A stretch of 64,000 nucleotides of DNA from a virus: positions 106,987 to 170,986 of the IMG/VR virus record IMGVR_UViG_3300023174_003073; one strand, given 5' to 3'. The translations under genes were made by a program, and so were the position numbers. Each line of letters opens with the position of its first letter. Positions within the stretch are counted from its first letter, which is position 1. The notes beneath the pieces are model-generated. The model worked only from the letters and a program-made list of their open reading frames with translations. It ran no database searches and was not told the origin of the DNA. Shown here in pieces: positions 1 to 64,000 of this stretch.

Positions 1-287
1 ACTTTAGTAGAGGGGTCTGTGAAATGAATCTTTGCTTCATCGACCTCTTGATGTCCTTCATCGGCTAATAATTTTTGCAATTCTTCATCATTAGCCAATT
101 CCAAATCACTTACGTCATACTTGCCAGTACTAGCCAATTTATGAATTAATGCTTGACGTTCATCAAATCCTTCTTTCAATGCAACCTTCATTAGTTTCAT
201 TAATTTAAGTTTTTGTTGAGGACTAGCCTCCTTAATTAAAGGACGAATCTTTTTAATTTGTTCAGTAATTAATTTAGACTTAGACAT
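1..287 (-). CDS. Conserved hypothetical protein, 3' end outside window
   Basis: The gene starts at an ATG at 287 and is still open at base 1, so about 95 N-terminal residues are visible and the C-terminus is missing. The product is lysine- and glutamate-rich and looks helical (it begins MSKSKLITEQIKKIRP) with no recognised domain. It follows the 118-residue gene by a single base, so the two are probably co-transcribed from the late-type promoter near 837. This context suggests a virion or assembly role, which is inference only. Confidence 0.6.
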   Translation of the reverse strand, partial: MSKSKLITEQIKKIRPLIKEASPQQKLKLMKLMKVALKEGFDERQALIHKLASTGKYDVSDLELANDEELQKLLADEGHQEVDEAKIHFTDPSTK

Positions 288-288
288 T

Positions 289-645
289 TTAATAACACAA
301 TTTAATATAATTAATTGTACCTTCAGTACGTGTTACAACTTTTGCTCTTACCCATGCAAAATTACCAGTAACATTAACAAAATTAACTGCAGGTGTTCCA
401 ACTGAACCACCGTTATTGTTTCCCAATGTACATACTAGATTATATATCGGAAACCAATCTGTATCTAGTGTAGGATTTTCTACTAGTGTTCCTTGAACTA
501 CAACCGTACCCAAGAACCCACTTAACTTCCAAGTTAAAGTTTGTAATGTTTTACCGGCAACATAATAACTAGCACCGGGTTGTTTGTCCCCGGTAACTAC
601 TGTTATAGTCTGTGGTAATAGCGTGAGTGCAGTTGTTTGGCTCAT
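289..645 (-). CDS. Small beta-sandwich virion-type protein
   Basis: 118 residues. There is no signal peptide or membrane segment; the sequence alternates hydrophobic and polar residues as in all-beta structural proteins. Its second half (GTVVVQGTL, then DTDWFPIY, then NFAWVRAKV and GTINYIKL) aligns by eye with the C-terminal 70 residues of the protein at 48441-49193 (GTLRIQGSV, TEWFYIS, YFPRLRVEF, GTINQILVR). The two therefore share a domain. The start ATG overlaps the stop of the upstream gene by one base (TAATG). A head or tail decoration role is likely but unproven. Confidence 0.6.
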   Translation of the reverse strand: MSQTTALTLLPQTITVVTGDKQPGASYYVAGKTLQTLTWKLSGFLGTVVVQGTLVENPTLDTDWFPIYNLVCTLGNNNGGSVGTPAVNFVNVTGNFAWVRAKVVTRTEGTINYIKLCY

Positions 646-812
646 TATGCTCTTACAACCTCAACGACTATGGCGTCGCCAACTAACTCTTGTGCGACTT
701 GTTCTAATGCTTGCTGGACATCATGGTTAGCTACGCTAGTAACTTCACCTTCACTGTCCTTAACGATTTTACTAAATTTGATGATTAATACATCTTCGAC
801 AATCTTTGCCAT
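645..812 (-). CDS. Small conserved hypothetical protein (55 aa)
   Basis: A short gene with ATG at 812 and TAA at 645-647, the stop sharing a base with the next start. The product begins MAKIVEDVLIIKFSKIV and ends AIVVEVVRA. It is acidic and alternates beta- and helix-like stretches. A GATAAATA late-promoter 8-mer lies 21 bases upstream of the ATG, and the gene heads a three-gene late cluster running off the left edge. No function is recognised. Confidence 0.6.
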   Translation of the reverse strand: MAKIVEDVLIIKFSKIVKDSEGEVTSVANHDVQQALEQVAQELVGDAIVVEVVRA

Positions 813-832
813 GGTAAATACTCCATTATAGA

Positions 833-841
833 GTATTTATC
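833..841 (-). promoter_or_regulatory. Late promoter (GATAAATAC)
   Basis: On the minus strand it reads GATAAATAC, 21 bases before the ATG at 812. It matches the T4 late consensus TATAAATA except for the first base, a variant repeated at many virion genes in this window. Confidence 0.65.
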
Positions 842-844
842 ATT

Positions 845-1549
845 TTAAATTGACTCTGGACGCTTTTCTAGCGTGAATTTCCTAGAAATCATGTTAGTAA
901 AGGTTAATGCAAAAATAGTGATGAAACTCTCGTCATTATAGTCAATAAAATAGTGACTGCTACAATAACTGCGTTTCCAAGCTAACCAGCCCCCTAGACT
1001 AGGAGTTCCACTCTCAGTTAACCAATCACGTAATGATGGACTAGGAACAATTACAGTATTTGTACCCTTATATCGTTCAAACATATTCTGTAATTTCTTT
1101 GGGAAATCATCAGAAACACGCTTGCTTTTTAGATAGATACGATGCTTAAACTTAGGTTCTTCTACAAAATACTTTATACCTGTAGGGACGTTATCCTGCA
1201 CTTCAGTATAATCAACTATAAATCCTAATGTCTCTAGGCCTTTTAGGTAATTCAAATCATTAGAAAATACACTAGCAATATTGCCTTCAATTCTAATAGT
1301 TCCTTCACCCTTCTTCATTGCCTTTTTAAAAGCAGAGAATTTCACTAAGTCATCAGCATTTGCTGTTTTGATACTTTTGTTTGCTAGGATTCTTTTTTCA
1401 AAATCTTCTTTTTTTGAACTGTACGAACATAGATATGCACCAACCATATGTACTCTAGCACGATAAACATACTTGCTAAAATACAATGTTCTATATTCAA
1501 TGAATCCTATTCCGTCACTGCGGATCTGTGATAACCGTGATAATGCCAT
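845..1549 (-). CDS. Conserved hypothetical protein (234 aa)
   Basis: 234 residues from an ATG at 1549 that lies inside the 3' end of the clpA-like gene (35-base overlap, different frame), implying translational coupling. The protein is basic, rich in Lys, Phe and Tyr, and has no Walker, zinc or nuclease motif that I recognise. It is the last gene of the likely early transcript dnaJ-clpA-this gene driven from the promoter at 4642-4670. A role linked to the Clp unfoldase, for example as an adaptor, is a contextual guess only. Confidence 0.6.
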   Translation of the reverse strand: MALSRLSQIRSDGIGFIEYRTLYFSKYVYRARVHMVGAYLCSYSSKKEDFEKRILANKSIKTANADDLVKFSAFKKAMKKGEGTIRIEGNIASVFSNDLNYLKGLETLGFIVDYTEVQDNVPTGIKYFVEEPKFKHRIYLKSKRVSDDFPKKLQNMFERYKGTNTVIVPSPSLRDWLTESGTPSLGGWLAWKRSYCSSHYFIDYNDESFITIFALTFTNMISRKFTLEKRPESI

Positions 1550-3797
1550 CTTCGCCTACTTCTGCTTTAAGTTTAAGTTGAACATCAAAAACAATGTCCT
1601 CGTTTTCTAAATTAACATTGATTGTACTACTTTTGATACGCTCAAACAAGATTTTCTTGCTTAGAGGTACCCTAATTAATTCGTCAATCTTTCTTGCTAG
1701 TGGGCGGGCTCCCATTTTATTATCATAACCCTTTTCTGCTAGATACTCAACTACCGGTTCGCTTAAGTGTAATGAAATATCGTGTACATCTTTCAATGAC
1801 TTCTTCAAGTCCTCAGCAAATTTGACAACAATCTTTTTGATTGCCAACATATCTAGTTTGCTGAACTTACATACCAAGTCAATACGATTTCTGAACTCTG
1901 GCTTAAAGAACTCTTTCAATGCTTTGTCATCATCTCCTGAACGTTCTTGGCTACCAAATCCAATAACATTACGTTCACTATCACTACTACCCAAGTTACT
2001 GGTCATGATAATAATACAGTTTTTAGCATTGACTTCTTTACCATTGCTTCCTGTAACTCGACCTTCATCAAGCAACTGTAAGAAGATATTAAAGATATCT
2101 GGGTGAGCCTTTTCAACTTCATCAAACAATAATATTGAATGAGGATTCTTGCTTAAGTCATTAATCAATCGTCCACCACCTAGTGAACCTTCACCAAAGC
2201 CAACATAACCCGGGGGTGCGCCGATCAACGAACTAACGCTGAACTTCTCACCATACTCACTCATATCATACTTAAGTAGTTTCATGTCTAGGTTCTTAGA
2301 CAGCAATTTAGCTAATTCAGTCTTACCTGTACCAGTTGGGCCCAAGAATAAGAAACTTGCTAATGGTTTTTTCTCATTACCAATGCCTGCAAAACTAACA
2401 TATACTCGTTCAAGTACTTTGTCAACTGTTTCTTCTTGTCCATATAGTTTTGATTTAACATTAGATTCAAGATTAACAATACGTTCAGAGTTATCATCTG
2501 TTAACTTGTCAGCAGGAACACCTGTGTATTTTTCAATCTGTTCAAAGACTGATTCTTTAGTAATGATTGCACCTTTGTTGTCTGCTACACGTTGTTTAGC
2601 ACAAGCCGCATCTAACAAATCAATACTCTTATCCGGATTCTTACGATCCTGAATGTAACGTGTTGCACCTTCAACAGCGGCTTCAATTGCTTCGTCTGTA
2701 ATCTCTACGCTGTGGAAGTCATTCAATCGTACACTTAATCCTTTAAGAATACGCACAGTAGATTCACGACTTGGTTCATCAATAGACACACGATAGAATC
2801 TACGCATCAATGCACGATCCTTTTCAAAGGATTCGTAATATTCTTCCCAAGTAGTACTAGCAATAACTTTCAATGTACCTTTAGTGATTGCAGGCTTAAT
2901 CATGTTAGCAAAGTCTACTGCACCGTTTGTTGCACCACCTGCACCACGCATTGTATGTGCTTCGTCAATGAAAAGAATTGCATCTTTCTTAACGGTTAGT
3001 GCGTCAAGTACTGCTTTGACTTTTTCTTCAAAGTCACCTCGATACTTACTACCTGCTAACAAACTACCAATCTCTAAACTATAAAGTTCGTGACCTTTTA
3101 AGAATTCGGGTACTTCATCGTTGACAATCATTTGTGCTAGACCTTCAACGATTGCAGTTTTACCTACACCTGGATCACCGACAAGCAATACGTTTGACTT
3201 GAAACGCTTTGCGAGTACATTAACCATGTCATCAACTTCTTTACTACGACCAATCACAGGTTCTAATTTCTGTGCCTTAGCCATTTGTGTAAGATTGATA
3301 GTATATTCTTCTAGGATATCGTCTGCTTGTTCATCTGTCAACTTAACATCAGTATGTGAACCTTTATAATGTTTCTGCCAGAATGCAACAAACTCGTTCT
3401 TGACGAATCCATACTTCAATAAGAAATATTGTGCGTGACTATTACCTTCAGCCATGATACTGAGATACAAGTCAATAGTTGTTACAACTTTACGACCAGT
3501 GAACAATACTTGTGTTACTGAACGATTCATTACACGCTCTAAACTATTAGTTTTGCGTGGTTGAATTTCTTGCCCTTCGTCTACTGAGGATGTGATTGAA
3601 GACAATCCATCTAGGTAAGAAATAACTTCTTTACCCATTGTGTCAGTATCGATGCCGTAGCTGTCGATACATTTCTTAAATGGTGCATAAGAAATTAATG
3701 CTAATAGTAAGTGTTCTACTGTGCAATATTGATGATTGCGTTGTTTGGCTAAATCAATTGCCTTTTCAATGATTGATTCAATTTCTGGTGAGTGCAA
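1515..3797 (-). CDS. clpA: ClpA-type AAA+ protein unfoldase
   Basis: 760 residues, close to bacterial ClpA. An N-terminal Clp_N repeat domain (1-145, with CTVEHLLLAL) is followed by two AAA+ modules: Walker A GDPGVGKT 207-214 and Walker B ILFIDEA 274-280, then GPTGTGKT 486-493 and ILLFDE 555-560. Between the second sensor region and FKPEFRNR is an IGF tripeptide at 612-614, the position of the IGL/IGF loop that docks ClpA and ClpX onto ClpP. The protein should therefore be able to feed a ClpP-type peptidase, from host or phage. The start is a TTG with AAGGA upstream; no ATG fits the N-domain. It lies directly downstream of dnaJ. Confidence 0.93.
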   Translation of the reverse strand: MHSPEIESIIEKAIDLAKQRNHQYCTVEHLLLALISYAPFKKCIDSYGIDTDTMGKEVISYLDGLSSITSSVDEGQEIQPRKTNSLERVMNRSVTQVLFTGRKVVTTIDLYLSIMAEGNSHAQYFLLKYGFVKNEFVAFWQKHYKGSHTDVKLTDEQADDILEEYTINLTQMAKAQKLEPVIGRSKEVDDMVNVLAKRFKSNVLLVGDPGVGKTAIVEGLAQMIVNDEVPEFLKGHELYSLEIGSLLAGSKYRGDFEEKVKAVLDALTVKKDAILFIDEAHTMRGAGGATNGAVDFANMIKPAITKGTLKVIASTTWEEYYESFEKDRALMRRFYRVSIDEPSRESTVRILKGLSVRLNDFHSVEITDEAIEAAVEGATRYIQDRKNPDKSIDLLDAACAKQRVADNKGAIITKESVFEQIEKYTGVPADKLTDDNSERIVNLESNVKSKLYGQEETVDKVLERVYVSFAGIGNEKKPLASFLFLGPTGTGKTELAKLLSKNLDMKLLKYDMSEYGEKFSVSSLIGAPPGYVGFGEGSLGGGRLINDLSKNPHSILLFDEVEKAHPDIFNIFLQLLDEGRVTGSNGKEVNAKNCIIIMTSNLGSSDSERNVIGFGSQERSGDDDKALKEFFKPEFRNRIDLVCKFSKLDMLAIKKIVVKFAEDLKKSLKDVHDISLHLSEPVVEYLAEKGYDNKMGARPLARKIDELIRVPLSKKILFERIKSSTINVNLENEDIVFDVQLKLKAEVGEDGIITVITDPQ

Positions 3798-3821
3798 AAT
3801 GATTTCCTTTTAAAATCTTAT

Positions 3822-4634
3822 TTAATTACCACGACTCTGCAAAATGCTAGCAGTTATCTTAGGATCTATTTTATCAGGAATAAATGGTTTAAGCAATATC
3901 AATTGGTCACCATTCCCTTGTTCATCCATGTGAGGGAGTCCTTGACCTGAAATACGCAGTGTAGTATCCGGTTGTGTTCCTGGCTTTACTTGAACTTGAA
4001 ATGATTTTCCACTGATAGTAACAAAGTCAAATGATGTACCCACAATCAAATCCAATACACTAATTCTATGTGGTGATATTAAATCTTGGCCTGCTCTGTC
4101 AAATCTTGGGTGAACGTGAACTCTGAATTCAACGATAAGAACTCCTCCTGCAATCAGACCATCATATCTTAATTGAGCACCGTTTTCTACACCTTTTGGA
4201 ATCTGAACTTTAATTGTTTGTGGGCCGCCTTGACCTTGTATTTGCAATATTTGTTCACCACCTGTATAGACTTGGTCTAATGAAACCCAAATAGTTGTTT
4301 TAAATGTTTGTTGAAAGTGATGTCCAAAAGGACTACCACGTTGTCCACCAAACATTTGTCCAAATATATCATTGAAGTGCATGTCAAATCCACCACCACC
4401 TGCTGTAAAGTGAAAGCCACCGGGGCCTCTACCTTGACCAAACGGATTTGGATTGTCGTACTCTTGTTTCTTTTGTGGGTCGCTTAGTGTTTCATAAGCA
4501 TTTTGAATCTTTTGAAACATAGCAGTATCACCACCCTTGTCCGGGTGATGTTGCCCTGCTAATTTGCGATATGCTTTTTTAATGTCATCAGGGGTAGCAT
4601 TTCTGTCTACCCCCAGGGTTTGATAATGTTCCAT
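3822..4634 (-). CDS. dnaJ: DnaJ/CbpA-type Hsp40 co-chaperone
   Basis: 270 residues. An N-terminal J-domain (1-65) carries the HPD motif at 30-32 that stimulates Hsp70 ATPase. A Gly/Phe-rich linker (about 68-105, GFDMHFNDIFGQMFGG) and a beta-rich C-terminal substrate-binding region follow. The CxxCxGxG zinc repeats of classical DnaJ are absent, so it is a type II, CbpA-like Hsp40. The gene is preceded by a very good sigma70-type promoter whose -10 box ends 7 bases before the ATG, and no Shine-Dalgarno is seen, which suggests a leaderless early mRNA. It is followed by the clpA homologue. Confidence 0.92.
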   Translation of the reverse strand: MEHYQTLGVDRNATPDDIKKAYRKLAGQHHPDKGGDTAMFQKIQNAYETLSDPQKKQEYDNPNPFGQGRGPGGFHFTAGGGGFDMHFNDIFGQMFGGQRGSPFGHHFQQTFKTTIWVSLDQVYTGGEQILQIQGQGGPQTIKVQIPKGVENGAQLRYDGLIAGGVLIVEFRVHVHPRFDRAGQDLISPHRISVLDLIVGTSFDFVTISGKSFQVQVKPGTQPDTTLRISGQGLPHMDEQGNGDQLILLKPFIPDKIDPKITASILQSRGN

Positions 4635-4641
4635 AGTATTA

Positions 4642-4670
4642 AGTATAGCACAATTTGTGTGCTAAGTCAA
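4642..4670 (-). promoter_or_regulatory. Early sigma70-type promoter for dnaJ-clpA
   Basis: On the minus strand: TTGACT at 4670-4665, a 17-base spacer, then TATACT at 4647-4642, with TG one base before the -10 (extended -10). The dnaJ ATG begins 7 bases after the -10. A perfect 7-bp inverted repeat, TAGCACA/TGTGCTA (4646-4664), occupies the spacer and could bind a repressor. Confidence 0.7.
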
Positions 4671-4673
4671 TAT

Positions 4674-5285
4674 TTATGAAGCTACGCCGGCTACCTTTTC
4701 TTTTGTACGACCATATGCGGCGATACCTAAAACTGCACCCATTGCGATGTGGTATAGACCAGCACCTTGCAGTGTTAATGGTTGCCATTGACTTGTAACT
4801 GAACCATGACTCATTGCTTGTAGTACTGACCATAGTACTGGAAAAATAACAAAGTCACAGGTACACGTCAACATATAAATCCAACCCATCATTGGGCGCA
4901 TTTTCTTGTTGATCCAATCTGTTGCACCTTTGTCTAATGCTACTGTGGATTCTCCACCTTCGCTCATTGCACCGCCGCCACTTTTTAGTGACTCTGCTTG
5001 ATTTTGTGTTACTGTTACTGTGCTTGTCATGTTAGAACTTCCTTGATTAGTTGGTGGTGCCATCACTGATGGACCTTGTGCTCCTGGACTTACATTCCCA
5101 AAGCTACCAAAGCCACTTGGTGCCGGTGCAGTACTCACTGTGTTACCACCTAACGGTGTGCTACCAAAACTGCTGCCTGCCGGGAATGCAGATACTGTTG
5201 GATCAGCCGCTAATATTTCGTGGTGATCGTCTGTTTTTGCTAATGGCATAGAGCCATCTGCTTTCTTTGCTAATAATGTTGCCAT
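4674..5285 (-). CDS. Putative holin-like membrane protein
   Basis: 203 residues from the ATG at 5285, chosen because it directly follows the upstream stop at 5287. Residues 1-115 are low-complexity and Gly/Ser/Ala-rich. The C-terminal part has KGATDWINKKMRPMMGW followed by two or three hydrophobic segments (IYMLTCTCDFVIFPVLWSV and LYHIAMGAVLGIAAYG). A conserved W...RP.xGW before short membrane helices is typical of 3TM GTA-type phage holins. Holin is the best guess, since a GH19 endolysin occurs at 13.5 kb. A structural membrane-associated protein is the alternative. Confidence 0.5.
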   Translation of the reverse strand: MATLLAKKADGSMPLAKTDDHHEILAADPTVSAFPAGSSFGSTPLGGNTVSTAPAPSGFGSFGNVSPGAQGPSVMAPPTNQGSSNMTSTVTVTQNQAESLKSGGGAMSEGGESTVALDKGATDWINKKMRPMMGWIYMLTCTCDFVIFPVLWSVLQAMSHGSVTSQWQPLTLQGAGLYHIAMGAVLGIAAYGRTKEKVAGVAS

Positions 5286-5286
5286 T

Positions 5287-5859
5287 TTATAATCCTGCCT
5301 TTGCAATAAAATCTTTTAATAAACTATCTTTTTCTTTGTTCATCTTAGCTGGTTCTAATCCAGCTTGCTTACGCATTTCATTTAATTCTGCGTCAATGTT
5401 TTCTTCTTTTGATTCTTCTTCACCATCTTCTGGATTAGCTTGACGATAAGTATGAGGACTTAATTCAAATAATCCCTTTAACTCTGATACATCTGCACCG
5501 TATTCTTCTCCATCAACAGTGATTGTCCAATCAGCTAATGACATATTTGTTAATGTTTCTAAATCATCAAGTAATTCAATGATACGTTGAACTGATGAGG
5601 TACGTCTTGGAATCTCAACGAATACTAAACTCTTTCCAGGAGTATATTCACCGTCACTTACTTGTGCATCAAGTATCCAATCATATCCACGCTCAAACCA
5701 ATCAACTAAATCTGTGCTAGCCGCATTACCTTTTACTTTGAATGCAAGTGTGATAATTTCATCATTACTACCAGACTTTGCTTCATATTCATCAATAGAC
5801 AATGTAGGAATTACTTGTCCAACCAAATCATGATAATCTAAATTTTCAAGTAGTCTCAT
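5287..5859 (-). CDS. Conserved hypothetical phage protein (190 aa)
   Basis: 190 residues, acidic, with a mixed alpha/beta core (1-130) and a charged C-terminal tail (NPEDGEEESKEE). No catalytic motif is recognised. Its start overlaps the stop of the 208-residue gene upstream by one base, and the holin-like gene follows after one base, so the three form one late transcript from 6490-6498. The acidic tail is common in head-associated proteins, but function is unknown. Confidence 0.6.
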   Translation of the reverse strand: MRLLENLDYHDLVGQVIPTLSIDEYEAKSGSNDEIITLAFKVKGNAASTDLVDWFERGYDWILDAQVSDGEYTPGKSLVFVEIPRRTSSVQRIIELLDDLETLTNMSLADWTITVDGEEYGADVSELKGLFELSPHTYRQANPEDGEEESKEENIDAELNEMRKQAGLEPAKMNKEKDSLLKDFIAKAGL

Positions 5860-6485
5860 TACATTGCTCCTTGAGGAGGTGCCATTGGGGCAGGGGGCAT
5901 ACCACCCATTCCCATATCAGGTTGACCCATACCTTGATCGGCTGGTGCTTCACCTTGTTCTTCTGTACCTTCTTTGTCTAGATCCTCATCATATGCTTCG
6001 TCTAAGTCATCTAGTTCAATTGTTTGTCCTGCCAAGTCAATACTACCTTCACGTACATCATTCATTAATTCTTTTGGAATCTCAATGCGTACTAACCATA
6101 CTGGTTTTTCAATCATCTTAGGATAATGTGTACCTGGTTCATAATCATCAGATCCTTCAATCTTAACCGGAACTTCAATCATAGTCTTTTTGAAATGTAT
6201 TGAACATCCCAAGTGTGTTAATCTTTTGCCACCTCTTGGATCGGGCATTAGTTTTTCTGGATACATAAACACACAGGTTGTTGTGTATTTTTTAACAATA
6301 GGGCCGTTAACGATTTCACCTAGCTCCCAATTTTTATAAGCATATAAGTCTGCTTCATCTAATACACGCTCAAAGTCAAGCAATGTATTAATGGTACCGT
6401 CGCTGGTGAAAATACCCTTGATATTATCAATAATATTTGGATAATCTATATCTTTAAAAAAATCGTCAGATGGGAGTTTACTCAT
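5859..6485 (-). CDS. Conserved T4-like phage protein with Pro/Met-rich tail
   Basis: 208 residues from the ATG at 6485. An upstream in-frame ATG at 6521 would place the late promoter inside the gene, so it is rejected. The core (1-150) has conserved-looking blocks (YAYKNWELGE, GPIVKKY, FMYPEKLMPDPRGG, LGCSIHFKK) that I recall from marine T4-like phage proteins of unknown function. The C-terminus is acidic, then Gly/Met/Pro-rich. The late 8-mer GATAAATA ends only 5 bases before the ATG, so the mRNA may be leaderless. Probably virion-associated. Confidence 0.6.
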   Translation of the reverse strand: MSKLPSDDFFKDIDYPNIIDNIKGIFTSDGTINTLLDFERVLDEADLYAYKNWELGEIVNGPIVKKYTTTCVFMYPEKLMPDPRGGKRLTHLGCSIHFKKTMIEVPVKIEGSDDYEPGTHYPKMIEKPVWLVRIEIPKELMNDVREGSIDLAGQTIELDDLDEAYDEDLDKEGTEEQGEAPADQGMGQPDMGMGGMPPAPMAPPQGAM

Positions 6486-6489
6486 AGTT

Positions 6490-6498
6490 GTATTTATC
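6490..6498 (-). promoter_or_regulatory. Late promoter (GATAAATAC), near-leaderless
   Basis: GATAAATA on the minus strand is followed by 5 bases and the ATG at 6485. Starts from T4-type late promoters lie about 6 bases after the 8-mer, so the start codon would be at or next to the mRNA 5' end. Confidence 0.65.
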
Positions 6499-6546
6499 AT
6501 TCTTGCAATGATAATGAGCAATTAGATTTTTTGTGGATTAGCCTAA

Positions 6547-6554
6547 TATTTATC
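6547..6554 (-). promoter_or_regulatory. Second upstream late-promoter-like site
   Basis: A second GATAAATA on the minus strand, about 61 bases before the ATG at 6485, within the divergent intergenic region. It could give a leadered transcript of the same operon. Confidence 0.4.
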
Positions 6555-6596
6555 CCCGATGTGTGCGCTAAAAGTATACTATATTGCGCGGGCCGT

Positions 6597-6625
6597 TTGA
6601 CCTTAAATATACTTGAATGTTATGA
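6597..6625 (+). promoter_or_regulatory. Sigma70-type promoter for phoH
   Basis: TTGACC (6597-6602), 17-base spacer, TTATGA (6620-6625). A small hairpin (GAGC at 6624-6627, GCTC at 6633-6636) follows, and then the AAGGAG of phoH at 6641-6646. The -10 is a weak match. Confidence 0.45.
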
Positions 6626-6652
6626 GCATTCGGCTCTAAAAAGGAGAATATT

Positions 6653-7441
6653 TTGAGCAAACGCAAAACAAGTGCTTTACGCACTCAGGATCAAGATACT
6701 AGATACGCACACAGTAAAAAATACGATAACACACAGAAAACTTATTACACACAGGAATCAAAAACAATCAACTTTGACCAAAGTCGTCCTAAGCTGAACA
6801 CTAAGCCCATTGTCATGGTGCCTAAGTCAGTAAACCAAGAAAAATACATCCTCGCACTATTAGACCAAGAGACAGATATTGTCGTGGTCGGTGGACCTGC
6901 AGGAACAGGGAAGACTTATCTTGCTATGTTAGCGGCTATTAAAGCACTAAAAGCAGGTGAAGTTTCTCGTATTATTCTCACACGACCTGCAGTTGGGGTA
7001 GATGATGAAAAGCATGGCTTCTTACCAGGTGATCTAAATGCTAAGATGGAACCCTGGACAAGACCTTTGCTTGATGTATTGAGAGAATATTATACGGTAA
7101 AGGAAATCGCCCACATGCTAGAAGAACAGATAGTGGAAATTGCACCCCTAGCATTCTGTCGAGGTCGAAACTTTAAACATAGCTATATCGTATTAGATGA
7201 GGCTCAAAACGCAACCCCTGGTCAACTCAAAATGATTATGACTAGAATCGGTATTGGCAGTAAGATTGTAATTACTGGCGACATTGAACAAGCCGATAGA
7301 AAAACAGCCGACAATGGGCTACTAGACTTACAAAATCGATTGGGGAAGGGGGTGATTCCAGGGTTGCAGTTGTGTAACTTTGAACTGAAAGATGTTCAAC
7401 GACACAAGATTATAGAGCACGTACTTAGATTGTACGCTTAA
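6653..7441 (+). CDS. phoH: PhoH-family P-loop ATPase
   Basis: 262 residues. A variable basic N-terminus (1-50) is followed by a PhoH domain with Walker A GPAGTGKT at 81-88, the family block LTRPAVGV, and Walker B YIVLDEAQNATPGQ around 180-195, then VITGDIEQAD. PhoH proteins are RNA- or phosphate-stress-linked ATPases common in marine phages, and their exact phage role is unsettled. The start is a TTG with a strong AAGGAG seven bases upstream; no ATG is available. It is a single plus-strand gene bounded by its own promoter and a terminator. Confidence 0.92.
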   Translation: MSKRKTSALRTQDQDTRYAHSKKYDNTQKTYYTQESKTINFDQSRPKLNTKPIVMVPKSVNQEKYILALLDQETDIVVVGGPAGTGKTYLAMLAAIKALKAGEVSRIILTRPAVGVDDEKHGFLPGDLNAKMEPWTRPLLDVLREYYTVKEIAHMLEEQIVEIAPLAFCRGRNFKHSYIVLDEAQNATPGQLKMIMTRIGIGSKIVITGDIEQADRKTADNGLLDLQNRLGKGVIPGLQLCNFELKDVQRHKIIEHVLRLYA

Positions 7442-7447
7442 CTAGGT

Positions 7448-7478
7448 TTAGGGATGCTCATAACATCCCTAATTTTTT
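7448..7478 (+). terminator. Rho-independent terminator of phoH
   Basis: A 9-bp perfect stem (TTAGGGATG at 7448-7456, CATCCCTAA at 7464-7472) with a 7-base loop is followed by TTTTTT at 7473-7478. It lies between the convergent phoH and the minus-strand gene ending at 7477. Confidence 0.8.
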
Positions 7479-7728
7479 ATGCTTCGTTTAACTGTTCAAG
7501 TTTTTCAATATGGTCTGGATAGACCTTCTTATAGTATTCAATTAAGGTATCCCAAGGTAAATTCATTACCTGTCCTTGAATAACATTTTTCTGAACATTC
7601 TTTTCTTTAAAATCCAAAATAATATTACATTGAGTAATATCTTTTTCCTTTAGATTTTTAGAAATCTCTACTTGTTCGTCAATCTTGCCATCGGGCTTTC
7701 TTACGTATGTTACTAAAAAATATCTCAT
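7477..7728 (-). CDS. Small conserved hypothetical protein (83 aa)
   Basis: 83 residues; begins MRYFLVTYVRKPDGK, with an N-terminal beta-hairpin-like segment and a C-terminal helix ending HIEKLEQLNEA. It follows the clamp-loader gene by 7 bases and so belongs to the replication operon read from about 10.25 kb. It has no recognisable motif. I recall similar small genes beside gp44 in aquatic T4-like phages, but cannot verify this here. Confidence 0.6.
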   Translation of the reverse strand: MRYFLVTYVRKPDGKIDEQVEISKNLKEKDITQCNIILDFKEKNVQKNVIQGQVMNLPWDTLIEYYKKVYPDHIEKLEQLNEA

Positions 7729-7735
7729 ATTATTC

Positions 7736-8659
7736 TCAACTTGTTAATTCTACTAATGTAGCCGCAAGACTAATCTCAGGGATTCCAACTAGTGATAAGT
7801 TTGCTAGACCATTACGAATGATAATAATACTAGCATCACGTTTTTCTGCACTACTACCCCACAAATCTAAGTTGTTATACATCCAAACATAGATATCTTC
7901 TAAACGACTTGGATACAAACTCAAATGCTGTAGTAATTGCTGACGACCTTCTAAAATCTTTCCGGCTTTAAACAATTCAGTTGCTTCAAACAATAGACCA
8001 TCTTCACTGTTGCTTGCGTCTACAGGTGGCAATAATTTGCCTGTACTACTATTTACTTGAATCTGATTCAAGCATTTACGTAAGTCTGGATATGTAGCAC
8101 TTACATAGCTATCTAATATCTCTAATTCAAAATCAATGTTTTCAGCCACTAGAACAGTTGCGGCACGTGCTGTAAATTCTGTCTTGTCTGTTTTAGTTAT
8201 TCTAAATTCATGGCATCTGCTTTTAAGTGCAGGGATAATTCTATGTTCATAGTTGCAAGTTAGAATAAATCGTGCAGTCATATGATATGCTTCCATATCA
8301 TTACGCAATGCTGCCTGACCTGCTGGTGTTAGATAATCAGCTTCATCTAACAAAACAACTTTAAACTTACCAAAGGGCATTGTTTGTACAAAGCCAATGA
8401 TTTTGTTTCGTACTACATCAACACTATTTTCACGTGACGCATTGATTTCCAATACATCATATTCTTCTACACCTAATTCTTGTATAAGAACTTTTGCAAG
8501 CGTAGTCTTACCTGTACCGGGCTCACCACTCAATAATAGATGCGGAATGCTTTCATTTGCAATCCAACCAGTAACTTGCTCTTTCTGTCTATCGTCAACA
8601 AAGACATAATCATTTACAGAATGAGGTCTGTAAGCCTCTACCCAGAGTTGGTTTTTCAT
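7736..8659 (-). CDS. gp44: Sliding clamp loader large subunit (gp44)
   Basis: 307 residues (T4 gp44 is 319). An RFC-type AAA+ ATPase that, with gp62, loads the gp45 clamp at primer ends. Visible motifs are the N-terminal WVEAYRP box, Walker A GEPGTGKT 45-52, Walker B LLDEAD 103-108, and the SRC arginine-finger motif at 147-149 (ALKSRCHEF). A C-terminal helical collar follows. The start overlaps the stop of the 110-residue gene by 4 bases (ATGA). It is part of the early block with the GroES-like gene. Confidence 0.92.
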   Translation of the reverse strand: MKNQLWVEAYRPHSVNDYVFVDDRQKEQVTGWIANESIPHLLLSGEPGTGKTTLAKVLIQELGVEEYDVLEINASRENSVDVVRNKIIGFVQTMPFGKFKVVLLDEADYLTPAGQAALRNDMEAYHMTARFILTCNYEHRIIPALKSRCHEFRITKTDKTEFTARAATVLVAENIDFELEILDSYVSATYPDLRKCLNQIQVNSSTGKLLPPVDASNSEDGLLFEATELFKAGKILEGRQQLLQHLSLYPSRLEDIYVWMYNNLDLWGSSAEKRDASIIIIRNGLANLSLVGIPEISLAATLVELTS

Positions 8660-8988
8660 CGTTTTAGTGCTTCGTAAGTGATAATATGATTAAGTGATTC
8701 GCCCAAGTCTTTATCATGGGGTATAATATGCAATGAGTTTTTCATTCTGTCTGATTTTTCATCATATTGACGCAACTCAACTACATGCCCACCGTTAGCA
8801 GGATATAAATTAAAGCAAGTGCCACGACTTTCTAATTCACCAGATGAATCATGTCTTACTGGATTAAGACGAACATTGTTTTGTCTTTTACTACCAGTAA
8901 TAGCAAGATTGGGACCTTCGTCTGCTTCTTGCGGAATATTGTTTGCCCAGTGAACTTTCTTCATAAACCATTTATCAAACCACTTCAT
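8656..8988 (-). CDS. Conserved hypothetical protein (110 aa)
   Basis: 110 residues, basic N-terminus (MKWFDKWFMKKVHW), then a beta-rich body with GTCFNLYPANGGHVVELRQYD. No catalytic or metal motif is recognised. It sits between the GroES-like and gp44 genes with a 4-base overlap downstream and a 2-base gap upstream, so it is co-translated with the replication genes. Function unknown. Confidence 0.6.
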   Translation of the reverse strand: MKWFDKWFMKKVHWANNIPQEADEGPNLAITGSKRQNNVRLNPVRHDSSGELESRGTCFNLYPANGGHVVELRQYDEKSDRMKNSLHIIPHDKDLGESLNHIITYEALKR

Positions 8989-8990
8989 TT

Positions 8991-9359
8991 TTATCCTTTA
9001 TCACCAAATGTTAAATCATTGACGGGTTCGTCAGATATGAGTAGTATATCATTTTCATCAACTCTACGCAATGTCTTTTCGCCCGTTTCATCTTCAACAT
9101 CGATGCCACGTGTCCATCTTCCATGTGCAATGCAAATCCATTTGCCCACTTTGATTTCATCGTCTTGGAATTGGTCACCCAGTGCATATACTTGTGCCCA
9201 TCGTGGTCTGATACCATTATCTTTACGATTGTCTGATGGGATGATAATACCACCATAACTAATACGTTCATCAAATTCCATATCACTTACAATGATATGT
9301 TTACCAATTGGTTTAAAATTTTCTTTCTTAAACTTATGTGGTTCAAATGCTAACTTCAT
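8991..9359 (-). CDS. GroES/gp31-like co-chaperonin
   Basis: 122 residues (T4 gp31 is 111, GroES 97). The Cpn10 layout is visible: KPIGKHIIVSDM at the N-terminus, a mobile-loop region (SYGGIIIPSDNRKD, about 33-46) that would contact GroEL, a VYALGDQFQDDEIKVGKWICIAHG core, and the closing strand NDILLISDE. T4 gp31 substitutes for GroES in folding the major capsid protein, and a similar role is likely here. The start ATG overlaps the stop of the preceding gene (ATGA type). DnaJ and ClpA homologues elsewhere in the window suggest a phage protein-quality-control set. Confidence 0.75.
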   Translation of the reverse strand: MKLAFEPHKFKKENFKPIGKHIIVSDMEFDERISYGGIIIPSDNRKDNGIRPRWAQVYALGDQFQDDEIKVGKWICIAHGRWTRGIDVEDETGEKTLRRVDENDILLISDEPVNDLTFGDKG

Positions 9360-9724
9360 TTCTTTGCTTTCGGTTTTGTAACTTCAACTTCTTCAACTTC
9401 TTCGTAGTCATCAAATTCTTCAAACGCTTGTTGTTCTTCAGGATTTAATTCTGTTGCAATTACTTCTGCAATTACATCCGGAGTAGGCGGAACCGTAATA
9501 GGCTCAACTACTTCATGTTCATCTTCCTGTATATTAGAAGGAAGTCTCACTGTTTTCTTATACAAACTGTTAACCCGTTGTGTATTTTCCTGCACTACAC
9601 GCCCGTGACTATCAATCACATCGCCCCTAGCATTAACATTCATGTTTCCTACAGCACGTACTTTTTCATTCTGTGCTACTAATACAGACATATCAATTGT
9701 TTTTCCTAATGCCGATCTATGCAT
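9356..9724 (-). CDS. Conserved phage protein, acidic C-terminus
   Basis: 122 residues. The N-terminus has a compact conserved-looking block (RSALGKTIDM, QNEKVRAVGNMNVNARGD), followed by a Pro/Val linker and a strongly acidic tail ending in lysines. I recall this N-terminal block from many T4-like phage genomes beside the co-chaperonin or replication genes, without an assigned function. The start has AAGGAG 6 bases upstream. It overlaps the GroES-like start by 4 bases. Confidence 0.65.
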   Translation of the reverse strand: MHRSALGKTIDMSVLVAQNEKVRAVGNMNVNARGDVIDSHGRVVQENTQRVNSLYKKTVRLPSNIQEDEHEVVEPITVPPTPDVIAEVIATELNPEEQQAFEEFDDYEEVEEVEVTKPKAKK

Positions 9725-9734
9725 AATTTTCTCC

Positions 9735-10241
9735 TTATTTTAAGAACTCGTCAATAGACAAGTCATAATGCAAACTATTTATACGGTGTATACCCAGCAA
9801 AAACAGAACATAGCTGGATACACTACTACCACGACCTACTCCCCAAACTACTTTGTTTGCTCTCATAGTGTCAACTAGGTATTTACAATAACGCAATAAT
9901 TGGAACAAATCTCGTTGCTGATATAATATCAATTCTTGCCCAACTCTTTGCAATTCTGCATTAGTTTGACAAAGGTCTAGTACATATTTGGCTATATCTA
10001 ATTGATTGTATTCTTCTGGTATAAACCAATTACGTTGTAGTTGTTTGTCAAACTCTTCCTTCGACAGAGTTTGTTGTTTGTATTTTTTGAATGTGGGTAT
10101 ATTTTCTATCTCTAAATCTTTATCAAAATAGATATCATCAGAGACTAATGCATTTTTGATTTTTATGTTTGGGTCAGATAAAAAGGCACTACATAAGTCC
10201 ATTTCATCTAATATTTGTTGACCGTATATATCAATTTGCAT
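9735..10241 (-). CDS. DnaE-like polymerase fragment, N-terminal palm half
   Basis: 168 residues. The C-terminal 60 match the family-C (DnaE/PolIII alpha) palm entry: DLFQLLRYCKYLVDTMR, then W133-G-V-G-R-G-S-S140, YVLFLLGIHRINSLHYDL and DEFLK. In DnaE this is the GPGRGS...ALGITDLDPLE.DLLFERFLNP block. The N-terminal part resembles the PHP-to-palm linker (DKDLEIENIPTFKKY). The chain stops where DnaE would continue into the catalytic PDxDxDF motif, and the gene at 49628-50221 starts with exactly that motif. The fragment alone lacks all three catalytic aspartates. It heads the early operon with groES and gp44. Confidence 0.7.
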   Translation of the reverse strand: MQIDIYGQQILDEMDLCSAFLSDPNIKIKNALVSDDIYFDKDLEIENIPTFKKYKQQTLSKEEFDKQLQRNWFIPEEYNQLDIAKYVLDLCQTNAELQRVGQELILYQQRDLFQLLRYCKYLVDTMRANKVVWGVGRGSSVSSYVLFLLGIHRINSLHYDLSIDEFLK

Positions 10242-10246
10242 ACGCT

Positions 10247-10275
10247 ATGATAACATAGTTTCTGCAAGAATACAA
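10247..10275 (-). promoter_or_regulatory. Sigma70-type promoter of the gp44/GroES operon
   Basis: Minus strand: TTGTAT (10275-10270), 17-base spacer, TATCAT (10252-10247), then only 5 bases to the ATG at 10241. No Shine-Dalgarno is present, consistent with a leaderless mRNA. Weaker match than the other early promoters. Confidence 0.5.
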
Positions 10276-10290
10276 TAGCTATTTGCCCGT

Positions 10291-10521
10291 TTAGGTTTTG
10301 TCGATTTGGATATTGTTTTGGATGTTTTGTTTCTTGTACAATTCATCCATTCTTTTGGCATATTCTTTGTTATAGCCCTCAAGCACCATACTGATTTGGT
10401 TAACTAAAAATTCTTTACCACTACGATGTGCAAAGGTTAGTTTACCGGTAAGGTCTTGTATAGATGCTTGTAATTCATCTATGGTCTTTTTTGATATATC
10501 AGGCATGAAAGGATGTTCCAT
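10291..10521 (-). CDS. Small hypothetical helical protein (76 aa)
   Basis: 76 residues, charged, predicted helical (MPDISKKTIDELQASIQDL and DELYKKQNIQNN). GGAG lies 7 bases before the ATG at 10521; an ATG five codons later is the alternative start. It ends just before the early promoter of the next operon. Being co-transcribed with the upstream fibre-like gene, it may be a late product. Function unknown. Confidence 0.5.
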   Translation of the reverse strand: MEHPFMPDISKKTIDELQASIQDLTGKLTFAHRSGKEFLVNQISMVLEGYNKEYAKRMDELYKKQNIQNNIQIDKT

Positions 10522-10523
10522 AA

Positions 10524-11336
10524 TTATACTCCGCCGTAAATTCCGTCACCAATCTTGCCCCAAATTGGTGTAGTACCATCATATGTACCAACACATATAT
10601 AAACAAAACTACCATCTGTACAAATTGCACCGGGTGCATCTCCTGGTGATCCCAATTCACCAGGATAACGTAATCCAATATAACTTGAAAGTCTACTTCT
10701 ATTCAATGGGAATATAGTTAATGTTGTTCCACAATTTACAGTAGTGATTTTAAACTGTAATTCTTTAACACCTGCAGCCGCAGTAATTTCATTTGTAAAA
10801 CTTGCATTTACTCCAGGACCACCCGGGCTATAATAGTTTTCTAATAAAGACACTGTTGTATCCATACCACCTACTAATATTGCACTTGAATTATATTGAC
10901 TTGATGGGAAATATATTTTATAACCCTCACTGTAATCAATATTCAAATTCAATTGTACGCTAGATTGTGTTCCAGTAGGTGCCCAACCTGCAAAACTGAT
11001 TGTAGTGTCTCCGGTAATAGTACCATATTGAACGTCACCTTTACTTACATCAACAACTAACGTATCATTTATTTCTGCACCTAAATTGTAAGTTGCTGTT
11101 CTAAAACTTCTAACGCTAGCATTACTAATTAATGCTCCTGCTAAATTATTATCTAAAGATGTTCCGGATAAAGGTGACTTTAAAAGTACTTTATTTTGTA
11201 AGTCAGTTAACTCTGTCTTGGTAGTATCCAAATTGTTTTTGATACTGGCAAAGTTGTCTCTGAATCCTTGGCTATTATTATTGACCCCGGGAACAGGATA
11301 ATTTACATCAATTGCGCTTGTATTTAATGAACTCAT
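10524..11336 (-). CDS. Fibre or baseplate-type virion protein
   Basis: 270 residues. The N-terminus (NYPVPGVNNNSQGFRDNF, then ASIKNNLDTTKTELTDLQNK) is the short attachment segment plus coiled coil that I know from fibre-like proteins of aquatic T4-like phages; the giant fibre at 14156-19924 has a related one. The rest is beta-rich, ending in a Trp/Gly module (YICVGTYDGTTPIWGKIGD). An exact T4-type late 8-mer, TATAAATA, lies 18 bases upstream. Likely a tail fibre or a baseplate-attached protein. Confidence 0.6.
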   Translation of the reverse strand: MSSLNTSAIDVNYPVPGVNNNSQGFRDNFASIKNNLDTTKTELTDLQNKVLLKSPLSGTSLDNNLAGALISNASVRSFRTATYNLGAEINDTLVVDVSKGDVQYGTITGDTTISFAGWAPTGTQSSVQLNLNIDYSEGYKIYFPSSQYNSSAILVGGMDTTVSLLENYYSPGGPGVNASFTNEITAAAGVKELQFKITTVNCGTTLTIFPLNRSRLSSYIGLRYPGELGSPGDAPGAICTDGSFVYICVGTYDGTTPIWGKIGDGIYGGV

Positions 11337-11354
11337 AGTTTGTATTCCATATTG

Positions 11355-11362
11355 TATTTATA
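11355..11362 (-). promoter_or_regulatory. Late promoter (TATAAATA, exact T4 consensus)
   Basis: Minus-strand TATAAATA, 18 bases before the ATG at 11336, following the stop of the Ig-like fibre gene. Confidence 0.75.
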
Positions 11363-11365
11363 GTG

Positions 11366-13519
11366 TTAAGCATTGGGTAAAATTGTTTTTCTAGGGAATA
11401 AAACGACAACATCATATTTATCCAAAGGATCCGGAACTGGAGTAGCACTAGGTAAATCAGTCCAAGCAGGAACTGATAGTTTAGTATTCCAATTATAAGT
11501 TGCACTCTTGTCTACCATTAACCTATCTATAGTAAAATCAATTTCATTTAGTTTATGTGACCAATTATTATTAATTAGGTCTTTAATAACTGTTGCTTTA
11601 CCTGGCTTAGTATAACATATCACCCATGCTTGAACAAAACCTAATGTTTCACTATTTGTTTGCTGTGTTACCATCCACTTAGGTAACAATCTACTATCAA
11701 AATTTTGTGTCATAGCTGTAGTAATACTGGATCTCATATTCTGCAATCCTGCAGGATATAATATACGAACTGATCCTGGACTTTGACTGGTTTTAATTGA
11801 TCCACTACTAATTGAATACTGTGTTGTGTTAGTAACAAACGACCCTTGACGTAGACTGATATTCTTATACCAGTGTAAATCATCTGCTAATTTATTACCA
11901 TCAATACTTTCTAAGTCATCTATAATTTTACTATATACAACTTCATATAGAATATTGCCATTATCGTCGGTTGCTACAGCAGTGTCAATTGGACCCAATA
12001 CAATTTTTCGTCTATAATGATTTTTTTGTATAGCATCAATGTATTTCTCTAGTGTGCTTGATTCCATGCCATAAACATGAACAAAACTAACATCTTTTGC
12101 TTTTCCAAAATACATATCATCTGCTCTGAATAGGTATTCATCTGGAATTAATGTCTTGTCCGTAAGTAGAGATTGAATTGTTCGCTTTCCTTTTAAATCA
12201 GGAAGTGCTTTTAGATATATATTTTCAAGTGGGTTAGGGTAATATTGATTTACGTTAATCGTAAATGTTTTAAAACTATGAAGTAAAGGGTATTCAGGGG
12301 AAAAACTTTCAACAGTAAAAGTAAAAAGTGTATCAGCACCCTCAGGTAATGCTCTTAGTGTTCCGGGTTGTTCTGCTACTCGACCTGTTATTTCACCGTT
12401 ACTTTGTAAAATTAAATTATTCGGTAGTGAGCCTGATGTTATTCTATAATTAAGTATATGTGCTGATGTTGCTTTAACCTGTAACATACTAATTGTACCA
12501 TTCAATATGGTTCCTAAACTAGTATCAGTATCCCAAACAATATCTTCGTCTATTTCATTTTTAATAGTAAAAACAAATGTTTCTTTTTTAGAAACTAATG
12601 CAGGCTTTATTTTTTTAGCAACAGTAACAGAAATAGTATAACTAAAAACACCCTTTCTTTCCAATATTGGTTTTCCAGTAATCCACCCAGTTGTTTTATT
12701 CCCTACTAAACCTTTAGGCAAATCACCATACTGATATATGAAATCATTATTATCAAAATCTTCACCTAGGATTTTAAATGAAAAATATTCATTGGCTTTA
12801 ATTGTAGGAAGTGTTCTGTTATTTAAAACATAATAATCATAGTAAGGATCGTCAGGAAGAATAGGTTCAGACTTTGGTTTTCTATTTAAAATTACAGGGA
12901 TTCTTGTGTTTTGTAATCCACCTAATTCTTTGTTACGTACTTCAATTGAATACACAACAGTATCATTTCCTAATTCACTGGTTAATTGAACTGAGAATGT
13001 ATATGTTTTTGTTGTAGGACTTCTGTCACCTAACACTGGTTTATCAGGATATCCCTTAATAAGACCGGTAGAATTTATATACAATCCCGGAGGTAAACTA
13101 CCAGATGAAATTGATGTGGTTACAACATTATCTGCGGAAGGATTAGAATATTTCAATTGATAAGAAACATACACACTATCAATTACATGTAGTATAGTTC
13201 CCGGTAATGTAGTTAGTTTAGGTTTATTTTCTGCACCTGAAATACTTATATTAAAGGATCTGTCTCGGATATTATTTAAATCGTCTGTTGCACGTATAGT
13301 GAAATTATATTCCTGAACAGTTGATGTATTTACTGGCGTACCAGAAATTGTTCCAAATCGACTTAAAGTGGTACCTACAGGTATCATACCACTTAGTAAT
13401 TTATATTGGACTAATGTTGCAGGAAACACCGCACCTGCACTTAACTGAACTACAAGAGGTAATCCTGTTGGGAAGGTACCTAAGTAACCTGAATTTGTAA
13501 TCCAATTTGGTTGTGACAT
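11366..13519 (-). CDS. Large virion protein with putative Ig (He_PIG-like) domains
   Basis: 717 residues. The N-terminal two thirds contain repeated putative-Ig modules of the He_PIG/cadherin-like type: GTISGTPVN...YNFTIRATDD (about 57-80), GLIKGYPDKP...YTFSVQLTSE (about 152-185), GWITGKPIL...YTISVTVAKK (about 280-310) and GEITGRVAE...FTFTVESFS (about 375-410). The C-terminal 300 residues are unrelated to these repeats. Such modules decorate phage tails and adhesins and bind sugars or surfaces. It lies between the endolysin and the small fibre gene, in the fibre region. Confidence 0.7.
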   Translation of the reverse strand: MSQPNWITNSGYLGTFPTGLPLVVQLSAGAVFPATLVQYKLLSGMIPVGTTLSRFGTISGTPVNTSTVQEYNFTIRATDDLNNIRDRSFNISISGAENKPKLTTLPGTILHVIDSVYVSYQLKYSNPSADNVVTTSISSGSLPPGLYINSTGLIKGYPDKPVLGDRSPTTKTYTFSVQLTSELGNDTVVYSIEVRNKELGGLQNTRIPVILNRKPKSEPILPDDPYYDYYVLNNRTLPTIKANEYFSFKILGEDFDNNDFIYQYGDLPKGLVGNKTTGWITGKPILERKGVFSYTISVTVAKKIKPALVSKKETFVFTIKNEIDEDIVWDTDTSLGTILNGTISMLQVKATSAHILNYRITSGSLPNNLILQSNGEITGRVAEQPGTLRALPEGADTLFTFTVESFSPEYPLLHSFKTFTINVNQYYPNPLENIYLKALPDLKGKRTIQSLLTDKTLIPDEYLFRADDMYFGKAKDVSFVHVYGMESSTLEKYIDAIQKNHYRRKIVLGPIDTAVATDDNGNILYEVVYSKIIDDLESIDGNKLADDLHWYKNISLRQGSFVTNTTQYSISSGSIKTSQSPGSVRILYPAGLQNMRSSITTAMTQNFDSRLLPKWMVTQQTNSETLGFVQAWVICYTKPGKATVIKDLINNNWSHKLNEIDFTIDRLMVDKSATYNWNTKLSVPAWTDLPSATPVPDPLDKYDVVVLFPRKTILPNA

Positions 13520-13520
13520 A

Positions 13521-14144
13521 TTAATGTCCTTGCAATAAATCTAACGCAAGATGATAATGATGCTGTCTATCTTCCAATCCAATAGTTCCGCCGTTAATGC
13601 GTTTTGTTAGTGTAACAAAATCATCATTGTCACAGTATTGATTTAAATTGTTATTGTCCCAGAACCAACCAGCAGAACTGACTGCACCTTCGGGTGTTTC
13701 TAAGTAAGCAACTGTTTCTTCAACACTAATACCTAAATCGGCTGCAAACTTAGTATAGTTGGCGCGACCGGTCAATTGAATTAAACCACGACCACAGAAA
13801 CGATATCCGTCTCCACTTGCCTCGTCACCGTTACTCATGCGATTTGCATAAACACGATTAGCAATCTTTTCAGGCTTACGTTCATATTGTCTTGCTAAGT
13901 CATCAGTGGGGAAATACTTTTTAAAAGTACCCATCAATCCTTTAGCACTATAGTTTAGATTCTCTTTAACAAAATTAAAACCACCTGATTCATGTGCAGT
14001 CTGTGCAACGAATGCTGCCGCTCTACGCATGTTATCATACATGTCATAGTATTCTGCAACTTCATGCAAAGGTTGTGCATATACTTGTAGTACTGTTGCT
14101 TTTGTCTTTGGGCATAATGCCTTTAATAATTCTAATGTTATCAT
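13521..14144 (-). CDS. GH19 chitinase-like endolysin
   Basis: 207 residues from the ATG at 14144 (AAGGAAAA just upstream; it follows the giant-fibre stop at 14156). A glycoside hydrolase family 19 fold that would cut peptidoglycan glycan strands during lysis. Visible are AFVAQTAHESGGF with catalytic Glu52, a second acid at Glu61 (VKENLNY), and the FCGRGLIQLTGRANY block typical of the family. No signal peptide is present, so release should need a holin. It is embedded among fibre genes, so a tail-associated lysozyme role is also possible. Confidence 0.88.
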   Translation of the reverse strand: MITLELLKALCPKTKATVLQVYAQPLHEVAEYYDMYDNMRRAAAFVAQTAHESGGFNFVKENLNYSAKGLMGTFKKYFPTDDLARQYERKPEKIANRVYANRMSNGDEASGDGYRFCGRGLIQLTGRANYTKFAADLGISVEETVAYLETPEGAVSSAGWFWDNNNLNQYCDNDDFVTLTKRINGGTIGLEDRQHHYHLALDLLQGH

Positions 14145-14155
14145 AATTTTTCCTT

Positions 14156-17100
14156 TTAAGCGTAAACTGCTGTTAGAGCATACCATTTAGTTAAACTACC
14201 TGCAACTAAATGTATTCTTGCTCCTGGTCCTAATGGATAAGAAGCAATGCCTTCGACTGTTACTCCTGTACCTTGTGGCAGAATATTAATAGTCTGTGCT
14301 GAGTCATTAAACACATACAATTGTCTACCAATAGAAACTGTAGGTGTTAATACATTATACGGGGTTGCACCTACCGCTGTAATAATGTTAATTGTTTTAT
14401 TCATAACCGGATTGTTAGAGGCTGCAGTTAGACCCTGATTTGAACTGAAGTTAACATGACTATCTGCGGCGTCAGTAACAACTAAACCACCTAATGTTGC
14501 TAAACCAGTACTAATACCATTCGTAACTGTTAGGCTGTTTAGTGTACCTACACCAGTAATGTTAGTATATGACCCTGGGGCAATACCATAAGTTAATGAT
14601 GAACTTGATACATTACCAATAATATTTGCACCGTTGGCTGCTGTAATAAAGAAACCATTTGCAAGTATGTTACCTGCATTTAAGTTACCTGCTAATGAAA
14701 GAGCACCGTTTGTAGTAAATGTTGCATTACTTGCACCTGCGCCAACAACTAAACTAATCAAATTACCAACTTGTGTAATTGCTGTTTGTGAACTACCAGT
14801 GACAGTTGTTGCGCTGCCTGCAGTTGATGCTGTGTTGGCTGCACTTGCTAGTGCTACGTAACCTGTAACATTTCCACCAACTAAATTAGACAAGCCACTA
14901 CCCACACCAGTAAATGCGCTGGCAATTATATTACCTGTTGCTGTTAATCCACCACCAAATGTAGCTGAACCAGTACTTATTAAGAATGGTCTAATATTCA
15001 ATGATGCAAGTGTTGTAACAATTGCTCCGGTGGGAGTTAATGTTGCAGTAAACGTAAATGTTCTTGCACCGGTTACTGTGATGACGAACCAATTTGGATT
15101 ACCACCACCAACGTTTGGTGGGTTAGTTGTCGCTGTCGTACCAGTTAATGTAATCTCAGTGCCTGTTGTTGCATTATGATTTGTAGAAGTAGTTACAGTT
15201 ATTAAATTACCAACGTTAGTAATAGAAGTGATACCAATTAATGTACTAGGTAAACTTAAATTTCCTACGTTTGCTGTTCCGGTAACTGCTAATATACCAC
15301 TAGCTACTAAGTTAGCTCCTGAGACATTTCCTGATACTGAAACTAATGTACCATTGATATCTCTAGTTGTGATGTTACCTATGCTTGCATTTCCAGTAAC
15401 TGTCAATAATCCATTGGTTACTAAGTTGCCACCTGATATATTACCAACAGCAGTCATTATACCACTAGATTTCAAAATACCTGCCTCAACATTGCCACTT
15501 AGGAACATATGTGGTGCAGAAAGATTACCAGCAAAACTAGATTGTGCAGTACCAGTGACTGTCAGTACACCACCAATGCTAGCCTCGCCAGTTGAAGTGA
15601 TAGAACCCGGTGTAGTTAAGTTACCAAATCTTGCATTACCTGTTATGTTTGCATTTGCACCATTAAAGTCACTTGCTTGGAAAGTTGTTCCTGAAATCAA
15701 TGAAGAAACAGATAAGTTTATTAGACCAGTTAAACTTCCTAAAATTTCAGCATTACCACCTACTCTTAATCGTCCGTCAAATATACCTGAACCTGCACTA
15801 GTAATTAAAGGTCTTACTGTAATCGTAATTGTTCCGCCTAATGTACCTGTTGGGGCAACTGCGGCTGTTACAGTGAATGTTGTTGGGTTACCACCTGAGT
15901 TAGGTGTAGCAGGTACAGTTGTTACTAAGAATACCCCGTTTGGTGCATTTGTACCTGTAGTTGTAACTCCGGATATTACTACTTCAGTACCAACAGTTAA
16001 ACCATGTGCTATAGTACTTGTAACAGTAATTGCAGTGCCTACATATGAAACAGATATTGTTCCTGACAATGTAGTTGCGGTTGGGAATCTTAAATTACCA
16101 ACATTAGCTTGTCCTGACACTAATAATGCACCACCAACGTTAGCATTACCAGATGCTACTACGTGTGTCATACTTGCATTACCAACGATAGCATTACCTC
16201 TAACGTTTAAAATACCTAACGTTTCTATATTACCGTGTGTACTATTACCTGATATGTTTGCAGTTGCTATGTTTGCAATACCGGTAATATTAGCATTAGC
16301 TGATTTAAGTAAACCATTTAGTGTTGTAATATCACCAGTAGATGTAATATGCATTACATCAGCAATATTACCTATGTTCGCATTTGCAGTTACTCTAAAC
16401 ACACTACCAGAGAAGTTTGCATTACCTGTTGAATCGATATGTAATGATGTTAGCGTACCGGTAATATTTGAACTTAATGCTTTAATTAAACCTGTATTAG
16501 CATATAAACTGCCCGCAGTTTCTAACATAGCAACGTTTGCTATACCAGTAACATTAGCATTTTGTGAAACTAAATAACCAGAGGTAGCAGATACGTTACC
16601 TAATGCAACAACGCTAGACGTATTGACATTACCGGCGGATACATTTCCGGCAATACTTGCAGAACCAGCACTAGATAATATAGGTCTAATTGTAATAGAA
16701 GTACTTGCCCCTACAGTAATTGGTGCTGAAGGTGCTACATTAACTATAAATTCGAATCTGTTTGCATCAACTATATTAGAAACAGTCCAAGTACCATTAG
16801 TTGTTGTACTTGCATTTGTTACAACAATTGTTGCTCCAACTACTGTCATACCGTGAGGATCTACAGTAGTAACACGAATAGTCGTACCAACATACAATAT
16901 TGATGTAATCTTAGATGTACCGGTTAGTACAACTGTTGGTAAAGTCATATGCGATACATTAGCTGTACCAGCAACAGTCAATTGTCCAGGTGTTGATAAG
17001 TTACCACCAGTCAATGTATTAGTTGCAACTAAGTTTGCAGCCTGAACATTTGCTTGAGATGTAATATTACCTGCTTGTGTTACTTCACCAAATTGTGCTT

Positions 17101-19924
17101 CTGCTGACACATTGAATAGTGATCCAGTGAATCTTGCATTACCTGAACTATTAACATGTAACAAAGTAGCAGTTCCAGTAATATTAGTATTGGCTGCTCT
17201 TAATAATCCACTGTTTGCATATAAATCACCAGAAGCAGTTAAGTGTGTAGTACTTGCATTACCAAATGTACCTGTACCAGTGACACTTAATGTTCCACCA
17301 AATACCCCCGAACCTGTACTTGTCATTAATGGTTTAATAGATAGTGTTGCGGCTCCTGAGCCAACACTACCTGTTGGTGTTGATGTTGCGGTAAATGTGA
17401 ATGATGTTGTAGAAACAATTGTTGCAACTATCCAAGTACCGTTAGGTGGATTAGTAGTTGCTGTCAATCCACTAATAGTAATCTGTGCACCTGCAACTGC
17501 CATACCATGGTCATTAGACGTAGTTACTGTTACCGTTGTACCAATATATGTTACACTTGATACTGCTACTGTAGTTATGTTAGGTAATACAACATGTGAG
17601 AAGTTAGCAGTACCGTTAACACTTAATGCATTACCATACATTGCACTTGCAGATACATTACCACCAGTAACATTACCGGCAGTAATTGCAGTAATGTTAG
17701 CATTGGCTGCATTTACCCAGCCACTTGTGGCGTTGATATTACCAGGTGTTCCTAAATTACCAAACTGTGCGTTACCTGTGATGTTTGCATTCTGTGCATT
17801 GACCCAGGCTGCTGTTGCATTAATATTACCAGTAGCAAAAATTTGTTGTGATACAGTGACATTCCCTTGTGATGTTAGTGTACCTACGTTTGCTATACCA
17901 TCAATGCTTGCATTACCTGTAGTTTTAAATGACCCTACATTAGCAAGACCTGAACTTACAAAACTACCACCGATTGTAATTGAAGTATTAGCACCGCCGT
18001 TAATATTACCTGTAGCTACAATAATACCTGTTGATAAGTTGCCTGCGCTTGCATTACCTACTACTGCTAGAATACCACCAGTAGTTATATTTGCACCATC
18101 TAGATTTCCTCTTGCAGACAAATCTAATGTTGTTAATTTTGTTGTTACGTTTACGTTAGCAGTTGTTACATTACCTGCATTGACAATAGTACCGTTGATG
18201 TTGGCGCCACCTTCTAATGCAGCCGAACCCACAACTCTGATAATACCGCTGGCAATAAGATTAGCACCACTGACGTTACCTGATACACTTACGACTGTAC
18301 CATCTAATCTTGTTGTTGTAATATTACCTACGTTTGCGTTACCCTGAACACGTAAAATTCCATTGGTTACTAGATTTGCACCAGTAACATTACCAGTAAC
18401 GTCTGCATCACCTCTACTAATTAAGGAAGCAACGTTTGCTGATGATGTAGCAAACATAATACCAGTTGACACTAAATTACCAGCAGAAAGATTTGCTGTA
18501 ATTGACATTAAACCTGTTGTTCTATTATATGTAGCACCAGTATGTGCGTTAGCAATACCACCGTCATTGAATAATAGTTGTGTAGTAGTTCCAGGAACTC
18601 CGATGTTACCTGAGATATTACCACTAACGTTTCCAGATACATTACCTGTCATAGTCCCAGATAAATTTCCACTGATGTTACCGGATACATTACCTGCAAC
18701 ATTTCCTGAGAAATCCCCTGAGATATTGCCGCTGACATTACCAGAGACATTACCAGTTAAAGTACCAAGTACATTTCCTGACATTGTGCCTACAGTCATT
18801 GTAGTTGCACTAAAGAATCCTGCATTCATTCTGGCTGCATCAACATTACCAGTCAATGAAATATTTCCACCGGTCATGTTACCTTCAACTGCTAATCCAT
18901 CTAATAAACCTACTTTTCTAATATTAGGTTGATTAGCAGATTGTACTGTACCAGTGATGAATGTTGCACTGATATTACCAATTGCGGCATTACCGTCAAC
19001 GTTTAGTGTAACTAGATTACCTAAACTAGTAATGTTAGGTTGATTGTTGCTTGTAACTTGTAATGCACGATCGGCAGTTCCAGTTAAATTACCAGTAACA
19101 TTACCCAATAAACTACCAGTAACATTACCTTGAATAGCAGGTGATATCAATGTACCGGCAACTTGTAGACTTGTTAATGTACCAACAGATGTAATATTAG
19201 GTTGAGCATTGCCACTTACTACACTTGCATTTGATGCAGGTCCAATGAATGTTCCATAATAATTTCTAGCATATACATCTTGTGTTACATTTACACTTTG
19301 ATTGATGTTTATATTTCCGTTAGTTACATTGAAATCACCAGTAAGATTTAGTGTCGTACCAGTATATACTAATCTAGATGCGGCTGCTAAGTTACCGCGA
19401 TTATTAAATAATACCTGAGTATTTGCACCGGGTGCAGAGAATGTACCTGATATAGTTCCACCAACCAAGTTACCAACAAAGTTGGCTGCTGTTACATTAC
19501 CTGTTACACCTAAAGATACTAATGTACCAACACTAGTAATGTAAGGTTGTGAGGGAGTACGTAATGTACCATAAATATTAGTAGATGTTAAATTAGCTAC
19601 TGTAATATTACCAGACAAACCAATAACAAACGGAGTTTGACCGTTAGTAATTGTTGCTGAATTTCCAGTAGCGGCTCCGATACCCACTGCTAATCCAGAT
19701 CCTGTTTGTATTGTTACACTTGGTATATTTGCAGTTATAACTACTGACCCAGTAGTTCTATTTTGTGCTAGTCCACTACCTGTGGTTAATGATACAACAC
19801 CTGTTGTAAGTGTTGTTGAATATAAATCTGTAAAGTTATTCTGTACCTTGGCAAAGGCTGCTCGTATCGGGTCGGCAGCAGGGTCATTTGGGAATGCGCC
19901 GAAATCTATAATTTGTTGTGCCAT
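14156..19924 (-). CDS. Giant repetitive tail fibre/adhesin (1922 aa)
   Basis: 1922 residues. A short attachment N-terminus (IIDFGAFPNDPAADPIRAAF, then KVQNNFTDLYS) precedes a very long Gly/Asn/Thr/Ser-rich shaft of GN(V/I)xG repeats. Segments of the form QPNITSVGTLTSL.V.G recur near both ends. Four copies of an approximately 90-residue beta domain (VGTTVTVTT...HGM....PNGTW...FTFTAT) punctuate the shaft, and residues around 380-445 are a run of 4-residue GN(V/I)S repeats. A distinct tip (NVLTPTVSIGRQLYVFND) closes it. Leader with AAGGTAGGA and late promoter 19943-19951. Likely receptor binding. Confidence 0.8.
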   Translation of the reverse strand: MAQQIIDFGAFPNDPAADPIRAAFAKVQNNFTDLYSTTLTTGVVSLTTGSGLAQNRTTGSVVITANIPSVTIQTGSGLAVGIGAATGNSATITNGQTPFVIGLSGNITVANLTSTNIYGTLRTPSQPYITSVGTLVSLGVTGNVTAANFVGNLVGGTISGTFSAPGANTQVLFNNRGNLAAASRLVYTGTTLNLTGDFNVTNGNININQSVNVTQDVYARNYYGTFIGPASNASVVSGNAQPNITSVGTLTSLQVAGTLISPAIQGNVTGSLLGNVTGNLTGTADRALQVTSNNQPNITSLGNLVTLNVDGNAAIGNISATFITGTVQSANQPNIRKVGLLDGLAVEGNMTGGNISLTGNVDAARMNAGFFSATTMTVGTMSGNVLGTLTGNVSGNVSGNISGDFSGNVAGNVSGNISGNLSGTMTGNVSGNVSGNISGNIGVPGTTTQLLFNDGGIANAHTGATYNRTTGLMSITANLSAGNLVSTGIMFATSSANVASLISRGDADVTGNVTGANLVTNGILRVQGNANVGNITTTRLDGTVVSVSGNVSGANLIASGIIRVVGSAALEGGANINGTIVNAGNVTTANVNVTTKLTTLDLSARGNLDGANITTGGILAVVGNASAGNLSTGIIVATGNINGGANTSITIGGSFVSSGLANVGSFKTTGNASIDGIANVGTLTSQGNVTVSQQIFATGNINATAAWVNAQNANITGNAQFGNLGTPGNINATSGWVNAANANITAITAGNVTGGNVSASAMYGNALSVNGTANFSHVVLPNITTVAVSSVTYIGTTVTVTTSNDHGMAVAGAQITISGLTATTNPPNGTWIVATIVSTTSFTFTATSTPTGSVGSGAATLSIKPLMTSTGSGVFGGTLSVTGTGTFGNASTTHLTASGDLYANSGLLRAANTNITGTATLLHVNSSGNARFTGSLFNVSAEAQFGEVTQAGNITSQANVQAANLVATNTLTGGNLSTPGQLTVAGTANVSHMTLPTVVLTGTSKITSILYVGTTIRVTTVDPHGMTVVGATIVVTNASTTTNGTWTVSNIVDANRFEFIVNVAPSAPITVGASTSITIRPILSSAGSASIAGNVSAGNVNTSSVVALGNVSATSGYLVSQNANVTGIANVAMLETAGSLYANTGLIKALSSNITGTLTSLHIDSTGNANFSGSVFRVTANANIGNIADVMHITSTGDITTLNGLLKSANANITGIANIATANISGNSTHGNIETLGILNVRGNAIVGNASMTHVVASGNANVGGALLVSGQANVGNLRFPTATTLSGTISVSYVGTAITVTSTIAHGLTVGTEVVISGVTTTGTNAPNGVFLVTTVPATPNSGGNPTTFTVTAAVAPTGTLGGTITITVRPLITSAGSGIFDGRLRVGGNAEILGSLTGLINLSVSSLISGTTFQASDFNGANANITGNARFGNLTTPGSITSTGEASIGGVLTVTGTAQSSFAGNLSAPHMFLSGNVEAGILKSSGIMTAVGNISGGNLVTNGLLTVTGNASIGNITTRDINGTLVSVSGNVSGANLVASGILAVTGTANVGNLSLPSTLIGITSITNVGNLITVTTSTNHNATTGTEITLTGTTATTNPPNVGGGNPNWFVITVTGARTFTFTATLTPTGAIVTTLASLNIRPFLISTGSATFGGGLTATGNIIASAFTGVGSGLSNLVGGNVTGYVALASAANTASTAGSATTVTGSSQTAITQVGNLISLVVGAGASNATFTTNGALSLAGNLNAGNILANGFFITAANGANIIGNVSSSSLTYGIAPGSYTNITGVGTLNSLTVTNGISTGLATLGGLVVTDAADSHVNFSSNQGLTAASNNPVMNKTINIITAVGATPYNVLTPTVSIGRQLYVFNDSAQTINILPQGTGVTVEGIASYPLGPGARIHLVAGSLTKWYALTAVYA
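14949..15233 (-). repeat. Beta-domain repeat, copy 4 of giant fibre
   Basis: Encodes the fourth copy of the approximately 90-residue domain (begins ITSITNVGNLITVTTS, ends near RPFLISTGSATFGG). Boundaries approximate. Related to copies at 15772-16066, 16640-16920 and 17294-17572. Confidence 0.6.
15772..16066 (-). repeat. Beta-domain repeat, copy 3 of giant fibre
   Basis: Third copy (ISVSYVGTAITVTSTIAHGL ... RPLITSAGSGIFDG). Slightly longer than the others owing to a Gly/Asn-rich loop. Boundaries approximate. Confidence 0.6.
16640..16920 (-). repeat. Beta-domain repeat, copy 2 of giant fibre
   Basis: Second copy (ITSILYVGTTIRVTTVDPHG ... RPILSSAGSASIAGN). Boundaries approximate. Confidence 0.6.
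17294..17572 (-). repeat. Beta-domain repeat, copy 1 of giant fibre
   Basis: First copy in protein order (VSSVTYIGTTVTVTTSNDHG ... KPLMTSTGSGVFGG). Boundaries approximate. Confidence 0.6.
18590..18790 (-). repeat. Tandem GN(V/I)S tetrapeptide-coding repeat
   Basis: About 16 consecutive 12-base units encode GNVS, GNIS, GDFS, GNLS and related tetrapeptides in the shaft of the giant fibre. Codon choice varies between units, so the amino-acid pattern is conserved more than the DNA. Confidence 0.6.
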
Positions 19925-19942
19925 TTTATCCTACCTTATTAA

Positions 19943-19951
19943 GTATTTATC
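19943..19951 (-). promoter_or_regulatory. Late promoter of the giant fibre
   Basis: Minus-strand GATAAATAC, followed by a 19-base leader containing AAGGTAGGA and the ATG at 19924. Confidence 0.7.
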
Positions 19952-19975
19952 GTTTTTAATTAGTAAGAAGGGACC

Positions 19976-20005
19976 AAAAAAATAGCCCGGAGAACCGAGC
20001 TATTT
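19976..20005 (-). terminator. Rho-independent terminator after the 891-aa gene
   Basis: Read on the minus strand: an 11-bp stem AAATAGCTCGG/CCGGGCTATTT (one G-U pair) with a TTCT loop, followed by a T run (bases 19982-19976). It lies 17 bases downstream of the stop at 20022 and before the next late promoter. Confidence 0.8.
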
Positions 20006-20021
20006 AAAGTACGGATTTTTA

Positions 20022-22697
20022 TTATTTTATTCCGCTTAACTTTTTAAAGTCTTGTAGTAGACTTGTTGAATCTTTCAATAACGTTGTTTCAAAAGTAACT
20101 TGTGTTGGATTACCAACTGCTTGTGAACGCTTTTCTTTGTGCATGTCATTACCCATACTTAACAAATGCTTTAACTGTGCCATTTCTTCATGACCAGCTT
20201 CGTTTGCGTAATCTTCTTCAATACCTTCAGCATAAGGATTATCCGGTCCACGATATGCAGGGCGGGCTGCGCCTGGTAATTTTGATTTTGTTTGATGCCC
20301 TGGCCATGTGTTTCTAATATTAGTTTTTGCCACACCTTGCATTCGTTTCTTAAGTTCTTCCGGTGGTAGATTGCCAGCCTCAATATCATCTTGACGGTTT
20401 TGCAATCTATCAGGACTACGCATCCACTCACCTGTATGGGCTTTGTTGTATTGTGCATTTTGTGCGGCATTTCCACCAAATTTTTCATCTAACTGGCCTT
20501 CTTCAACTTGCTCTTCACCTGGCTCGCATACGCAACGTGCTTCAAACATACCACATTCGTTACATGTTCCGTGGTCTCCGTGGTCATGACCAGCTTCTTT
20601 AACTTTACCTTTGTATCCCGGAAAAGGGACATTTGCAGGATGTTTTTTATCAAACTCATCTTTTTCTGCAGGAGTTAATTCTTTACCTTCTTCTTCAAGA
20701 CTGCTTGTATCTGTATATTCCTTACCACCTATAGTGAATTCACCACCTTGAGGAGTATCTTTTAATTTCTCAGTCCATTCACTACCTTCATCTGTTTCTT
20801 CTTTACCATCTTCTTCATGGCTATGACCATCAGAACCATGTTGTGCTTGGTGATCGTCATCTGATCCTTCTTCGCTTTCATAGTCACTTGATGCTATGCC
20901 TTCTGGTTCGCCACTGTCTTGAATGCCTGACATTTTCTTAATCAATGCCATCATATCATCACCGTCTCCAACTACCGCTGGACTCATTTCTGGTTCGGAA
21001 CCAGCTCCTGTTGGTTCATGACCTCCCATTGGTGCACCATAATCACTATGTTCTTGTTCACCGCCGAATACACCTACGCCAGCAGAGCGTAGTACTTGTA
21101 GTAGTTGTTGAGCATCTCCGTCAGTAGCATTAACGCTTACTGAATCAGGTGACCCTTGTTGTCCTGTACTTGAAGATACTGTAATACCTTCGTTTAATAA
21201 AGAATTTAATTCTTTTTCCCAGTTCTCTAATTGAATATCTTTCATATTTTTACCTTCAAATGTTTTCTTGGGCTGACCCAAATTCTTTAAGAAACTTCCT
21301 GCTCTATCTGTGGCTGCATTGATAGGATCAACACTCCACGGCGTATGTTGTTGTGGTGCTTTAGCAATCTCAGCACGTTGTCTAATTGAACTTGGTTTAT
21401 TAGCATCCATGTAATGTTGTGTGAATTCACCTTCATCAGTGATTTTCTTTTTATTGTGGCCATGCACTTTTAAGAATGCTTCAAGTTTATCACTGCAATG
21501 ACCTGTTGAATTGAAGTTATCAATATCTTGTTGCAATTCTTGTAGCATGTCTTGCATGTCAGAATGTGTTTCATCCATCATTTCATTGAAGCTAATGCTT
21601 TCTTTGACTTTCTTTTTGTTACGTAATGTTTCAAGATCCTTAGCAGTAATTTTATCTTTTGGTGGCTCAACACCAGCAATTCTTTCTTGATTACCCGGTA
21701 AATCTTTTGCTTCCTCAACAGACTCTGAACTAGGACGTTTAAATCCATAGTGACGTTGCTGTGCTTGTCTCATACGGTCAGAAGTTCTAGGATAGCTAGG
21801 TTTTTCATCTTCCCAACCTTCATCATTGGCTCCACCGTCTTGTTGATAAGCATAAGAATCCTTCTTATCAAAACCTGTAGTTGCCGAATACTGGTCTCGG
21901 CTGTAAGCATCACGACCTCTATATCCACCTTCTTCTACTTGTTCTTCTTGTACTTTACCCCAGTCACCTTTAGCACGAATAGCAAATGCTAATTCTTTCA
22001 TGTTCTCGTACTGCTTGCTACCTTTTTCATGAGGTCCAGTTTTCTTTAAATGATTGTATGCTTTTAGTAATTCGCTTTTGCTTTTACCTTTGTACTTGCC
22101 TTTTTCTGATGGATCAGTTTTAACTGGCTTGTCAAATTCTTCGCCTAAATTATCACCGGCTAATGTCATTTCACCTTTGCCTAGTGATTGTTTAATTTGT
22201 GCGGCTAATTGTGGATTAGTAACTGTACCTAAAGTTTCATCACCTTGTTTGATAACCTGTGTATTTTGTTGAGCCGGTGCAATAGTTACTTGGTCAGCTT
22301 CATTAAGTTGATTTACTTCGGATGCTTCAATCCAATCTTTTAAACTTTTCTTTTCAGCTTTCTTTTCTTCTTTATCAGCATCTTTCATAGGTGTATGTTG
22401 ACTGCCTTTTTTACCTTTTGGTACATCACCTGTAGTGCGACCAAATATGTCACCTACTTTTTTATTCTTTGGATCGTCTTTGCCTGTCTTTGGCTTATCT
22501 GGATCTACTGGACGACCACGTGATTTTGGTTTGTCATCTTTAGGAGCAAGACTGGCTAAACTTACTTTGCCAATTGGTTTGCCGTATTGGTCAGTTTGTG
22601 TTTCTGAACCATGACGATTACCATATCCACCCGGACCTGCTTTGTGTACAGTCTCACTTATGTTATCCATTGATTGGAGTAATGATTTAAAATCCAT
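20022..22697 (-). CDS. Large disordered, charged head/core-type protein
   Basis: 891 residues, extremely hydrophilic (Lys, Glu, Asp, Gly, Gln) with no hydrophobic core over long stretches and no enzyme motif. Two acidic/His stretches (GSDDDHQAQHGSDGHSHEED and AGHDHGDHG) flank a CxxC...CxC cluster (CNECGMFEARCVC, about 745-757) that could bind metal. Several LNE|A/G-like motifs (QLNEAD, LLNEGI) resemble T4 prohead-protease sites. I infer an internal head, scaffold-core or DNA-associated protein processed at maturation. It overlaps the next upstream gene by one base and ends in a terminator. Confidence 0.45.
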   Translation of the reverse strand: MDFKSLLQSMDNISETVHKAGPGGYGNRHGSETQTDQYGKPIGKVSLASLAPKDDKPKSRGRPVDPDKPKTGKDDPKNKKVGDIFGRTTGDVPKGKKGSQHTPMKDADKEEKKAEKKSLKDWIEASEVNQLNEADQVTIAPAQQNTQVIKQGDETLGTVTNPQLAAQIKQSLGKGEMTLAGDNLGEEFDKPVKTDPSEKGKYKGKSKSELLKAYNHLKKTGPHEKGSKQYENMKELAFAIRAKGDWGKVQEEQVEEGGYRGRDAYSRDQYSATTGFDKKDSYAYQQDGGANDEGWEDEKPSYPRTSDRMRQAQQRHYGFKRPSSESVEEAKDLPGNQERIAGVEPPKDKITAKDLETLRNKKKVKESISFNEMMDETHSDMQDMLQELQQDIDNFNSTGHCSDKLEAFLKVHGHNKKKITDEGEFTQHYMDANKPSSIRQRAEIAKAPQQHTPWSVDPINAATDRAGSFLKNLGQPKKTFEGKNMKDIQLENWEKELNSLLNEGITVSSSTGQQGSPDSVSVNATDGDAQQLLQVLRSAGVGVFGGEQEHSDYGAPMGGHEPTGAGSEPEMSPAVVGDGDDMMALIKKMSGIQDSGEPEGIASSDYESEEGSDDDHQAQHGSDGHSHEEDGKEETDEGSEWTEKLKDTPQGGEFTIGGKEYTDTSSLEEEGKELTPAEKDEFDKKHPANVPFPGYKGKVKEAGHDHGDHGTCNECGMFEARCVCEPGEEQVEEGQLDEKFGGNAAQNAQYNKAHTGEWMRSPDRLQNRQDDIEAGNLPPEELKKRMQGVAKTNIRNTWPGHQTKSKLPGAARPAYRGPDNPYAEGIEEDYANEAGHEEMAQLKHLLSMGNDMHKEKRSQAVGNPTQVTFETTLLKDSTSLLQDFKKLSGIK

Positions 22698-22918
22698 TAT
22701 TTTGATCCTTGTTTTCTATCTAATTTATCTTCCATGCGAGTTAACTGTTTTTGTAACTCTATCATATTTCTTTTCATATCATCCATTTTAACACTTGATA
22801 CTTGTACACTAGTATCTAGCTCTTTAATTTTAGCATCTAGGGACATGTAACCTGTGCCACCGATACTACATGCACCAATGAGTATCCAACTCAATTGAGT
22901 AGATGTGAAATCAATCAT
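22697..22918 (-). CDS. Small membrane-anchored coiled-coil protein (73 aa)
   Basis: 73 residues: one moderately hydrophobic segment (LSWILIGACSIGGTGYMSL, about 9-27) followed by a charged heptad-like helix (MIELQKQLTRMEDKLDRKQG). Topology would be an N-terminal anchor with a cytoplasmic or periplasmic coiled coil. It overlaps neighbours on both sides (ATGA at the upstream junction). This shape fits a spanin or holin accessory or an assembly factor; nothing discriminates between them. Confidence 0.55.
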   Translation of the reverse strand: MIDFTSTQLSWILIGACSIGGTGYMSLDAKIKELDTSVQVSSVKMDDMKRNMIELQKQLTRMEDKLDRKQGSK

Positions 22919-23523
22919 TTGTGTGCTCCGGTTGGTGGTTTTGCTGGCATTTTTACATTACTGAAGGGACTCGTTGTATGAATGCCTTCTTTACTTGTGT
23001 TCTTAATTGTTGCTGTTTTCTTTGCATTGTATGGGATATCAATGCTTGGCTCTTTTGGAATTACTTTATCTAAGTATTGATTAGCATAGTCTTTACTAGC
23101 CTGTTTACCGTTATCTTCTAACTCAGGAGTATTGAGCAATGCTTCTTTTTTCTCATCAGTTACTTGATTAGCATACTTGTCATTTTCAGCATTGATGCTG
23201 TCATTGTAGTCGCTAGTAACTGCACGAATTCGGTTGATGTTAACACCACAATGCTGTGCAACTTGTTGAATCATTGGTTCAGTTGCTGGATACTTAAATT
23301 CAACTTGAATGATTGTTACACTTTGATTCATCTCAGCTTCGGGAAATCCATAAGGATTTTTTTGAATTGGAGTTGTCTTTGGATCGCTGATTTTGACAGG
23401 ATCAAATTTGCTTAGATTGTGTGTGAACAAATCTATAAATTTATTGTCCACATCACCCAAGACTTTAATCGTGTAGTTGTATGTGCGAACACTTTCCATT
23501 AAGTAATGACGAAGGGTTTTCAT
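22915..23523 (-). CDS. Conserved T4-like phage protein (202 aa)
   Basis: 202 residues. The N-terminus MKTLRHYLMESVRTY looks like a T4 capsid-targeting sequence with an LME|S cleavage-type motif. A mixed alpha/beta domain follows (YTIKVLGDVDNKFIDLF, LSKFDPVKISDPKTTPIQK, NPYGFPEAEMNQSVTIIQVE, YPATEPMIQQVAQ). I recall these blocks from T4-like phages of aquatic Gammaproteobacteria, without a function. The C-terminal 80 residues are disordered. It is transcribed from a late promoter at 23543-23550 with AGGA in the leader. Probably head-associated. Confidence 0.6.
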   Translation of the reverse strand: MKTLRHYLMESVRTYNYTIKVLGDVDNKFIDLFTHNLSKFDPVKISDPKTTPIQKNPYGFPEAEMNQSVTIIQVEFKYPATEPMIQQVAQHCGVNINRIRAVTSDYNDSINAENDKYANQVTDEKKEALLNTPELEDNGKQASKDYANQYLDKVIPKEPSIDIPYNAKKTATIKNTSKEGIHTTSPFSNVKMPAKPPTGAHK

Positions 23524-23542
23524 TATGTTATTCCTATTGTAT

Positions 23543-23550
23543 TATTTATC
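23543..23550 (-). promoter_or_regulatory. Late promoter (GATAAATA)
   Basis: Minus-strand GATAAATA with a 19-base leader (contains ATAGGAAT) to the ATG at 23523; it overlaps the last codons and stop of the gp16-like gene. Confidence 0.65.
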
Positions 23551-24034
23551 AATTTTCCGTTTTTTTGTTTGCCAATATGGTTTTGAGCAATTCGTTACGG
23601 TCTACTAGACTACCCTCACCTAAAGGGGTAGACTCTATTTCTTCTGTCTTACTGTTAATCTTCTGGTCTAATTGTGCTTTCTTAAGCTGTAAATCAAGCA
23701 TTTTTAGCTTTTTATTAATCTTTGCAGTCTTAGCAGTGATAGCATGTCCTAGCATACTACTTGCACTATTGAATATTTCACTAGCAAAGCGACTATCTAC
23801 CTGCATACCCAAATCCATCAAGTCTTTGTAGCTATCTTTTGCCAATGTAGCAAGCTCATCCATTTCAGTATCGCTGGCTTCTAATCCGCGCACTTGAGGC
23901 AATGCATTCTCAATTTTCTGTAATGTATCGTATGTTTCTTGGCTAGTAAGATTTACTTGAGTGTTTTCAAATACTTGAGTATTGATTTCTTCATCAACCG
24001 GTAGTTCAAATAATTCTTCTAATTTCTTAGTCAT
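23549..24034 (-). CDS. gp16: Probable terminase small subunit (gp16-like)
   Basis: 161 residues. The N-terminus KKLEELFELP and a long central helical hairpin (TEMDELATLAKDSYKDLMDL, RFASEIFNSASSMLGHAITA, KTAKINKKLKMLDLQLKKAQ) match the layout of T4-like gp16, whose coiled-coil core forms the DNA-recognition ring that hands DNA to the gp17 motor. T4 gp16 is 164 residues. It sits with gp4, gp18 and gp19 as in T4-like structural modules, but gp17 is not in the window. Assigned by pattern memory, so moderate confidence. Confidence 0.6.
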   Translation of the reverse strand: MTKKLEELFELPVDEEINTQVFENTQVNLTSQETYDTLQKIENALPQVRGLEASDTEMDELATLAKDSYKDLMDLGMQVDSRFASEIFNSASSMLGHAITAKTAKINKKLKMLDLQLKKAQLDQKINSKTEEIESTPLGEGSLVDRNELLKTILANKKTEN

Positions 24035-24055
24035 ATATTGTCCTAAATAACAGTA

Positions 24056-24063
24056 TATTTATT
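24056..24063 (-). promoter_or_regulatory. Late promoter variant (AATAAATA)
   Basis: Minus-strand AATAAATA, followed after about 21 bases (with TAGGA) by the ATG at 24034; it overlaps the gp4 stop. Confidence 0.55.
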
Positions 24064-24499
24064 ACTTACGACGGCCCTGATGAAAAAGGTCATCTTCAGT
24101 TACGACACGAAATGCAAAACCATTTTGCTTACAATATGCATTGGCTGCTATCCATTTAGCATGATTAACTGCAACTACTGCTCTATCTCTAGCATTGGCA
24201 ACTTTGCTTTCAATAAGACTTTGTTTTTTTGGTTTTATTTCGACAACTTCGGCTACTTGTTGACCATGTCTGTTTTGATAAACTACAAAGAAATCGGGGA
24301 TATACATTGACATTTTGCCGGTTAATGGGTGGCGGTATGGGATACTGATTGCTTCGCTGGCCCATTTAAGTACATTCTTATTGTTATCACAAAACATCAT
24401 AAAGGTCATTTCCCATCCACTGCGATATCTTGGTTTATGTTTACCGATATACTTTTCAGTATTTTGAACTTCGTATATCCCCTGAGCAAAACTAGCCAT
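24062..24499 (-). CDS. gp4: Head completion protein gp4 (TnsA-like nuclease fold)
   Basis: 145 residues, close to T4 gp4 (150). Characteristic blocks are YRSGWEMTFMMFCDNNKNVLKWASE, split here as YRSGWEMTF and VLKWASEAISIPY, then MYIPDFFVVY and EVVEIKPKKQ. Candidate PD-(D/E)XK residues are Glu30, Asp69 and Glu87-x-Lys89, the nuclease-like core shared with TnsA. In T4, gp4 finishes packaged heads before tail joining. It overlaps the upstream gene by one base. Confidence 0.87.
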   Translation of the reverse strand: MASFAQGIYEVQNTEKYIGKHKPRYRSGWEMTFMMFCDNNKNVLKWASEAISIPYRHPLTGKMSMYIPDFFVVYQNRHGQQVAEVVEIKPKKQSLIESKVANARDRAVVAVNHAKWIAANAYCKQNGFAFRVVTEDDLFHQGRRK

Positions 24500-24864
24500 T
24501 ATATTACTATATTTCGTTGTATAGATTCATTAGGTGTTGGATAAGCATTTACTCCATATAATGTAGTTTTGCTTTTAAGACTGTTGAGATAATATGCCAT
24601 CAATGCTGAAACTTTAATCTTATTTGAATTACCCTGTACATAATCTAATATAGTTAGCACTTCTTCGTTTAGCATATTAGCAATTCTAAATAACATGGTT
24701 GTGAAATTTCTTGCAGTATTTCTATCTTTACTAACTGATAAAAAATATGAAAATACAATTTCAAAGCGGTTAGCTTCAACTGTTATATCAAAATTATAGA
24801 ACTGGTCAAATACTCGTACAGTATTATCAAGTTGTGTTTGTGGGCCATCAATTAGTTGTGTCAT
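24499..24864 (-). CDS. Conserved neck/tail-region protein (121 aa)
   Basis: 121 residues, mostly helical (NRFEIVFSYFLSVSKDRNTA, RNFTTMLFRIANMLNEEVLTIL) with a conserved-looking C-terminus (YPTPNESIQRNIVI) that I recall from aquatic T4-like phages in the same place next to gp4. It is transcribed from an exact TATAAATA late promoter with GAGG in the leader. A head-completion or tail-terminal role is plausible from position only. Confidence 0.6.
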   Translation of the reverse strand: MTQLIDGPQTQLDNTVRVFDQFYNFDITVEANRFEIVFSYFLSVSKDRNTARNFTTMLFRIANMLNEEVLTILDYVQGNSNKIKVSALMAYYLNSLKSKTTLYGVNAYPTPNESIQRNIVI

Positions 24865-24880
24865 ATCTACCTCGTAGATA

Positions 24881-24888
24881 TATTTATA
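24881..24888 (-). promoter_or_regulatory. Late promoter (TATAAATA)
   Basis: Exact T4-type 8-mer on the minus strand; 16-base leader with GAGGT before the ATG at 24864. Confidence 0.75.
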
Positions 24889-24893
24889 CTATG

Positions 24894-26165
24894 TTAAAAT
24901 AGTTTATTTCCGGCTGCATCGCTAGTTTGAACTATCGGCGGAGATGATGGGGGTGCTGAAGGCTTGGATCCAAATTTATTCACAACAGATCCAATTGCAT
25001 TATTAATGGATTGTGTACTAGAGGAAACAGCAGTAGGAAAATTGAATTGATTGTTTCTGTTTGGTGTACCTGATATAGCATTGGTTGCCATACCTAAGGC
25101 TTCACCCTTAGCAATGTTAAGTATGTTTGCAGGATTTTTGAATGTTTGTGCGGCTGCTCCGGCTTTTTGAATAGCCCCAACATAATTTCCACTAGCAATA
25201 TCATTTATAATACCACCGGCGGTGTCAACTAAACCACCTTGACCAAGAATACTTGCATTACTACCTGGCCTTGCAATAGGACTTAATGTTCTATCATATG
25301 TTGCATCATTACCAAAGTCTTTAACAATTTCACCGGGTGCTCTACCATCAATCGCACCATCGTAATATTTTACTGTTTCAAATTGAAATTGCATGGTATT
25401 TTCCATAACACCGCTTTCACTGTATGAATAGGTATCGTGTCCAAAACTTTCAATGATGGGATTTATCAATCTATACATAGCAAAGTTATGCTGATTAAAA
25501 CCATAGATATCAATTGACTTAAAGAAAGGAATTTTTACTTTACCCGGTAAACTACTTGAACTTACTGAATATTGATTACCTTCACCTATATAACCCCAAT
25601 CATCATTACCACTCAATGAAGGTTCGTATATATTACGATTATTGTCATATACTTTTCCGCTTGAAATTGCGGCTGCTTCTCTAGGTTGACCGGTTTGGCG
25701 TGAGTTATAAACATCCAAATCAACTTGTGCCGCATCTTTATAGTAATAGGTATAATAAGCATGCCATAGTTTTCTAACTAGGTTGTTATTATCATCGTGG
25801 AAAGTTATTTGTATTGGATCATACTTAATTTTTGTCTGTATGATTCTTTTTCTGTTGTATTGATTTAGTGTAGTCAAATCAAAACCATATTTTGGAAGTT
25901 GAACTGTTTTGACAGTTAATCCAAAATTTGCATCTTGTGGCCAATTTTTATCAACATCAGTGAATGCTTTATTGATATCAAAATAAACATGAAATAAATG
26001 TTTATATTTTGGTGCATAAGCATAACTATTGCTTCTAAAGGTTTTACTTGCGTGAGTGTAATCACGCAAGTAATCATTACCAAAAAATGCTTTTACTGCA
26101 TTTGTGCCTTCGGTTTTAACTGTTCTTACTGCGTCTTGCAGTACATTTTGAAAGAAACCTGACAT
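24894..26165 (-). CDS. Tail-tube-fold structural protein (gp54/gp48-like candidate)
   Basis: 423 residues. Residues 50-270 look like a tail-tube-type domain (HLFHVYFDINK, TVKTVQLPKYGFDLTTLNQY, KIKYDPIQITFHDD, NNLVRKLWHAYYTYYY, MENTMQFQFETVKYYDG), the same strand pattern as gp19-family proteins. The C-terminal 130 residues are Gly/Ala/Ser/Pro-rich and disordered. It directly follows the gp19 tube gene by 12 bases. A baseplate-to-tube connector such as gp54 or gp48 is the best candidate. Confidence 0.6.
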   Translation of the reverse strand: MSGFFQNVLQDAVRTVKTEGTNAVKAFFGNDYLRDYTHASKTFRSNSYAYAPKYKHLFHVYFDINKAFTDVDKNWPQDANFGLTVKTVQLPKYGFDLTTLNQYNRKRIIQTKIKYDPIQITFHDDNNNLVRKLWHAYYTYYYKDAAQVDLDVYNSRQTGQPREAAAISSGKVYDNNRNIYEPSLSGNDDWGYIGEGNQYSVSSSSLPGKVKIPFFKSIDIYGFNQHNFAMYRLINPIIESFGHDTYSYSESGVMENTMQFQFETVKYYDGAIDGRAPGEIVKDFGNDATYDRTLSPIARPGSNASILGQGGLVDTAGGIINDIASGNYVGAIQKAGAAAQTFKNPANILNIAKGEALGMATNAISGTPNRNNQFNFPTAVSSSTQSINNAIGSVVNKFGSKPSAPPSSPPIVQTSDAAGNKLF

Positions 26166-26177
26166 TAGTTACCTGAA

Positions 26178-26807
26178 TTATCTACCTAAACCAGTAACTG
26201 CGCCACCGCCAAATGCACGACCCACATTAGTACCGATACCAGAAGCTAACGGTGATTGAATTGCGTTATCAAAACGAATACTCAATTGAATTGTAGCTGG
26301 GTCATTTGATTTATAGTCCATGTTATTATAGTTAGCTGTCTTAATGAAACAACCATATAGTTCCCATGTTTCTAGTACGTTGGGTGTAAGTGTACCATTA
26401 CCACCGTCTAGAATTTCATAGTTAATTTGGAATTTATAATCTTGACCAGTTGCCGCACTTGCTTGTTCAACAAAGTCGAATTGTTTCTGTAGTTGTTGAC
26501 CAACTAATTTAGAAACGTTTCCGGCTGCGTCATCACGCAAATTGATTTGTGTTTCTTGCCATGAATGTTTACCAGCTAGATAAATCTTGCTGTTATAAAT
26601 GTCAATAACTGTTTCTTCAAACTGAACTTGAGGACGTTGAATGTCCATTACTTGCTTAGTCAACTCTTGTGTTGCACCACCAGTACCAAAGTTTAAAAAT
26701 AATGCTCTGAATCTAAACTGTAACTTAGGCATCAACAAACCCTGAGAACTAGGTGTGTTATCTGCTCCGACAGTCATGTTGAACAATGAATTTGAGGCTG
26801 TTGCCAT
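26178..26807 (-). CDS. gp19: Tail tube protein gp19
   Basis: 209 residues (T4 gp19 is 163). Builds the inner tail tube through which DNA passes. Recognisable blocks: MPKLQFRFRALFLNFG, KQVMDIQRPQVQFEE, YNSKIYLAGKHSWQE, VLETWELYGCFIKTANYN and DPATIQLSIRFDNA. It lies just downstream of the sheath gene, separated by a hairpin and its own late promoter, which would allow tube and sheath levels to differ. AGGAGA lies 7 bases before the ATG. Confidence 0.9.
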   Translation of the reverse strand: MATASNSLFNMTVGADNTPSSQGLLMPKLQFRFRALFLNFGTGGATQELTKQVMDIQRPQVQFEETVIDIYNSKIYLAGKHSWQETQINLRDDAAGNVSKLVGQQLQKQFDFVEQASAATGQDYKFQINYEILDGGNGTLTPNVLETWELYGCFIKTANYNNMDYKSNDPATIQLSIRFDNAIQSPLASGIGTNVGRAFGGGAVTGLGR

Positions 26808-26826
26808 ATTTCTATCTCCTATATAT

Positions 26827-26834
26827 TATTTATC
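26827..26834 (-). promoter_or_regulatory. Late promoter of gp19
   Basis: Minus-strand GATAAATA, 19 bases before the ATG at 26807 with AGGAGA in the leader. Confidence 0.7.
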
Positions 26835-26841
26835 TTAAATA

Positions 26842-26859
26842 ACTCCCCCTAAGGGGAGT
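26842..26859 (-). terminator. Hairpin after the tail sheath gene
   Basis: A 7-bp GC-rich stem (ACTCCCC/GGGGAGT) with a 4-base loop starts 5 bases after the sheath stop. On the minus strand it is followed by a T-rich but interrupted tract, so it may be a weak terminator or a 3' stability element. Confidence 0.55.
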
Positions 26860-26863
26860 CATT

Positions 26864-29800
26864 TTATCCTGCTGAGGATAAAGCCCCAGTGTTCATAATA
26901 CGAACCGGTATATAGATAAATTCCGCTGCCTTAACAGGTTCAATAGCAATATCGATCCATAATTCATTTCTATCTATCTTCGCAGGTGTATTATTACTTG
27001 CATCACATACAACTAGATAGTCATATAAACCACGTTTAGCAACTAAGTCGATAAACAATGATTGTACTACACCGGATAATTGATTACGTGTTAGAGCATC
27101 ATTTGGTTCGAATACGAACGGACGAGCCGCAACTTGCAATCTTTCACGGATATAGCAAACTAAACGTGCAACATTAATACGATCCAATGCACTTTGTGTA
27201 TCTTTACTGTTCTTGTTACCATAATTCAATAAACCAATACCAGTAAAGTATGCTAATGGATTAATTTGATTTGTATAAAGAACATCACGGATACTCATAC
27301 GATTCTTAACTACTTGGAATTCACCAGTAGTTGAATCTAAATAACCGATATTTGTAGCATTATCAATTGTACCACGGCGTGTACCTGCTGGAGCTAACCA
27401 AGGATAACCGATAGTATCATTGCGTAACAATGTACGCAACATCATATGACTTGCTGGAACAACGGCTGCTGTACCTGTCAAATCTGTAGTAATACCGCTT
27501 GGATAGAATACACCCAAATAACTATCACGTGTAACCCATGCATCTTCACCTGTTGCTGTTGCTAATGAAGTGTTGTTTGCCCAAGCCGTGATGCTATTTG
27601 CATCATCAGCTAGTCTTAATGGAGTATCACCAACAATATAAGCAGTGTTATGGCGATCATTATTCAATGTTACCATATTAGGTTGTAGTTCAGGATATCC
27701 TGGAGCTGCAATCAAATTGAAAGTGTTATCTTCTTCACGGATTGTTTGATTAGTATCGATAGCTTGCTTCATTGCCGCTACTATCAATGCACGTTGTGCC
27801 TTACGGCCCATGTATGCTGATCCATCTGCCTTCAATCCACTTACACTCACCCATGTATAGCTAACTTGAGGTAAGTTAGCATTGTTTGCTGGGGCACCTG
27901 CATTATATATGCCTGCATTAGGATAATTTTTACCTGTAAAATAATCAGTAGTGAACTGTTTTACATTGTATCCTGAGCGGCGTGTATTGAATAATAACAT
28001 ACCCTGTGGATATAGTGCTGGATCCGGTGCATCTAAATCTAGATGGTCACTTGTTAATAAACTAGTAATAGTTGGAATTGGATCATTTACAGGATCAACG
28101 TTACCTGCATTTGCCCAACGTGCATCAGCAAATAATAATCCATTTGAACTTGTTTGGTCTGTCTTATCAATCAATACCCATTGATCCACAGAACTAACTG
28201 ATTCCCAACGATATAGCATTGGATAATTTTCTAGATCACCTGAATCAATCCATAAATCACCATACACTAATGCTGTACTATCAGATTGTGTTGTAGGGGC
28301 CGTAGCTGATACGATCGGTCCTGCTGGGTCTGTACTCGGAGAACCACTATTAGAAGGATGTCCATTGCTATCAAAGTTTACGTTTCTGTAACCTTTCCAT
28401 ACACCGTTCTTGTTGACCATAATATCAACTGAGCTTGGTGTGCTATAGAACCATTTTGTTCCATTAGCTGGATTCTGTACTGGCGCACCTTCGTTTGCAG
28501 TATAAGTTAACAATTCCCAATTAGATATTTGCAATGCATAACTAAAGTTAGGAGTACCACTCTTATATGCAACTGATACAATAGCTCCTGAGTTTACTCC
28601 GGTAACAGTTACTTTTAAATTATTTGAACTTGACAGTCCACCCAACTGTGCGTAAGAAATAGTAACTTCATCTCCTACAGTATATCCGGTTCCACTAGAA
28701 GCACTTATAATTTCGTAACTAGTTCCTACTTTAATATTAAATGAAGCACCGGATCCACCACCATTAGTAGCAGTAGGACTTGCTCCTAAATTATAGTAAG
28801 GAATAATTGGTCCAGCACGTACACTTACGTCTAATGGAGTAAAAGAATCATCATAAAATCCTAATTCTGCTAATATACCGGTAATTAAACCATCATCGCC
28901 TCTTTGGTCTATAATGATTTCACCACCTAATGTATGAGTAATCTGTAATGCACCATCAGTTGTAATGCTTGCAGTTGTATATGGAATTTGTGCAAGTTGC
29001 CAATCATTTACAAAAGAAGCAAGAGTTGTATCCGAATTATAGAATGTACGAGAAATTCCAGGTAAGCCATCGCCTACTACTTCACCAGGTGCACTTACAT
29101 ATACTGTTAATTTATTTCCAGATGTAAGTGTTGGGTCTGCGATAGGAGAAGTAAATACCGTTGGTCCTGTTGCAAATCTTCTCAATAAACCTAAAGGTGC
29201 ATCTGTATAATTATTATTAAAACAATATTTACCAAATACGGTACCTACTGGAATTGCTTTTCCACCTGTACTGTCTAACGCTGAAATAGCGTCAACATCA
29301 TTGCGATAAAAAGAAACATTGGCGCCGGACCATGATCCTGTAGTGGTACTATATTCTGATAAAGCAAGATTTAAACCTTTTCCTGCGGCGCTTGTTTTAA
29401 TCCAAACACTTCCGGTTGGGTGTGGGAATGCTTGACTAGCTGTCCATAATGGCATTCTTGCACTTGAACCGTATACTACTTCAGGTGCATTATACATTTT
29501 TTCAGTAATGCCTAAATCATCCAAAACAGTACTACCGGCAACACTAATAATTCTAATATAATTCATAGTAGTTGTTGGATAATTAGAATATATATTAAGT
29601 TTTCCATCAATAACTGCTGCATTTAAATAACCGTCATTCAAGTTATTGATTGCTGTTGCAAGACCGTCAACTGTATTATTAGGTGATGCTGGAACTGTGA
29701 CAGTTCTATCGCCGGAGCCGTTGTTATTTAATTTAAATGTATGTCCTGCTGTCAATCCAGGATTTGATGCTGTTCCAGAAACTGTTGGAATAACACCACT

Positions 29801-30445
29801 CCAAAAGCGACTGCCCAAAGTAACCCAAATATTACCAACTGATTTTAACCAATATGTTGCCGGTGCGTTTTGCATTGAAATTATTGCATAGTCACCTACA
29901 TTTCCAATAGTATCTAATGGAAAGTTTGATTCTGTCATTTGATCGGCGCTAGTAATGACTATCGGAGATTTTTCAACAAACAAACCAGTTGTTGCATTAA
30001 ATTCATAGATACCCCATGTAGAATTAGTTGTATCTAACCAATATGCACCATCTTCTGCTTCACCTGATGGTCTAGAAACTGAACCTACTAATTCAGCTAA
30101 GTCAATATCTGCTCTTACAATATAGCAACGATTAGTCAAACCCATTAACGAATAAGCAGCCAATAAGCCGTATTCATTTAATTCATATCCATGAATTGGT
30201 GTTCCGTTTGTTGTTTTGTAAAAGAATGGATTACCGAATAATGTTGTTAAGTCACGCTGACTTGTTACTTGGTACATTTTATTTGCATTTGCTTTTGTTG
30301 TACCTGCCGCAACTGCGGTTGCTGCCGCATTTGCTTTGCTTTGTGCTGATGCCACAATTAATAGTGGGACTGAATTTGATGCTGCCGGTAAGTATTGACT
30401 TTCATCAATGATGTTTACTTCTACACCTGCTGATACTAGTGCCAT
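26864..30445 (-). CDS. gp18: Tail sheath protein gp18, greatly enlarged (1193 aa)
   Basis: 1193 residues against 659 in T4. The contractile-sheath N-terminus (SAGVEVNIIDESQY) and C-terminal core (RINVARLVCYIRERLQ, FVFEPNDALTRNQLSGVVQS, GLYDYLVVCDASNN, WIDIAIEPVKAAEFIYIPVR) are clear. The extra length lies in the middle: insertions carrying repeated Trp/Asp modules (AYWLDTTN, SVWIKTSA, TKWFYSTP, DLWIDSGD) at roughly residues 130-145, 340-350, 665-675 and 745-755, plus a Gly-rich segment near 555-600. These would face outward on the sheath. The leader has AAGGAAAA. Confidence 0.92.
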   Translation of the reverse strand: MALVSAGVEVNIIDESQYLPAASNSVPLLIVASAQSKANAAATAVAAGTTKANANKMYQVTSQRDLTTLFGNPFFYKTTNGTPIHGYELNEYGLLAAYSLMGLTNRCYIVRADIDLAELVGSVSRPSGEAEDGAYWLDTTNSTWGIYEFNATTGLFVEKSPIVITSADQMTESNFPLDTIGNVGDYAIISMQNAPATYWLKSVGNIWVTLGSRFWSGVIPTVSGTASNPGLTAGHTFKLNNNGSGDRTVTVPASPNNTVDGLATAINNLNDGYLNAAVIDGKLNIYSNYPTTTMNYIRIISVAGSTVLDDLGITEKMYNAPEVVYGSSARMPLWTASQAFPHPTGSVWIKTSAAGKGLNLALSEYSTTTGSWSGANVSFYRNDVDAISALDSTGGKAIPVGTVFGKYCFNNNYTDAPLGLLRRFATGPTVFTSPIADPTLTSGNKLTVYVSAPGEVVGDGLPGISRTFYNSDTTLASFVNDWQLAQIPYTTASITTDGALQITHTLGGEIIIDQRGDDGLITGILAELGFYDDSFTPLDVSVRAGPIIPYYNLGASPTATNGGGSGASFNIKVGTSYEIISASSGTGYTVGDEVTISYAQLGGLSSSNNLKVTVTGVNSGAIVSVAYKSGTPNFSYALQISNWELLTYTANEGAPVQNPANGTKWFYSTPSSVDIMVNKNGVWKGYRNVNFDSNGHPSNSGSPSTDPAGPIVSATAPTTQSDSTALVYGDLWIDSGDLENYPMLYRWESVSSVDQWVLIDKTDQTSSNGLLFADARWANAGNVDPVNDPIPTITSLLTSDHLDLDAPDPALYPQGMLLFNTRRSGYNVKQFTTDYFTGKNYPNAGIYNAGAPANNANLPQVSYTWVSVSGLKADGSAYMGRKAQRALIVAAMKQAIDTNQTIREEDNTFNLIAAPGYPELQPNMVTLNNDRHNTAYIVGDTPLRLADDANSITAWANNTSLATATGEDAWVTRDSYLGVFYPSGITTDLTGTAAVVPASHMMLRTLLRNDTIGYPWLAPAGTRRGTIDNATNIGYLDSTTGEFQVVKNRMSIRDVLYTNQINPLAYFTGIGLLNYGNKNSKDTQSALDRINVARLVCYIRERLQVAARPFVFEPNDALTRNQLSGVVQSLFIDLVAKRGLYDYLVVCDASNNTPAKIDRNELWIDIAIEPVKAAEFIYIPVRIMNTGALSSAG

Positions 30446-30496
30446 GTTATTTTTCCTTTATGTTATGATTATGAGGGTTAACGCCCTAACGTACTA

Positions 30497-30504
30497 ATAT
30501 TTAG
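30497..30504 (-). promoter_or_regulatory. Late promoter variant (CTAAATAT) of sheath
   Basis: Minus-strand CTAAATAT about 50 bases before the sheath ATG; differs from the common 8-mer at the first base (C) and last base (T). Sheath is a strongly late gene, which supports the call. Confidence 0.45.
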
Positions 30505-30552
30505 TGTAAATGGTAAAAAAGTACCAATTACCGTGCCTTCGAAGGTTCCTAG

Positions 30553-30560
30553 CTAAATAC
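30553..30560 (+). promoter_or_regulatory. Late promoter variant (CTAAATAC), leaderless
   Basis: Plus-strand CTAAATAC followed by TTA and the ATG at 30564, so the transcript would begin at or inside the start codon. Confidence 0.45.
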
Positions 30561-30563
30561 TTA

Positions 30564-30905
30564 ATGAGACCTATCTGCAAAACATGTGGTAAGAATAACA
30601 CAGCCGTAAACTATAAACGTGACGGTGTGACACATTATCGTAGTATGTGTGATGAGTGTGGTCGTAAGAAAAATAAACTTAAACCAAGAGAGCCTAGTTG
30701 GAAAAAGTCAGGGTATAAGAAAAAAGCCACATGTGACTTATGTGGCTTTAAAAGTTTATATCCTAGTCAATTAACAGTCTTTCATATAGACGGTAAATTA
30801 GAACACACTGAGTTTACTAATCTACGTACAATTTGTTTAAATTGTGTAGAAGTTGTCAAAAGAAAAGAAGTTAATTGGAAGCGTGGTGACTTAGAAGTTG
30901 ACTAA
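30564..30905 (+). CDS. Zinc-binding HNH-like/treble-clef protein
   Basis: 113 residues from the ATG at 30564; upstream in-frame ATGs would span the promoter. Two CxxC pairs near the N-terminus (CKTCG, CDECG) and a second set (CDLCG ... FHIDG ... NLRTICLNC) form an HNH-like treble clef with the central H-x-D and Asn-Leu seen in HNH nucleases, but no full catalytic His pair. It could be a DNA-binding or nicking protein. It converges with gp1, overlapping its 3' end by 35 bases. I recall similar proteins in other aquatic T4-like phages. Confidence 0.6.
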   Translation: MRPICKTCGKNNTAVNYKRDGVTHYRSMCDECGRKKNKLKPREPSWKKSGYKKKATCDLCGFKSLYPSQLTVFHIDGKLEHTEFTNLRTICLNCVEVVKRKEVNWKRGDLEVD

Positions 30906-31518
30906 GTGTAGCATGTAAATCATCAATTGACCCGTTATTATCAATGTAATGGTCGTATTCTAATCCTACACTAGAATATTCACTAGCATGAATTTTAGCC
31001 TTATCTAATTTAGCTTTGCTTAGTGACCAAAGACTATTTCCGTCAGGACCCTTATTGTATGCCTTGGCAGCATCATACCAATCAGGGTCAGGACCTCTGT
31101 TAGCTCTTAATGTAATTCCGCCTGCATTTTTGATAGCATTAACTTCATTGGGGAACCTACAATCAGTGATTACAATATCGTCTTTAGTTTGACGCAATTT
31201 GTTCTCTACACTTGCCACCCAGATATCATCATGGAAGTTAGCACGACAAACTTCTGTACCCCATTGCTGTAGTATCCATCTTGGGGTGAGTTCGGGTATA
31301 CCTAATCGGGCACCCCACCAAGGATCAACTTGTTCACGCCATTTACGGCTAGATTTAGTTGTACCTTCTAGCATATCTCTGTCCCAGCCAAAGACATTTG
31401 CTACTGCATCCTTGAGACTGGATGCAAAACTTATTCGTTTAAATTTATGATTAGTTACTAGATAGTCAGCAATTGTATCTTTGCCGCTTCCAATTAATCC
31501 TGTCACTCCTATAATCAT
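30871..31518 (-). CDS. gp1: Deoxynucleoside monophosphate kinase (gp1)
   Basis: 215 residues from the ATG at 31518, chosen for AGGAG 5 bases upstream and because the P-loop then starts at the N-terminus as in T4 gp1 (241 residues). It phosphorylates dNMPs for phage DNA synthesis. Motifs: P-loop GLIGSGKDT 7-15, then RISFASSLKDA, a DIVITDCRFPNE strand, and a C-terminal DHYIDNNGSIDDL. Its 3' end overlaps the convergent HNH-like gene. A late-like CTAAATAC lies 49 bases upstream. Confidence 0.85.
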   Translation of the reverse strand: MIIGVTGLIGSGKDTIADYLVTNHKFKRISFASSLKDAVANVFGWDRDMLEGTTKSSRKWREQVDPWWGARLGIPELTPRWILQQWGTEVCRANFHDDIWVASVENKLRQTKDDIVITDCRFPNEVNAIKNAGGITLRANRGPDPDWYDAAKAYNKGPDGNSLWSLSKAKLDKAKIHASEYSSVGLEYDHYIDNNGSIDDLHATLSQLLSHHASN

Positions 31519-31566
31519 ACGATCTCCTGTAGTACTAATTGTATTACTAACGTATGACATATGCTA

Positions 31567-31574
31567 GTATTTAG
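31567..31574 (-). promoter_or_regulatory. Late-promoter-like site (CTAAATAC)
   Basis: Minus-strand CTAAATAC between the gp13 stop and gp1, about 49 bases before the gp1 ATG. Confidence 0.35.
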
Positions 31575-31575
31575 G

Positions 31576-32346
31576 TTAACCTTGTACCCAAGTTAGTGGC
31601 TGACTATAGTCCACATATCGTTTCAAATCTTCTATCAATGCGGCTTGCATTTCTTTAGCTTCTGATTTTAATGTACCACCATTTAATTGAGTACCACCAC
31701 CCGGGCCTGCAATGCTAGCAAACTTTTCACGTGCTTCACCTAAAATATATTTCAATTGGCTAAGTGTCCAATCTCCGATCCAAACACCACTACCCGGATC
31801 CTGAAGTAAAGTAGATTCTGGTTTCTGAATGTCAGCCCAAATTAATATCTTTTCACCACTGCCTTTAATGTGTCTTACTAATCGGATTTCTTTAGTTACA
31901 TTATTGAATGTGTAGATAACATATCCACCAAACATACGTGCAGCCAATTCAACATATCCTGCATAAAAGTCATAAGTTGCTAACCCACCTGCGGAATTGT
32001 AATTAAGCAAATATGTGTTAAGAATGGCACTACTAAATGGGTCAAAACTGCTTCCAGCAGGTCCTGTTTCTAACCCAACAGTACGGCGGAATACTTGTCT
32101 TACATTAATAAATTCTTTAGGAAGTGTGTAAACATCCTGATCCACATGTAGTTCTAGCAATGTGTAAGATTCTTCGGTCGCATTTTGTGCTCGTTGACGA
32201 TATACTTGTACCGCATATTTGTATGCAGCCTCAAAATGTTCAGGATCTAATTCAACGTCAACTATACCTTCACCCATACGAAGGCGTAGATTTCTAAATA
32301 ATTCTTCTTTTAATGCGTCTAAACTAGTTGATTGCAGGATTGCCAT
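31576..32346 (-). CDS. gp13: Neck protein gp13-like
   Basis: 256 residues (T4 gp13 is 309). The N-terminal LKEELFRNLRLRMG...VDVELDPEHFEAAYKYAVQVY block matches, in layout, T4 gp13 (LKDVILRRLGAPIINVELT...). The C-terminal WTLSQLKYILGEAREKF, GPGG, LNGGTLKSEAKEMQ pattern matches the T4 gp13 end as I remember it. gp13 and gp14 seal the head-tail neck. TGGAG precedes the ATG but sits in one arm of a 12-bp hairpin that overlaps the late promoter, implying late-only translation. Confidence 0.72.
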   Translation of the reverse strand: MAILQSTSLDALKEELFRNLRLRMGEGIVDVELDPEHFEAAYKYAVQVYRQRAQNATEESYTLLELHVDQDVYTLPKEFINVRQVFRRTVGLETGPAGSSFDPFSSAILNTYLLNYNSAGGLATYDFYAGYVELAARMFGGYVIYTFNNVTKEIRLVRHIKGSGEKILIWADIQKPESTLLQDPGSGVWIGDWTLSQLKYILGEAREKFASIAGPGGGTQLNGGTLKSEAKEMQAALIEDLKRYVDYSQPLTWVQG

Positions 32347-32349
32347 TGT

Positions 32350-32380
32350 GTTCTCCAGATATTGTATTTATCTGGAGAAC
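32350..32380 (-). promoter_or_regulatory. Hairpin hiding the gp13 RBS, with embedded late promoter
   Basis: A perfect 12-bp inverted repeat (GTTCTCCAGATA and TATCTGGAGAAC) with a 7-base loop ends 4 bases before the gp13 ATG. The downstream arm contains the Shine-Dalgarno TGGAG. The late 8-mer GATAAATA (32372-32365) begins in the upstream arm, so late transcripts would start near 32359 and lack that arm, while read-through RNA from the MazG operon would fold and block translation. T4 genes e, soc and 49 are controlled this way. Confidence 0.75.
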
Positions 32381-32388
32381 TTGGTATG

Positions 32389-32979
32389 TTAGCGAAACTC
32401 AAATAAATCAGTTGCTAGCATATCAGCAGTGCCTAAAAGTTTTTTCATTCCTGAATTTGGAATACGCATTGCATAACTTTTACTTGTACCCTTTTTATTC
32501 GGTTTATGTTCAAGCACACCGTACTGTCCGCCTGAGATAGTCTGACCGGTAATAATTTCACCCTGTACTGTAAGTTCAGCCCTACAATCTTCGTATGCTT
32601 CCTCAAGATGTTTCTGAATTTCAGGATGTGACAAATCGACAACTTTACCAGATGCACTTGCATCCTCTCTGATGGTAACACGATATTGCTTTTGAAGTTT
32701 TTGTTTAAATGATGTTTCATTCCAAGGCGTGTTAATGATATCATCAAATTTCATATTACCTATAGTATGATGAGAATTAGTATTTGCTGACCTAGTTTTG
32801 ATTTCAATGTCAATAGTAGGTAAATCGACAGTACCATTGCTATCTATAGGAAATCCCTGCTTCTTCATAGCTTGTTCAAGTATTTTACCATTAGTACCGT
32901 CATTGACTTTTGATGGGTCCTTAAAGGGTACTTTTGATAAATCTACCTTAAGACTTTTAATTTTTACTTTGTTATTCAT
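32389..32979 (-). CDS. MutH/Sau3AI-like PD-(D/E)XK endonuclease
   Basis: 196 residues. Residues 30-62 follow the MutH/Sau3AI active-site pattern: a helix GKILEQAMKKQG (Glu35), then Asp52, with Glu59-Ile-Lys61-Thr spaced exactly as MutH Asp70, Glu77 and Lys79 (DLPTIDIEIKT against DFxxLGVELKT). This family makes sequence-specific cuts or nicks, classically at GATC. The remainder is mixed alpha/beta with a basic C-terminus. The gene lies in the early operon below MazG (4-base overlap). Host-DNA degradation or exclusion of other phages are possible roles. Confidence 0.55.
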   Translation of the reverse strand: MNNKVKIKSLKVDLSKVPFKDPSKVNDGTNGKILEQAMKKQGFPIDSNGTVDLPTIDIEIKTRSANTNSHHTIGNMKFDDIINTPWNETSFKQKLQKQYRVTIREDASASGKVVDLSHPEIQKHLEEAYEDCRAELTVQGEIITGQTISGGQYGVLEHKPNKKGTSKSYAMRIPNSGMKKLLGTADMLATDLFEFR

Positions 32980-33410
32980 ACATCCCCTGCCTTTCTATTT
33001 TCACTGTTAAACACGTTAAACTCACCACCGGGATATCGTGCTTTAAGTTTCTCTATGTTCTCGGCAATAACATCATTAGGATCTAGGCGAAGTGCCCTGC
33101 AAGCATTGATCCAGTACCACATGATATCACCTAGTTCACGTTTCATATGGTAGACATTATCGTCAGTTAGGGGCTTACCTTGAAAGAAAATCTTCTTAGG
33201 AATCTCAATAAACTCACCTGACTCGGCTGCTAACCCTAGGCAAGCAGTAAGCAATAACGGGACGTTGATATCAGGCCCATGTGTGTCAGTAGCAGAATTA
33301 AAGCTACCGTCTATTTCATCTAACCGATTCATAAAGGTCGTCAAGTCATTACTAGGTTGACTGGTAACAGCCTTTACAAAATCACTATATTTGTTTAAAT
33401 CTACACTCAT
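32976..33410 (-). CDS. mazG: MazG-like NTP pyrophosphohydrolase
   Basis: 144 residues of all-alpha NTP-PPase fold, which hydrolyses nucleoside triphosphates to monophosphates. The metal-binding ExxE...ExxD signature is visible: AAESGEFIEIPKK followed by MKRELGDIMWYW, then NIEKLKARYPGGEF. Phage MazG proteins may shape nucleotide or (p)ppGpp pools. Overlaps the 62-residue gene upstream and the nuclease gene downstream by 4 bases each, in an operon driven by the promoter at 34774-34802. Confidence 0.88.
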   Translation of the reverse strand: MSVDLNKYSDFVKAVTSQPSNDLTTFMNRLDEIDGSFNSATDTHGPDINVPLLLTACLGLAAESGEFIEIPKKIFFQGKPLTDDNVYHMKRELGDIMWYWINACRALRLDPNDVIAENIEKLKARYPGGEFNVFNSENRKAGDV

Positions 33411-33595
33411 ACTAAATCCTTAAACATTTGTTTTGCCCCTCGTTCACCTAGATGGTAAACAAAGATTTCGCTTACTCGTTGCAACATCGCACAAGCCATC
33501 ATAAGCTGGTCCTCTTTGTCATCGCACATAAGTAATTGTTGTTCGACTGGAGCCATTAACTCCGTCATCCTTTCTTTTATATTATCATTATCCAT
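33407..33595 (-). CDS. Small acidic helical protein (62 aa)
   Basis: 62 residues, Met-rich and helical (ERMTELMAPVEQQLLMCDD, LMMACAMLQRVSEIFVYHLG). Overlaps the stop or start of both neighbours (one base upstream, four downstream), so it is translationally coupled in the MazG operon. No homologue recognised; a takeover or accessory peptide is possible. Confidence 0.55.
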   Translation of the reverse strand: MDNDNIKERMTELMAPVEQQLLMCDDKEDQLMMACAMLQRVSEIFVYHLGERGAKQMFKDLV

Positions 33596-34749
33596 TAGAA
33601 TGCTTTCAAAATAATCATATTCTCATTGAACCTACCATTAGGCGCAGTTGCTACTGCTTTAATCTCTTTAAAGTACTTACGTGCCGCAGGCTTGCTACCC
33701 ATTAGTTCTTTAATCTGCTCACCCGGCTTACGCAATGTTTTGACTTCACTTGTATTGCTATCAAAGCCTAGGATCGTATTACCCTTAACCGTAAAACACT
33801 TGCTATACTCGTCAGCAATGTAGTGATGCATCTTACGCTTTGCAGTATCATAGACCCATGCCTCACTTGCACCATGCAACTTAGTTGGATGCACACTAAT
33901 CAAGTCAAGTTTGTTAACTGGATCTTTGAATTCTTTCAAGTACTTGAGTTTAGCAACAATTTTCTCAACAGGAACTGCCTTGCGTTTGCGAGGTGCTTTG
34001 CTTGCTTTCTTAATTGAGATATAACTGTTCAAGTCACCTAGGACACTATCTACAAATTTGATAAGATTACGTACCTGTACTTTGCCTAAGAATGCATAAG
34101 CCTCGTTCAGGTCTTTATCTTGACCCTCGGATAGTTCGTTGAATTCTTCTGCTTTGCGTTTCCAAATCTCAACAATGATAGGGATATGTTGAGGCATGAC
34201 ATTGAATTTTGCAACAATGTCAACTGTCTTTTGTGTAGTCTTACCTGTAGTCATGTACTCGTCAAGCAAACCTTCAAGTTCACCTGCGGCTTCACCTGCT
34301 TTTTCACGCATCAATTCCTGAATGTTAGGACGATTGCTAGGTGCTACTTCTTTTACTACTTCTGGTTTATGAACCAGTTTCATTAGTCGGGAGATTTCGT
34401 TTTCTAGTGTAACTGATTCATGTTCGTTCAGTTCAAGACCACGCAAACTCATACGTGCTAACCAGCACAATGTCATAATGTATTCAGATTCATGTACCTT
34501 ACGCAAATACTTAGCATCTGCTGTTCGTTCATGGCTATCTAAGTATTGACATAATAGTTCTTTAGCGTCTTTTTTACCGTAGAACCTATTGTACCAAGTG
34601 AAACTATTAGTCAATGCAAGTTTCCTACCATCACTATCAGGTTGCAACGGGAAATAGGGCTCTTCGCCCATGTACTTCATATCAGCATCTTTTGGGTTCA
34701 GTGCTTTAACAAAGTGGTCTGCTGTTGCTTTGGGTTTACGTGTTGCCAT
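33595..34749 (-). CDS. Conserved hypothetical protein (384 aa), early operon leader
   Basis: 384 residues from the ATG at 34749 (AGGAG 6 bases upstream; the longer frame would start inside the promoter). The N-terminal domain (FTWYNRFYGKKDAKELL, EYIMTLCWLARMSLRGLEL) and middle helices are followed by a basic linker (KKASKAPRKRKAVPVEK) and a beta-rich C-terminus (EAWVYDTAKRKMHHYIADE). Strong early promoter TTGACA-17-TATAAT. No enzyme motif recognised. The Lys-rich linker suggests nucleic-acid contact; function unknown. Confidence 0.6.
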   Translation of the reverse strand: MATRKPKATADHFVKALNPKDADMKYMGEEPYFPLQPDSDGRKLALTNSFTWYNRFYGKKDAKELLCQYLDSHERTADAKYLRKVHESEYIMTLCWLARMSLRGLELNEHESVTLENEISRLMKLVHKPEVVKEVAPSNRPNIQELMREKAGEAAGELEGLLDEYMTTGKTTQKTVDIVAKFNVMPQHIPIIVEIWKRKAEEFNELSEGQDKDLNEAYAFLGKVQVRNLIKFVDSVLGDLNSYISIKKASKAPRKRKAVPVEKIVAKLKYLKEFKDPVNKLDLISVHPTKLHGASEAWVYDTAKRKMHHYIADEYSKCFTVKGNTILGFDSNTSEVKTLRKPGEQIKELMGSKPAARKYFKEIKAVATAPNGRFNENMIILKAF

Positions 34750-34773
34750 AGTTACTCCTGTTACGATTTCATT

Positions 34774-34802
34774 ATTATATATGATTGTCCAATTATTGTC
34801 AA
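34774..34802 (-). promoter_or_regulatory. Consensus early promoter (TTGACA-17-TATAAT)
   Basis: Minus strand: TTGACA 34802-34797, 17-base spacer, TATAAT 34779-34774. The spacer begins ATAATTGGA and ends ATCATA, nearly the same as the spacer of the promoter at 61629-61657. It drives the 384-aa, 62-aa, MazG and nuclease genes with a normal RBS-containing leader. Confidence 0.85.
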
Positions 34803-34838
34803 GCATTTTGTAAGGTAATACTTTTGCTTTAGGAATGC

Positions 34839-34847
34839 GATAAATAC
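34839..34847 (+). promoter_or_regulatory. Late promoter of gp14 (GATAAATAC), leaderless
   Basis: Plus-strand GATAAATAC ends 3 bases before the ATG at 34851, and no Shine-Dalgarno is positioned correctly. It is back to back with the early promoter on the other strand. Confidence 0.7.
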
Positions 34848-34850
34848 ACT

Positions 34851-36539
34851 ATGCCAAGATTATCCTTATACCGCGAGAAAAAATCCAATGATTATAAGTT
34901 CTTTGACAGAGTTATCAAAGAGCAATTTACTGTAGGTGGAACGGATTTGTATGTCCATAAATATATGGGTATTTCGAATCAAGGACCAAGTGCAGACTTA
35001 TCACAACCTCAACGTAGCATATTAGACCCCACTAAAATACAAGATTTGTTATTCTTAGAAAATCGTGACCGCAATTATGCCCCTGATATCTATCGTCTAC
35101 GTGGTCATTATAATGTACAGAATTTAGACTTTGACCTAAGTCAATTTGGATTGTTCTTAAACAATGACACGATATTCATTACCATTCACTATAATGAAAT
35201 GATTGACTTGATTGGTCGTAAATTAATGGTAGGTGATGTATTAGAGTTACCGCATTTAACTGACTATCATCCATTAAATGAAACTATTCCTACAAGTTTA
35301 CGCAGATATTATCAAGTAACTGATGGCAATTTTGCAAGTGAAGGATTCAGTAGTACATGGTATCCGCATCTGTGGCGCATCAAGTGTGAGCCGTTAGTTG
35401 ATAGTCAAGAATTTTCAAGTATACTTGAACAACCAATTAATAAGGATACATATTTAGGAGTATGGGATAAATTAAAAACGTATGTTCCTGGATATGTTGT
35501 TACTTATGGTGATAAGAATTATACCACAATTACCAATGTTCCAGTTGGAACCCCGTGTACTATATTTGATGAGGCCACTCAAACATATATTCCTAATGCA
35601 CCGTATTGGGAATTAGACACTGCTGACAACTTGAAAGATATTTTGAGTAGATATAACACAAACATTGCAATTAATGATGCGGCAATTGCAGAAGCTAAAA
35701 GATTATTGCCTAAATCAGGATATGATAATAGTAATCTATATGTTGTTCCTACTGATGATAACGATGAACCTATAAGTGCAAATAGCATTGTAACATTAAA
35801 GGGTGCCCCTGTCAGACCAGAAGGTACTATTGAAGAAATTATTTCACGTGGACAAAATTACTTTGTTGTAAGAGTTGGGGCAGGTGCATTAAAAAGTATT
35901 TGGGATATGACCGCTGATGCTGATGACACTAAATTAGCAGAGTTTGTAAAAATGAGTTTGAAAGTTGCAAGAACAAAACCAAAACAAACAGAAACTGGTT
36001 CAGGGCAAGTTAAAGGTGATTTAGTATTATCAGTAAAAGCATTGAGTGCAGTCACTGGTCCCTATGGTACAACAGATAACGAATATAGTGAAGCCGACCA
36101 GAACCCAATATTAGATGGATTCACTGGTACAATTATTCCTGATATCATGGACTATCGTGCTGATAGTGATCCAAGATTCCATTATGTTGCAAAAAGCAGT
36201 CCAAGAAGTTTTGGATACTCAGGTGGCTACATGGTTGGCACAGGAGCTGCACCTAATGGTACTCCAACAGGTGCAGGTATTACATTCCCTTCTAGCCCAA
36301 TTAAAGGTGATTACTTCCTAAGAACAGATTATTTACCGCAACAATTATTCCGATGGGATGGTAGCTTGTGGGTTAAGATTAGTGAAAACGTTAGAACTGG
36401 ATCAGCATTAGGAAATGATGATGCAACAATGAGAGCATCTTTCATTAACAATACCAATGTAACCACATTAAGTGACGGAGTTACAACAATACCAGAACGT
36501 CAATCACTTTCACAGATATTAAAAATACAAACAGATTAA
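34851..36539 (+). CDS. gp14: Neck protein gp14-like
   Basis: 562 residues (T4 gp14 is 256). The blocks IQDLLFLENRDRNYAPDIY, LRGHYNVQNLDFDLSQFG, GDVLELPHLTD, RRYYQVTDGNFASEGF and TWYPHLWRIKCEPLVDSQEF recall neck proteins of marine T4-like phages, directly before gp15 as in T4. A C-terminal extension carries a Trp/Asp module (GDYFLRTDYLPQQLFRWDG) like those in the enlarged sheath. The assignment rests on gene order and remembered motifs. It starts a plus-strand island and appears leaderless. Confidence 0.6.
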   Translation: MPRLSLYREKKSNDYKFFDRVIKEQFTVGGTDLYVHKYMGISNQGPSADLSQPQRSILDPTKIQDLLFLENRDRNYAPDIYRLRGHYNVQNLDFDLSQFGLFLNNDTIFITIHYNEMIDLIGRKLMVGDVLELPHLTDYHPLNETIPTSLRRYYQVTDGNFASEGFSSTWYPHLWRIKCEPLVDSQEFSSILEQPINKDTYLGVWDKLKTYVPGYVVTYGDKNYTTITNVPVGTPCTIFDEATQTYIPNAPYWELDTADNLKDILSRYNTNIAINDAAIAEAKRLLPKSGYDNSNLYVVPTDDNDEPISANSIVTLKGAPVRPEGTIEEIISRGQNYFVVRVGAGALKSIWDMTADADDTKLAEFVKMSLKVARTKPKQTETGSGQVKGDLVLSVKALSAVTGPYGTTDNEYSEADQNPILDGFTGTIIPDIMDYRADSDPRFHYVAKSSPRSFGYSGGYMVGTGAAPNGTPTGAGITFPSSPIKGDYFLRTDYLPQQLFRWDGSLWVKISENVRTGSALGNDDATMRASFINNTNVTTLSDGVTTIPERQSLSQILKIQTD

Positions 36540-36547
36540 GGTTTATA

Positions 36548-37924
36548 ATGGCACAGTTTTTCTTTGATAATCAGATACGTAGATTTTTAATTCAGTTTGC
36601 AAGAATTTTCAGTGACTGGCAAGTAACTAAAGGTAAAGACCCTGCAGGTAATGACATTCTAATCCGTGTACCAATTCAATATGGTGATGCTAGTAGAATG
36701 GCACAGGCGCAAATAAGTAATAATAGTGCAAGTAGTTTACCAAGTGCACCGTTAATTACATATAATATCACTGGGTTAGAATATGACCAAAGTAGAACAC
36801 AAGATCCTTATTTTGTAGATAAATTGTCAATCAGACAACGTACATTCAATCAAGACACCGGACAATTTGAGCAAACACAAGGACAAGCATATACTGTTGA
36901 AAGACTAATGCCTGTACCATATAAACTAAGTGTCAATGTAGATTTTTGGACTACAAACTATAATCAAAAATTAGAATTAATTGAGCAGTTAGGTGTACTA
37001 TTCAACCCTGCATTAGAAATTCAAAGTACAGATAACTTTATTGATTGGACTTCATTATCAGTTGTTTACCAAGATGGGTTAACTTTTAGTAGTCGTACTA
37101 TACCCCAAGGGTCAGGTAATCCAGTTGATATTATGAGTTGGAAATTTCACATGCCTATATGGATAAGTGGTCCAGCCAAGATTAAGAAATTGGGAGTAAT
37201 TCAGAAAATTGTTGCTAGTATATTTAAAGGTTCTGCACTAACAGATATGCAAGATAGTGATTTACTATTAGGAACAAGGCCTAAAATTACACCATATGGT
37301 TATAAACTTTTATTATTAGGTGATACACTACAAATTTTACCTGCTGGCACTCCGATAGATGGAATCAATTTATCTATGCAACTAAATGAAAATGCAGATA
37401 GTTCAATTTATTGGTCTGCTTTTTTAAATGTATACGGTACTGTAACAAATGGAATTTCACAAATATGGTTAGAAAATCCATATATGGATACTGATATTGT
37501 AGGTACTATTTCTATAAATCCAACAGATGATAGAATATTATTATTTGATATCGATACTGATACACTGCCACAGAATACATTAGATCCAGTAACTAGTATC
37601 ATCAATCCGCAAACAAAAGGACCCAATCATGGACTACCGGCTCCTGTTAATGGACAAAGATATTTGTTAGTAGATGATATAGGTAATATTGACAATGAAG
37701 TTCCTGCTCTTGCTTGGGGAGATGTTGTTGCGTATGCAAATGATATTATACAATATAACAGTAGCACACAAAAATGGCAAGTTGATTTTGATAGTAGAAA
37801 TACAACCACAACTGAATATGTAACCAATTTAACTAGCAGTGTTCAATATAGATATACCGATGGCATGTGGGTTAAGTCATACGAAGGTTATTATGAAGCC
37901 GGAGATTTTTCTATAGTCATCTAA
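36548..37924 (+). CDS. gp15: Tail completion/sheath stabiliser gp15
   Basis: 458 residues (T4 gp15 is 272). The N-terminal domain is diagnostic: MAQFFFDNQIRRFLIQFARI, ILIRVPIQYGDASRM, TVERLMPVPYKLSVNVDFWT, NYNQKLELIEQLGVLFNP, SSRTIPQGSGNPVDI and PIWISGPAKIKKLGVIQ. gp15 caps the sheath and tube and joins the tail to the neck. About 190 extra C-terminal residues contain Trp/Tyr-rich beta modules (QYNSSTQKWQVDFD, YRYTDGMWVKSYEG). It follows gp14 by 8 bases. Confidence 0.82.
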   Translation: MAQFFFDNQIRRFLIQFARIFSDWQVTKGKDPAGNDILIRVPIQYGDASRMAQAQISNNSASSLPSAPLITYNITGLEYDQSRTQDPYFVDKLSIRQRTFNQDTGQFEQTQGQAYTVERLMPVPYKLSVNVDFWTTNYNQKLELIEQLGVLFNPALEIQSTDNFIDWTSLSVVYQDGLTFSSRTIPQGSGNPVDIMSWKFHMPIWISGPAKIKKLGVIQKIVASIFKGSALTDMQDSDLLLGTRPKITPYGYKLLLLGDTLQILPAGTPIDGINLSMQLNENADSSIYWSAFLNVYGTVTNGISQIWLENPYMDTDIVGTISINPTDDRILLFDIDTDTLPQNTLDPVTSIINPQTKGPNHGLPAPVNGQRYLLVDDIGNIDNEVPALAWGDVVAYANDIIQYNSSTQKWQVDFDSRNTTTTEYVTNLTSSVQYRYTDGMWVKSYEGYYEAGDFSIVI

Positions 37925-37941
37925 CTGTGATAAATCATAGT

Positions 37942-38361
37942 ATGAAAGACAATACCTCAGCAGGAATCTTTTTTTACGCAAGTGATACACAAAGATTTCT
38001 TTATCTACTTAGAAATGATAATAAAAATCCAGGTAATTGGGGTATACCGGGTGGAAAAATTGAAGCAAATGAAACATTACTTGAAGGTGTTGAAAGAGAA
38101 TGTTTAGAAGAAGTAGGTTTCTTTCCAAAGAATGCTAAACTAGTTCCAATACAAAAATTTATTAACAACACATTCACATATCATACATTCTTTTGTAAAG
38201 TAGACAAAGAGTTTATTCCAGTATTGAATGAAGAACATTGCGGGTATGCTTGGACTGACAGTAAACACTATCCTAAGCCATTACATCCTGGACTGTTTAA
38301 CACAGTGAACTTTGATGTAGTACAAGACAAACTACAGAAACTAATAAAAAAAGCCGCATAA
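37942..38361 (+). CDS. Nudix hydrolase
   Basis: 139 residues from the ATG at 37942; an upstream in-frame GTG at 37927 would place a GATAAATC promoter-like sequence inside the frame. A complete Nudix box GX5EX7REUXEEXGU occurs at 38-60 (GGKIEANE ... REC LEEVGF). Nudix enzymes cleave nucleoside diphosphates linked to another moiety; T4 NudE acts on ADP-ribose and Ap3A-type substrates, but the substrate here is unknown. Its TAA lies in the loop of the terminator that follows. Confidence 0.87.
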   Translation: MKDNTSAGIFFYASDTQRFLYLLRNDNKNPGNWGIPGGKIEANETLLEGVERECLEEVGFFPKNAKLVPIQKFINNTFTYHTFFCKVDKEFIPVLNEEHCGYAWTDSKHYPKPLHPGLFNTVNFDVVQDKLQKLIKKAA

Positions 38362-38373
38362 TGCGGCTTTTTT
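38347..38373. terminator. Bidirectional Rho-independent terminator
   Basis: A 13-bp perfect inverted repeat (AAAAAAGCCGCAT, one base, ATGCGGCTTTTTT) gives a GC stem followed by a T run on both strands. It serves the convergent Nudix gene and the minus-strand gene ending at 38391. Confidence 0.88.
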
Positions 38374-38390
38374 GTTGATGCTTAATAATA

Positions 38391-39608
38391 TTAAGTGTTA
38401 GCAATTTTAACAGTTGTGTTCAATGTTGCTGAACCAAATGTCCATTGTACTGCTGAATCAGTAGCAAATTGTGTGCCAGTACCTCTAGTAACAGTAGCCT
38501 TACGACCATTTAGTTTTGTTACAAAATATGTGCCACCTGCACTATCAGTAGCAGTGATAGTCATTTCGCCAATTGCAGATACCGCTGATCCTTTTAATTG
38601 GCAAATTGCAATACCATCTGCTGTTTTAACTTTGAATCTTCGTGCACCAACTTGACGAATAATGTCACCAATTTTAGATCCATTGTCATCAGTATCAGCA
38701 TAAATGGTAATAGCATTTTCTTGATTACCTGCACTGTAAGGGATACCATTATCTGTAGTTAACACAGAAGTTCCTGCTGCCGTGCCACCACTGAATGTAG
38801 GAGCCGCATCAGAAACTGTCGAATACCCGGAACCCGTCTCACTCATTTCTACGCCACTAACACCATACGTGATAGTCAAGGTAGCACCTGTACCACCTGT
38901 TGGTGCAACTGTTGTTGATTTTGCTCCACTAGAGACACTAGTATAGTCACCTTGTTCAGCAACCGCAACAGTAGAAACTCCCCATGCAGTGATGTTAACT
39001 TGTAAATTAATACCGTTATAGTCTGAACCGGCTGCAACTTGAGTCTTAGTCATACCAATTGTATTGCTCGGTAATGCACCACTTGTCCACACACCACCGT
39101 TAACAATAGAAACTGCTGTGGCTGTACCTGTAGTTGAGGCTGTTACACGAACTCTTAATGGAGTTGCAAAACCAGCAATAGCAAATGTAAACTCGTCGCC
39201 CACATCGTTTGCTGAACCACCGTTGTTGAGTGTGATACCTACTACTGTTAAACCAGTAACACTGAATGTTGCCGGTGTAACTACACCAGTACCTGTTGGT
39301 AATGTCAATACATCAGCTAAATGATAGCCAGTACCAGCCGCTGTAGCAACAGCAGTCAATGCATGACCGTGTACTATACCAGTAGCACGTACTGCACCAA
39401 TACCTACTAAATCAGGATCGCTGAATGTTACTGTGGGCAACGCAGAAGTATATGTACCTTCTGTATTGATTGTAACACTTGCTACACCTTCACCACCAAT
39501 GCGGTCATCACTGTAGTTTTGACTGTTTGATAAACCACCTGTTGTTTGGTCGCCACCAGTACCGATGTTACGATTACCAAAATATTTTTTATTTAAACTT
39601 TTTGCCAT
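38391..39608 (-). CDS. Virion protein, tandem paralogue A (405 aa)
   Basis: 405 residues. The N-terminal signature NLNKKYFGNRNIGTGGDQTT (here with S for the first N) and the C-terminal domain (GIPYSAGNQENAITIYADTD, IIRQVGARRFKVKTADG, GTQFATDSAVQWTFG) are nearly shared with the adjacent gene at 39620-40639. The central 200 residues are Gly/Thr-rich beta repeats unique to this copy. The pattern is known to me from abundant structural proteins of aquatic T4-like phages (head or tail decoration). It is separated from its partner by 11 bases with AAGGAAAA as RBS. Confidence 0.7.
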   Translation of the reverse strand: MAKSLNKKYFGNRNIGTGGDQTTGGLSNSQNYSDDRIGGEGVASVTINTEGTYTSALPTVTFSDPDLVGIGAVRATGIVHGHALTAVATAAGTGYHLADVLTLPTGTGVVTPATFSVTGLTVVGITLNNGGSANDVGDEFTFAIAGFATPLRVRVTASTTGTATAVSIVNGGVWTSGALPSNTIGMTKTQVAAGSDYNGINLQVNITAWGVSTVAVAEQGDYTSVSSGAKSTTVAPTGGTGATLTITYGVSGVEMSETGSGYSTVSDAAPTFSGGTAAGTSVLTTDNGIPYSAGNQENAITIYADTDDNGSKIGDIIRQVGARRFKVKTADGIAICQLKGSAVSAIGEMTITATDSAGGTYFVTKLNGRKATVTRGTGTQFATDSAVQWTFGSATLNTTVKIANT

Positions 39609-39619
39609 TTTATTTTTCC

Positions 39620-40639
39620 TTAAGCGTTAGTTATAGATACAGAGACACCGTTTACTGGGGCACCAAATGTCCATGGAACACTTGAATCTGTAGCAAACTG
39701 AGTACCACCGTTAGATGCTTTGCGAACAACTGTGCAACGATGACCACCTAGTTTCTTAACCCAATATTCCCCACCGGCACTGTCAAAAGCAGTTAAGTCC
39801 ATTTCACCGGCTGCGTTTGCAACACCATCAGTTACTAGTGAACAAGTCATAACACCGTCTGCTGTTTTAACCTTGTAACGGCGTGCACCAACTTGACGAA
39901 TAATATCAGCTACTTGGCGACTTCCACCTGTTACATATGCGTAAGGGATGATAGCATTTTCTTGATTACCGGCACTGTAAGGAATACCGTTGTCTGTAGT
40001 CAATACGATTGTACCTGCTGGTACTGTACCATTTGTTGTACCTGGCTTAGTAAATGTAAATGTTTCATTACCTGTATAACCAGATCCTTTTTCAGTAATA
40101 GTTACTGTAGATTCTTTAACACGGAATGCAATGTCAACTAAGAATGTTGACGCTGTACCTGATCCTGCAATTTTAGTTAAAGTAATACCAACTGTATCTT
40201 TTGGAATGTCTGCAAGTGCTAGAGCATCACCCCGAGCCGCACCGGTTGCTATTACTGAGAACACAGCATTAGCACCTGACAAGTCAGTAACTTTAGCAAT
40301 CATTCCTGGTACACTTGCCACACCAAATGTGTCGCCAACTGCTAAGTTAGTTTTGCCTGCACCAGTTCCTACGCTTTCAACTTCAAATTGTGCAGTGTAA
40401 GTTGCTTGTACACCGCCTGGAATTGTCGGAGCTGGCAGTGCTGTTAGTGCTGTCAACACTTGAACGTTACTGTTGCCTTGGAATGAACCAAGTGTTGACC
40501 AGTTGATACTAGCAATGCCTTCGCCACCAATTCTGTCATCACTATAATTTTGACTGTTTGATTGATTACCAGTAGTCTGGTCACCGCCGGTACCAATGTT
40601 ACGGTTACCAAAATATTTTTTGTTTAGATTAGCTGCCAT
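39620..40639 (-). CDS. Virion protein, tandem paralogue B (339 aa)
   Basis: 339 residues, paralogue of the gene at 38391-39608: the first 40 and last 130 residues align by eye, the middle differs in length and sequence. This pattern suggests a decoration protein in which the exposed centre diversified after duplication. The mRNA has an unusual approximately 75-base leader with two stem-loops before AAGGAAAA and the ATG, from the late promoter at 40720-40728. Confidence 0.7.
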   Translation of the reverse strand: MAANLNKKYFGNRNIGTGGDQTTGNQSNSQNYSDDRIGGEGIASINWSTLGSFQGNSNVQVLTALTALPAPTIPGGVQATYTAQFEVESVGTGAGKTNLAVGDTFGVASVPGMIAKVTDLSGANAVFSVIATGAARGDALALADIPKDTVGITLTKIAGSGTASTFLVDIAFRVKESTVTITEKGSGYTGNETFTFTKPGTTNGTVPAGTIVLTTDNGIPYSAGNQENAIIPYAYVTGGSRQVADIIRQVGARRYKVKTADGVMTCSLVTDGVANAAGEMDLTAFDSAGGEYWVKKLGGHRCTVVRKASNGGTQFATDSSVPWTFGAPVNGVSVSITNA

Positions 40640-40674
40640 TTTATTTTTCCTTTATATTATGGGCGTTCTAGGCC

Positions 40675-40695
40675 TACGCAGTGGCTTACTGCGTA
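40675..40695 (-). promoter_or_regulatory. Stem-loop in the leader of paralogue B
   Basis: A perfect 8-bp stem (TACGCAGT/ACTGCGTA, 5-base loop) lies in the 5' untranslated region, with a smaller CTCT/AGAG hairpin nearer the start point at about 40700-40713. It has no T run after it, so it is more likely an mRNA-stabilising or regulatory element than a terminator. Confidence 0.55.
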
Positions 40696-40719
40696 AACTC
40701 TCATTCAAGAGCGAACATT

Positions 40720-40728
40720 GTATTTATC
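40720..40728 (-). promoter_or_regulatory. Late promoter of the paralogue pair
   Basis: Minus-strand GATAAATAC, 80 bases before the ATG at 40639; the longest leader among the late promoters here. Confidence 0.65.
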
Positions 40729-40740
40729 TTTTTTTGGGTA

Positions 40741-41601
40741 TTAGAAGGAGGTATCGTCTAATAAGACTCTAGTCCAAATGTCAGTTACATTATCAACGTA
40801 GTTACTTCTGCAATAATACATATACATATTGTCAAATGCTATTGTTCCTACTGTGTCTCCGGCAGCACCATAGCTATGTGTAGGTGGAGTTCCACCGGCA
40901 GAGATTAACATCTTACCTACTGTTGCAGTACCTGATACAGTCAAGCCAGTTAATGTACCCAAACTAGTAATGTTAGCCTGTGCATTAGAAGTTACTGTAC
41001 CTGCTTTAGTGGCAGTTGTTGCAGTACCTGAACTATTTGCATACGTAGCATTTGCTATATTATTAGGAGTACCCCAACTTAATGCTGTGCCGTTAGTAGT
41101 TAAGAACTGTCCATTGTGTGTAGATTGTGCGGGTAATGTTGTACCGCCACCTGATGATGTAGTCCAAGTTAAGTTACCTTGACCATCTGTTGAAAGTAAC
41201 CCACCGCTCATCCCACCTAGTATTGAAATATTGGCTGCATCACCTAATTTTATTTTAATGTTTGCAGTTGGTCCAACATTTGCGCCAGTCCAATTAACTA
41301 CACTATTAGCAACTGATGCATTGCCATCAAATACTAAAATTTGACCTGTTCTCGGATCATTTAAACTTACAAATGTATTGCTTGATCCTGCAATTTGTGT
41401 AAAAGGTATTTCTGAAACTTCAGTAAGAATTTCAGTCTGAGTTGTCATTTCATTCTCAGCAACAGGAACTAATACAGGATCGTTTCCTATATAGACTTTT
41501 TGTGCGTCTGATGCAAATCCAATTTCCCCCGTGTCTAATTGAGGCAAATCTACATTTGCACCTACTCTGTGAATTATTTTGCTTATTTGTACGATGGCCA
41601 T
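40741..41601 (-). CDS. Tail fibre/receptor-binding-type protein (286 aa)
   Basis: 286 residues. The N-terminus (VQISKIIHRVGANVDLPQLD, TGEIGFASDAQKVYIGND) is the short domain found at the start of many phage fibres and related to Mtd-type proteins. The middle contains SNAQANITSLGTLTGLTVSG, the same repeat as in the 1922-residue fibre. The C-terminus (AFDNMYMYYCRSNYVDNVTD) is probably the tip. The ATG abuts a 9-bp hairpin overlapping the late promoter; no clear Shine-Dalgarno. Confidence 0.7.
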   Translation of the reverse strand: MAIVQISKIIHRVGANVDLPQLDTGEIGFASDAQKVYIGNDPVLVPVAENEMTTQTEILTEVSEIPFTQIAGSSNTFVSLNDPRTGQILVFDGNASVANSVVNWTGANVGPTANIKIKLGDAANISILGGMSGGLLSTDGQGNLTWTTSSGGGTTLPAQSTHNGQFLTTNGTALSWGTPNNIANATYANSSGTATTATKAGTVTSNAQANITSLGTLTGLTVSGTATVGKMLISAGGTPPTHSYGAAGDTVGTIAFDNMYMYYCRSNYVDNVTDIWTRVLLDDTSF

Positions 41602-41626
41602 AGTTTAATCTTCGGTTGATTAAACT
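41602..41626 (-). promoter_or_regulatory. Hairpin abutting fibre start, overlapping late promoter
   Basis: A perfect 9-bp inverted repeat (AGTTTAATC/GATTAAACT) with a 7-base loop ends at the base next to the ATG at 41601. The upstream arm begins where GATAAATA (41633-41626) ends, so late transcripts (start near 41620) would lack most of that arm, whereas read-through from the exonuclease gene would fold over the start. Confidence 0.6.
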
Positions 41627-41633
41627 ATTTATC
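41625..41633 (-). promoter_or_regulatory. Late promoter of the 286-aa fibre
   Basis: Minus-strand GATAAATAG immediately after the exonuclease gene. Confidence 0.65.
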
Positions 41634-41638
41634 ACGAT

Positions 41639-42325
41639 TTACAGGAACTTCGTATAGAACTGCTCACATCGTTTGAACCACATGTCTGTGTACTTGTCAA
41701 ATTCAGCACCCTCAACAATGAATTCCTGATATTCATTGGCTGCTGAACACATGAAAATAACACCTTTGCGTATCTTTGTCCCGTGTACTTCATTATGTGC
41801 ATTAGCATACGCAGTCAATTGAACAAAGTAATCATCAATCCACTCACGTTTCTTGGGCTTATTTGTCTGCTTGTGATCCATGATTGCTTCTGCATTATCA
41901 TGTATCCCACATAAATCAGTAGTACCAGCATATATTGAGGGGAAATACAAAGGAACTTCTGTACCCCAGTATTCATTACATTTAGATAGTCCTTGTGCAA
42001 TGATGCTTGATGCCATTGCATGACTCTGTATTGAATATGGATTACTGCCGGGTGTACCTATCTCGCCTGTTTTGATGTAATCTTCAAGCCACTTGTGCAT
42101 ACGTGTTCCGCGACCTGCGGCTTCAGTAGTTATCTCTTGTGCTTTTTGAGCACCAACTCGTTTACGCCACTCCATCAATGCTTTTTTAGATTCTTCTGAT
42201 TTAGTAGCATCTAGTATTGTAGTGACTGATGGTAGCTTATTTCCATCGGGCGTTGCATATCTACGACCTTCTGGTGTATCAATGCGCTTGATTGCTTCGT
42301 ATTTAAATTTGTTGGGGTTATACAT
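41639..42325 (-). CDS. RecB-type PD-(D/E)XK exonuclease
   Basis: 228 residues. Visible motifs of the PDDEXK_1/RecB-like fold: GRGTRMHKWLE (His77), AGTTDLCGIHD (Asp137), IMDHKQTNKP (Asp150, Lys152) and YFVQLTAYANA with the family Gln/Tyr. Such enzymes process DNA ends in phage recombination. It has its own consensus early promoter whose -10 ends 8 bases before the ATG, with no Shine-Dalgarno, so the mRNA is probably leaderless. It is an early gene between late structural genes. Confidence 0.82.
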   Translation of the reverse strand: MYNPNKFKYEAIKRIDTPEGRRYATPDGNKLPSVTTILDATKSEESKKALMEWRKRVGAQKAQEITTEAAGRGTRMHKWLEDYIKTGEIGTPGSNPYSIQSHAMASSIIAQGLSKCNEYWGTEVPLYFPSIYAGTTDLCGIHDNAEAIMDHKQTNKPKKREWIDDYFVQLTAYANAHNEVHGTKIRKGVIFMCSAANEYQEFIVEGAEFDKYTDMWFKRCEQFYTKFL

Positions 42326-42333
42326 TATAGTCG

Positions 42334-42362
42334 ATTATAGTGAATTATAATCCAACTGTCAA
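42334..42362 (-). promoter_or_regulatory. Consensus early promoter of the exonuclease
   Basis: Minus strand: TTGACA 42362-42357, 17-base spacer, TATAAT 42339-42334, then 8 bases to the ATG. Confidence 0.85.
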
Positions 42363-42372
42363 CTGTATTTGG

Positions 42373-42687
42373 TTACTTGACTTGTTTGTTAGCCATTTGT
42401 TGACGAATCTTTTCATTTTCGTCAGGACCTTGTTCTTGTCCTTCTAAATCATTTTCTTGGCCTCTGAAAATAACTTTATCATCACTAACATCTGCAATGA
42501 TATTTTTTAATGGTTCTTTTTCAACAATGTCAAACAAATCTCTTTTGTCTAATGAGATCCCGTTTTTATTCAACACAGTTAAGAATTCGTCAGCGGTCAT
42601 AGGTTCAGTTTGTGTAGAAAGTTGGCTAGCTACTGCAACCAACTTTACACGCAAAGGATCTGCATCACTGAATTCAAATAAGCGCAT
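42373..42687 (-). CDS. Small acidic protein (104 aa), possible core/internal protein
   Basis: 104 residues beginning MRLFEFSDADPLR. A small alpha/beta domain (VASQLSTQTEPMTADEFLTV) is followed by a charged tail (GQEQGPDENEKIRQQ). It is 2 bases downstream of the 244-residue gene, and both share an M-x-L-x-E-F start, also seen at 44464-45237 (MRASEF). A virion-internal role is inferred from this N-terminal pattern. Confidence 0.55.
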   Translation of the reverse strand: MRLFEFSDADPLRVKLVAVASQLSTQTEPMTADEFLTVLNKNGISLDKRDLFDIVEKEPLKNIIADVSDDKVIFRGQENDLEGQEQGPDENEKIRQQMANKQVK

Positions 42688-42689
42688 GT

Positions 42690-43424
42690 TTAACGCTTGG
42701 CTCTGCCTACTGCCGGAACAGGTTCTTCTGGTTCTTCTTCAGGCATCTCAGGAGCTGCCATTGCGTCAGCACCCATTTCTTCTCCACCCATGTCAGGAGC
42801 CATTTCATCGCCGCCTGCTATTGGATCTGCACCCATGCCATCATCCATACCAGCGCCCATCTCATCACCCATGCCAAAGCCACCATCTTGACCTGTCACA
42901 ACGCCTAATGCGCCTTGTAGACCTGTCTTAGATTGTGTTAGTGCGGCTTGTAATGAAGTCAATGCCTCTGATACTTGGCTACTAAATTGTTCACCTTCAC
43001 TTGTACCAAACTCGCTGTTAACACCGTCAACAACTGCTGGTAATTCTTTTACTAGCATATCACTAACTTGTTCAATCATCTTCTGCATTGAATCAACCAT
43101 TTCTTGTGCGGCTAGAACAACTTGAGATTTTTCAACTTCTTCGTTCTCGACTACAATTCGTGGATTATACATTGGAAGTGATTTCAAATCACCATAGTGA
43201 TGTGTTAATGCTTGTTCCATGAATACAAGTTTCAAGTAAGCAGGATTTTGCTCTCCGCTCATTGATTTTTGTTTAGCTTCTGACATCAATCCTTTGACTT
43301 TCTTAAGCATATTCTTGGTCTCATAAAGACCTAGCTTATCAACATTGAAGGATGTGTTGAAGTGTTCTTTCAGTGCTTGTTTAGCGACTGAAGTTGGTTT
43401 AGCGTTAAATTCGGTTAGTTTCAT
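42690..43424 (-). CDS. Conserved T4-like head-type protein (244 aa)
   Basis: 244 residues: N-terminal MKLTEFNAKP, a long helical body (GLYETKNMLKKVKGLMSEAK, KLVFMEQALTHHYGDL, VLAAQEMVDSMQKMIEQVSD) and a Gly/Met/Asp-rich disordered C-terminus. The helical core resembles prohead-core or virion proteins that I recall from aquatic T4-like phages. Late promoter 43450-43457 with CTAGGAAAA as RBS. Likely part of the head or core; not proven. Confidence 0.6.
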   Translation of the reverse strand: MKLTEFNAKPTSVAKQALKEHFNTSFNVDKLGLYETKNMLKKVKGLMSEAKQKSMSGEQNPAYLKLVFMEQALTHHYGDLKSLPMYNPRIVVENEEVEKSQVVLAAQEMVDSMQKMIEQVSDMLVKELPAVVDGVNSEFGTSEGEQFSSQVSEALTSLQAALTQSKTGLQGALGVVTGQDGGFGMGDEMGAGMDDGMGADPIAGGDEMAPDMGGEEMGADAMAAPEMPEEEPEEPVPAVGRAKR

Positions 43425-43449
43425 AGTTTTTCCTAGAGTACTGATAATA

Positions 43450-43457
43450 TATTTATC
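43450..43457 (-). promoter_or_regulatory. Late promoter (GATAAATA)
   Basis: Minus-strand GATAAATA 25 bases before the ATG at 43424. Confidence 0.7.
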
Positions 43458-43467
43458 ATTGGTTTAA

Positions 43468-43953
43468 TTATTTTGCGGAGTTTAGTGCAAATTGTTTGTG
43501 CTGCCAAGCATTGGCTTTCTCTACAAACTTCTCTAATTCATCCAATAAATGCTGTTTCTTTAGCATATCTTCGTTCATTTTAGCAATGACGATAGTCTTA
43601 GTTTCCAAGTTTTTAATGGTTTTACTAAGTTTTTGACGAACTTTTAGGTTCTCAATTGTCCCGTATAATATGCTGTCCAAATAAAGTACACGGTTAGCAT
43701 CAGTTACAGAATTTGTTTTATCTAATGTAATCCAAGTGACAGCGTTCTTTAATTCAGCAAATGTATAGGTAGTGTGAGTTTTATTCTTGCTCATTACATA
43801 TCCCATATCATTCTTTTTTATAGAATATTCTCCATATAAATGATAAACACCAGCCGAATCCTGATAAACAATTTCTTTTTCTAATTTTGACAGTTTCTCT
43901 TTACTAAGCATTTTAGCTAAGATAGAGAATAATTTATCATTTTTATTACCCAT
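43468..43953 (-). CDS. Conserved hypothetical protein (161 aa)
   Basis: 161 residues from the ATG at 43953 (GAGG nine bases upstream); an in-frame TTG two codons earlier is less likely. The N-terminal half has beta segments (AGVYHLYGEYSIKKND, TYTFAELKNAVTWITLD), the C-terminal half is a Lys/Glu-rich coiled coil (VRQKLSKTIKNLETKTIVIA). Overlaps the stop of the 152-residue gene by 8 bases. Function unknown; late operon with its upstream neighbour. Confidence 0.6.
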   Translation of the reverse strand: MGNKNDKLFSILAKMLSKEKLSKLEKEIVYQDSAGVYHLYGEYSIKKNDMGYVMSKNKTHTTYTFAELKNAVTWITLDKTNSVTDANRVLYLDSILYGTIENLKVRQKLSKTIKNLETKTIVIAKMNEDMLKKQHLLDELEKFVEKANAWQHKQFALNSAK

Positions 43954-44404
43954 GCTCAATTACCTCAAAATATATATTTCTTAATTCAGGACTAACATCT
44001 AAAAATGTCGGCAACTTATTTAATTCTGTTCCAATATGTATCATTGGTACACCATCACAATCTGTAAATAAATGTCCCAATTCTTCAGTTCCATTATTAA
44101 ATACACTTCCAAACATCACAGTAAAATCAAACGTCCAGACCGGACAAGGTGTTTCTGATTCTAATAAAAATCCAAATTTTTCCGTATCAGTTAATGATAT
44201 TTCATCTTTATGTGGATCAGTAATATCTTCAGGTAAACTACGTAATGAAATTACTTGGATAATTGTATCAAAATTGCATTGCGTATTTCTTTGCTTTTCC
44301 CACAGTGATATCTTTTCATCTACTGGAACAGGTGTATTTCTTCTATTTGTAATGCCTGTTTTTGTAATATCAAACAGGGTATAGCATCTTATTTTTAACG
44401 ACAT
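43946..44404 (-). CDS. Conserved hypothetical protein (152 aa)
   Basis: 152 residues. Begins with the block RCYTLFDITKTGITNRR and contains QRNTQCNFDTIIQVISLRS and WTFDFTVMFGSVF, ending YFEVIEHG. I recall this arrangement as a conserved protein of aquatic T4-like phages with no assigned function. The exact TATAAATA late 8-mer is followed by only four bases before the ATG and there is no Shine-Dalgarno, so it is predicted leaderless. Confidence 0.62.
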   Translation of the reverse strand: MSLKIRCYTLFDITKTGITNRRNTPVPVDEKISLWEKQRNTQCNFDTIIQVISLRSLPEDITDPHKDEISLTDTEKFGFLLESETPCPVWTFDFTVMFGSVFNNGTEELGHLFTDCDGVPMIHIGTELNKLPTFLDVSPELRNIYFEVIEHG

Positions 44405-44408
44405 ACAC

Positions 44409-44416
44409 TATTTATA
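44409..44416 (-). promoter_or_regulatory. Late promoter (TATAAATA), leaderless
   Basis: Minus-strand TATAAATA, 4 bases before the ATG at 44404; it lies immediately after the terminator of the upstream gene. Confidence 0.72.
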
Positions 44417-44421
44417 GAGGT

Positions 44422-44449
44422 AAAAAAGCCCGCAATAAAAGCGGGCTTT
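44422..44449 (-). terminator. Rho-independent terminator
   Basis: Minus strand: 9-bp stem AAAGCCCGC/GCGGGCTTT, 7-base loop, followed by a T run (44427-44422). It ends the transcript of the gene at 44464-45237. Confidence 0.85.
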
Positions 44450-44463
44450 ATGAGTCTATATTA

Positions 44464-45237
44464 TTACGGTACTATAGGTGAAGCTGTTCCGCGATTATAT
44501 GCTAATCTAGCCTGTTGATCCATTGATAACGGATCATGTGCAGTTGAAGAACCTACTGTTTCTTTTGAACCATTAAATGAATATGCTTGAGTATTTGCTT
44601 GTCCAATAGTTGCCATTACTTTAGCAACTTTGTCATAACTCTTACTCGCAACCGCTTGTTGTAACTCTTTCTGATATGCCCCGTCATTCCACTTATTTGT
44701 CACTAAATATCCGTCCACAAATCCACCAAGGTCAAACGGTTTACCATGTGTTTGTGCAATCATTTCATTATGTTTTATTTGATTAATAAACTTCTTACTA
44801 AAGATTTGTATTGCTCTGCGTTGCACCATTGATTGTGCTGGGTTTTTAAACCAGCTATATTTTGCGGCTGTAGGACCTGTTTGTGTCTGTGATGCAGTCG
44901 TTGGGGTAGTTTGTGTTGGGGTTGTTTGTGTTGGGGTAGTTTGTGCCTGTGATGAAGTTGATGGAGTGGTTTGTGTTGGAGTTGTTTGTGCTTGTGTAGA
45001 GGCAGTATAAGGGGACGGTGGAATAACTCTTCCGGGCACCTGATATGAACCGTTACCTGCAGCCATGGTAGTTGTTGCATTGCTAGCAGACTGCATGTTT
45101 GTAGGCGCTGTTGGAGCTGAAGTTGTAGGGGCTAGATTGGACCTTTGAGCGTTAGCATTGCGTCTTTTAGCGTTCATACTAGCTTGTTTACGGCGGCTAG
45201 CATTACCCTCATCTAATATAAATTCACTCGCTCTCAT
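44464..45237 (-). CDS. Low-complexity protein with capsid-targeting-like N-terminus
   Basis: 257 residues. The N-terminus MRASEFILDEGNASRR has the form of a T4 capsid-targeting peptide with an L-D-E|G cleavage-type site. Residues 25-120 are basic then Thr/Gln/Pro repeats (QTTPTQ units). The C-terminal 130 residues form a compact domain (NPAQSMVQRRAIQIFSKKFI, PFDLGGFVDGYLVTNKW, YDKVAKVMATIGQANTQAYS). An internal head protein injected or processed at maturation is a reasonable inference. It ends in a terminator. Confidence 0.5.
   Translation of the reverse strand: MRASEFILDEGNASRRKQASMNAKRRNANAQRSNLAPTTSAPTAPTNMQSASNATTTMAAGNGSYQVPGRVIPPSPYTASTQAQTTPTQTTPSTSSQAQTTPTQTTPTQTTPTTASQTQTGPTAAKYSWFKNPAQSMVQRRAIQIFSKKFINQIKHNEMIAQTHGKPFDLGGFVDGYLVTNKWNDGAYQKELQQAVASKSYDKVAKVMATIGQANTQAYSFNGSKETVGSSTAHDPLSMDQQARLAYNRGTASPIVP
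44878..45000 (-). repeat. Thr/Gln/Pro-coding tandem repeat
   Basis: About six imperfect 15- to 18-base units encoding QTTPT/QTQ in the linker of the 257-residue protein. Imperfect units with different codons argue for protein-level rather than DNA-level function. Confidence 0.55.
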
Positions 45238-45475
45238 TATCTTTTTTCCTCAAACTTTTTGAGAATCTACCTTGGTCACGTGCTTTAATTGCACTTAGCA
45301 ATTTTCTCTCTAAAATTTGAGCCTTTTCACCGTCATAATGCTTATTAATCATTTCTAATAAATTAATTGCACTGGTAATAATATTGTGGGCACGGCTTTC
45401 AATAATATGTGACGTATCACGATTATTGCCAATTGCTTCTAATTCTTCTAAAAGACTGCGAGTTTTTCGTTGCAT
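45224..45475 (-). CDS. Small helical protein (83 aa)
   Basis: 83 residues, Arg/Lys/Glu-rich helices (RSLLEELEAIGNNRDTSHII, NLLEMINKHYDGEKAQILER). Overlaps the start of the 257-residue gene by 14 bases. Late promoter 45496-45504 with TTAGGA in the leader. Late virion or assembly factor by context; no recognised family. Confidence 0.55.
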   Translation of the reverse strand: MQRKTRSLLEELEAIGNNRDTSHIIESRAHNIITSAINLLEMINKHYDGEKAQILERKLLSAIKARDQGRFSKSLRKKDNESE

Positions 45476-45495
45476 TTTTGGTATAGATCCTAATA

Positions 45496-45504
45496 GTATT
45501 TATC
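45496..45504 (-). promoter_or_regulatory. Late promoter (GATAAATAC)
   Basis: Minus-strand GATAAATAC at the end of the helicase gene, 21 bases before the ATG at 45475. Confidence 0.7.
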
Positions 45505-46915
45505 AATTTTTGAGATTGTTAAGTAGTGCTTTTAATTTGCTACCCTGCACGTCTGCAACTACCCGTTTAGTTTCTTCAGGAATATAGATATTTTCCCCAA
45601 CCACAGTTGACTGGGGCTTTAATTGATTCATAATCTCGTTAGGACTAGGGGCAGGACGATACTTCATTTGCTGATCTCCATGACCCTCAGGATCCTCGTC
45701 TGTAATTCTCATGGTTTCTACGTTATATTCCAAGTCAATTTTTTGACCTACACCAGTCGAACTACGACTTTTCATACACTGAATCTGATACTTACCGCGT
45801 TCACGCATACTACGACTTGTAAAGATACCAAATACGTTATCTGCTGTATTAATCTTACTGATACCACCTGCAATATGACTATGGTCAAACTCAATTTCTT
45901 CAACTGCACTACGATTCAACTGACTTGCAGTAACCATTAATACACCTAATTCTTTGGATAGGTTACGCAATTCTTCTGACACATACTTGTCTTTAATAAA
46001 CTGGTCGTTAGGATTTACTTTAACAGACACGGGCATTACTAGATCCAGATAGTCAATCATCACAAAGTCAACTTTGATACCTGTTTGTATCTGTACTTCT
46101 TTCAAGTAACTACGAATATCGTTAACATTGCTTTGTGCGGGCAATCCTTTAACACGATAGTCACCTGATTTCTTACCTGCTAATTTAACTTTAAGTTCAG
46201 TATTATCAATATCTTTACGAATGTCTCTGGTACTCATCATAGTCAACATCGCATCAGTTCTAAGTGAAGTCAATTCTTCTGAGAGTTCCAATGAGATATA
46301 AACGCCACTCAATCCCATACCTAACCAATTCAGTGCAATGTTCATCATCACCAATGATTTACCTGAACCTGAACCACCTGCAAAGATATTCAATTCACCT
46401 CGACTAAAGCCACCATACAACAACCTATCAAGTTGCGGCCAGCCTGTGCTTTGTTGTCCACCTGCATTAAAGTATTTGTGCAATCGTCCTTTAGGGTCAG
46501 CAAAGTAATCTGTACCCATATCTCGTTGTAAACTAATCTGCACTGCTTCTTTGATTAGTTTCTCGACGGGACCAAAGTCACCCTTCTCTAACAAATCGGC
46601 TGCTTTGAGGATTGCTCGTTCTAATTCTTGTCTTTTAGTAAATGATTCAAATTCTTCTAAGAACCATTCAGTATGTTTATCACCGAAATCTTCAACCATA
46701 TCAAGTTGAACACCTGTGGTCGCTACAATTTGTTTACTATCGGGTAGTAAACTATACTTCTCACTATATTCTATCATAAACTCTGCAACAGGTCTTAAAG
46801 ACTTGTCAAAGTTCTGAGCATTCATAATATTCATTACCCTTGTATACAATTCTGCATTTGTCAGAATCATTTGTAAAAAGAGTTTTTGAATCTCTACGTT
46901 ATATTCCTTTTGCAA
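45503..46915 (-). CDS. gp41: Replicative DNA helicase (gp41/DnaB-type)
   Basis: 470 residues (T4 gp41 is 475). An N-terminal helical hairpin domain (1-140) is followed by a RecA-like motor: LDRLLYGGFSRGELNIFAG, Walker A GGSGSGKS 180-187, GVYISLELSEE, Walker B VDFVMIDYLDLVM, and the VTASQLNRSAVEE and AGGISKINTADNV blocks. It unwinds DNA 5' to 3' at the fork and couples to the gp61 primase encoded two genes upstream. A one-base gap separates it from the cupin gene. Confidence 0.94.
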   Translation of the reverse strand: MQKEYNVEIQKLFLQMILTNAELYTRVMNIMNAQNFDKSLRPVAEFMIEYSEKYSLLPDSKQIVATTGVQLDMVEDFGDKHTEWFLEEFESFTKRQELERAILKAADLLEKGDFGPVEKLIKEAVQISLQRDMGTDYFADPKGRLHKYFNAGGQQSTGWPQLDRLLYGGFSRGELNIFAGGSGSGKSLVMMNIALNWLGMGLSGVYISLELSEELTSLRTDAMLTMMSTRDIRKDIDNTELKVKLAGKKSGDYRVKGLPAQSNVNDIRSYLKEVQIQTGIKVDFVMIDYLDLVMPVSVKVNPNDQFIKDKYVSEELRNLSKELGVLMVTASQLNRSAVEEIEFDHSHIAGGISKINTADNVFGIFTSRSMRERGKYQIQCMKSRSSTGVGQKIDLEYNVETMRITDEDPEGHGDQQMKYRPAPSPNEIMNQLKPQSTVVGENIYIPEETKRVVADVQGSKLKALLNNLKN

Positions 46916-46916
46916 T

Positions 46917-47417
46917 TCAATTTCCTTTGTTTATTGATGTGTCATATTGACCATCAATCAAAATATATAACATACGACATACATTTGATGACCTATTAGC
47001 CCATGCATGGTTAGTACCTCGTTGTATTACAACTGCCCCTTTTTGTAAATCAACTTCTGAATCATCTAATACTAATGTAATCTCTCCTTCCATCACGATA
47101 CTATAATCAATTGATTCAGTGACATGCATTAAGGGATGTGGTTTTAAAAATCTAAATTCTGTAGTCTCAGGTGGAATATCAGCAAATCTAATTCTTGTAC
47201 CATTTTTTGGAGGTTCAAATTTTAATGGGCTGTTTGTAGGATCAATCCTATTATCAATTATTGCTGGCATTTCTGTAGTATTCCATACTTCGTGTAATAC
47301 AAGACCTGGAATAATATCTAAATCAAAAACATTAGGCAAAGTTCCATTTGAAGTTATTATTGATTTACCCTCATTGTTGTGACCTGTAACCACACGATGA
47401 ATCTTGGGATAAGTCAT
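46917..47417 (-). CDS. Cupin-domain protein
   Basis: 166 residues. A cupin_2 barrel at about 85-160: HPLMHVTESIDYSIVMEGEI, LVLDDSEVDLQKGAVVIQRG, TNHAWANRSSNVCRMLYILI. It resembles common bacterial cupins with the SIDYxIVxEGE and RGTNHAWxNR blocks. The first cupin motif has no HxH pair, so metal binding and catalysis are uncertain; a ligand-binding role is possible. It is inserted between primase and helicase with 4-base and 1-base junctions, so it is expressed with the replisome. Unusual for a T4-like replication operon. Confidence 0.75.
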   Translation of the reverse strand: MTYPKIHRVVTGHNNEGKSIITSNGTLPNVFDLDIIPGLVLHEVWNTTEMPAIIDNRIDPTNSPLKFEPPKNGTRIRFADIPPETTEFRFLKPHPLMHVTESIDYSIVMEGEITLVLDDSEVDLQKGAVVIQRGTNHAWANRSSNVCRMLYILIDGQYDTSINKGN

Positions 47418-48391
47418 TCTATGGCCTTTAATAATTTACGCTTTTGCATTTCTATTTTAATTTTACTCATTGTAGCATTTTCTAATATACTTAGTAAAGT
47501 AGGCAATCTACCATATTTTACCACTGCATCATTCACATCTTTAACTGAGCTATCCCAATCAGGTAAACTAACACTATACCCAAACTCTAATGCTTTGTCA
47601 CATATCTCCAGACCAGTCGCATCACGATCGGGTACAACGATTATTTTCTTATTCAATTGTGCTAGCAATTGTGCTTGTTCTGTTGATATTGTATTATGTG
47701 TTAAAGCACAACCATGAATGCTCAATGCATCAAAAATACCTTCAACTACGATACATGCTTGCCATTCTGGTTTCTGAAAATCATATCCAAATACATATCC
47801 TGCTTCTTGGTCATTGATATACTTAGGAATTCTGTTATCTAAAAATCTGCTCGTATGACCTACAGTTTTTCCCTTATATGTATAGGGGATAACAATTCGA
47901 TTTGATTGTCTGCCCTTATCATTGGGTGTGACTACAAAGGGTAATATTGTTTTATCAATCTTTCTGTTTTGTAGATATTGTAAGAATACACTATGATTAG
48001 GATTATTGCTATCTAACAATTCACCGTCAGGTAATTCTCTTGCTTTAAACGAAATTGTTTCACGAACCTTTTTGGTATATGTAAAATCTAAAAAGTCTTT
48101 GTTGCGTAAACTTTCAAGACTCCAAAGTTGAATCTGTTCTATGTCAACACCACACCACAATAAGAATTGTTTTGCTCTTTCAGAAATAACTCTTCCCAAA
48201 GTAAAACTGCAACTATAGCTACAGTTAAAGCAATGGTATACCCAGTTAGTTTGTCCATCAAACTTAATACCACCTCTGAATCTATCATCAGGCCTATGCC
48301 CACGATGGGAACAACAAATTGCGTTGAAACTAGTCCAACCACCACTTGTTTGTTTCTTACGACCGGGTATTATTGAGAGTATATCAAACAT
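47414..48391 (-). CDS. gp61: DNA primase (gp61-type)
   Basis: 325 residues (T4 gp61 is 342). An N-terminal zinc ribbon with Cys26, Cys27, His29 and Cys54, Cys57 (CCSHRGHRP ... YHCFNCSYSC) precedes a TOPRIM-type catalytic region (CIVVEGIFDALS, VVPDRDATGLEI). It makes RNA primers at the fork with gp41. The early promoter -10 ends 7 bases before the ATG, with no Shine-Dalgarno, so it is predicted leaderless. It heads the primase-cupin-helicase operon. Confidence 0.92.
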   Translation of the reverse strand: MFDILSIIPGRKKQTSGGWTSFNAICCSHRGHRPDDRFRGGIKFDGQTNWVYHCFNCSYSCSFTLGRVISERAKQFLLWCGVDIEQIQLWSLESLRNKDFLDFTYTKKVRETISFKARELPDGELLDSNNPNHSVFLQYLQNRKIDKTILPFVVTPNDKGRQSNRIVIPYTYKGKTVGHTSRFLDNRIPKYINDQEAGYVFGYDFQKPEWQACIVVEGIFDALSIHGCALTHNTISTEQAQLLAQLNKKIIVVPDRDATGLEICDKALEFGYSVSLPDWDSSVKDVNDAVVKYGRLPTLLSILENATMSKIKIEMQKRKLLKAIE

Positions 48392-48398
48392 CTGTGTT

Positions 48399-48427
48399 AG
48401 TATAACACAATGTCATTCATATTACAA
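48399..48427 (-). promoter_or_regulatory. Early promoter of primase-helicase operon
   Basis: Minus strand: TTGTAA 48427-48422, 17-base spacer, extended -10 TGTTATACT with TATACT at 48404-48399. A perfect 7-bp inverted repeat, TGTGTTA/TAACACA (48393-48409), covers the -10 and start point and could be an operator. Confidence 0.72.
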
Positions 48428-48440
48428 GAATGATGGTTAC

Positions 48441-49193
48441 TTATCTTACTAAAATCTGGTTAATTGTTCCGCCCGAACTATAGAACTCTACACGCAAACG
48501 AGGGAAATACCCTTCCACATTGATATAGTCAGTGCTTGTATAACCAGAATAAGATACTTCATCGCTGATGTAAAACCATTCAGTATCGTTACCGGATACA
48601 GATCCTTGTATTCGCAGTGTACCCATATAATCAGTAAGTTGTGTTTGGAACGTAAAGAATGATACATCATTTGGTGTGTAAGGTGAGCTATAGAATGTTA
48701 CCGGAGCTTGTTCAGTTGGTGTAGTATGTACAGGTATATCCAATTGCTCAGAGGGTAGATACTTTGGTAATACACTATTAACTATGTCAATAACACCTCT
48801 GCCACCTGCACTATCATCCACAAATACTGGATACTCAAATGTACTTTCCGGAATAGTCAACGAATAATAACACAATGTTGCATCCATTTCTAATGTTTCA
48901 CTGGAAAGTACCTGTAATGTTGCAATCCCAGTCAAAGGATATAATAGTGTTAATGCTTTCTGTAGTATAACTTCTGATCCATCATAACTCATTAATCTGC
49001 AATTAATTGTCTTTCCTGTGATATCAACGGGTTTTTGGTCTTGATTTAAAAACTGAAATTGCAGTTGATTGTCAATTCCTTTGTGGATTTTTAGATTTTT
49101 AGCATACACGGTTTGATATCTCCTAGGTGAGGATCCTGAATACAATACTACAGTTTGTCGGGGGATATAATAGTTTACTGAGGTAGAATACAA
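48441..49193 (-). CDS. Virion protein with C-terminal beta domain (250 aa)
   Basis: 250 residues from a TTG at 49193 with AAAGGA 8 bases upstream; no ATG is available near the N-terminus. Residues 30-130 look like a baseplate-upper-protein type beta domain (NLKIHKGIDNQLQFQFLNQD, KPVDITGKTINCRLMS). The last 70 residues match the domain of the 118-residue protein at 289-645. Transcribed from AATAAATA at 49212-49219. Likely a baseplate or decoration component. Confidence 0.6.
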   Translation of the reverse strand: MYSTSVNYYIPRQTVVLYSGSSPRRYQTVYAKNLKIHKGIDNQLQFQFLNQDQKPVDITGKTINCRLMSYDGSEVILQKALTLLYPLTGIATLQVLSSETLEMDATLCYYSLTIPESTFEYPVFVDDSAGGRGVIDIVNSVLPKYLPSEQLDIPVHTTPTEQAPVTFYSSPYTPNDVSFFTFQTQLTDYMGTLRIQGSVSGNDTEWFYISDEVSYSGYTSTDYINVEGYFPRLRVEFYSSGGTINQILVR

Positions 49194-49211
49194 AATATTG
49201 GTCCTTTACTA

Positions 49212-49219
49212 TATTTATT
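49212..49219 (-). promoter_or_regulatory. Late promoter variant (AATAAATA)
   Basis: Minus-strand AATAAATA, 18 bases before the TTG start at 49193. Confidence 0.55.
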
Positions 49220-49248
49220 AAATTTAAATACATTGGGCAACCAAATAT

Positions 49249-49256
49249 GATAAATA
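49249..49256 (+). promoter_or_regulatory. Late promoter (GATAAATA), plus strand
   Basis: Plus-strand GATAAATA 20 bases before the ATG at 49277. It lies inside a spurious ATGATAAATAAA reading start, the same artefact as at 62835. Confidence 0.6.
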
Positions 49257-49276
49257 AATCCGAGAACACTAAAATA

Positions 49277-49657
49277 ATGATTCAAAACGAATTCTTCAAC
49301 AAACTAACTAAAAATCACCCCTTCATAACCATTTGTTCCTACGCAGGACAAGATTACGTTGGAATAGTACAAAATCGTGATGAAATAGTCACAACTATCT
49401 ATGATTACGGGGCGATAGTTGATAACATTCTTAGGGAAAAGTTCTTAGAATTAGGTGATACATGGTGGTGGGAAAGTAATCGATTAGTACCCATCAATAT
49501 GTTCTTAAAAGAAGAATGGATCATGTTCAAACCCTATCTTAGAACATTCAATAACAAAAGTCTCACTGTAGTTCATGGCCCGATATGCAGTATATTAGAA
49601 CTGGCCAAAAGAAAATCAAAAAGAAAATCAATTACTCTCGTTAAGAGAATGTCCTAA
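49277..49657 (+). CDS. Conserved hypothetical protein (126 aa)
   Basis: 126 residues from the ATG at 49277; the longer frame from 49247 starts within the late promoter. A small alpha/beta protein with HPFITICSYAGQDYVGIVQN, ELGDTWWWESNRLVPINMFL and a very basic C-terminus (ELAKRKSKRKSITLVKRMS). The 3' end overlaps the convergent DnaE-like gene by 30 bases. Basic tail and late promoter fit a nucleic-acid-linked late factor, but function is unknown. Confidence 0.6.
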   Translation: MIQNEFFNKLTKNHPFITICSYAGQDYVGIVQNRDEIVTTIYDYGAIVDNILREKFLELGDTWWWESNRLVPINMFLKEEWIMFKPYLRTFNNKSLTVVHGPICSILELAKRKSKRKSITLVKRMS

Positions 49658-50221
49658 TTCTTCTAATAAGTTCATATGAACAACTACCAAGTGTGCGTAG
49701 GCAATAGCATGACTTTTCTTAAAGCTATACCCATCAATATTCTTCTCCCACACTGTCTCCGCAACTTCTTTCCAAGATAATCCAATTAAATGCTTTTTAG
49801 CAGGTCGAATGATTGCTAGCATCATAGCAAGTCTCGGTATGCTATTGATAGGTTCTAACATCTTTTGCATACTATAATAATGATTGCTCAAGTGAATTAA
49901 TTGTTCCACGAATGTTTTGTCATTTAGTTTATCCCAATTAGGTTCACGCATCAATTCAATTAGATGCTGTTCGTCACGTACTTTATCATATACATGAACA
50001 TTCAAAAAGTCTAGTTTGAGATACCCTCGTTGGTCTGCTTCACTATAGTCTATATTAGCCATGTCAAGTAATGCATCGTATGGAACTTCTGTTACATAGA
50101 TACCTGTTGCATGTTTACGAATAGGGTTTGCTCTACGCATTGCCGCAGGAACATGAGATATATATTGTAAAATATTATCTCTGTTCCCGAAGTCAATATC
50201 AATATCAGACTGAAACTTCAT
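49628..50221 (-). CDS. DnaE-like polymerase fragment, catalytic palm half
   Basis: 197 residues that read like a condensed family-C polymerase. It opens with DIDIDFGNRDNI (Asp6, Asp8), equivalent to the E. coli DnaE PDFDVDF motif; then KHATGIYVTEVPYDAL (DnaE HAAGVVI), LKLDFLN (Asp71, equivalent to Asp555 in KFDFLG), LAMMLAIIRPAKKHLIG (IALVALYRPGP) and YSFKKSHAIAYAHLVV (GFNKSHAxAYxxxxY). All three catalytic aspartates are apparently present, but spacing between motifs is roughly half that of DnaE. The preceding palm segment is encoded separately at 9735-10241. Early operon; overlaps the sugar reductase gene by 17 bases. Confidence 0.72.
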   Translation of the reverse strand: MKFQSDIDIDFGNRDNILQYISHVPAAMRRANPIRKHATGIYVTEVPYDALLDMANIDYSEADQRGYLKLDFLNVHVYDKVRDEQHLIELMREPNWDKLNDKTFVEQLIHLSNHYYSMQKMLEPINSIPRLAMMLAIIRPAKKHLIGLSWKEVAETVWEKNIDGYSFKKSHAIAYAHLVVVHMNLLEELGHSLNESN

Positions 50222-50999
50222 TATATTTTGGTATGCAAACGTTTAGTGCTGATTCAAGGCTTTGAATTGGAAAAACAGATTCTAGTTTAACAGTGTTTAA
50301 CACACAATTACTACGCGGTGCAACTACTGCTTTTGCAAATTCTTCTTTAGTAAACCATTCTTTCTTTAAACCAAGTTTATCTGCTAACTCTTTTGTTGTC
50401 GCCGAGCCATGATTGCAAACATTATACAATCCTTTTGGTATTGTCTTATAATTGTTTGCAAACTCAACTGCAACTTTAGCAACATCAGGAACATAACTTA
50501 AACTGTTTTCATAATCAATAAGTTTGTCGTAACGTGCTAACTTACTGAACAAATTCTTGGGGTCATGGTCATCGCTGAATGGCATGCGAATACGCAATAG
50601 ATAACTCTTATTCATATAGGGCTCTAATAGTTTTTGTTCTAGTGCTTTACTACCGCTATAGAAACTACCATTATTAAAGTTGAAGTTAGGTTCATCTAAT
50701 TCAGTGTAATGCTTTTCATACCCGGTATATACACAGCCACTGCTGATATGTACAATGGGACATTTCTCAGTTTGTTCTAAGAACAATGGATACAACACAT
50801 TGCCATCAATTGTTTCTTGTTTGTAAATCTCACACGCATCCACGTTAGGCACACCAGTAAACCCGGTAGCATTAATGATTGCTCGTTTGCCAGGTGGAAC
50901 AGGATCAGTATGTCTAATCCATGTGTGTTCTAAATTTTGTGCTTGTAATTCTTTTTGTATCGCTTTACCGATATATCCATGTCCAATAAGTACTATCAT
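50205..50999 (-). CDS. RmlD-like NAD(P)-dependent sugar reductase (SDR)
   Basis: 264 residues, extended short-chain dehydrogenase fold. The nucleotide-binding motif is GHGYIG at 6-11, followed by IINATGFTG, the catalytic Ser in VHISSGCVYTG (86-87) and the YSGSK active site (Tyr114, Lys118). It resembles dTDP-4-dehydrorhamnose reductase and nucleoside-diphosphate-sugar epimerases. With the cytidylyltransferase and RmlB-like genes directly upstream it forms a nucleotide-sugar cassette, perhaps modifying host surface glycans or phage components. Confidence 0.78.
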   Translation of the reverse strand: MIVLIGHGYIGKAIQKELQAQNLEHTWIRHTDPVPPGKRAIINATGFTGVPNVDACEIYKQETIDGNVLYPLFLEQTEKCPIVHISSGCVYTGYEKHYTELDEPNFNFNNGSFYSGSKALEQKLLEPYMNKSYLLRIRMPFSDDHDPKNLFSKLARYDKLIDYENSLSYVPDVAKVAVEFANNYKTIPKGLYNVCNHGSATTKELADKLGLKKEWFTKEEFAKAVVAPRSNCVLNTVKLESVFPIQSLESALNVCIPKYNEVSV

Positions 51000-51484
51000 A
51001 GTTGTCCTTTATATCTTTCTATAATTTCTGGGCTATGCTGAGCCGGTGCATTTGCACTTGTGTCTTTTTGTTTTTCCAATTCATAAACACGCTTACGCAA
51101 TTCACTAGAACTGTAATTGTGTTGTCTCTTATGATAATGCAATTCAATGCTATTGTCAATACAATATTGCTTTCCGGTAAAATCTCTATTGAGATATTCT
51201 TCACTTAGGAAACGAATATTAATAGTTTGGGTCATTAACATTTGTAGTAAATCGTATTCAGTTGAGTATACCAAAATCTCATCAACATACTTACATGCCT
51301 GCAATTGCACATAGCGTTCATATACACTTTGACATGGTTTGTTTTTAACACCCGGTCTATCAATTGTGGGATCAACTTGTAGTGCAACTATTAAATAGTC
51401 GCACAATTCTTTTTCCATCTTTAACATTGTTACATGTCCGGCATGAAACAAATCAAAACTGCTACAATTAAATCCTATTTTCAT
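50996..51484 (-). CDS. Cytidylyltransferase-fold nucleotidyltransferase
   Basis: 162 residues with the HIGH-type motif FDLFHAGHVTML (His14, His17), KNKPCQSVYERYVQLQAC, and the C-terminal SSSELRKRV, as in glycerol-3-phosphate cytidylyltransferases and the RfaE C-terminal domain. It would transfer CMP or AMP to a sugar or polyol phosphate. Overlaps RmlD-like by 4 bases and RmlB-like by 17 bases. The exact substrate cannot be told from sequence. Confidence 0.82.
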   Translation of the reverse strand: MKIGFNCSSFDLFHAGHVTMLKMEKELCDYLIVALQVDPTIDRPGVKNKPCQSVYERYVQLQACKYVDEILVYSTEYDLLQMLMTQTINIRFLSEEYLNRDFTGKQYCIDNSIELHYHKRQHNYSSSELRKRVYELEKQKDTSANAPAQHSPEIIERYKGQL

Positions 51485-52391
51485 TTTTATACCATTCTAT
51501 TGTTTTTTTCAAACCTACACCTAATGAATGTGATACATTCCAATCTGTGTCACGTAATACTAAACTGATATCAGTACTATATCTCATATCATGTCCCGGT
51601 CTATCATTTACGTATGTAATTAAATCAGTACTTGATTCCATCAAATTCAATATTTGTTTAACCAAATCAATGTTTTTGATTTCACAATCGCCACCAATAC
51701 AGTATCTATCTTGCTTGTTGTCTAGCTGAGAAATTTTATAAATTGCATCACATGTATCTTCTACATAAATCCAATCACGAACCTGTAAACCCTGACCATA
51801 CACCGGAATACTTTTATTCTGTAAAATATTAGAGATTGTTTTGGGAATCATCTTTTCAGTGTGTTGATATGGTCCATAGTTATTACTGCTATTAATAATA
51901 ACACCCTTCATACCGTATGTGTTTTTAAACGCGGTTACAAAATGTTCAGCACTTGCCTTACTAGCAGAGTATGGATTATGAGGATCAATTTGTGATTGTT
52001 CATTGAACTTATATGGCTCTGCAACTTCTCCAAATACTTCATCAGTTGAGATATGTATGAACTTAACATTTTTATTACGGAAATAATTCAATAGATTGAT
52101 AGTACCGTGAATGTTTGATTTTACAAAAGGTTGAACATCGTTTATTGAATTGTCTACGTGACTTTCTGCGGCAAAGTGATAAACTTCTGTAAAAGAAAAT
52201 CTATCTAATTCTTTTAAAGAATGTTCGTCTGCAATATCAATAACTGCATAGTTAACTGATAACTTCTTCAATGCTTCTGGATTGCTTGCATAGGTTAATT
52301 TGTCAATGACAAATATATCTTTTTTCTTTTCTAATAAGTATTTGACAAAGTTCAAACCAATGAACCCAGCACCGCCTGTTACTAATATCAT
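51468..52391 (-). CDS. dTDP-glucose 4,6-dehydratase-like enzyme (RmlB family)
   Basis: 307 residues, shorter than E. coli RmlB (361). Rossmann motif GGAGFIG at 6-12, HFAAESHVDNSI, catalytic Thr116-Asp117-Glu118 (HISTDEVFGE) and YSASK with Tyr141 and Lys145. The substrate region RPGHDMRYSTD near the C-terminus is conserved. It would convert an NDP-hexose to the 4-keto-6-deoxy form, which RmlD-like at 50205 could reduce. Overlaps the exonuclease stop by 4 bases. Confidence 0.88.
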   Translation of the reverse strand: MILVTGGAGFIGLNFVKYLLEKKKDIFVIDKLTYASNPEALKKLSVNYAVIDIADEHSLKELDRFSFTEVYHFAAESHVDNSINDVQPFVKSNIHGTINLLNYFRNKNVKFIHISTDEVFGEVAEPYKFNEQSQIDPHNPYSASKASAEHFVTAFKNTYGMKGVIINSSNNYGPYQHTEKMIPKTISNILQNKSIPVYGQGLQVRDWIYVEDTCDAIYKISQLDNKQDRYCIGGDCEIKNIDLVKQILNLMESSTDLITYVNDRPGHDMRYSTDISLVLRDTDWNVSHSLGVGLKKTIEWYKNENRI

Positions 52392-52951
52392 TTTTTACTC
52401 TCCACTAATCCTGCTTTTATTAATTTCATATATGCTTTCTGTACAACAATAGCCTGCCGTTCAGCATCTTCTACTGCCTTGTGACTTGTAACATGTCCAC
52501 CGTCTTTTAGACTTACTCCAGTAATATCAAATAATGTTCGTGTATCTCTTACTGTATAGAAAGCCCAGGGTATTGGATTAGGTCTAGTTGATGTTTGTCT
52601 TAGTGCTGACTCCATGACAACAACGTCAAAAGGTGCACCATGCGACCACACAGCACGACGGTTCCAACAAAACTTATATAGTTTCTCCATACAGTCAGAT
52701 AATGATTCACGTCCAGAATCTCCCATAGCTTCTTCTTGTGCAGCCACACTTTGAGTACTCCACCAACGCAATGTATCTTCATTGATACTACGGTTGTAGA
52801 TTTCAGTTTGATCCTCAATAGTAGGTCGTAGTTCTAATCGTTCTACTACACCAGAGCCTTTAGGATCGAATCGTACAGCACCGATAGTAAGTATAACACA
52901 ATCAGGTGTTGTGTTCAAACTTTCAATGTCAATCATCACATCGTTTGCCAT
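52388..52951 (-). CDS. DexA-like 3'-5' exonuclease
   Basis: 187 residues of the DnaQ-like DEDDh fold. Asp8 and Glu10 in DVMIDIESL, the TIGAVRFDP strand, LRWWSTQSVAAQEEAM (as T4 DexA WWKNQSPEA), a third acid in GAPFDVVVME, and HxAxxDAxxQ in SHKAVEDAERQ. T4 DexA (227 residues) degrades DNA from 3' ends. It lies between the small-protein array and the sugar cassette in the same early operon. Confidence 0.82.
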   Translation of the reverse strand: MANDVMIDIESLNTTPDCVILTIGAVRFDPKGSGVVERLELRPTIEDQTEIYNRSINEDTLRWWSTQSVAAQEEAMGDSGRESLSDCMEKLYKFCWNRRAVWSHGAPFDVVVMESALRQTSTRPNPIPWAFYTVRDTRTLFDITGVSLKDGGHVTSHKAVEDAERQAIVVQKAYMKLIKAGLVESKK

Positions 52952-52952
52952 A

Positions 52953-53198
52953 TTATTGCCACCTTAATAGAAACATCATAAAGTCTGATTCTTGTAAAAA
53001 AGTTATACTGTTTGAATCATCAATATTATCAGTCCAACGAACTGCTTCTAACTTTTCATTGTATCCAGGCTTGCCGAATGTTTTCTTACACCACTTCTGC
53101 ATATCTTTGTTGGTGTGTTCAATACTGCGAACCCAACTCACAGTATAGAATGTGGTAGCTGAGCCAGGATAGATATATTTCTTTTGAGTTAGTTCCAT
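52953..53198 (-). CDS. LRW-array small protein 1 (81 aa)
   Basis: 81 residues from the ATG at 53198, which shares a base with the upstream stop (TAATG); an upstream in-frame GTG is rejected. Family features: aromatic/basic middle (WCKKTFGKPG) and C-terminus SDFMMFLLRWQ. The codons for LRWQ read TTAAGGTGGCAA, so an AGGTGG lies immediately before the exonuclease ATG. Function unknown. Confidence 0.7.
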   Translation of the reverse strand: MELTQKKYIYPGSATTFYTVSWVRSIEHTNKDMQKWCKKTFGKPGYNEKLEAVRWTDNIDDSNSITFLQESDFMMFLLRWQ

Positions 53199-53473
53199 TA
53201 GTTTTTCCACATCTCATACATAAATTTTAACTTATCGTCCCATACCTCAATTATTAATAATTCACTTATCCACATAAAGTCCCAGCCTGAACCACGATGC
53301 CCCATATTTCTACGACACCATTTAATATGTTCATTAGGATAACCTTTGTGATGGCGATAATCAATTTTATAAATGGTCTTACTACCAGACGTAGTTACTT
53401 CACTGCGGTCAAAGTTTGGCGCCTGGATAATAGGTGAAATATAAGTGTATGCGTTTGTTGTGGATATTGCCAT
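53198..53473 (-). CDS. LRW-array small protein 2, divergent (91 aa)
   Basis: 91 residues. Has the family middle (IKWCRRNMGHRGSG) but a divergent C-terminus (LKFMYEMWKN) without the LRW codons. ATG overlaps the upstream TAA by one base. Function unknown. Confidence 0.62.
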   Translation of the reverse strand: MAISTTNAYTYISPIIQAPNFDRSEVTTSGSKTIYKIDYRHHKGYPNEHIKWCRRNMGHRGSGWDFMWISELLIIEVWDDKLKFMYEMWKN

Positions 53474-53691
53474 TATTGATATTTTAGTGTAAACCAGGTT
53501 GCAAGTGATTCTTTATAGAATTTGAATACAGTGTATCTATTGTACACGTTATCTCCACTCCAGTCATTAAAAACGGGCTTATGATATTCAAAATCAAATT
53601 CAATACCTTGAAGATATCCTTTACTACGCAACTCACGTACTATTTCCATAATCTCGTTGGGTTGTTTATCTATTAAAGTTACAGTTATCAT
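53473..53691 (-). CDS. LRW-array small protein 3 (72 aa)
   Basis: 72 residues ending YKESLATWFTLKYQ, the family C-terminus with Lys-Tyr for Arg-Trp. The N-terminal half differs (IMEIVRELRSKGYLQGIEFD). Start and upstream stop overlap as ATGA. No function recognised. Confidence 0.65.
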   Translation of the reverse strand: MITVTLIDKQPNEIMEIVRELRSKGYLQGIEFDFEYHKPVFNDWSGDNVYNRYTVFKFYKESLATWFTLKYQ

Positions 53692-53909
53692 TGTGGAAAT
53701 TTTATTAAAAAGAAACTAGCATAGCTTTCATTTTCAAATGTAAGAGTCCAATATCTATTAGATACTCCCGGATCCCATTGTTGTTTTGCTAACCAGCCCT
53801 GTCCACCGATACTGTTATGAATATAATGCAATCTAGGCCCAATATTTTTTACTAGCCATCGTTCTTCCCATGCATCTAATCCATTTTTAAGTTTGATAGT
53901 TATAGCCAT
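53688..53909 (-). CDS. LRW-array small protein 4 (73 aa)
   Basis: 73 residues from the ATG at 53909 just after the stop of the preceding gene. Contains WEERWLVKNIGPRLHY, a Gly-rich turn (IGGQGW) and the C-terminus NESYASFFLIKFPQ. A variant terminus of the family. Function unknown. Confidence 0.62.
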   Translation of the reverse strand: MAITIKLKNGLDAWEERWLVKNIGPRLHYIHNSIGGQGWLAKQQWDPGVSNRYWTLTFENESYASFFLIKFPQ

Positions 53910-53910
53910 C

Positions 53911-54102
53911 TTATTCCCAGCGCATCCTAAACCAAAATGCATCTTTGTTGTCACCAAAATGATAATCCGCTTCTGACCTACCCTCATCTTCAACGTCCCA
54001 ATGCCAAGTTTCACTAAGATAACTCTTACAATGTTCTCTAGCCCACTGTGCTGGAGTTTCTTTATTATGGGATCTAAGTGGTAGTGTTATAGTATGTCTC
54101 AT
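53911..54102 (-). CDS. LRW-array small protein 5 (63 aa)
   Basis: 63 residues from the ATG at 54102 (ATGA overlap with the upstream stop, AGGTGG five bases ahead). Contains WAREHCKSYL, a Trp-rich middle and the C-terminus NKDAFWFRMRWE. The shortest confident member. Function unknown. Confidence 0.68.
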   Translation of the reverse strand: MRHTITLPLRSHNKETPAQWAREHCKSYLSETWHWDVEDEGRSEADYHFGDNKDAFWFRMRWE

Positions 54103-54338
54103 TGCCACCTCAACACAAATAAAATATACTCTTGTTCACACAAGAACTTGAATCTAAATGCATCACCTTCTCCGCCTTCTACAAAGATCCGCGGATGCTT
54201 GCGTTCTTCACGCAACCAGTGACTTGCTTTAAAATAAGTTTGATAATCAGGTACAGTAGCATAAATCCATTTGTTGCGCCTACATTGAGGCTTGTGACGG
54301 CAAAAGTCTTCCTGTGTTAGCGTGGTAGTTTCCGTCAT
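54099..54338 (-). CDS. LRW-array small protein 6 (79 aa)
   Basis: 79 residues from the ATG at 54338, which overlaps the upstream stop as ATGA. Contains YFKASHWLREERKHPRIF and the C-terminus EQEYILFVLRWQ. Its last codons (TTGAGGTGGCAATGA) contain the RBS and start of the next gene. Function unknown. Confidence 0.7.
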   Translation of the reverse strand: MTETTTLTQEDFCRHKPQCRRNKWIYATVPDYQTYFKASHWLREERKHPRIFVEGGEGDAFRFKFLCEQEYILFVLRWQ

Positions 54339-54640
54339 TGCCACCTCAGCAAAAACCATTCACAATCTGGTTTGTCTCTAAACCAAAACTTAGCATTGTT
54401 TGCATACCATCTATCTCCGGGAGTCCATACTCCAGGAGCGCCGGGTGTGCCGCTTGGTCCAAATATGTTAACACACCAAGCAGTCATTTTGTTCCATTCA
54501 TTCGGTGATACTATGGGGTCAATCTGATGATAGGGCATGTCGTAGGCATATCCTATGCCTACATAGTTAACACTACGGTATGCGGCCCAGCCACCGTTAG
54601 CTCCGTATAACTTATTAGTCATTTGCTTTTTCTTAATCAT
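54335..54640 (-). CDS. LRW-array small protein 7 (101 aa)
   Basis: 101 residues, the longest member. From the ATG at 54640 (ATGA overlap). Contains WNKMTAWCVNIFGPSGTPGA, close to the WCxxxFGxxG core of the family, then FWFRDKPDCEWFLLRWQ. The end encodes the RBS of the next gene. Function unknown. Confidence 0.7.
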   Translation of the reverse strand: MIKKKQMTNKLYGANGGWAAYRSVNYVGIGYAYDMPYHQIDPIVSPNEWNKMTAWCVNIFGPSGTPGAPGVWTPGDRWYANNAKFWFRDKPDCEWFLLRWQ

Positions 54641-54942
54641 AGCCACCTCAGGCTAAACCATTCAGCCTCTTTTTTAGACTTGAATATAAATGTTTTTCCT
54701 CTGGATAAAAAACCTCTTTTACAATTTTTTGTTACCCAATCTCTAAGTTCAATTGATTTTTCTATACTTCCTAATGTTAGTAACTCAACAGTGTACCAAC
54801 CTGAATCAATCAATAAGTCTTTCATAATATCAAAGTCCATTTGCTCAGATAATTCTCTAGCTTTGTCCTCAGCTATTTGTTCTTCTAATTTAAGTCTGTT
54901 ATATGCACTTGCCGCATTAGCCGCATCGTATATATGTTTCAT
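54637..54942 (-). CDS. LRW-array small protein 8 (101 aa)
   Basis: 101 residues. The N-terminal half is a charged helix (AASAYNRLKLEEQIAEDKAR), then LRDWVTKNCKRGFLSRGKTF and the terminus SKKEAEWFSLRWL. ATG overlaps the stop of the micro-lipoprotein (ATGA). Function unknown. Confidence 0.7.
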   Translation of the reverse strand: MKHIYDAANAASAYNRLKLEEQIAEDKARELSEQMDFDIMKDLLIDSGWYTVELLTLGSIEKSIELRDWVTKNCKRGFLSRGKTFIFKSKKEAEWFSLRWL

Positions 54943-55091
54943 TTCTTTTTATTAACAATGTCAGGTGTAATGGCATCAATCGTATTAACTGTAGTCTTTA
55001 TTGCATAAACTGCGGTAGTACCGGCAGCATCAGCGATAGCAAGTACAGTACAACCTTGCAAACATAAAATGATTGGTAAAAATATTTTCAT
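54939..55091 (-). CDS. Micro-lipoprotein (50 aa)
   Basis: 50 residues with a signal peptide ending in a lipobox: MKIFLPIILCLQGC, so Cys14 would be lipid-modified after cleavage. The mature part is 37 residues (TVLAIADAAG ... ITPDIVNKKK). Both ends overlap neighbours as ATGA. Small phage lipoproteins act in lysis (outer spanins), superinfection exclusion or membrane takeover; its early-operon position favours the latter two. Confidence 0.65.
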   Translation of the reverse strand: MKIFLPIILCLQGCTVLAIADAAGTTAVYAIKTTVNTIDAITPDIVNKKK

Positions 55092-55345
55092 AGATATTTT
55101 AAAACAAAGAATAGATATTTCTTTTCGTCAACAACTTCATAGGTTTCAGTTAGGTGGCCCTCATTAGAATAAATGATTCTAATTCCAAATGTTTGTAACA
55201 TCCATTGATTAAACAATAAGCTAGAATCTTTCCTATCAAATTCAGCTTTCAATTTTCGTACAGCCGCCCAATACTTCCATCTTCTAGCTTTTCGGTCACG
55301 ATCCCATTCTTCAAAAGATTCATCTGCCGGATTGAAACCTCTCAT
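55088..55345 (-). CDS. LRW-array small protein 9 (85 aa)
   Basis: 85 residues, basic N-terminal half (FEEWDRDRKARRWKYWAAVR) then FNQWMLQTFGIRIIY and the family-type terminus EKKYLFFVLKYL. Overlaps the amidotransferase-like gene by 4 bases. Function unknown. Confidence 0.65.
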   Translation of the reverse strand: MRGFNPADESFEEWDRDRKARRWKYWAAVRKLKAEFDRKDSSLLFNQWMLQTFGIRIIYSNEGHLTETYEVVDEKKYLFFVLKYL

Positions 55346-55986
55346 CGTTGCATTAGTTCGTTTGCAAAATTTAATAGAAGTTTGTGATGTTTACCGTCAT
55401 GGTAATGTGCTTTCATCCAGCTATAACTTTCATACCAGAATGGTTGACTTTCTGGGTGGCACCCAATCAATCCTAATCTGTTCTGAAATATAGCCATTGC
55501 GTCTCCATTACTATAAGTAGCAACTGTCTCAAACTTTGTGTCATCGCCCACTAACGCACATCCATCATACCAGAACATTTTCATTGGTTCGCCTCTCCAA
55601 GTGATAGGCATGTTCTTTGCATGTGGTCTTCGTGTGTCAGTTCCAGGACGTTTGAGATATTGTACAGCATCTACGCCGTCAAGTAAAGAGAAATAGTGTG
55701 AACCTGCCCAGTATGCGCCCATGCATATGCCCAGATATCTTCCACCGTTGTTAACAAAATCAATTACACGTTTTCCATTGTGTTGAAATAGTTTCTCGTA
55801 GCTATCGCTATCTCCAAACCCACCGGGAACAGCTATCATATCAACTCCTTTAAAGAAGTCTTTTTCTAATGCATTCTTGGAAAATAGTTTGAAGTTGTAC
55901 TGAGAATCCAAAGAACTGATTATTCCGTTGGAACTCTGTACTGAGCATTTTGGGTCTGCTACGAAAAGTGCGATTGTTGGTTTCAT
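55342..55986 (-). CDS. BPL_N-type glutamine amidotransferase-like protein
   Basis: 214 residues of class I GATase fold, best fit to the domain at the N-terminus of biotin-protein ligases (BPL_N). AVPGGFGDSDSYEKLF, the nucleophile elbow YLGICMGAYWAG (Cys88) and the His-x-Glu pair in IGCHPES (His177, Glu179) complete a Cys-His-Glu triad. It could hydrolyse or transfer an amide or act on a peptide; the substrate is unknown. The only enzyme inside the small-protein array; a CTAAATAT promoter-like site lies 7 bases before the ATG. Confidence 0.72.
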   Translation of the reverse strand: MKPTIALFVADPKCSVQSSNGIISSLDSQYNFKLFSKNALEKDFFKGVDMIAVPGGFGDSDSYEKLFQHNGKRVIDFVNNGGRYLGICMGAYWAGSHYFSLLDGVDAVQYLKRPGTDTRRPHAKNMPITWRGEPMKMFWYDGCALVGDDTKFETVATYSNGDAMAIFQNRLGLIGCHPESQPFWYESYSWMKAHYHDGKHHKLLLNFANELMQR

Positions 55987-55993
55987 TAGTATA

Positions 55994-56001
55994 ATATTTA
56001 G
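55994..56001 (-). promoter_or_regulatory. Possible late-type promoter (CTAAATAT)
   Basis: Minus-strand CTAAATAT 7 bases before the ATG of the amidotransferase-like gene, within one of the few gaps (34 bases) in this operon. Confidence 0.35.
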
Positions 56002-56020
56002 TCAGTGAAATATTACACTA

Positions 56021-56257
56021 TTATAACCACCTCAAGCTAAAATGTATAGCGTCTTTCTCGTCTTGGAAATAAAAATCCATATATTCTTCGGTAGGATGAG
56101 TACTATATTTGTCTCCTGGCAACCCAAACTGTTCCATTGCCCATATGCAGGTTTCATCCCATCGGGTTATAGAATCACCCTTCTTCCAAGGTATACGTAC
56201 TTTAGTAGCCTGCAATACGAAGGGTGTCTCTGATTTGTTGTTTAAGGTCTGGTTCAC
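56021..56257 (-). CDS. LRW-array small protein 10 (78 aa)
   Basis: Up to 78 residues from a GTG at 56257 that overlaps the upstream gene by 56 bases; a TTG at 56215 giving 64 residues is an equal alternative. Clear family layout: WDETCIWAMEQFGLPG, then DFYFQDEKDAIHFSLRWL. The LRWL codons contain GAGGTGG, but the next ATG is 35 bases away. Function unknown. Confidence 0.65.
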   Translation of the reverse strand: MNQTLNNKSETPFVLQATKVRIPWKKGDSITRWDETCIWAMEQFGLPGDKYSTHPTEEYMDFYFQDEKDAIHFSLRWL

Positions 56258-56906
56258 GATGAAATTTTAATGCCCATTGTTCTGGATTTATATAATCGAT
56301 TACGATTTTCACATGTTCTGGATTTAATGTTTCCAGAAATTTAGTTCCACTATCACTACAATATAGCATCCAAGGACTAATTTTCCCAGTAGTGATATTC
56401 AAACAAATTCTATTCACATTTCCGTATCGTAGGATATCATGAGGTTGAATTTTATCTGTCTCTGCTAGATTGATACAAGTCTCAACACTACGATGTATTG
56501 CATCAAATGGATCTTCATGTCGTAGATATTCTATCAAAAATTTAGTATAGGTAACATCGCTATTCCAACTATCAATTTTAATATTGTTCTTTAATAACCA
56601 ATCAACATATCTACCGACATTAATAACGTTAACTTCTGCACAATAATTACCAAACTTTACAAATGCAATGTAATATGCATTCTTAATGAATTCTTCATAT
56701 GTTTTATTTTTGGTCTTACTCATGCTATTCTTAGCATAGAATTGTAACCAAGACTGAAAGCCCAATCTATTGCCTAGATGGTCACGATTTTGCCAACGCT
56801 GTTTCTGTTCACAGATATGGCTAAACAATGTTCGCTCTCTTACAAACTCTCGTTTGCAAAATTCGCAACTATGTTTAATTTCAACCGTTTCCGTGGTCTT
56901 TTTCAT
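56202..56906 (-). CDS. Zinc-finger-containing conserved protein (234 aa)
   Basis: 234 residues. An N-terminal zinc-finger-like motif, HSCEFCKREFVRERTLFSHI, supplies two Cys and one His, with a further Cys three residues later (HICEQKQ), a C2HC layout. A helical body follows (EEFIKNAYYIAFVKFGNY, VGRYVDWLLKNNIKID, GKISPWMLYCSDSG). It overlaps the gp62-like gene by 26 bases. Nucleic-acid binding is likely; no specific role recognised. Confidence 0.62.
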   Translation of the reverse strand: MKKTTETVEIKHSCEFCKREFVRERTLFSHICEQKQRWQNRDHLGNRLGFQSWLQFYAKNSMSKTKNKTYEEFIKNAYYIAFVKFGNYCAEVNVINVGRYVDWLLKNNIKIDSWNSDVTYTKFLIEYLRHEDPFDAIHRSVETCINLAETDKIQPHDILRYGNVNRICLNITTGKISPWMLYCSDSGTKFLETLNPEHVKIVIDYINPEQWALKFHREPDLKQQIRDTLRIAGY

Positions 56907-57468
56907 ATTGTGTTATATCTTTGTCAGTTATGATTGTGGCTAGTGTTTCAATATCTTCTATCTTCAAATGAGGGAATTCATTTGCTAGATAAACCTTTTT
57001 CTTTTGTGATGCTACAAATTCTTCACTAATAGCATGTAAATTTGCACCACTTGCTTTGGGATATATTTTAGTAAAGTAATCACGTATATCTTTTTCTTTA
57101 GGTGTTTCTTTTAGTTGTGCTACTTTACCTGATAGATGAGGTATCCATTGATGAAACTGTTTACCTAAGCCAGGGCTTGCCGCACATAGCATCAACCACT
57201 GTAGCTTGGGATGTTTCTGAACATACTCGTTGAACAAATGTTTGTTTGCAGTGTAGTCAGTGTTCATCAAATAATAAGAACTTAAGCCTGCATTTGCTTT
57301 GATAGCACTCATCCAATGAGTCATCATATATGGCACAAATTTCTTTTGTTGTTCTTCAGTTAATCTATCATAATAACCATAGTCTTTTTTATCCATTGCG
57401 GCTAATGCCTCGAATAAATCAAAGTCTACCTTCTCAAATTTTTCATCAACTGGAGTTTTAGTTGCCAT
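56881..57468 (-). CDS. gp62: Probable clamp loader small subunit (gp62-like)
   Basis: 195 residues (T4 gp62 is 187), all-helical. Blocks DLFEALAAMDKKDYGYYDRL, FVPYMMTHWMSAIK, SSYYLMNTDYTANKHLF, HPKLQWLMLCAASPG and IRDYFTKIYPKASGANLHAI follow the T4 gp62 order and recall proteins annotated as clamp-loader subunit in aquatic T4-like phages. It would pair with gp44 at 7736-8659. Not adjacent to gp44 here, unlike T4. The assignment rests on layout, so moderate confidence. Confidence 0.5.
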   Translation of the reverse strand: MATKTPVDEKFEKVDFDLFEALAAMDKKDYGYYDRLTEEQQKKFVPYMMTHWMSAIKANAGLSSYYLMNTDYTANKHLFNEYVQKHPKLQWLMLCAASPGLGKQFHQWIPHLSGKVAQLKETPKEKDIRDYFTKIYPKASGANLHAISEEFVASQKKKVYLANEFPHLKIEDIETLATIITDKDITQYEKDHGNG

Positions 57469-57971
57469 TAGAAAGCCTGATCGTAATCTATTATCTCACA
57501 ATTTCTACTAACTTCTTTTACAAAATAAACACAGCGAGGTTTATGTCCATCATCAATCGGGACACAAAGAAATTGTCCGTTCTTTAGTCGGGGTGCATAC
57601 CAAGTTACATCATGGTAAATGTCTACTATCTCAATGTCTTGAAAGCTAGGTCTGAATGCACTTAGTGGGTTGAATTCAAATGCCTTGAATCCTCTATCAT
57701 TGATACTTGTCAATGGTAATGTTTCTAGATCACCCATCTCAGGTTCACCGATTAGTATCTGCCAGTCTACTGGCATCTTAACTGTTCTATCACCAATACG
57801 TAACACAAGTGCAGGGCTGTTAAAACTCTCTAAAAAGATTAACGGAATATAATGATAATCTACATTCTGTGGATTACTATTATCTAATATTGCAAATCGT
57901 AAATCATCTACCTCATCAGGAAGTGTTTCAAGATTATAGTGCTCGTTGTATTCTAAGTTTAGTATTCTCAT
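57468..57971 (-). CDS. Conserved phage protein, operon leader (167 aa)
   Basis: 167 residues with distinctive blocks IPLIFLESFNSPALVLRIGD, LPLTSINDRGFKAFEFNPLS, FRPSFQDIEIVDIY, WYAPRLKNGQFLCVPI and CVYFVKEVSRN. I recall them from many T4-like phages of aquatic Gammaproteobacteria, without a function. It is transcribed from a TTGACA-17-TACACT promoter whose -10 ends 7 bases before the ATG (leaderless), heading the long early operon that runs to about 49.6 kb. Confidence 0.65.
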   Translation of the reverse strand: MRILNLEYNEHYNLETLPDEVDDLRFAILDNSNPQNVDYHYIPLIFLESFNSPALVLRIGDRTVKMPVDWQILIGEPEMGDLETLPLTSINDRGFKAFEFNPLSAFRPSFQDIEIVDIYHDVTWYAPRLKNGQFLCVPIDDGHKPRCVYFVKEVSRNCEIIDYDQAF

Positions 57972-57978
57972 ATGATGT

Positions 57979-58007
57979 AGTGTAACACAATTTTACTTGT
58001 ATGTCAA
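57979..58007 (-). promoter_or_regulatory. Early promoter of the 58-to-49.6 kb operon
   Basis: Minus strand: TTGACA 58007-58002, 17-base spacer, extended -10 TGTTACACT with TACACT at 57984-57979. The -35 lies in the last codons of uvsW. The TTGTGyTAyACT block is shared with the dnaJ and primase promoters. Confidence 0.8.
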
Positions 58008-59450
58008 CTTCTCCATATCAAAAGGGTAATTTGCTTCTTTATAGAAGGTCTTGCGTTGCGTCAAATGTCTTTTGGCAAATTTGCAGGAGCTTGTGAGGTC
58101 CCAGATTTGCACGAAATCTTTGTCATCCGCTTTTCTAATACCCCGGCCAATGCTCTGGATAACCCTAACAAAACTCTTGCCAGGTTCAATAAGAACAAGG
58201 TTGAATATTCGTGGTATGTTGATACCAACCGCTGCCACGCCGTAGGTCGCAACGATAATTTTGTTTGTACTGGTCGCAATTTCATCGTATTCCTCTTTTC
58301 TTTCAGTCATGTTTGTTTCACCCGAAACAAACACTGCGTCGGGTAATCTGCTAATCAATTCTTTGCCGGCATTTACTCTATCTACTAATACTAGTGTATT
58401 CCCCGATTCCTTGATATTTAGTATCAATTGAGCCATAGTATCTAATCTTTTTGTATCTTCCAGCAAGTGTTTTAATTCACTTTGATAGTTAGTAAACTCT
58501 ACATCATCTTTCAACTGTACAATGTTTACATGACATTGTGCCAATACACCTTTTTCTTGTAATTCACTTGCGCTAAGTTTGTTAGTTAGATTACCGATAC
58601 TCACATACAATGCTTGTGCTTCAAAGATTGCTTTAGGTATCGTTCCAGTCAAGCCCCAACGAATTGGAATATGACTCATTACTCCGGTCAATAGTTCTTT
58701 CAACACCTCAGCCTTAGCCATGTGAACCTCGTCAACCATGACACATACAACACCTTCAATGAACTCACCAATTGATACTTCGGCTTCATCTGCTTTTGTT
58801 TTCTTAAGCATATTGCCTAAACTTTGCCAAGTACAGATAGTATGTGTCTTACCATATTCTTTTCTGTCACCAAAGTATACACCAACATCTAATCCTAGAT
58901 TAATATAGTCTGCTTCTGTTTGTACAACAAGACTTTTATTAGGGACGATAACAATACTGCGACCGTAATTTTCTATGCTGTAACTTAGTGCGGCAGTCAT
59001 TAACGTTTTACCTGCGCCCGTTGCTACCTCTTGTATTGATTGAGGATTAGATAAAAATTCATTCACTACAGTTAACTGATAGTCACGAAACATTACAGGT
59101 TCTCCTGCTTTAGGATGACCTTTCGGCCATGTATGATGACTGAATGTATCTTCCTTAATTTCAGTGAAATTGAATGTAGTGCTATACTCACGCAAATCCT
59201 GCAATTCGATATCGTATCCTGCATTATCAATCAATGGTAAGATTTCCGGTAACAGATTGACATAGCTACTACCGCCTAGACTGAAGAAACTGATTTTACC
59301 ATTCCAACGACCTAGCCGGACACTTGGTAGATATCTTGCACCAGGCTTTTCGTATTCAAATTTCTTCATCAATGCTTTTCTTTCGGCAAGTTCTAAGCCT
59401 TCAATTTTAACATTGACCTCGTCTTTAATAATTAATTTACATTGTTTCAT
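57993..59450 (-). CDS. uvsW: UvsW-type superfamily 2 helicase
   Basis: 485 residues (T4 UvsW 503). An N-terminal substrate-recognition domain (KKFEYEKPGARYLPSVRLGR, WNGKISFF) precedes two RecA folds: MFRDYQLTVVNEFL (Q-like motif), Walker A ATGAGKT 143-149, DEVH box 240-243, WGLTGTIPKA, and motif VI QSIGRGIRKADDKD. UvsW unwinds branched recombination intermediates and R-loops and helps switch T4 from origin- to recombination-driven replication. Overlaps the upstream gene by 4 bases. Confidence 0.93.
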   Translation of the reverse strand: MKQCKLIIKDEVNVKIEGLELAERKALMKKFEYEKPGARYLPSVRLGRWNGKISFFSLGGSSYVNLLPEILPLIDNAGYDIELQDLREYSTTFNFTEIKEDTFSHHTWPKGHPKAGEPVMFRDYQLTVVNEFLSNPQSIQEVATGAGKTLMTAALSYSIENYGRSIVIVPNKSLVVQTEADYINLGLDVGVYFGDRKEYGKTHTICTWQSLGNMLKKTKADEAEVSIGEFIEGVVCVMVDEVHMAKAEVLKELLTGVMSHIPIRWGLTGTIPKAIFEAQALYVSIGNLTNKLSASELQEKGVLAQCHVNIVQLKDDVEFTNYQSELKHLLEDTKRLDTMAQLILNIKESGNTLVLVDRVNAGKELISRLPDAVFVSGETNMTERKEEYDEIATSTNKIIVATYGVAAVGINIPRIFNLVLIEPGKSFVRVIQSIGRGIRKADDKDFVQIWDLTSSCKFAKRHLTQRKTFYKEANYPFDMEKLTYK

Positions 59451-60454
59451 TTGACCTCAATTGGTATACTGTTGGCTAGTCCAATTATTTTTCCTAAATA
59501 CTTGATACTATCATCTGCTTTTATCATACCAAAATTTAACTTCACTGGCATTGTGTACTGACGTAAATCTTCTTTAAAAGATTCAGGACCTTTAATTCTA
59601 ATAGTATGTTTAATTTTATTTGCCTTAAGATTATTAGCAACCTCTAACATATAAGATTTGTTGACTCCGTACATTTGATTGAGTATCACGTAATCAGCAC
59701 CGATATGTTGTAACGATTCAATGATATGTTTGATATCATAATGTTCAAGTGTTGCACTAAAAGTAGATGCAAATGTATCAACATCAGTATCAATGTTGAT
59801 ACCAAATCGAACAAGTCTTGCAATTGTTGCAGGGTTATCATTCAATTCAATATCTTTTATTGTCTCGTACAATACCTTGTTACATGCAACAACATAGTAA
59901 TTACCATTGCGTTTAATCAATGTCGGAGACCAATACTTTACTTCTTCGTATGGTTTAAGTTGAACCAATATTTCTTCAATAATAGGACAATAATTGACAG
60001 TTGAATAATTCTCACGTGATATTTCTATCAATTCTTTCAATCTAAATTCTGCATAAGGTGTATGCCATAATTTATTATCTTTGTCCCAATGCATATACTC
60101 TAAAGCCTTCAAACTCTTTACAAATTCTTTCCTAAATGGACTATGAATTACAATGTCTTTGTCATCTGCTACGGAGATGTATGCTTGCGTAAATTGAGGG
60201 CTACTTTCAATTGGCTGTAGTGTCCAAGGTAATTGAATTAGTTCTTCACTGTTCAATTCCTTTTTTAAGAATTGTCTATGATATCTTGCTGTAATTTTGT
60301 TAAGCAACTCGGCTTGATTGGTAGTTACCGGATTCTTAATTGTAAAATTCAATTGCACAATGTTATCTAAAAACTTTTTGTCGTAGGTTCCTAGGCTAAT
60401 ATGCTTTAGCATAAAGTCTACTAATTGTTCTTTTGTGTTCGGTTTCACTTTCAT
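59447..60454 (-). CDS. Conserved protein adjoining UvsW (335 aa)
   Basis: 335 residues. The middle contains DIVIHSPFRKEFVKSLKALE and MHWDKDNKLWHTPYAEFRLK, a W-D...W-x-x-P..x layout like the HARP/annealing-helicase substrate domain of SMARCAL1-type proteins, suggesting DNA-structure binding in partnership with UvsW. No ATPase motif. ATG sits 6 bases after a TATAAT -10 with AGGA between. Its stop overlaps uvsW by 4 bases. The family is my inference. Confidence 0.55.
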   Translation of the reverse strand: MKVKPNTKEQLVDFMLKHISLGTYDKKFLDNIVQLNFTIKNPVTTNQAELLNKITARYHRQFLKKELNSEELIQLPWTLQPIESSPQFTQAYISVADDKDIVIHSPFRKEFVKSLKALEYMHWDKDNKLWHTPYAEFRLKELIEISRENYSTVNYCPIIEEILVQLKPYEEVKYWSPTLIKRNGNYYVVACNKVLYETIKDIELNDNPATIARLVRFGINIDTDVDTFASTFSATLEHYDIKHIIESLQHIGADYVILNQMYGVNKSYMLEVANNLKANKIKHTIRIKGPESFKEDLRQYTMPVKLNFGMIKADDSIKYLGKIIGLANSIPIEVK

Positions 60455-60460
60455 GTTCCT

Positions 60461-60489
60461 ATTATACTACTTATTGTATCGCAAAGCAA
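60461..60489 (-). promoter_or_regulatory. Early promoter of the 335-aa/uvsW operon
   Basis: Minus strand: TTGCTT 60489-60484, 17-base spacer, TATAAT 60466-60461, then AGGAAC and the ATG at 60454. Confidence 0.68.
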
Positions 60490-60498
60490 ACATAGTGG

Positions 60499-60527
60499 AA
60501 AAAAGAGGGACATGTAAGTCCCTCTTT
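60499..60527 (-). terminator. Rho-independent terminator after the AAA+ gene
   Basis: Minus strand: 10-bp perfect stem AAAGAGGGAC/GTCCCTCTTT with a 6-base loop, then a T run (60504-60499). It separates the AAA+ gene from the promoter of the uvsW operon. Confidence 0.87.
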
Positions 60528-60548
60528 ACTGCTTGACGAAAGGGTAAA

Positions 60549-61598
60549 TCAAGCAGATTTCATACAAGTACTAACAGTCAAAGCCTTCCAATTGCTAGGA
60601 CTAATCTTTACTAAGTCTGCAATTTTCAGACACATACGCATACTCAACTCACGCAAGCGACTTTGATTCTCAAACATAAAATCAATAATCATCTCACCTT
60701 CATTGTTTTCAAAGTCATAGTCTTTGAACAAACCACCATCAGCATCACGATGCACCTGCTTGATACGCAACATTTTGTCACGTTCACTGTCAATAGTCAG
60801 GTCAAGAAAGTGACAACGGCTTTGCAATGCCTCTAAGTGATCCTGTAACTTTTTGCTTTTCACATTTTCAAACTTCAAGTTTGTAATGAAAATAGCAGTA
60901 CCGTTAAAGTCAAAACTATCAGGGATACCTTCACGGCGCAACAGACTAGAATCACTATTCCAGCAAATGCGTCTACGCTTACCTGAATCCAATGCAGCCT
61001 TAAGAATGTTCAATGACAAGTCATCGGCAAACACACTATCACAATCGTCAAACACTAACACGTTTTTACGATCCGAGTACTTGTACAATTGTGCGTACAA
61101 GCCCAGTGCGGTCATCGCACCTTTGATGACTTCATAGCGAACACGCTTACCTGCAATTTTGTCAAACAAACTTGCTTTTTCAAGTTGTGTTTCAACACCG
61201 AATGACTTACCAACTCCAGGGGGACCTGACACAATCATCGCACGGATATCACCGTTGATAGCCGCTTTTGACATTTCATCAAGCACCTGAAAGCGGGTAG
61301 CAATACGATTCATTGCTTCCTCGTCAGATTCTTTGATTACGGGTGCTTTAGGCTGCTTTGCTACAAACTGAATAGCATCTCCTGTCATTTCTACTTCTCC
61401 ATTAATAAATTCAATGTTTTCAATACCACCTACCTTAACTTTAATATTTTCAATATTAACGCTAGGGAAGTGACCTTCGTTTTTAACTGTTACAAAACCA
61501 CCTTTTGCACCTGTCTGATAACCCTTGACAAGTTTAAAAGTTTTGTTCACAACAGGCATATTGCGATACTCACCGTACTTAACACAAATCGTTGACAT
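60549..61598 (-). CDS. AAA+ family ATPase (349 aa)
   Basis: 349 residues from the ATG at 61598 (AAGGGG 4 bases upstream). After an N-terminal beta region (1-85), the AAA+ core has Walker A GPPGVGKS at 125-132, Walker B VLVFDDCDSVF, and a sensor-1-like block GTAIFITNLKF, with SRCHFLDLTID as arginine-finger region. Such stand-alone AAA+ proteins are common in T4-like marine phages with no settled function; a DNA-transaction or remodelling role is likely. It has a consensus early promoter and its own terminator. Confidence 0.85.
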   Translation of the reverse strand: MSTICVKYGEYRNMPVVNKTFKLVKGYQTGAKGGFVTVKNEGHFPSVNIENIKVKVGGIENIEFINGEVEMTGDAIQFVAKQPKAPVIKESDEEAMNRIATRFQVLDEMSKAAINGDIRAMIVSGPPGVGKSFGVETQLEKASLFDKIAGKRVRYEVIKGAMTALGLYAQLYKYSDRKNVLVFDDCDSVFADDLSLNILKAALDSGKRRRICWNSDSSLLRREGIPDSFDFNGTAIFITNLKFENVKSKKLQDHLEALQSRCHFLDLTIDSERDKMLRIKQVHRDADGGLFKDYDFENNEGEMIIDFMFENQSRLRELSMRMCLKIADLVKISPSNWKALTVSTCMKSA

Positions 61599-61628
61599 AA
61601 AACCCCTTTTCAATCAATCAATACAAGT

Positions 61629-61657
61629 ATTATATATGAGAATCCAATTACTGTCAA
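61629..61657 (-). promoter_or_regulatory. Consensus early promoter of the AAA+ gene
   Basis: Minus strand: TTGACA 61657-61652, 17-base spacer, TATAAT 61634-61629. The spacer starts GTAATTGGAT and ends CTCATA, almost the same as that of the promoter at 34774-34802. Confidence 0.86.
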
Positions 61658-61878
61658 GTTCTGGAACTAATCTGATCCAATTTTTCGTTAGACTCAAGTC
61701 GTGCTAAAACAACACCGTATATACCATATACCATTAAACCTACTAGGATAATACCACATGCATATTGCAATACGATAGTAGATGTGTAGAAAAGTATTAC
61801 ATTCAGTAACAGTGAACCACCTACAATACCTAGGACGATTGCGATAGTCTGATAAATTGCTTTTTCTTTAAGAGTCAT
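61654..61878 (-). CDS. Small two-TM membrane protein (74 aa)
   Basis: 74 residues from the ATG at 61878 (AAGGAAC 6 bases upstream). Two hydrophobic segments (AIVLGIVGGSLLLNVILFYT, then VLQYACGIILVGLMVYGIYG) joined by a short turn, with charged ends. Transcribed from its own TTGACA-17-TACAAT promoter, so it is probably an early inner-membrane protein such as a superinfection-exclusion or takeover factor. No family recognised. Confidence 0.65.
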   Translation of the reverse strand: MTLKEKAIYQTIAIVLGIVGGSLLLNVILFYTSTIVLQYACGIILVGLMVYGIYGVVLARLESNEKLDQISSRT

Positions 61879-61907
61879 TTTTGTTCCTTTATTTAATTGA
61901 TACATGT

Positions 61908-61936
61908 ATTGTACACCCAAACGGATTTATTGTCAA
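61908..61936 (-). promoter_or_regulatory. Early promoter of the two-TM protein
   Basis: Minus strand: TTGACA 61936-61931, 17-base spacer, TACAAT 61913-61908, about 29 bases before the ATG. Confidence 0.78.
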
Positions 61937-62805
61937 ATATTTTCTAGTTTCCAATTTTTAACACTAAAGTATTCAAAATCATCACGTGACTTTTTATGAT
62001 ACAAACCTGCTATTTGCATTGGTTCATTCTTAGCAAAGAGTTTAGACCATATGTGTTCTAATGGATTTGATACATCAAGTACAAACTGCACTGCCATTTC
62101 TGTTTCAACATCTTTAAACCAATAGTGATGTGTTGTAGCACTTTTTCTTTTAGAAATTATTTTACTTAATGGTTTAAGTGTTCTAGGTAAACTAGAACCC
62201 ATTTGATGAAATGTTACATTTGATTTTGGATTAACCTGTACACGTACTTCATCTACCCCACTATCGTATTCATAGAAATATGGAAGATAGTAAATCATAC
62301 CCATCAAATCATTTTTGACCAGTAAAGGTGTTGGACTATGAATATATGTGTTCAATTCATCACGAAACTTTGAGAACCGAGCATTCTTAAGTTTCCATAT
62401 CATAATCTTCTTGCTATAGTAATCACGAATTTCTTGACCAAGTTCTCTATCCTCATCAGTCACATGCATGAATAATTCTTTACTGAGTAAGTTAGATACA
62501 CTGGCTACTGCTGATGGATTAGTCTTGTTCAATCTTTTCCAAGTAACACTTAGTGCAAGTACATCTTCTGGACTTTCATATACTTCGTATTTTTTAACAC
62601 CTTCATGGTATTTAGATGTTACACTGAGTTCATCCCATTGAATACCACTAGTCAACGAATTTGATAGGTTCAATCCTTGCAAATTTTGCAAAGTAATTGT
62701 AGATACTTGTCCTGATGACAACCCTGAAGCCACAGTGTATGTTGCTGGTCCTCCTGATCCGCCACCGGTTGTTTGATAAAGTCCTTTACCTCTGTATTGT
62801 GTCAT
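61933..62805 (-). CDS. Conserved hypothetical protein (290 aa)
   Basis: 290 residues from the ATG at 62805; the frame is open for 267 bases further upstream across the antisense endonuclease gene, which is disregarded. A Gly/Ser-rich N-terminus (GKGLYQTTGGGSGG) is followed by an alpha/beta body (ELGQEIRDYYSKKIMIWKLK, DLMGMIYYLPYFYEYD, TTHHYWFKDVETEMAVQFV). No enzyme motif recognised. The end of the gene holds the -35 of the next promoter. Confidence 0.6.
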   Translation of the reverse strand: MTQYRGKGLYQTTGGGSGGPATYTVASGLSSGQVSTITLQNLQGLNLSNSLTSGIQWDELSVTSKYHEGVKKYEVYESPEDVLALSVTWKRLNKTNPSAVASVSNLLSKELFMHVTDEDRELGQEIRDYYSKKIMIWKLKNARFSKFRDELNTYIHSPTPLLVKNDLMGMIYYLPYFYEYDSGVDEVRVQVNPKSNVTFHQMGSSLPRTLKPLSKIISKRKSATTHHYWFKDVETEMAVQFVLDVSNPLEHIWSKLFAKNEPMQIAGLYHKKSRDDFEYFSVKNWKLENI

Positions 62806-62836
62806 AATGATATGTCTTCCATTCCTGCTGTTCAAT

Positions 62837-62844
62837 GATAAATA
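62837..62844 (+). promoter_or_regulatory. Late promoter of the homing endonuclease
   Basis: Plus-strand GATAAATA, 5 bases before the ATG at 62850, so the message would be leaderless. An in-frame ATG at 62835 overlaps the promoter and is rejected. Confidence 0.6.
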
Positions 62845-62849
62845 AGTAT

Positions 62850-63494
62850 ATGATACACTATATTTACAAACTTGTACACACAAATGGGAGATATTATGTC
62901 GGTAGACATAGTACCAATAATATTGATGATGGATATATGGGTTCCGGAAAATGGCCTCGTAGTATAAAACATCAAGAAGGGCTGTCCAAAGAAATAATTG
63001 CGTATTGTAATTCATTTGATGAATTACTAATAGCAGAAAAAATATTGTTAACAGAGCATGTTGGCAAACCATTATGCATGAATTTTAACAATAATTCTGT
63101 AGGATTTGCAACCGGAGAGTTAAATCCAGCTAAATCAGAAAAAGAAAAAATTAGAAAATCAAAATTGAAGGGGACTCTTAGTCCAATGTTCAATAAATCT
63201 CATTCATTAGATGCTAAAAATAAAATGTCTGAGTCTAGGAAAGGAAAACCAACTTGGAATAAAGGACTGACTGATATCAAAACATCAAACAAAGGACAAC
63301 CTGCTTGGAACAAGGGAGTTCACACTGGACATCAATCATTTACCGGTAAATCTCATACCAATGAAAGTATTTTATTAATGAAAGAAAAGCATGCCAATCG
63401 TGAAAAATTAACATGCCCACACTGTAATAGAACTATTGACAAACCTAATTATACTAGATATCACGGTGATAAATGTAAATTTAACCCATTGTAA
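62850..63494 (+). CDS. GIY-YIG homing endonuclease (Seg-like, NUMOD3)
   Basis: 214 residues. An N-terminal GIY-YIG-type nuclease (YIYKLVHTNGRYYVGRHST, about 4-22, with Arg19) and an acidic helix (ELLIAEKILLTEHVG) are followed by NUMOD3-like DNA-binding repeats (SPMFNKSHSLDAKNKMSESR, KGKPTWNKG and KGQPAWNKG) and a C-terminal zinc finger (CPHCNRTID ... YHGDKC). Free-standing enzymes of this type spread by cutting alleles lacking them. It lies opposite to and between two minus-strand genes, overlapping the UvsY-like 3' end by 14 bases. Confidence 0.85.
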   Translation: MIHYIYKLVHTNGRYYVGRHSTNNIDDGYMGSGKWPRSIKHQEGLSKEIIAYCNSFDELLIAEKILLTEHVGKPLCMNFNNNSVGFATGELNPAKSEKEKIRKSKLKGTLSPMFNKSHSLDAKNKMSESRKGKPTWNKGLTDIKTSNKGQPAWNKGVHTGHQSFTGKSHTNESILLMKEKHANREKLTCPHCNRTIDKPNYTRYHGDKCKFNPL

Positions 63495-63945
63495 TATCTT
63501 CCATACCAGCAGACCTTAAGCGAACTACATGGCCCAGCATAAAATTTTTAGACTCAAGACCCTTCATAATACCTAACCATCGATTGCGTAGTAAGGCCAC
63601 TTCATTGATTAGTGTTTCATAATCAATCACTTCATCTTCGCCATCAACATACTTTTCAGCATCACGACTGGTCAGTGCTCTATTATACGCTTCTAAATAC
63701 TTTTGAAAATGTTTTCGGCGAATTTTCCGAAGTTGAATATTGAGGTAGTTCAACACAGCCTCAATCTCTTGCAACTGATTGAACCTATGCTCAGTGGTAC
63801 CGGGTAATGCGGCAATGTTCTTTTCAACATTACCGTATATCTTTACATCATTTTTTGCTGAGTTTAACTCAGTTTGATAATACGATATAAAATCCGGTAT
63901 CACTGACAAATCATAAGTGATTCGTGTATACCAATTTTGTGACAT
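63481..63945 (-). CDS. Possible recombination mediator UvsY-like protein
   Basis: 154 residues, fully helical: ENIAALPGTTEHRFNQLQEI here is preceded by a K-N pair, then LRKIRRKHFQKYLEAYNRAL, DAEKYVDGEDEVIDYETLIN, LLRNRWLGIMKGLESKNFML and GHVVRLRSAG. The coiled-coil plus GLxxxNFxLxHVxxLRxAG ending resembles UvsY (137 residues in T4), which loads UvsX recombinase on gp32-coated ssDNA. It is in the same region as uvsW, as in T4. Low identity, so tentative. Confidence 0.45.
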   Translation of the reverse strand: MSQNWYTRITYDLSVIPDFISYYQTELNSAKNDVKIYGNVEKNIAALPGTTEHRFNQLQEIEAVLNYLNIQLRKIRRKHFQKYLEAYNRALTSRDAEKYVDGEDEVIDYETLINEVALLRNRWLGIMKGLESKNFMLGHVVRLRSAGMEDITMG

Positions 63946-64000
63946 TTAATTCCAATCTTCTGGATCGTGGTCTTCGTCTTCGTATTCTTCGTATTCTTCT
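63946..64000 (-). CDS. Acidic C-terminus of a gene entering from the right
   Basis: Only the last 17 codons are visible, ending at TAA 63946-63948. The peptide is very acidic (EEYEEYEDEDHDPEDWN). Such tails occur on single-strand DNA-binding proteins and on recombinases, which would fit a recombination operon with the UvsY-like gene, but too little is present to say. Confidence 0.5.
   Translation of the reverse strand, partial: EEYEEYEDEDHDPEDWN

Follow-up and report, generated by a model that had tools for sequence, protein, structure and literature searches.

Two distant phage genes encode abutting halves of a DnaE palm, a probable two-chain core of DNA polymerase III alpha

Introduction

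Two short genes on the same strand of a phage DNA, 39.4 kb apart, resemble successive parts of DnaE, the alpha subunit of bacterial DNA polymerase III (Pol III), and raise the question of whether a single polymerase active site can be divided between two separately encoded chains and, if so, what such an enzyme would do. The window analysed here is the final 64 kb of a 170,986-base IMG/VR record that is possibly a fragment. A split minimal Pol III alpha was described in the 'group 2.2' jumbo phages by Iyer et al. 2021 (Viruses 13:63, PMC7824862), and a truncated or single alpha subunit had been noticed in earlier genome papers (PMC5259590, PMC6102473); our literature search found no experimental follow-up on it. 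The split is thus already published and is not new, and the present pair is a new instance of it. To the published view we add the missing thumb and arginine-bearing fingers segment, a breakpoint at a Met with its statistics, the co-occurrence of the halves, the conserved replication cluster that each half has of its own, and rare contigs with a compact one-chain DnaE.

Results

Identity of the two halves

The two genes are as follows.
9735..10241, minus strand: N-half of the split mini Pol III alpha; 168 aa, the N-terminal part of the palm without PHP, GRGS at residues 136-139
49628..50221, minus strand: C-half; 197 aa, with the thumb and part of the fingers missing

The N-half was recognised by sequence comparison, matching Pfam DNA_pol3_alpha (2.4e-8) and PHROG 11127 (3e-41), a family annotated as DNA polymerase, and a PDB profile search with its family returned Pol III alpha chains only. 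The C-half matched PHROG 11778 (1e-54), likewise annotated as DNA polymerase; a Pfam search with it gave nothing significant, and a sequence/profile search of the PDB gave no significant or useful match to a solved DnaE. Its identity as Pol III alpha is read from its motifs and predicted fold. The protein carries the catalytic aspartates D6/D8/D10 and D71, together with K69, KHATG (36-40), RP (139-140) and FKKSH (167-171), and across its family the DnaE motifs missing from the N-half are present in DnaE order: D6-x-D8-x-D10 corresponds to E. coli PDFDVDF (from 400), KHxxG to position 510, K69-x-D71 to KFDF (553), RP to 639 and FK..H to FNKSH (756). Twelve of these residues (D6, D8, D10, H37, G40, K69, D71, R139, P140, K142, F167 and H171) were invariant across 69 C-halves, and GRGS did not vary in 71 aligned N-halves.

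AlphaFold2 models built from the family alignments had mean pLDDT values of 90.9 and 90.1 for the two halves. In Foldseek searches of the PDB, the top seven matches of the C-half model and the top six of the N-half model were all Pol III alpha, with probabilities of 0.63-0.99 for both halves and far lower values for unrelated folds. The E-values were modest because the halves are short; that of the C-half was about 7e-3, without a rival fold.

The original prediction held that the N-half stops at the DnaE segment just before PDxDxDF, that its partner opens with this motif at residue 6, and that the two consequently abut in the parent DnaE. All of this was borne out. With hhalign, the N-half family aligned with residues 323-393 of E. 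coli DnaE (8.5e-7), ending exactly at 393, and the protein itself ends in GVGRGSSVSSYVLFLLGIHRINSLHYDLSIDEFLK; the motif of the C-half corresponds to E. coli DnaE from 400, and its N-terminus is MKFQSDIDIDF, in which five residues precede DIDID and the first motif Asp is residue 6. The features that define family C, a GS motif and three catalytic palm aspartates, were found across the two halves. Both halves derive from DnaE and jointly make up one DnaE palm, and together, but neither alone, they hold a complete, invariant active site.

The breakpoint

The position of the break is nearly fixed. The N-half stops 29 residues after GRGS in 78/80 sequences and 30 residues after it in the other 2/80, while 4-16 residues precede DxDxD in 79 C-halves, exactly five in 61/79, and all 79 have an in-frame stop at most 49 codons upstream. 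We found no extra sequence at either end of the 80 N-halves and 79 C-halves; an intein or intron remnant at the break was ruled out, as the original prediction had claimed, since neither end has room for intein or splicing sequence. A recent gene disruption or an assembly artefact was also ruled out, the same break being shared by 159 IMG/VR sequences and by named phages. A search of related loci for a fused form, which the original prediction had proposed, favoured a genuine split: fused or adjacent halves were found in none of 160 loci, and no partner lay within 3 kb. In more distant relatives the C-half opens with MPDIDIDF or MPDVDIDF, the Met-Pro-Asp of E. coli DnaE, so that the breakpoint matches a Met that DnaE carries there. 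The likeliest origin is a break just before this conserved internal Met, which would have become a start codon. The C-half of Atu_ph07 (L008:5001-5576) has been deposited with a start some 80 bases later than the homologous one, and the annotated protein loses DxDxD.

Parts missing relative to full-length DnaE

Combined, the halves correspond to the palm and part of the fingers and comprise 365 residues, compared with 1160. About 26 residues separate DxDxD from KHxxG in the C-half versus about 105 in E. coli DnaE, and about 25 separate RP from FK..H versus 117; family alignment and this spacing show that the thumb between PDxDxDF and KHAGG is absent, as is the arginine-bearing fingers segment LYQEQ...RRAxGKK between RP and FK..H. 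No Pfam match to PHP, clamp-binding or OB domains was found in either half (168 and 197 aa). What had been called a palm-like factor should read as a thumbless, fingers-truncated palm, alongside an intact family-B polymerase.

These absences bear on the possibility that the pair is a decoy of the host replicase, mimicking host Pol III alpha and capturing host replisome subunits. The ancestry of the pair is that of a host-type enzyme, and its phages own a family-B polymerase, as a decoy would allow; however, the regions through which alpha contacts its partners in the host (PHP, clamp-binding, OB and tau-binding) are precisely those that are missing, and it is the active site that is conserved instead. 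We regard a decoy as extremely improbable.

Distribution and co-occurrence

The split is conserved in hundreds of large-phage contigs. With the halves of RaK2 as queries, 90 phage records matched each half, although other DnaE proteins may account for a few of the weakest matches to the N-half. Among 35 long records, 28 had the C-half and 32 the N-half. The records with one half only numbered ten, all of them IMG/VR contigs without a completeness estimate. Given the usual spacing of about 43 kb, the partner would fall past the contig end in nine of these (narrowly so in G012); in the tenth, G015, this would hold only with a 119-kb spacing such as that in G014, spacings elsewhere ranging from 11 kb to over 100 kb. 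The named phage records that we examined had both halves and a family-B polymerase match in 10/10 cases, and the contig of the window has an intact family-B polymerase of its own at 89147-91855, with SLYP and DTDS motifs. Both halves were thus present wherever a record was long enough to judge, in line with the co-occurrence expected of a two-subunit factor.

The smallest spacing was seen in Slicko01 (OQ508956.1), a complete 141-kb Alishewanella phage with both halves 11 kb apart, which indicates that the split is not confined to genomes over 200 kb. In this phage a clamp loader lies beside the C-half, and the family-B polymerase is in two frames. Prokaryote genomes gave 12 matches in 84,980, each on a contig from a MAG or an uncultured bin; a cellular origin of the family was rejected, these matches probably being mis-binned phage.

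It could be argued that the halves share ancestry only and act separately as independent small proteins, given their separate gene clusters and the confident fold predicted for each alone. Nevertheless, GS and DxDxD are both invariant without having a known use apart from one another, and co-occurrence is complete where it can be tested, making independent action very unlikely.

Some large-phage contigs, among them G006, G025 and LR756508, have a compact DnaE of about 560 aa that is one chain and lacks PHP; at G006:C1:54889-56565 (L187:4890-6566), L040:42-1718 and LR756508.1:47382-49043 (L188) the next gene is a small ORF (94-105 aa). The compact DnaE co-occurs with the split halves in G006, whose DNA polymerase genes are therefore of three kinds, and with the C-half in L040, and it is present without the halves in LR756508. 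The 559-aa protein of G006 was considered as a fused thumbless version and rejected, since its thumb-region and RR segments are still present and it is another gene. In L040, the interval from the compact DnaE to the C-half (2101-2857) encodes a DoxX-like membrane protein and a small, cytochrome c-like protein with the haem-binding motif CxxCH.

Gene neighbourhoods

The halves were predicted to belong to separate gene groupings, and they do sit in two different conserved clusters, the main members of which in the window are listed below.
9356..9724, minus strand: PHROG 14844 gene, 122 aa, directly downstream of the N-half; at 79/80 N-half loci
8991..9359, minus strand: GroES/gp31-like co-chaperonin, neighbour of the N-half; at 78 of 80 N-half loci
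7736..8659, minus strand: clamp loader (T4 gp44-like), neighbour of the N-half; at 69 of 80 N-half loci
49247..49657, plus strand: PHROG 11637 gene, convergent with the C-half gene and overlapping its 3' end; at 78/80 C-half loci
47414..48391, minus strand: DNA primase (gp61-like), conserved neighbour of the C-half
45503..46915, minus strand: DnaB/gp41-like replicative helicase, on the C-half side
52388..52951, minus strand: 3'-5' exonuclease-like protein (PF16473, PHROG 255), near the C-half

A primase lies downstream of the C-half in 65 IMG/VR loci, as many as have 2.5 kb of downstream sequence, and a structural gene lies downstream of the C-half in 72 of 80 IMG/VR loci. The clamp loader, primase and helicase were conserved neighbours in the named phages as well. 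With the N-half near the clamp loader and the C-half near the primase, both halves are inside replication clusters. Directly upstream of the C-half, the window has a sugar-nucleotide cassette (50205-52391, minus strand) with an epimerase, a cytidylyltransferase-like and a GDP-mannose dehydratase-like gene; only 1/80 related loci has this epimerase next to the C-half, and the cassette therefore looks inserted.

Discussion

From homology, active-site conservation, co-occurrence, the fixed breakpoint and the gene neighbourhood, we infer the assembly, activity and auxiliary role of the pair: the two genes probably specify the two chains of a minimal Pol III alpha catalytic core that is held together non-covalently and is auxiliary to the family-B polymerase. 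The original prediction of a polymerase-like factor assembled in trans is well supported, the halves being DnaE-derived, abutting, co-occurring and never fused, with a complete invariant active site; physical assembly and activity are predicted from these features. The Pol beta-like nucleotidyltransferase palm has two signatures, a GS motif and carboxylates. The N-half would contribute the first, which binds triphosphate, and the C-half the three aspartates that bind metal, along with part of the fingers. Because the break parts the GS motif from the aspartates, the active site would exist only with both chains together, and neither chain is expected to be active alone. The chains would most likely assemble without splicing.

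As PHP, thumb, clamp-binding and OB domains and LYQEQ...RRAxGKK are lacking, we expect the assembled enzyme to be either a polymerase that is slow and non-processive or a nucleotidyltransferase. It may assist the intact family-B polymerase of the phage, for example in primer extension or gap filling, with the primase-helicase and clamp-loader complexes, encoded beside the halves, perhaps providing DNA grip and processivity. The loss of the thumb and of the arginine-bearing fingers segment may, to judge from the alignments, preclude ordinary polymerisation. The pair could then assemble without being a polymerase, serving as a nucleotidyltransferase or as a replisome scaffold and thereby modifying or regulating another component, such as the clamp loader or primase. 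Such a role agrees with the intact family-B polymerase already available for replication and with the clamp loader and primase as neighbours; yet the fingers motifs RP and FK..H are invariant or nearly so and would be needless for a bare transferase, and we consider a non-polymerase pair unlikely. It is quite improbable that the split halves are one part of a larger phage polymerase of many subunits, with the lost thumb and fingers functions coming from further small proteins, for which those of PHROG 14844 and PHROG 11637 would be the best candidates; if true, this would be a polymerase built from four or more separate chains.

Read as a two-chain Pol III core, the split halves would be a natural minimal family-C polymerase kept across large phages of many hosts. 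If shown to work, the pair would provide a functional Pol III core of very small size and account for the second, bacterial-type polymerase in phages with a complete family-B enzyme.

With the group 2.2 split Pol III alpha (PMC7824862) the present pair shares stand-alone NTP-binding N and metal-binding C proteins, distantly located genes (39.4 kb apart here) and a classic family-B polymerase alongside. The present halves are about 46% identical or less to those of named phages, and group 2.2 consists of jumbo genomes (over 200 kb); the present record has 170,986 bases and is possibly a fragment. Bacterial DnaE, also of family C, has the palm fold and GRGS, PDxDxDF, KHAGG, KxDF, RP and FNKSH in the same order; the pair differs from it in having two chains and in being without PHP, thumb, the RRAxGKK fingers segment and the C-terminal domains. 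The compact single-chain DnaE is likewise a short family-C core in large phages, but it is one chain that still includes RR and thumb-region segments, and its gene is distinct from those of the halves. In cyanobacteria, DnaE is encoded by two distant genes whose chains are joined by intein halves, with the break in the fingers, whereas the present pair is without intein sequence and its break is in the palm. Family-B polymerases are split between genes in some archaea and T4-like phages. Split RNA polymerase subunits are found in jumbo phages (PMC7824862). These family-B and RNA polymerases belong to other families and have other break sites, but they present the same arrangement that we propose here, a divided core reassembled in trans.

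What the first reader, a model, noticed from the sequence alone, without database searches (positions are those of the whole stretch)
49628..50221. A 197-residue protein apparently retaining all three catalytic aspartates of a DnaE-type polymerase
Seen: DIDIDF (Asp6, Asp8), KLDFL (Asp71), RPAKKHLIG and SFKKSHAIAY occur in the same order as the PDFDVDF, KFDFLG, RPGP and GFNKSHA motifs of DnaE. Known: E. coli DnaE uses Asp401, Asp403 and Asp555. The fragment is far smaller than any family-C polymerase, with the gaps between motifs halved. It may be a minimal polymerase, a regulatory decoy or a degenerate relic under selection.
Basis: partly seen in the sequence, partly recalled or inferred. Interest (0 to 1): 0.85.

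Follow-up and report, generated by a model that had tools for sequence, protein, structure and literature searches.

The report
Half of a split phage DNA polymerase
The small protein is one half of a miniature version of the bacterial replication polymerase whose catalytic core is divided between two genes 40 kb apart; this two-gene arrangement of giant phages was described in 2021 but I found no laboratory test of it.

Summary
In detail: a 197-residue ORF (49628-50221, minus strand) carries the family-C polymerase motifs in order, and its three aspartates (D6, D8, D71 = E. coli DnaE D401, D403, D555) are invariant in 168 sequences. But it is not a complete minimal polymerase. It lacks the upstream palm piece with the triphosphate-binding GRGS motif. 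That piece is a separate 168-residue gene at 9735-10241. AlphaFold models of the two proteins match adjacent, non-overlapping parts of E. coli DnaE (397-791 and 278-393). Both halves occur in 12 of 12 phage records tested (this one and 11 named phages), always as separate genes, beside a family-B polymerase and without a PHP domain. Both are under purifying selection; no intein, fusion or thumb was seen. Best reading: two chains assemble in trans into a thumbless family-C nucleotidyltransferase that assists the PolB replicase. The arrangement was already described by Iyer et al. 2021 (PMC7824862), so this is a new member of a known kind. Added here: residue conservation, selection by region, structural mapping of the split and of the lost domains, and a second phage lineage (Cellulophaga/Tenacibaculum) whose full-size Pol III alpha is broken at the same point, with no PolA or PolB found in phiST.

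The parts
49628..50221 (-). C-half of the split family-C polymerase (197 aa): metal-binding strand, HATG, KLDFL, RPAK and FKKSH motifs; palm C-part plus shortened fingers
   Evidence: phrog_11778 E=1e-54; invariant residues in 168 homologues; model matches E. coli DnaE 397-791 and PolC 968-1307
9735..10241 (-). N-half of the split polymerase (168 aa): palm N-part with the GRGSS triphosphate-binding motif; first ~68 residues have no assigned counterpart
   Evidence: PF07733 34.4 bits over cut-off 23.9; phrog_11127 E=3e-41; PDB DnaE profile match E=9.8e-5; model matches E. coli DnaE 278-393
50189..50206 (-). DIDIDF motif (D6, D8, D10 = DnaE D401, D403, D405)
   Evidence: invariant in 168 sequences; numbering
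50102..50113 (-). HATG motif (DnaE HAGG, 512-515)
   Evidence: H37 and G40 invariant; hhalign to DnaE 508-562
50003..50017 (-). KLDFL motif (D71 = DnaE D555)
   Evidence: K69 and D71 invariant; hhalign
49796..49807 (-). RPAK motif (DnaE RPGP, 639)
   Evidence: R139, P140, K142 invariant
49697..49723 (-). FKKSHAIAY motif (DnaE FNKSHSAAY, around 758)
   Evidence: H171 and Y175 invariant, K168 164 of 168
9822..9836 (-). GRGSS motif of the N-half (DnaE GPGRGS, 359-364)
   Evidence: G136 R137 G138 S139 invariant in 152 sequences
49247..49657 (+). Convergent small gene overlapping the 3' end of the C-half; phrog_11637, unknown function; the same arrangement beside the C-half in the annotated genomes read
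   Evidence: neighbouring tables
7736..8659 (-). Context: gp44-like clamp loader near the N-half, with a GroES-like gene (8991-9359) between
   Evidence: Pfam AAA and DNA_pol3_delta2, Cpn10; same order in RaK2, 121Q, CBB
45503..48391 (-). Context: gp41-like helicase (45503-46915) and gp61-like primase (47414-48391) near the C-half
   Evidence: ORFs; gp61 and gp41 annotated beside the C-half in RaK2

Best explanation
The protein is the C-terminal half of a two-chain, minimal family-C (DnaE-type) nucleotidyltransferase. The N-half (9735-10241) supplies the GRGS motif that in family-C enzymes holds the incoming triphosphate. The C-half supplies the three aspartates that hold the two metal ions and the RPxK and KSH residues of the fingers. 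The chains assemble without splicing into one palm (inferred). Thumb, PHP exonuclease domain, one fingers insert and everything after the KSH helix are missing (shown), so it should be a distributive enzyme for short synthesis or end addition that works beside the phage's PolB replicase, for example in gap filling, repair or lesion bypass (inferred). Shown: homology, complementarity, co-occurrence, conservation, purifying selection. Inferred: physical assembly, polymerase activity, cellular role.
For: The models match adjacent, non-overlapping DnaE segments: N-half 278-393, C-half 397-791 of E. coli; 823-964 and 967/968-1307/1312 of PolC. Catalytic residues of both halves are invariant in 168 and 152 sequences. 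dN/dS medians are 0.12 for the C-half and 0.13 for the GRGS part of the N-half. Both halves are present once each in 12 of 12 phage records and in 9 of the 10 IMG/VR records tested of 209 kb or more. No fusion in 167 C- and 151 N-halves. PolB in 12 of 12 and PHP in 0 of 12. Same break, in adjacent genes, in the Pol III alpha of Cellulophaga phiST and Tenacibaculum Larrie, with no PolA or PolB found in phiST, so a two-chain palm is plausible as a working enzyme. Same conclusion in PMC7824862.
Against: No evidence of physical contact; a two-chain model could not be run. C-half similarity to cellular DnaE is weak by sequence alone (no PDB hit; hhalign probability 25% against E. coli DnaE alone). 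Foldseek E-values are modest (3e-3 at best for the C-half, 0.8 for the N-half), and Z of 8-10 is only moderate. One 289-kb IMG/VR record has an N-half but no C-half found, though it may be incomplete. Loss of the thumb could abolish templated synthesis.
Confidence: 0.75

Rival explanations
1. The two chains assemble, but the product is a non-templated nucleotidyltransferase (adding nucleotides to DNA ends, RNA or protein), not a DNA polymerase. The pol-beta fold commonly does this, and the thumb that grips the duplex is gone.
For: Thumb spacing removed (109 to 29 residues); palm residues for metal and triphosphate kept.
Against: The fingers motifs RPxK and KSH, specific to family C, are invariant, and the genes sit among replication genes.
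Confidence: 0.25
2. The C-half acts alone as a regulatory decoy or inhibitor of the host Pol III or of its accessory proteins.
For: It resembles part of the host DnaE palm and fingers.
Against: A decoy need not keep all metal ligands and fingers residues in 168 of 168 sequences. The segment matched (DnaE up to 791) stops before the clamp-, tau- and ssDNA-binding regions. A decoy gives no reason for the matching N-half in the same genomes.
Confidence: 0.05
3. Both genes are relics of a broken DnaE gene that keep a fold but no catalysis.
For: Thumb, PHP and C-terminal domains are lost.
Against: Strong purifying selection (dN/dS 0.06-0.08 between the window's C-half and its closest relatives), invariant active-site residues, two conserved genomic sites across very diverse phages.
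Confidence: 0.04
4. The two genes are joined after transcription or translation (split intein or trans-splicing RNA), as in cyanobacterial DnaE.
For: Cyanobacterial DnaE is a known split-intein case (general knowledge).
Against: Neither protein has residues beyond the DnaE-like ends: all N-half matches end at residue 168 or nearby and the C-half frame has only 7 codons before its ATG. No intron family in the window.
Confidence: 0.02

Closest known systems
Split minimal DNA polymerase III alpha of group 2.2 jumbo phages (Iyer et al. 2021, PMC7824862; phrog_11127 + phrog_11778)
   Same: Two separate, distantly located genes for NTP-binding and metal/template-binding parts; accompanied by PolB; no other Pol III domains. 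This window is a member.
   Different: No essential difference; this is an uncultured relative. One relative outside the jumbo range (Slicko01, 141 kb) also has both halves.
Bacterial DnaE / PolC (family-C replicative polymerases)
   Same: GRGS, DxD, HAGG, KxDFL, RPG and KSH motifs in order; palm and part of fingers by structure.
   Different: About 365 residues in two chains instead of about 1,160 in one; no PHP domain, thumb, clamp-binding, OB or tau-binding part.
Two-gene Pol III alpha of Cellulophaga phiST / Tenacibaculum Larrie (phrog_13169 + phrog_12219)
   Same: Chain broken at the same point, between ...FERFLN and PDIDxDF.
   Different: Genes are adjacent; PHP, fingers and HHH domains present; extra residues at the junction; no PolA or PolB found in phiST; relative MA9V-3 is unsplit.
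Cyanobacterial split-intein DnaE
   Same: DnaE encoded by two distant genes.
   Different: Different break point and joined by a split intein (general knowledge); no intein here.

Membership tests
Split minimal Pol III alpha of group 2.2 jumbo phages | N-terminal NTP-binding part as a separate gene | tested here: met
   9735-10241; PF07733 and phrog_11127
Split minimal Pol III alpha of group 2.2 jumbo phages | C-terminal metal/template-binding part as a separate, distant gene | tested here: met
   49628-50221, about 40 kb away
Split minimal Pol III alpha of group 2.2 jumbo phages | Family-B polymerase in the same genome | tested here: met
   PF00136 in a 926-aa frame at about G000:C1:89.5-90.8 kb
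Split minimal Pol III alpha of group 2.2 jumbo phages | The halves form one active enzyme | not testable with these tools
   needs a two-chain model or biochemistry
Family-C DNA polymerase (DnaE/PolC) | Catalytic Asp triad in a pol-beta-type palm | tested here: met
   D6, D8, D71 invariant; model matches DnaE and PolC
Family-C DNA polymerase (DnaE/PolC) | GRGS motif in the palm | tested here: met
   only in the partner chain: G136-S139 invariant
Family-C DNA polymerase (DnaE/PolC) | PHP domain | tested here: not met
   PF02811 absent from 12 of 12 records, present in all 14 controls
Family-C DNA polymerase (DnaE/PolC) | Thumb between DxD and HAGG | tested here: not met
   29 residues instead of 109
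Family-C DNA polymerase (DnaE/PolC) | Clamp-binding and OB regions after the fingers | tested here: not met
   C-half ends at the equivalent of E. coli residue 791
Split-intein DnaE | Intein halves at the junction | tested here: not met
   no residues beyond the DnaE-like ends

The most novel reading that the evidence does not exclude
The pair forms an active, thumbless, two-chain DNA polymerase of about 365 residues, which would be the smallest family-C polymerase known to me and a working second polymerase in PolB phages; and the palm of family-C enzymes has been cut at the same junction at least twice (jumbo phages; Cellulophaga/Tenacibaculum phages), so that it is a natural two-piece enzyme.
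Probability: 0.45. Interest if true: 0.75.

Novelty: new member of a known kind. Interest (0 to 1): 0.5.

Why it matters
If the two chains form an active enzyme, it would show how little of a Pol III core suffices for nucleotidyl transfer, give a small reconstitutable model of the bacterial replicase palm, and explain why PolB-replicating giant phages keep a bacterial-type polymerase core. Iyer et al. also propose it as a model of an ancestral polymerase; that was not tested here. Practically, annotation of these genes as 'hypothetical' or 'truncated' hides the pairing.

Tried and rejected
Hidden N-terminal extension of the C-half: rejected, the frame stops 7 codons upstream of the ATG. Natural one-chain version of the mini-enzyme: none among 167 C- and 151 N-half frames, longest stop-to-stop 236 and 248 codons, so the joined enzyme could not be folded. 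Intein or intron joining: no evidence. Plasmid carriers: no match. C-half against PDB sequences, alone or as a profile: no DnaE hit; only fold comparison showed it. The first ~68 residues of the N-half were not covered by the fold matches, so nothing is claimed about their fold. A tree to decide whether the split enzyme is derived or ancestral was not attempted: too few alignable positions.

Full report
What is there. The ORF at 49628-50221 (minus) encodes 197 residues. No Pfam family matches above its cut-off, but it is a clear member of phrog_11778 'DNA polymerase' (E=1e-54) and matches full-size DnaE-type phrogs more weakly. tblastn finds full-length relatives at 34-45% identity in 63 phage records, mostly jumbo phages of the RaK2, 121Q, PA5oct and Atu_ph07 kinds, and several hundred in IMG/VR. 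None were found on plasmids. The window is part of a 171-kb IMG/VR virus record.

The motifs. E. coli DnaE has PDFDVDF at 400-406, KHAGG around 511, D555, RPGP at 639 and KSH at 758. The ORF has SDIDIDF, KHATG, KLDFL, RPAK and KKSH in the same order. D6, D8, D10, H37, G40, K69, D71, R139, P140, K142, H171 and Y175 are identical in all 168 sequences compared.

The missing piece. In DnaE the palm begins before the aspartates, with the GRGS motif. This ORF has no room for it: its frame opens only 7 codons before the ATG. The missing piece is in the same window: the 168-residue ORF at 9735-10241 (minus) reads ...VWGVGRGSSVSSYVLFLLGIHRINSLHYDLSIDEFLK and stops. It matches PF07733 DNA_pol3_alpha above the curated cut-off (34.4 against 23.9 bits), phrog_11127 'DNA polymerase', and DnaE structures by profile (2hpi 380-454, E=9.8e-5; E. 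coli 320-392; hhalign E=1.3e-6). Its relatives end at the same point.

Structure. AlphaFold models built with 69 and 74 relatives are confident (mean pLDDT 91.4 and 90.6). Aligned to solved structures, the C-half covers E. coli DnaE 397-791, Taq DnaE 458-849 and PolC 968-1307 (Z 8.0, 9.3, 10.1; next unrelated chain 3.1). Residues 69-168 of the N-half cover E. coli DnaE 278-393 and PolC 823-964 (Z 8.8 and 10.3; next unrelated 2.1). The two proteins therefore map to adjacent, non-overlapping segments, broken just before the metal-binding strand. Foldseek's own E-values are modest, so the case rests on motifs, profiles and fold together. Spacing shows the losses: DxD-to-HAGG 109 to 29 residues (thumb), RPG-to-KSH 119 to 30 (fingers insert); nothing remains after the KSH helix.

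Distribution. Profile searches find each half exactly once in 12 of 12 phage records (this one and eleven named phages, including the 141-kb Slicko01 and RAS14, where tblastn with one half had missed the partner). All twelve also have PolB, no other PF07733 protein above the cut-off, and no PHP domain, although all 14 control genomes do. Of ten IMG/VR records of 209 kb or more, nine have both halves; the tenth has only the N-half found and may be incomplete. In the tblastn lists, 58 of the 60 records with an N-half are among the 60 C-half records shown. The halves are 11 to more than 180 kb apart and never fused. Neighbours are conserved: the N-half lies by a GroES-like gene and the gp44 clamp loader; the C-half by gp61/gp41 and a convergent small gene.

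Selection. Median dN/dS is 0.12 for the C-half (0.09-0.15 by region). In the N-half it is 0.13 for the GRGS region, 0.21 for residues 71-125 and 0.39 for residues 1-70. The catalytic parts of both are constrained; the head of the N-half is freer.

A second split. The viral-structure search led to Cellulophaga phage phiST, where Pol III alpha is two adjacent genes. The first has PHP and PF07733 up to position 98; the second has PF07733 from position 100, fingers and HHH. The break is again between FERFLN and LPDIDTDF, with about 55 extra residues on one side and 18 on the other. Tenacibaculum phage Larrie has the same; the relative MA9V-3 is one chain. No PolA or PolB was found in phiST, so this two-chain form is probably its replicase. 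I take this as support that a two-chain palm can work, and as a sign that this junction is a recurrent break point; whether the two splits are independent was not tested by a tree.

Mechanism. The N-half binds the triphosphate, the C-half binds the metals and template side; together they would rebuild one palm (inferred). Without thumb, PHP or clamp-binding parts the enzyme should be distributive, so I favour short synthesis in repair or bypass beside PolB. A non-templated nucleotidyltransferase is the strongest rival. Decoy and relic readings fit poorly with invariant active-site residues in both genes.

Known or new. Iyer et al. [quoted passage not shown] Earlier papers noted the N-half as a truncated alpha subunit (CBB, PMC5259590) and as gp316 of Atu_ph07 (PMC6102473). 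No experimental work was found in the papers searched. This window is a new member of that known kind.

Noticed in passing
window 40637-40712 (-): freshwater-2 RNA (RF02980), a cis-regulatory RNA family, 50.7 bits against a gathering score of 49.9, just upstream of ORF 39620-40639.
   Followed up: no
window 49247-49657 (+): Small convergent gene (phrog_11637, unknown function) overlapping the 3' end of the C-half; an opposite-strand small gene lies beside the C-half in the annotated genomes read. Candidate third partner.
   Followed up: partly
L148 6001-6576 (Atu_ph07 NC_042013 58304-58879): GenBank's C-half CDS starts 27 codons late and so drops the DIDIDF motif.
   Followed up: yes
Atu_ph07, PA5oct, Slicko01 and two IMG/VR records (G006, G013): PolB (gp43-like) itself lies in two separate open frames.
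   Followed up: no
L168 (Alishewanella phage Slicko01, 141 kb): A phage below jumbo size that carries both halves, about 11 kb apart.
   Followed up: partly
L426 33697-37297 (Cellulophaga phiST) and L429 951-4531 (Larrie): Full-size Pol III alpha in two adjacent genes broken at the same palm junction, with extra residues at the junction of unknown origin.
   Followed up: partly
window 9735-10241, residues 1-70 of the N-half: Fast-evolving head (dN/dS 0.39) not covered by the fold matches.
   Followed up: no
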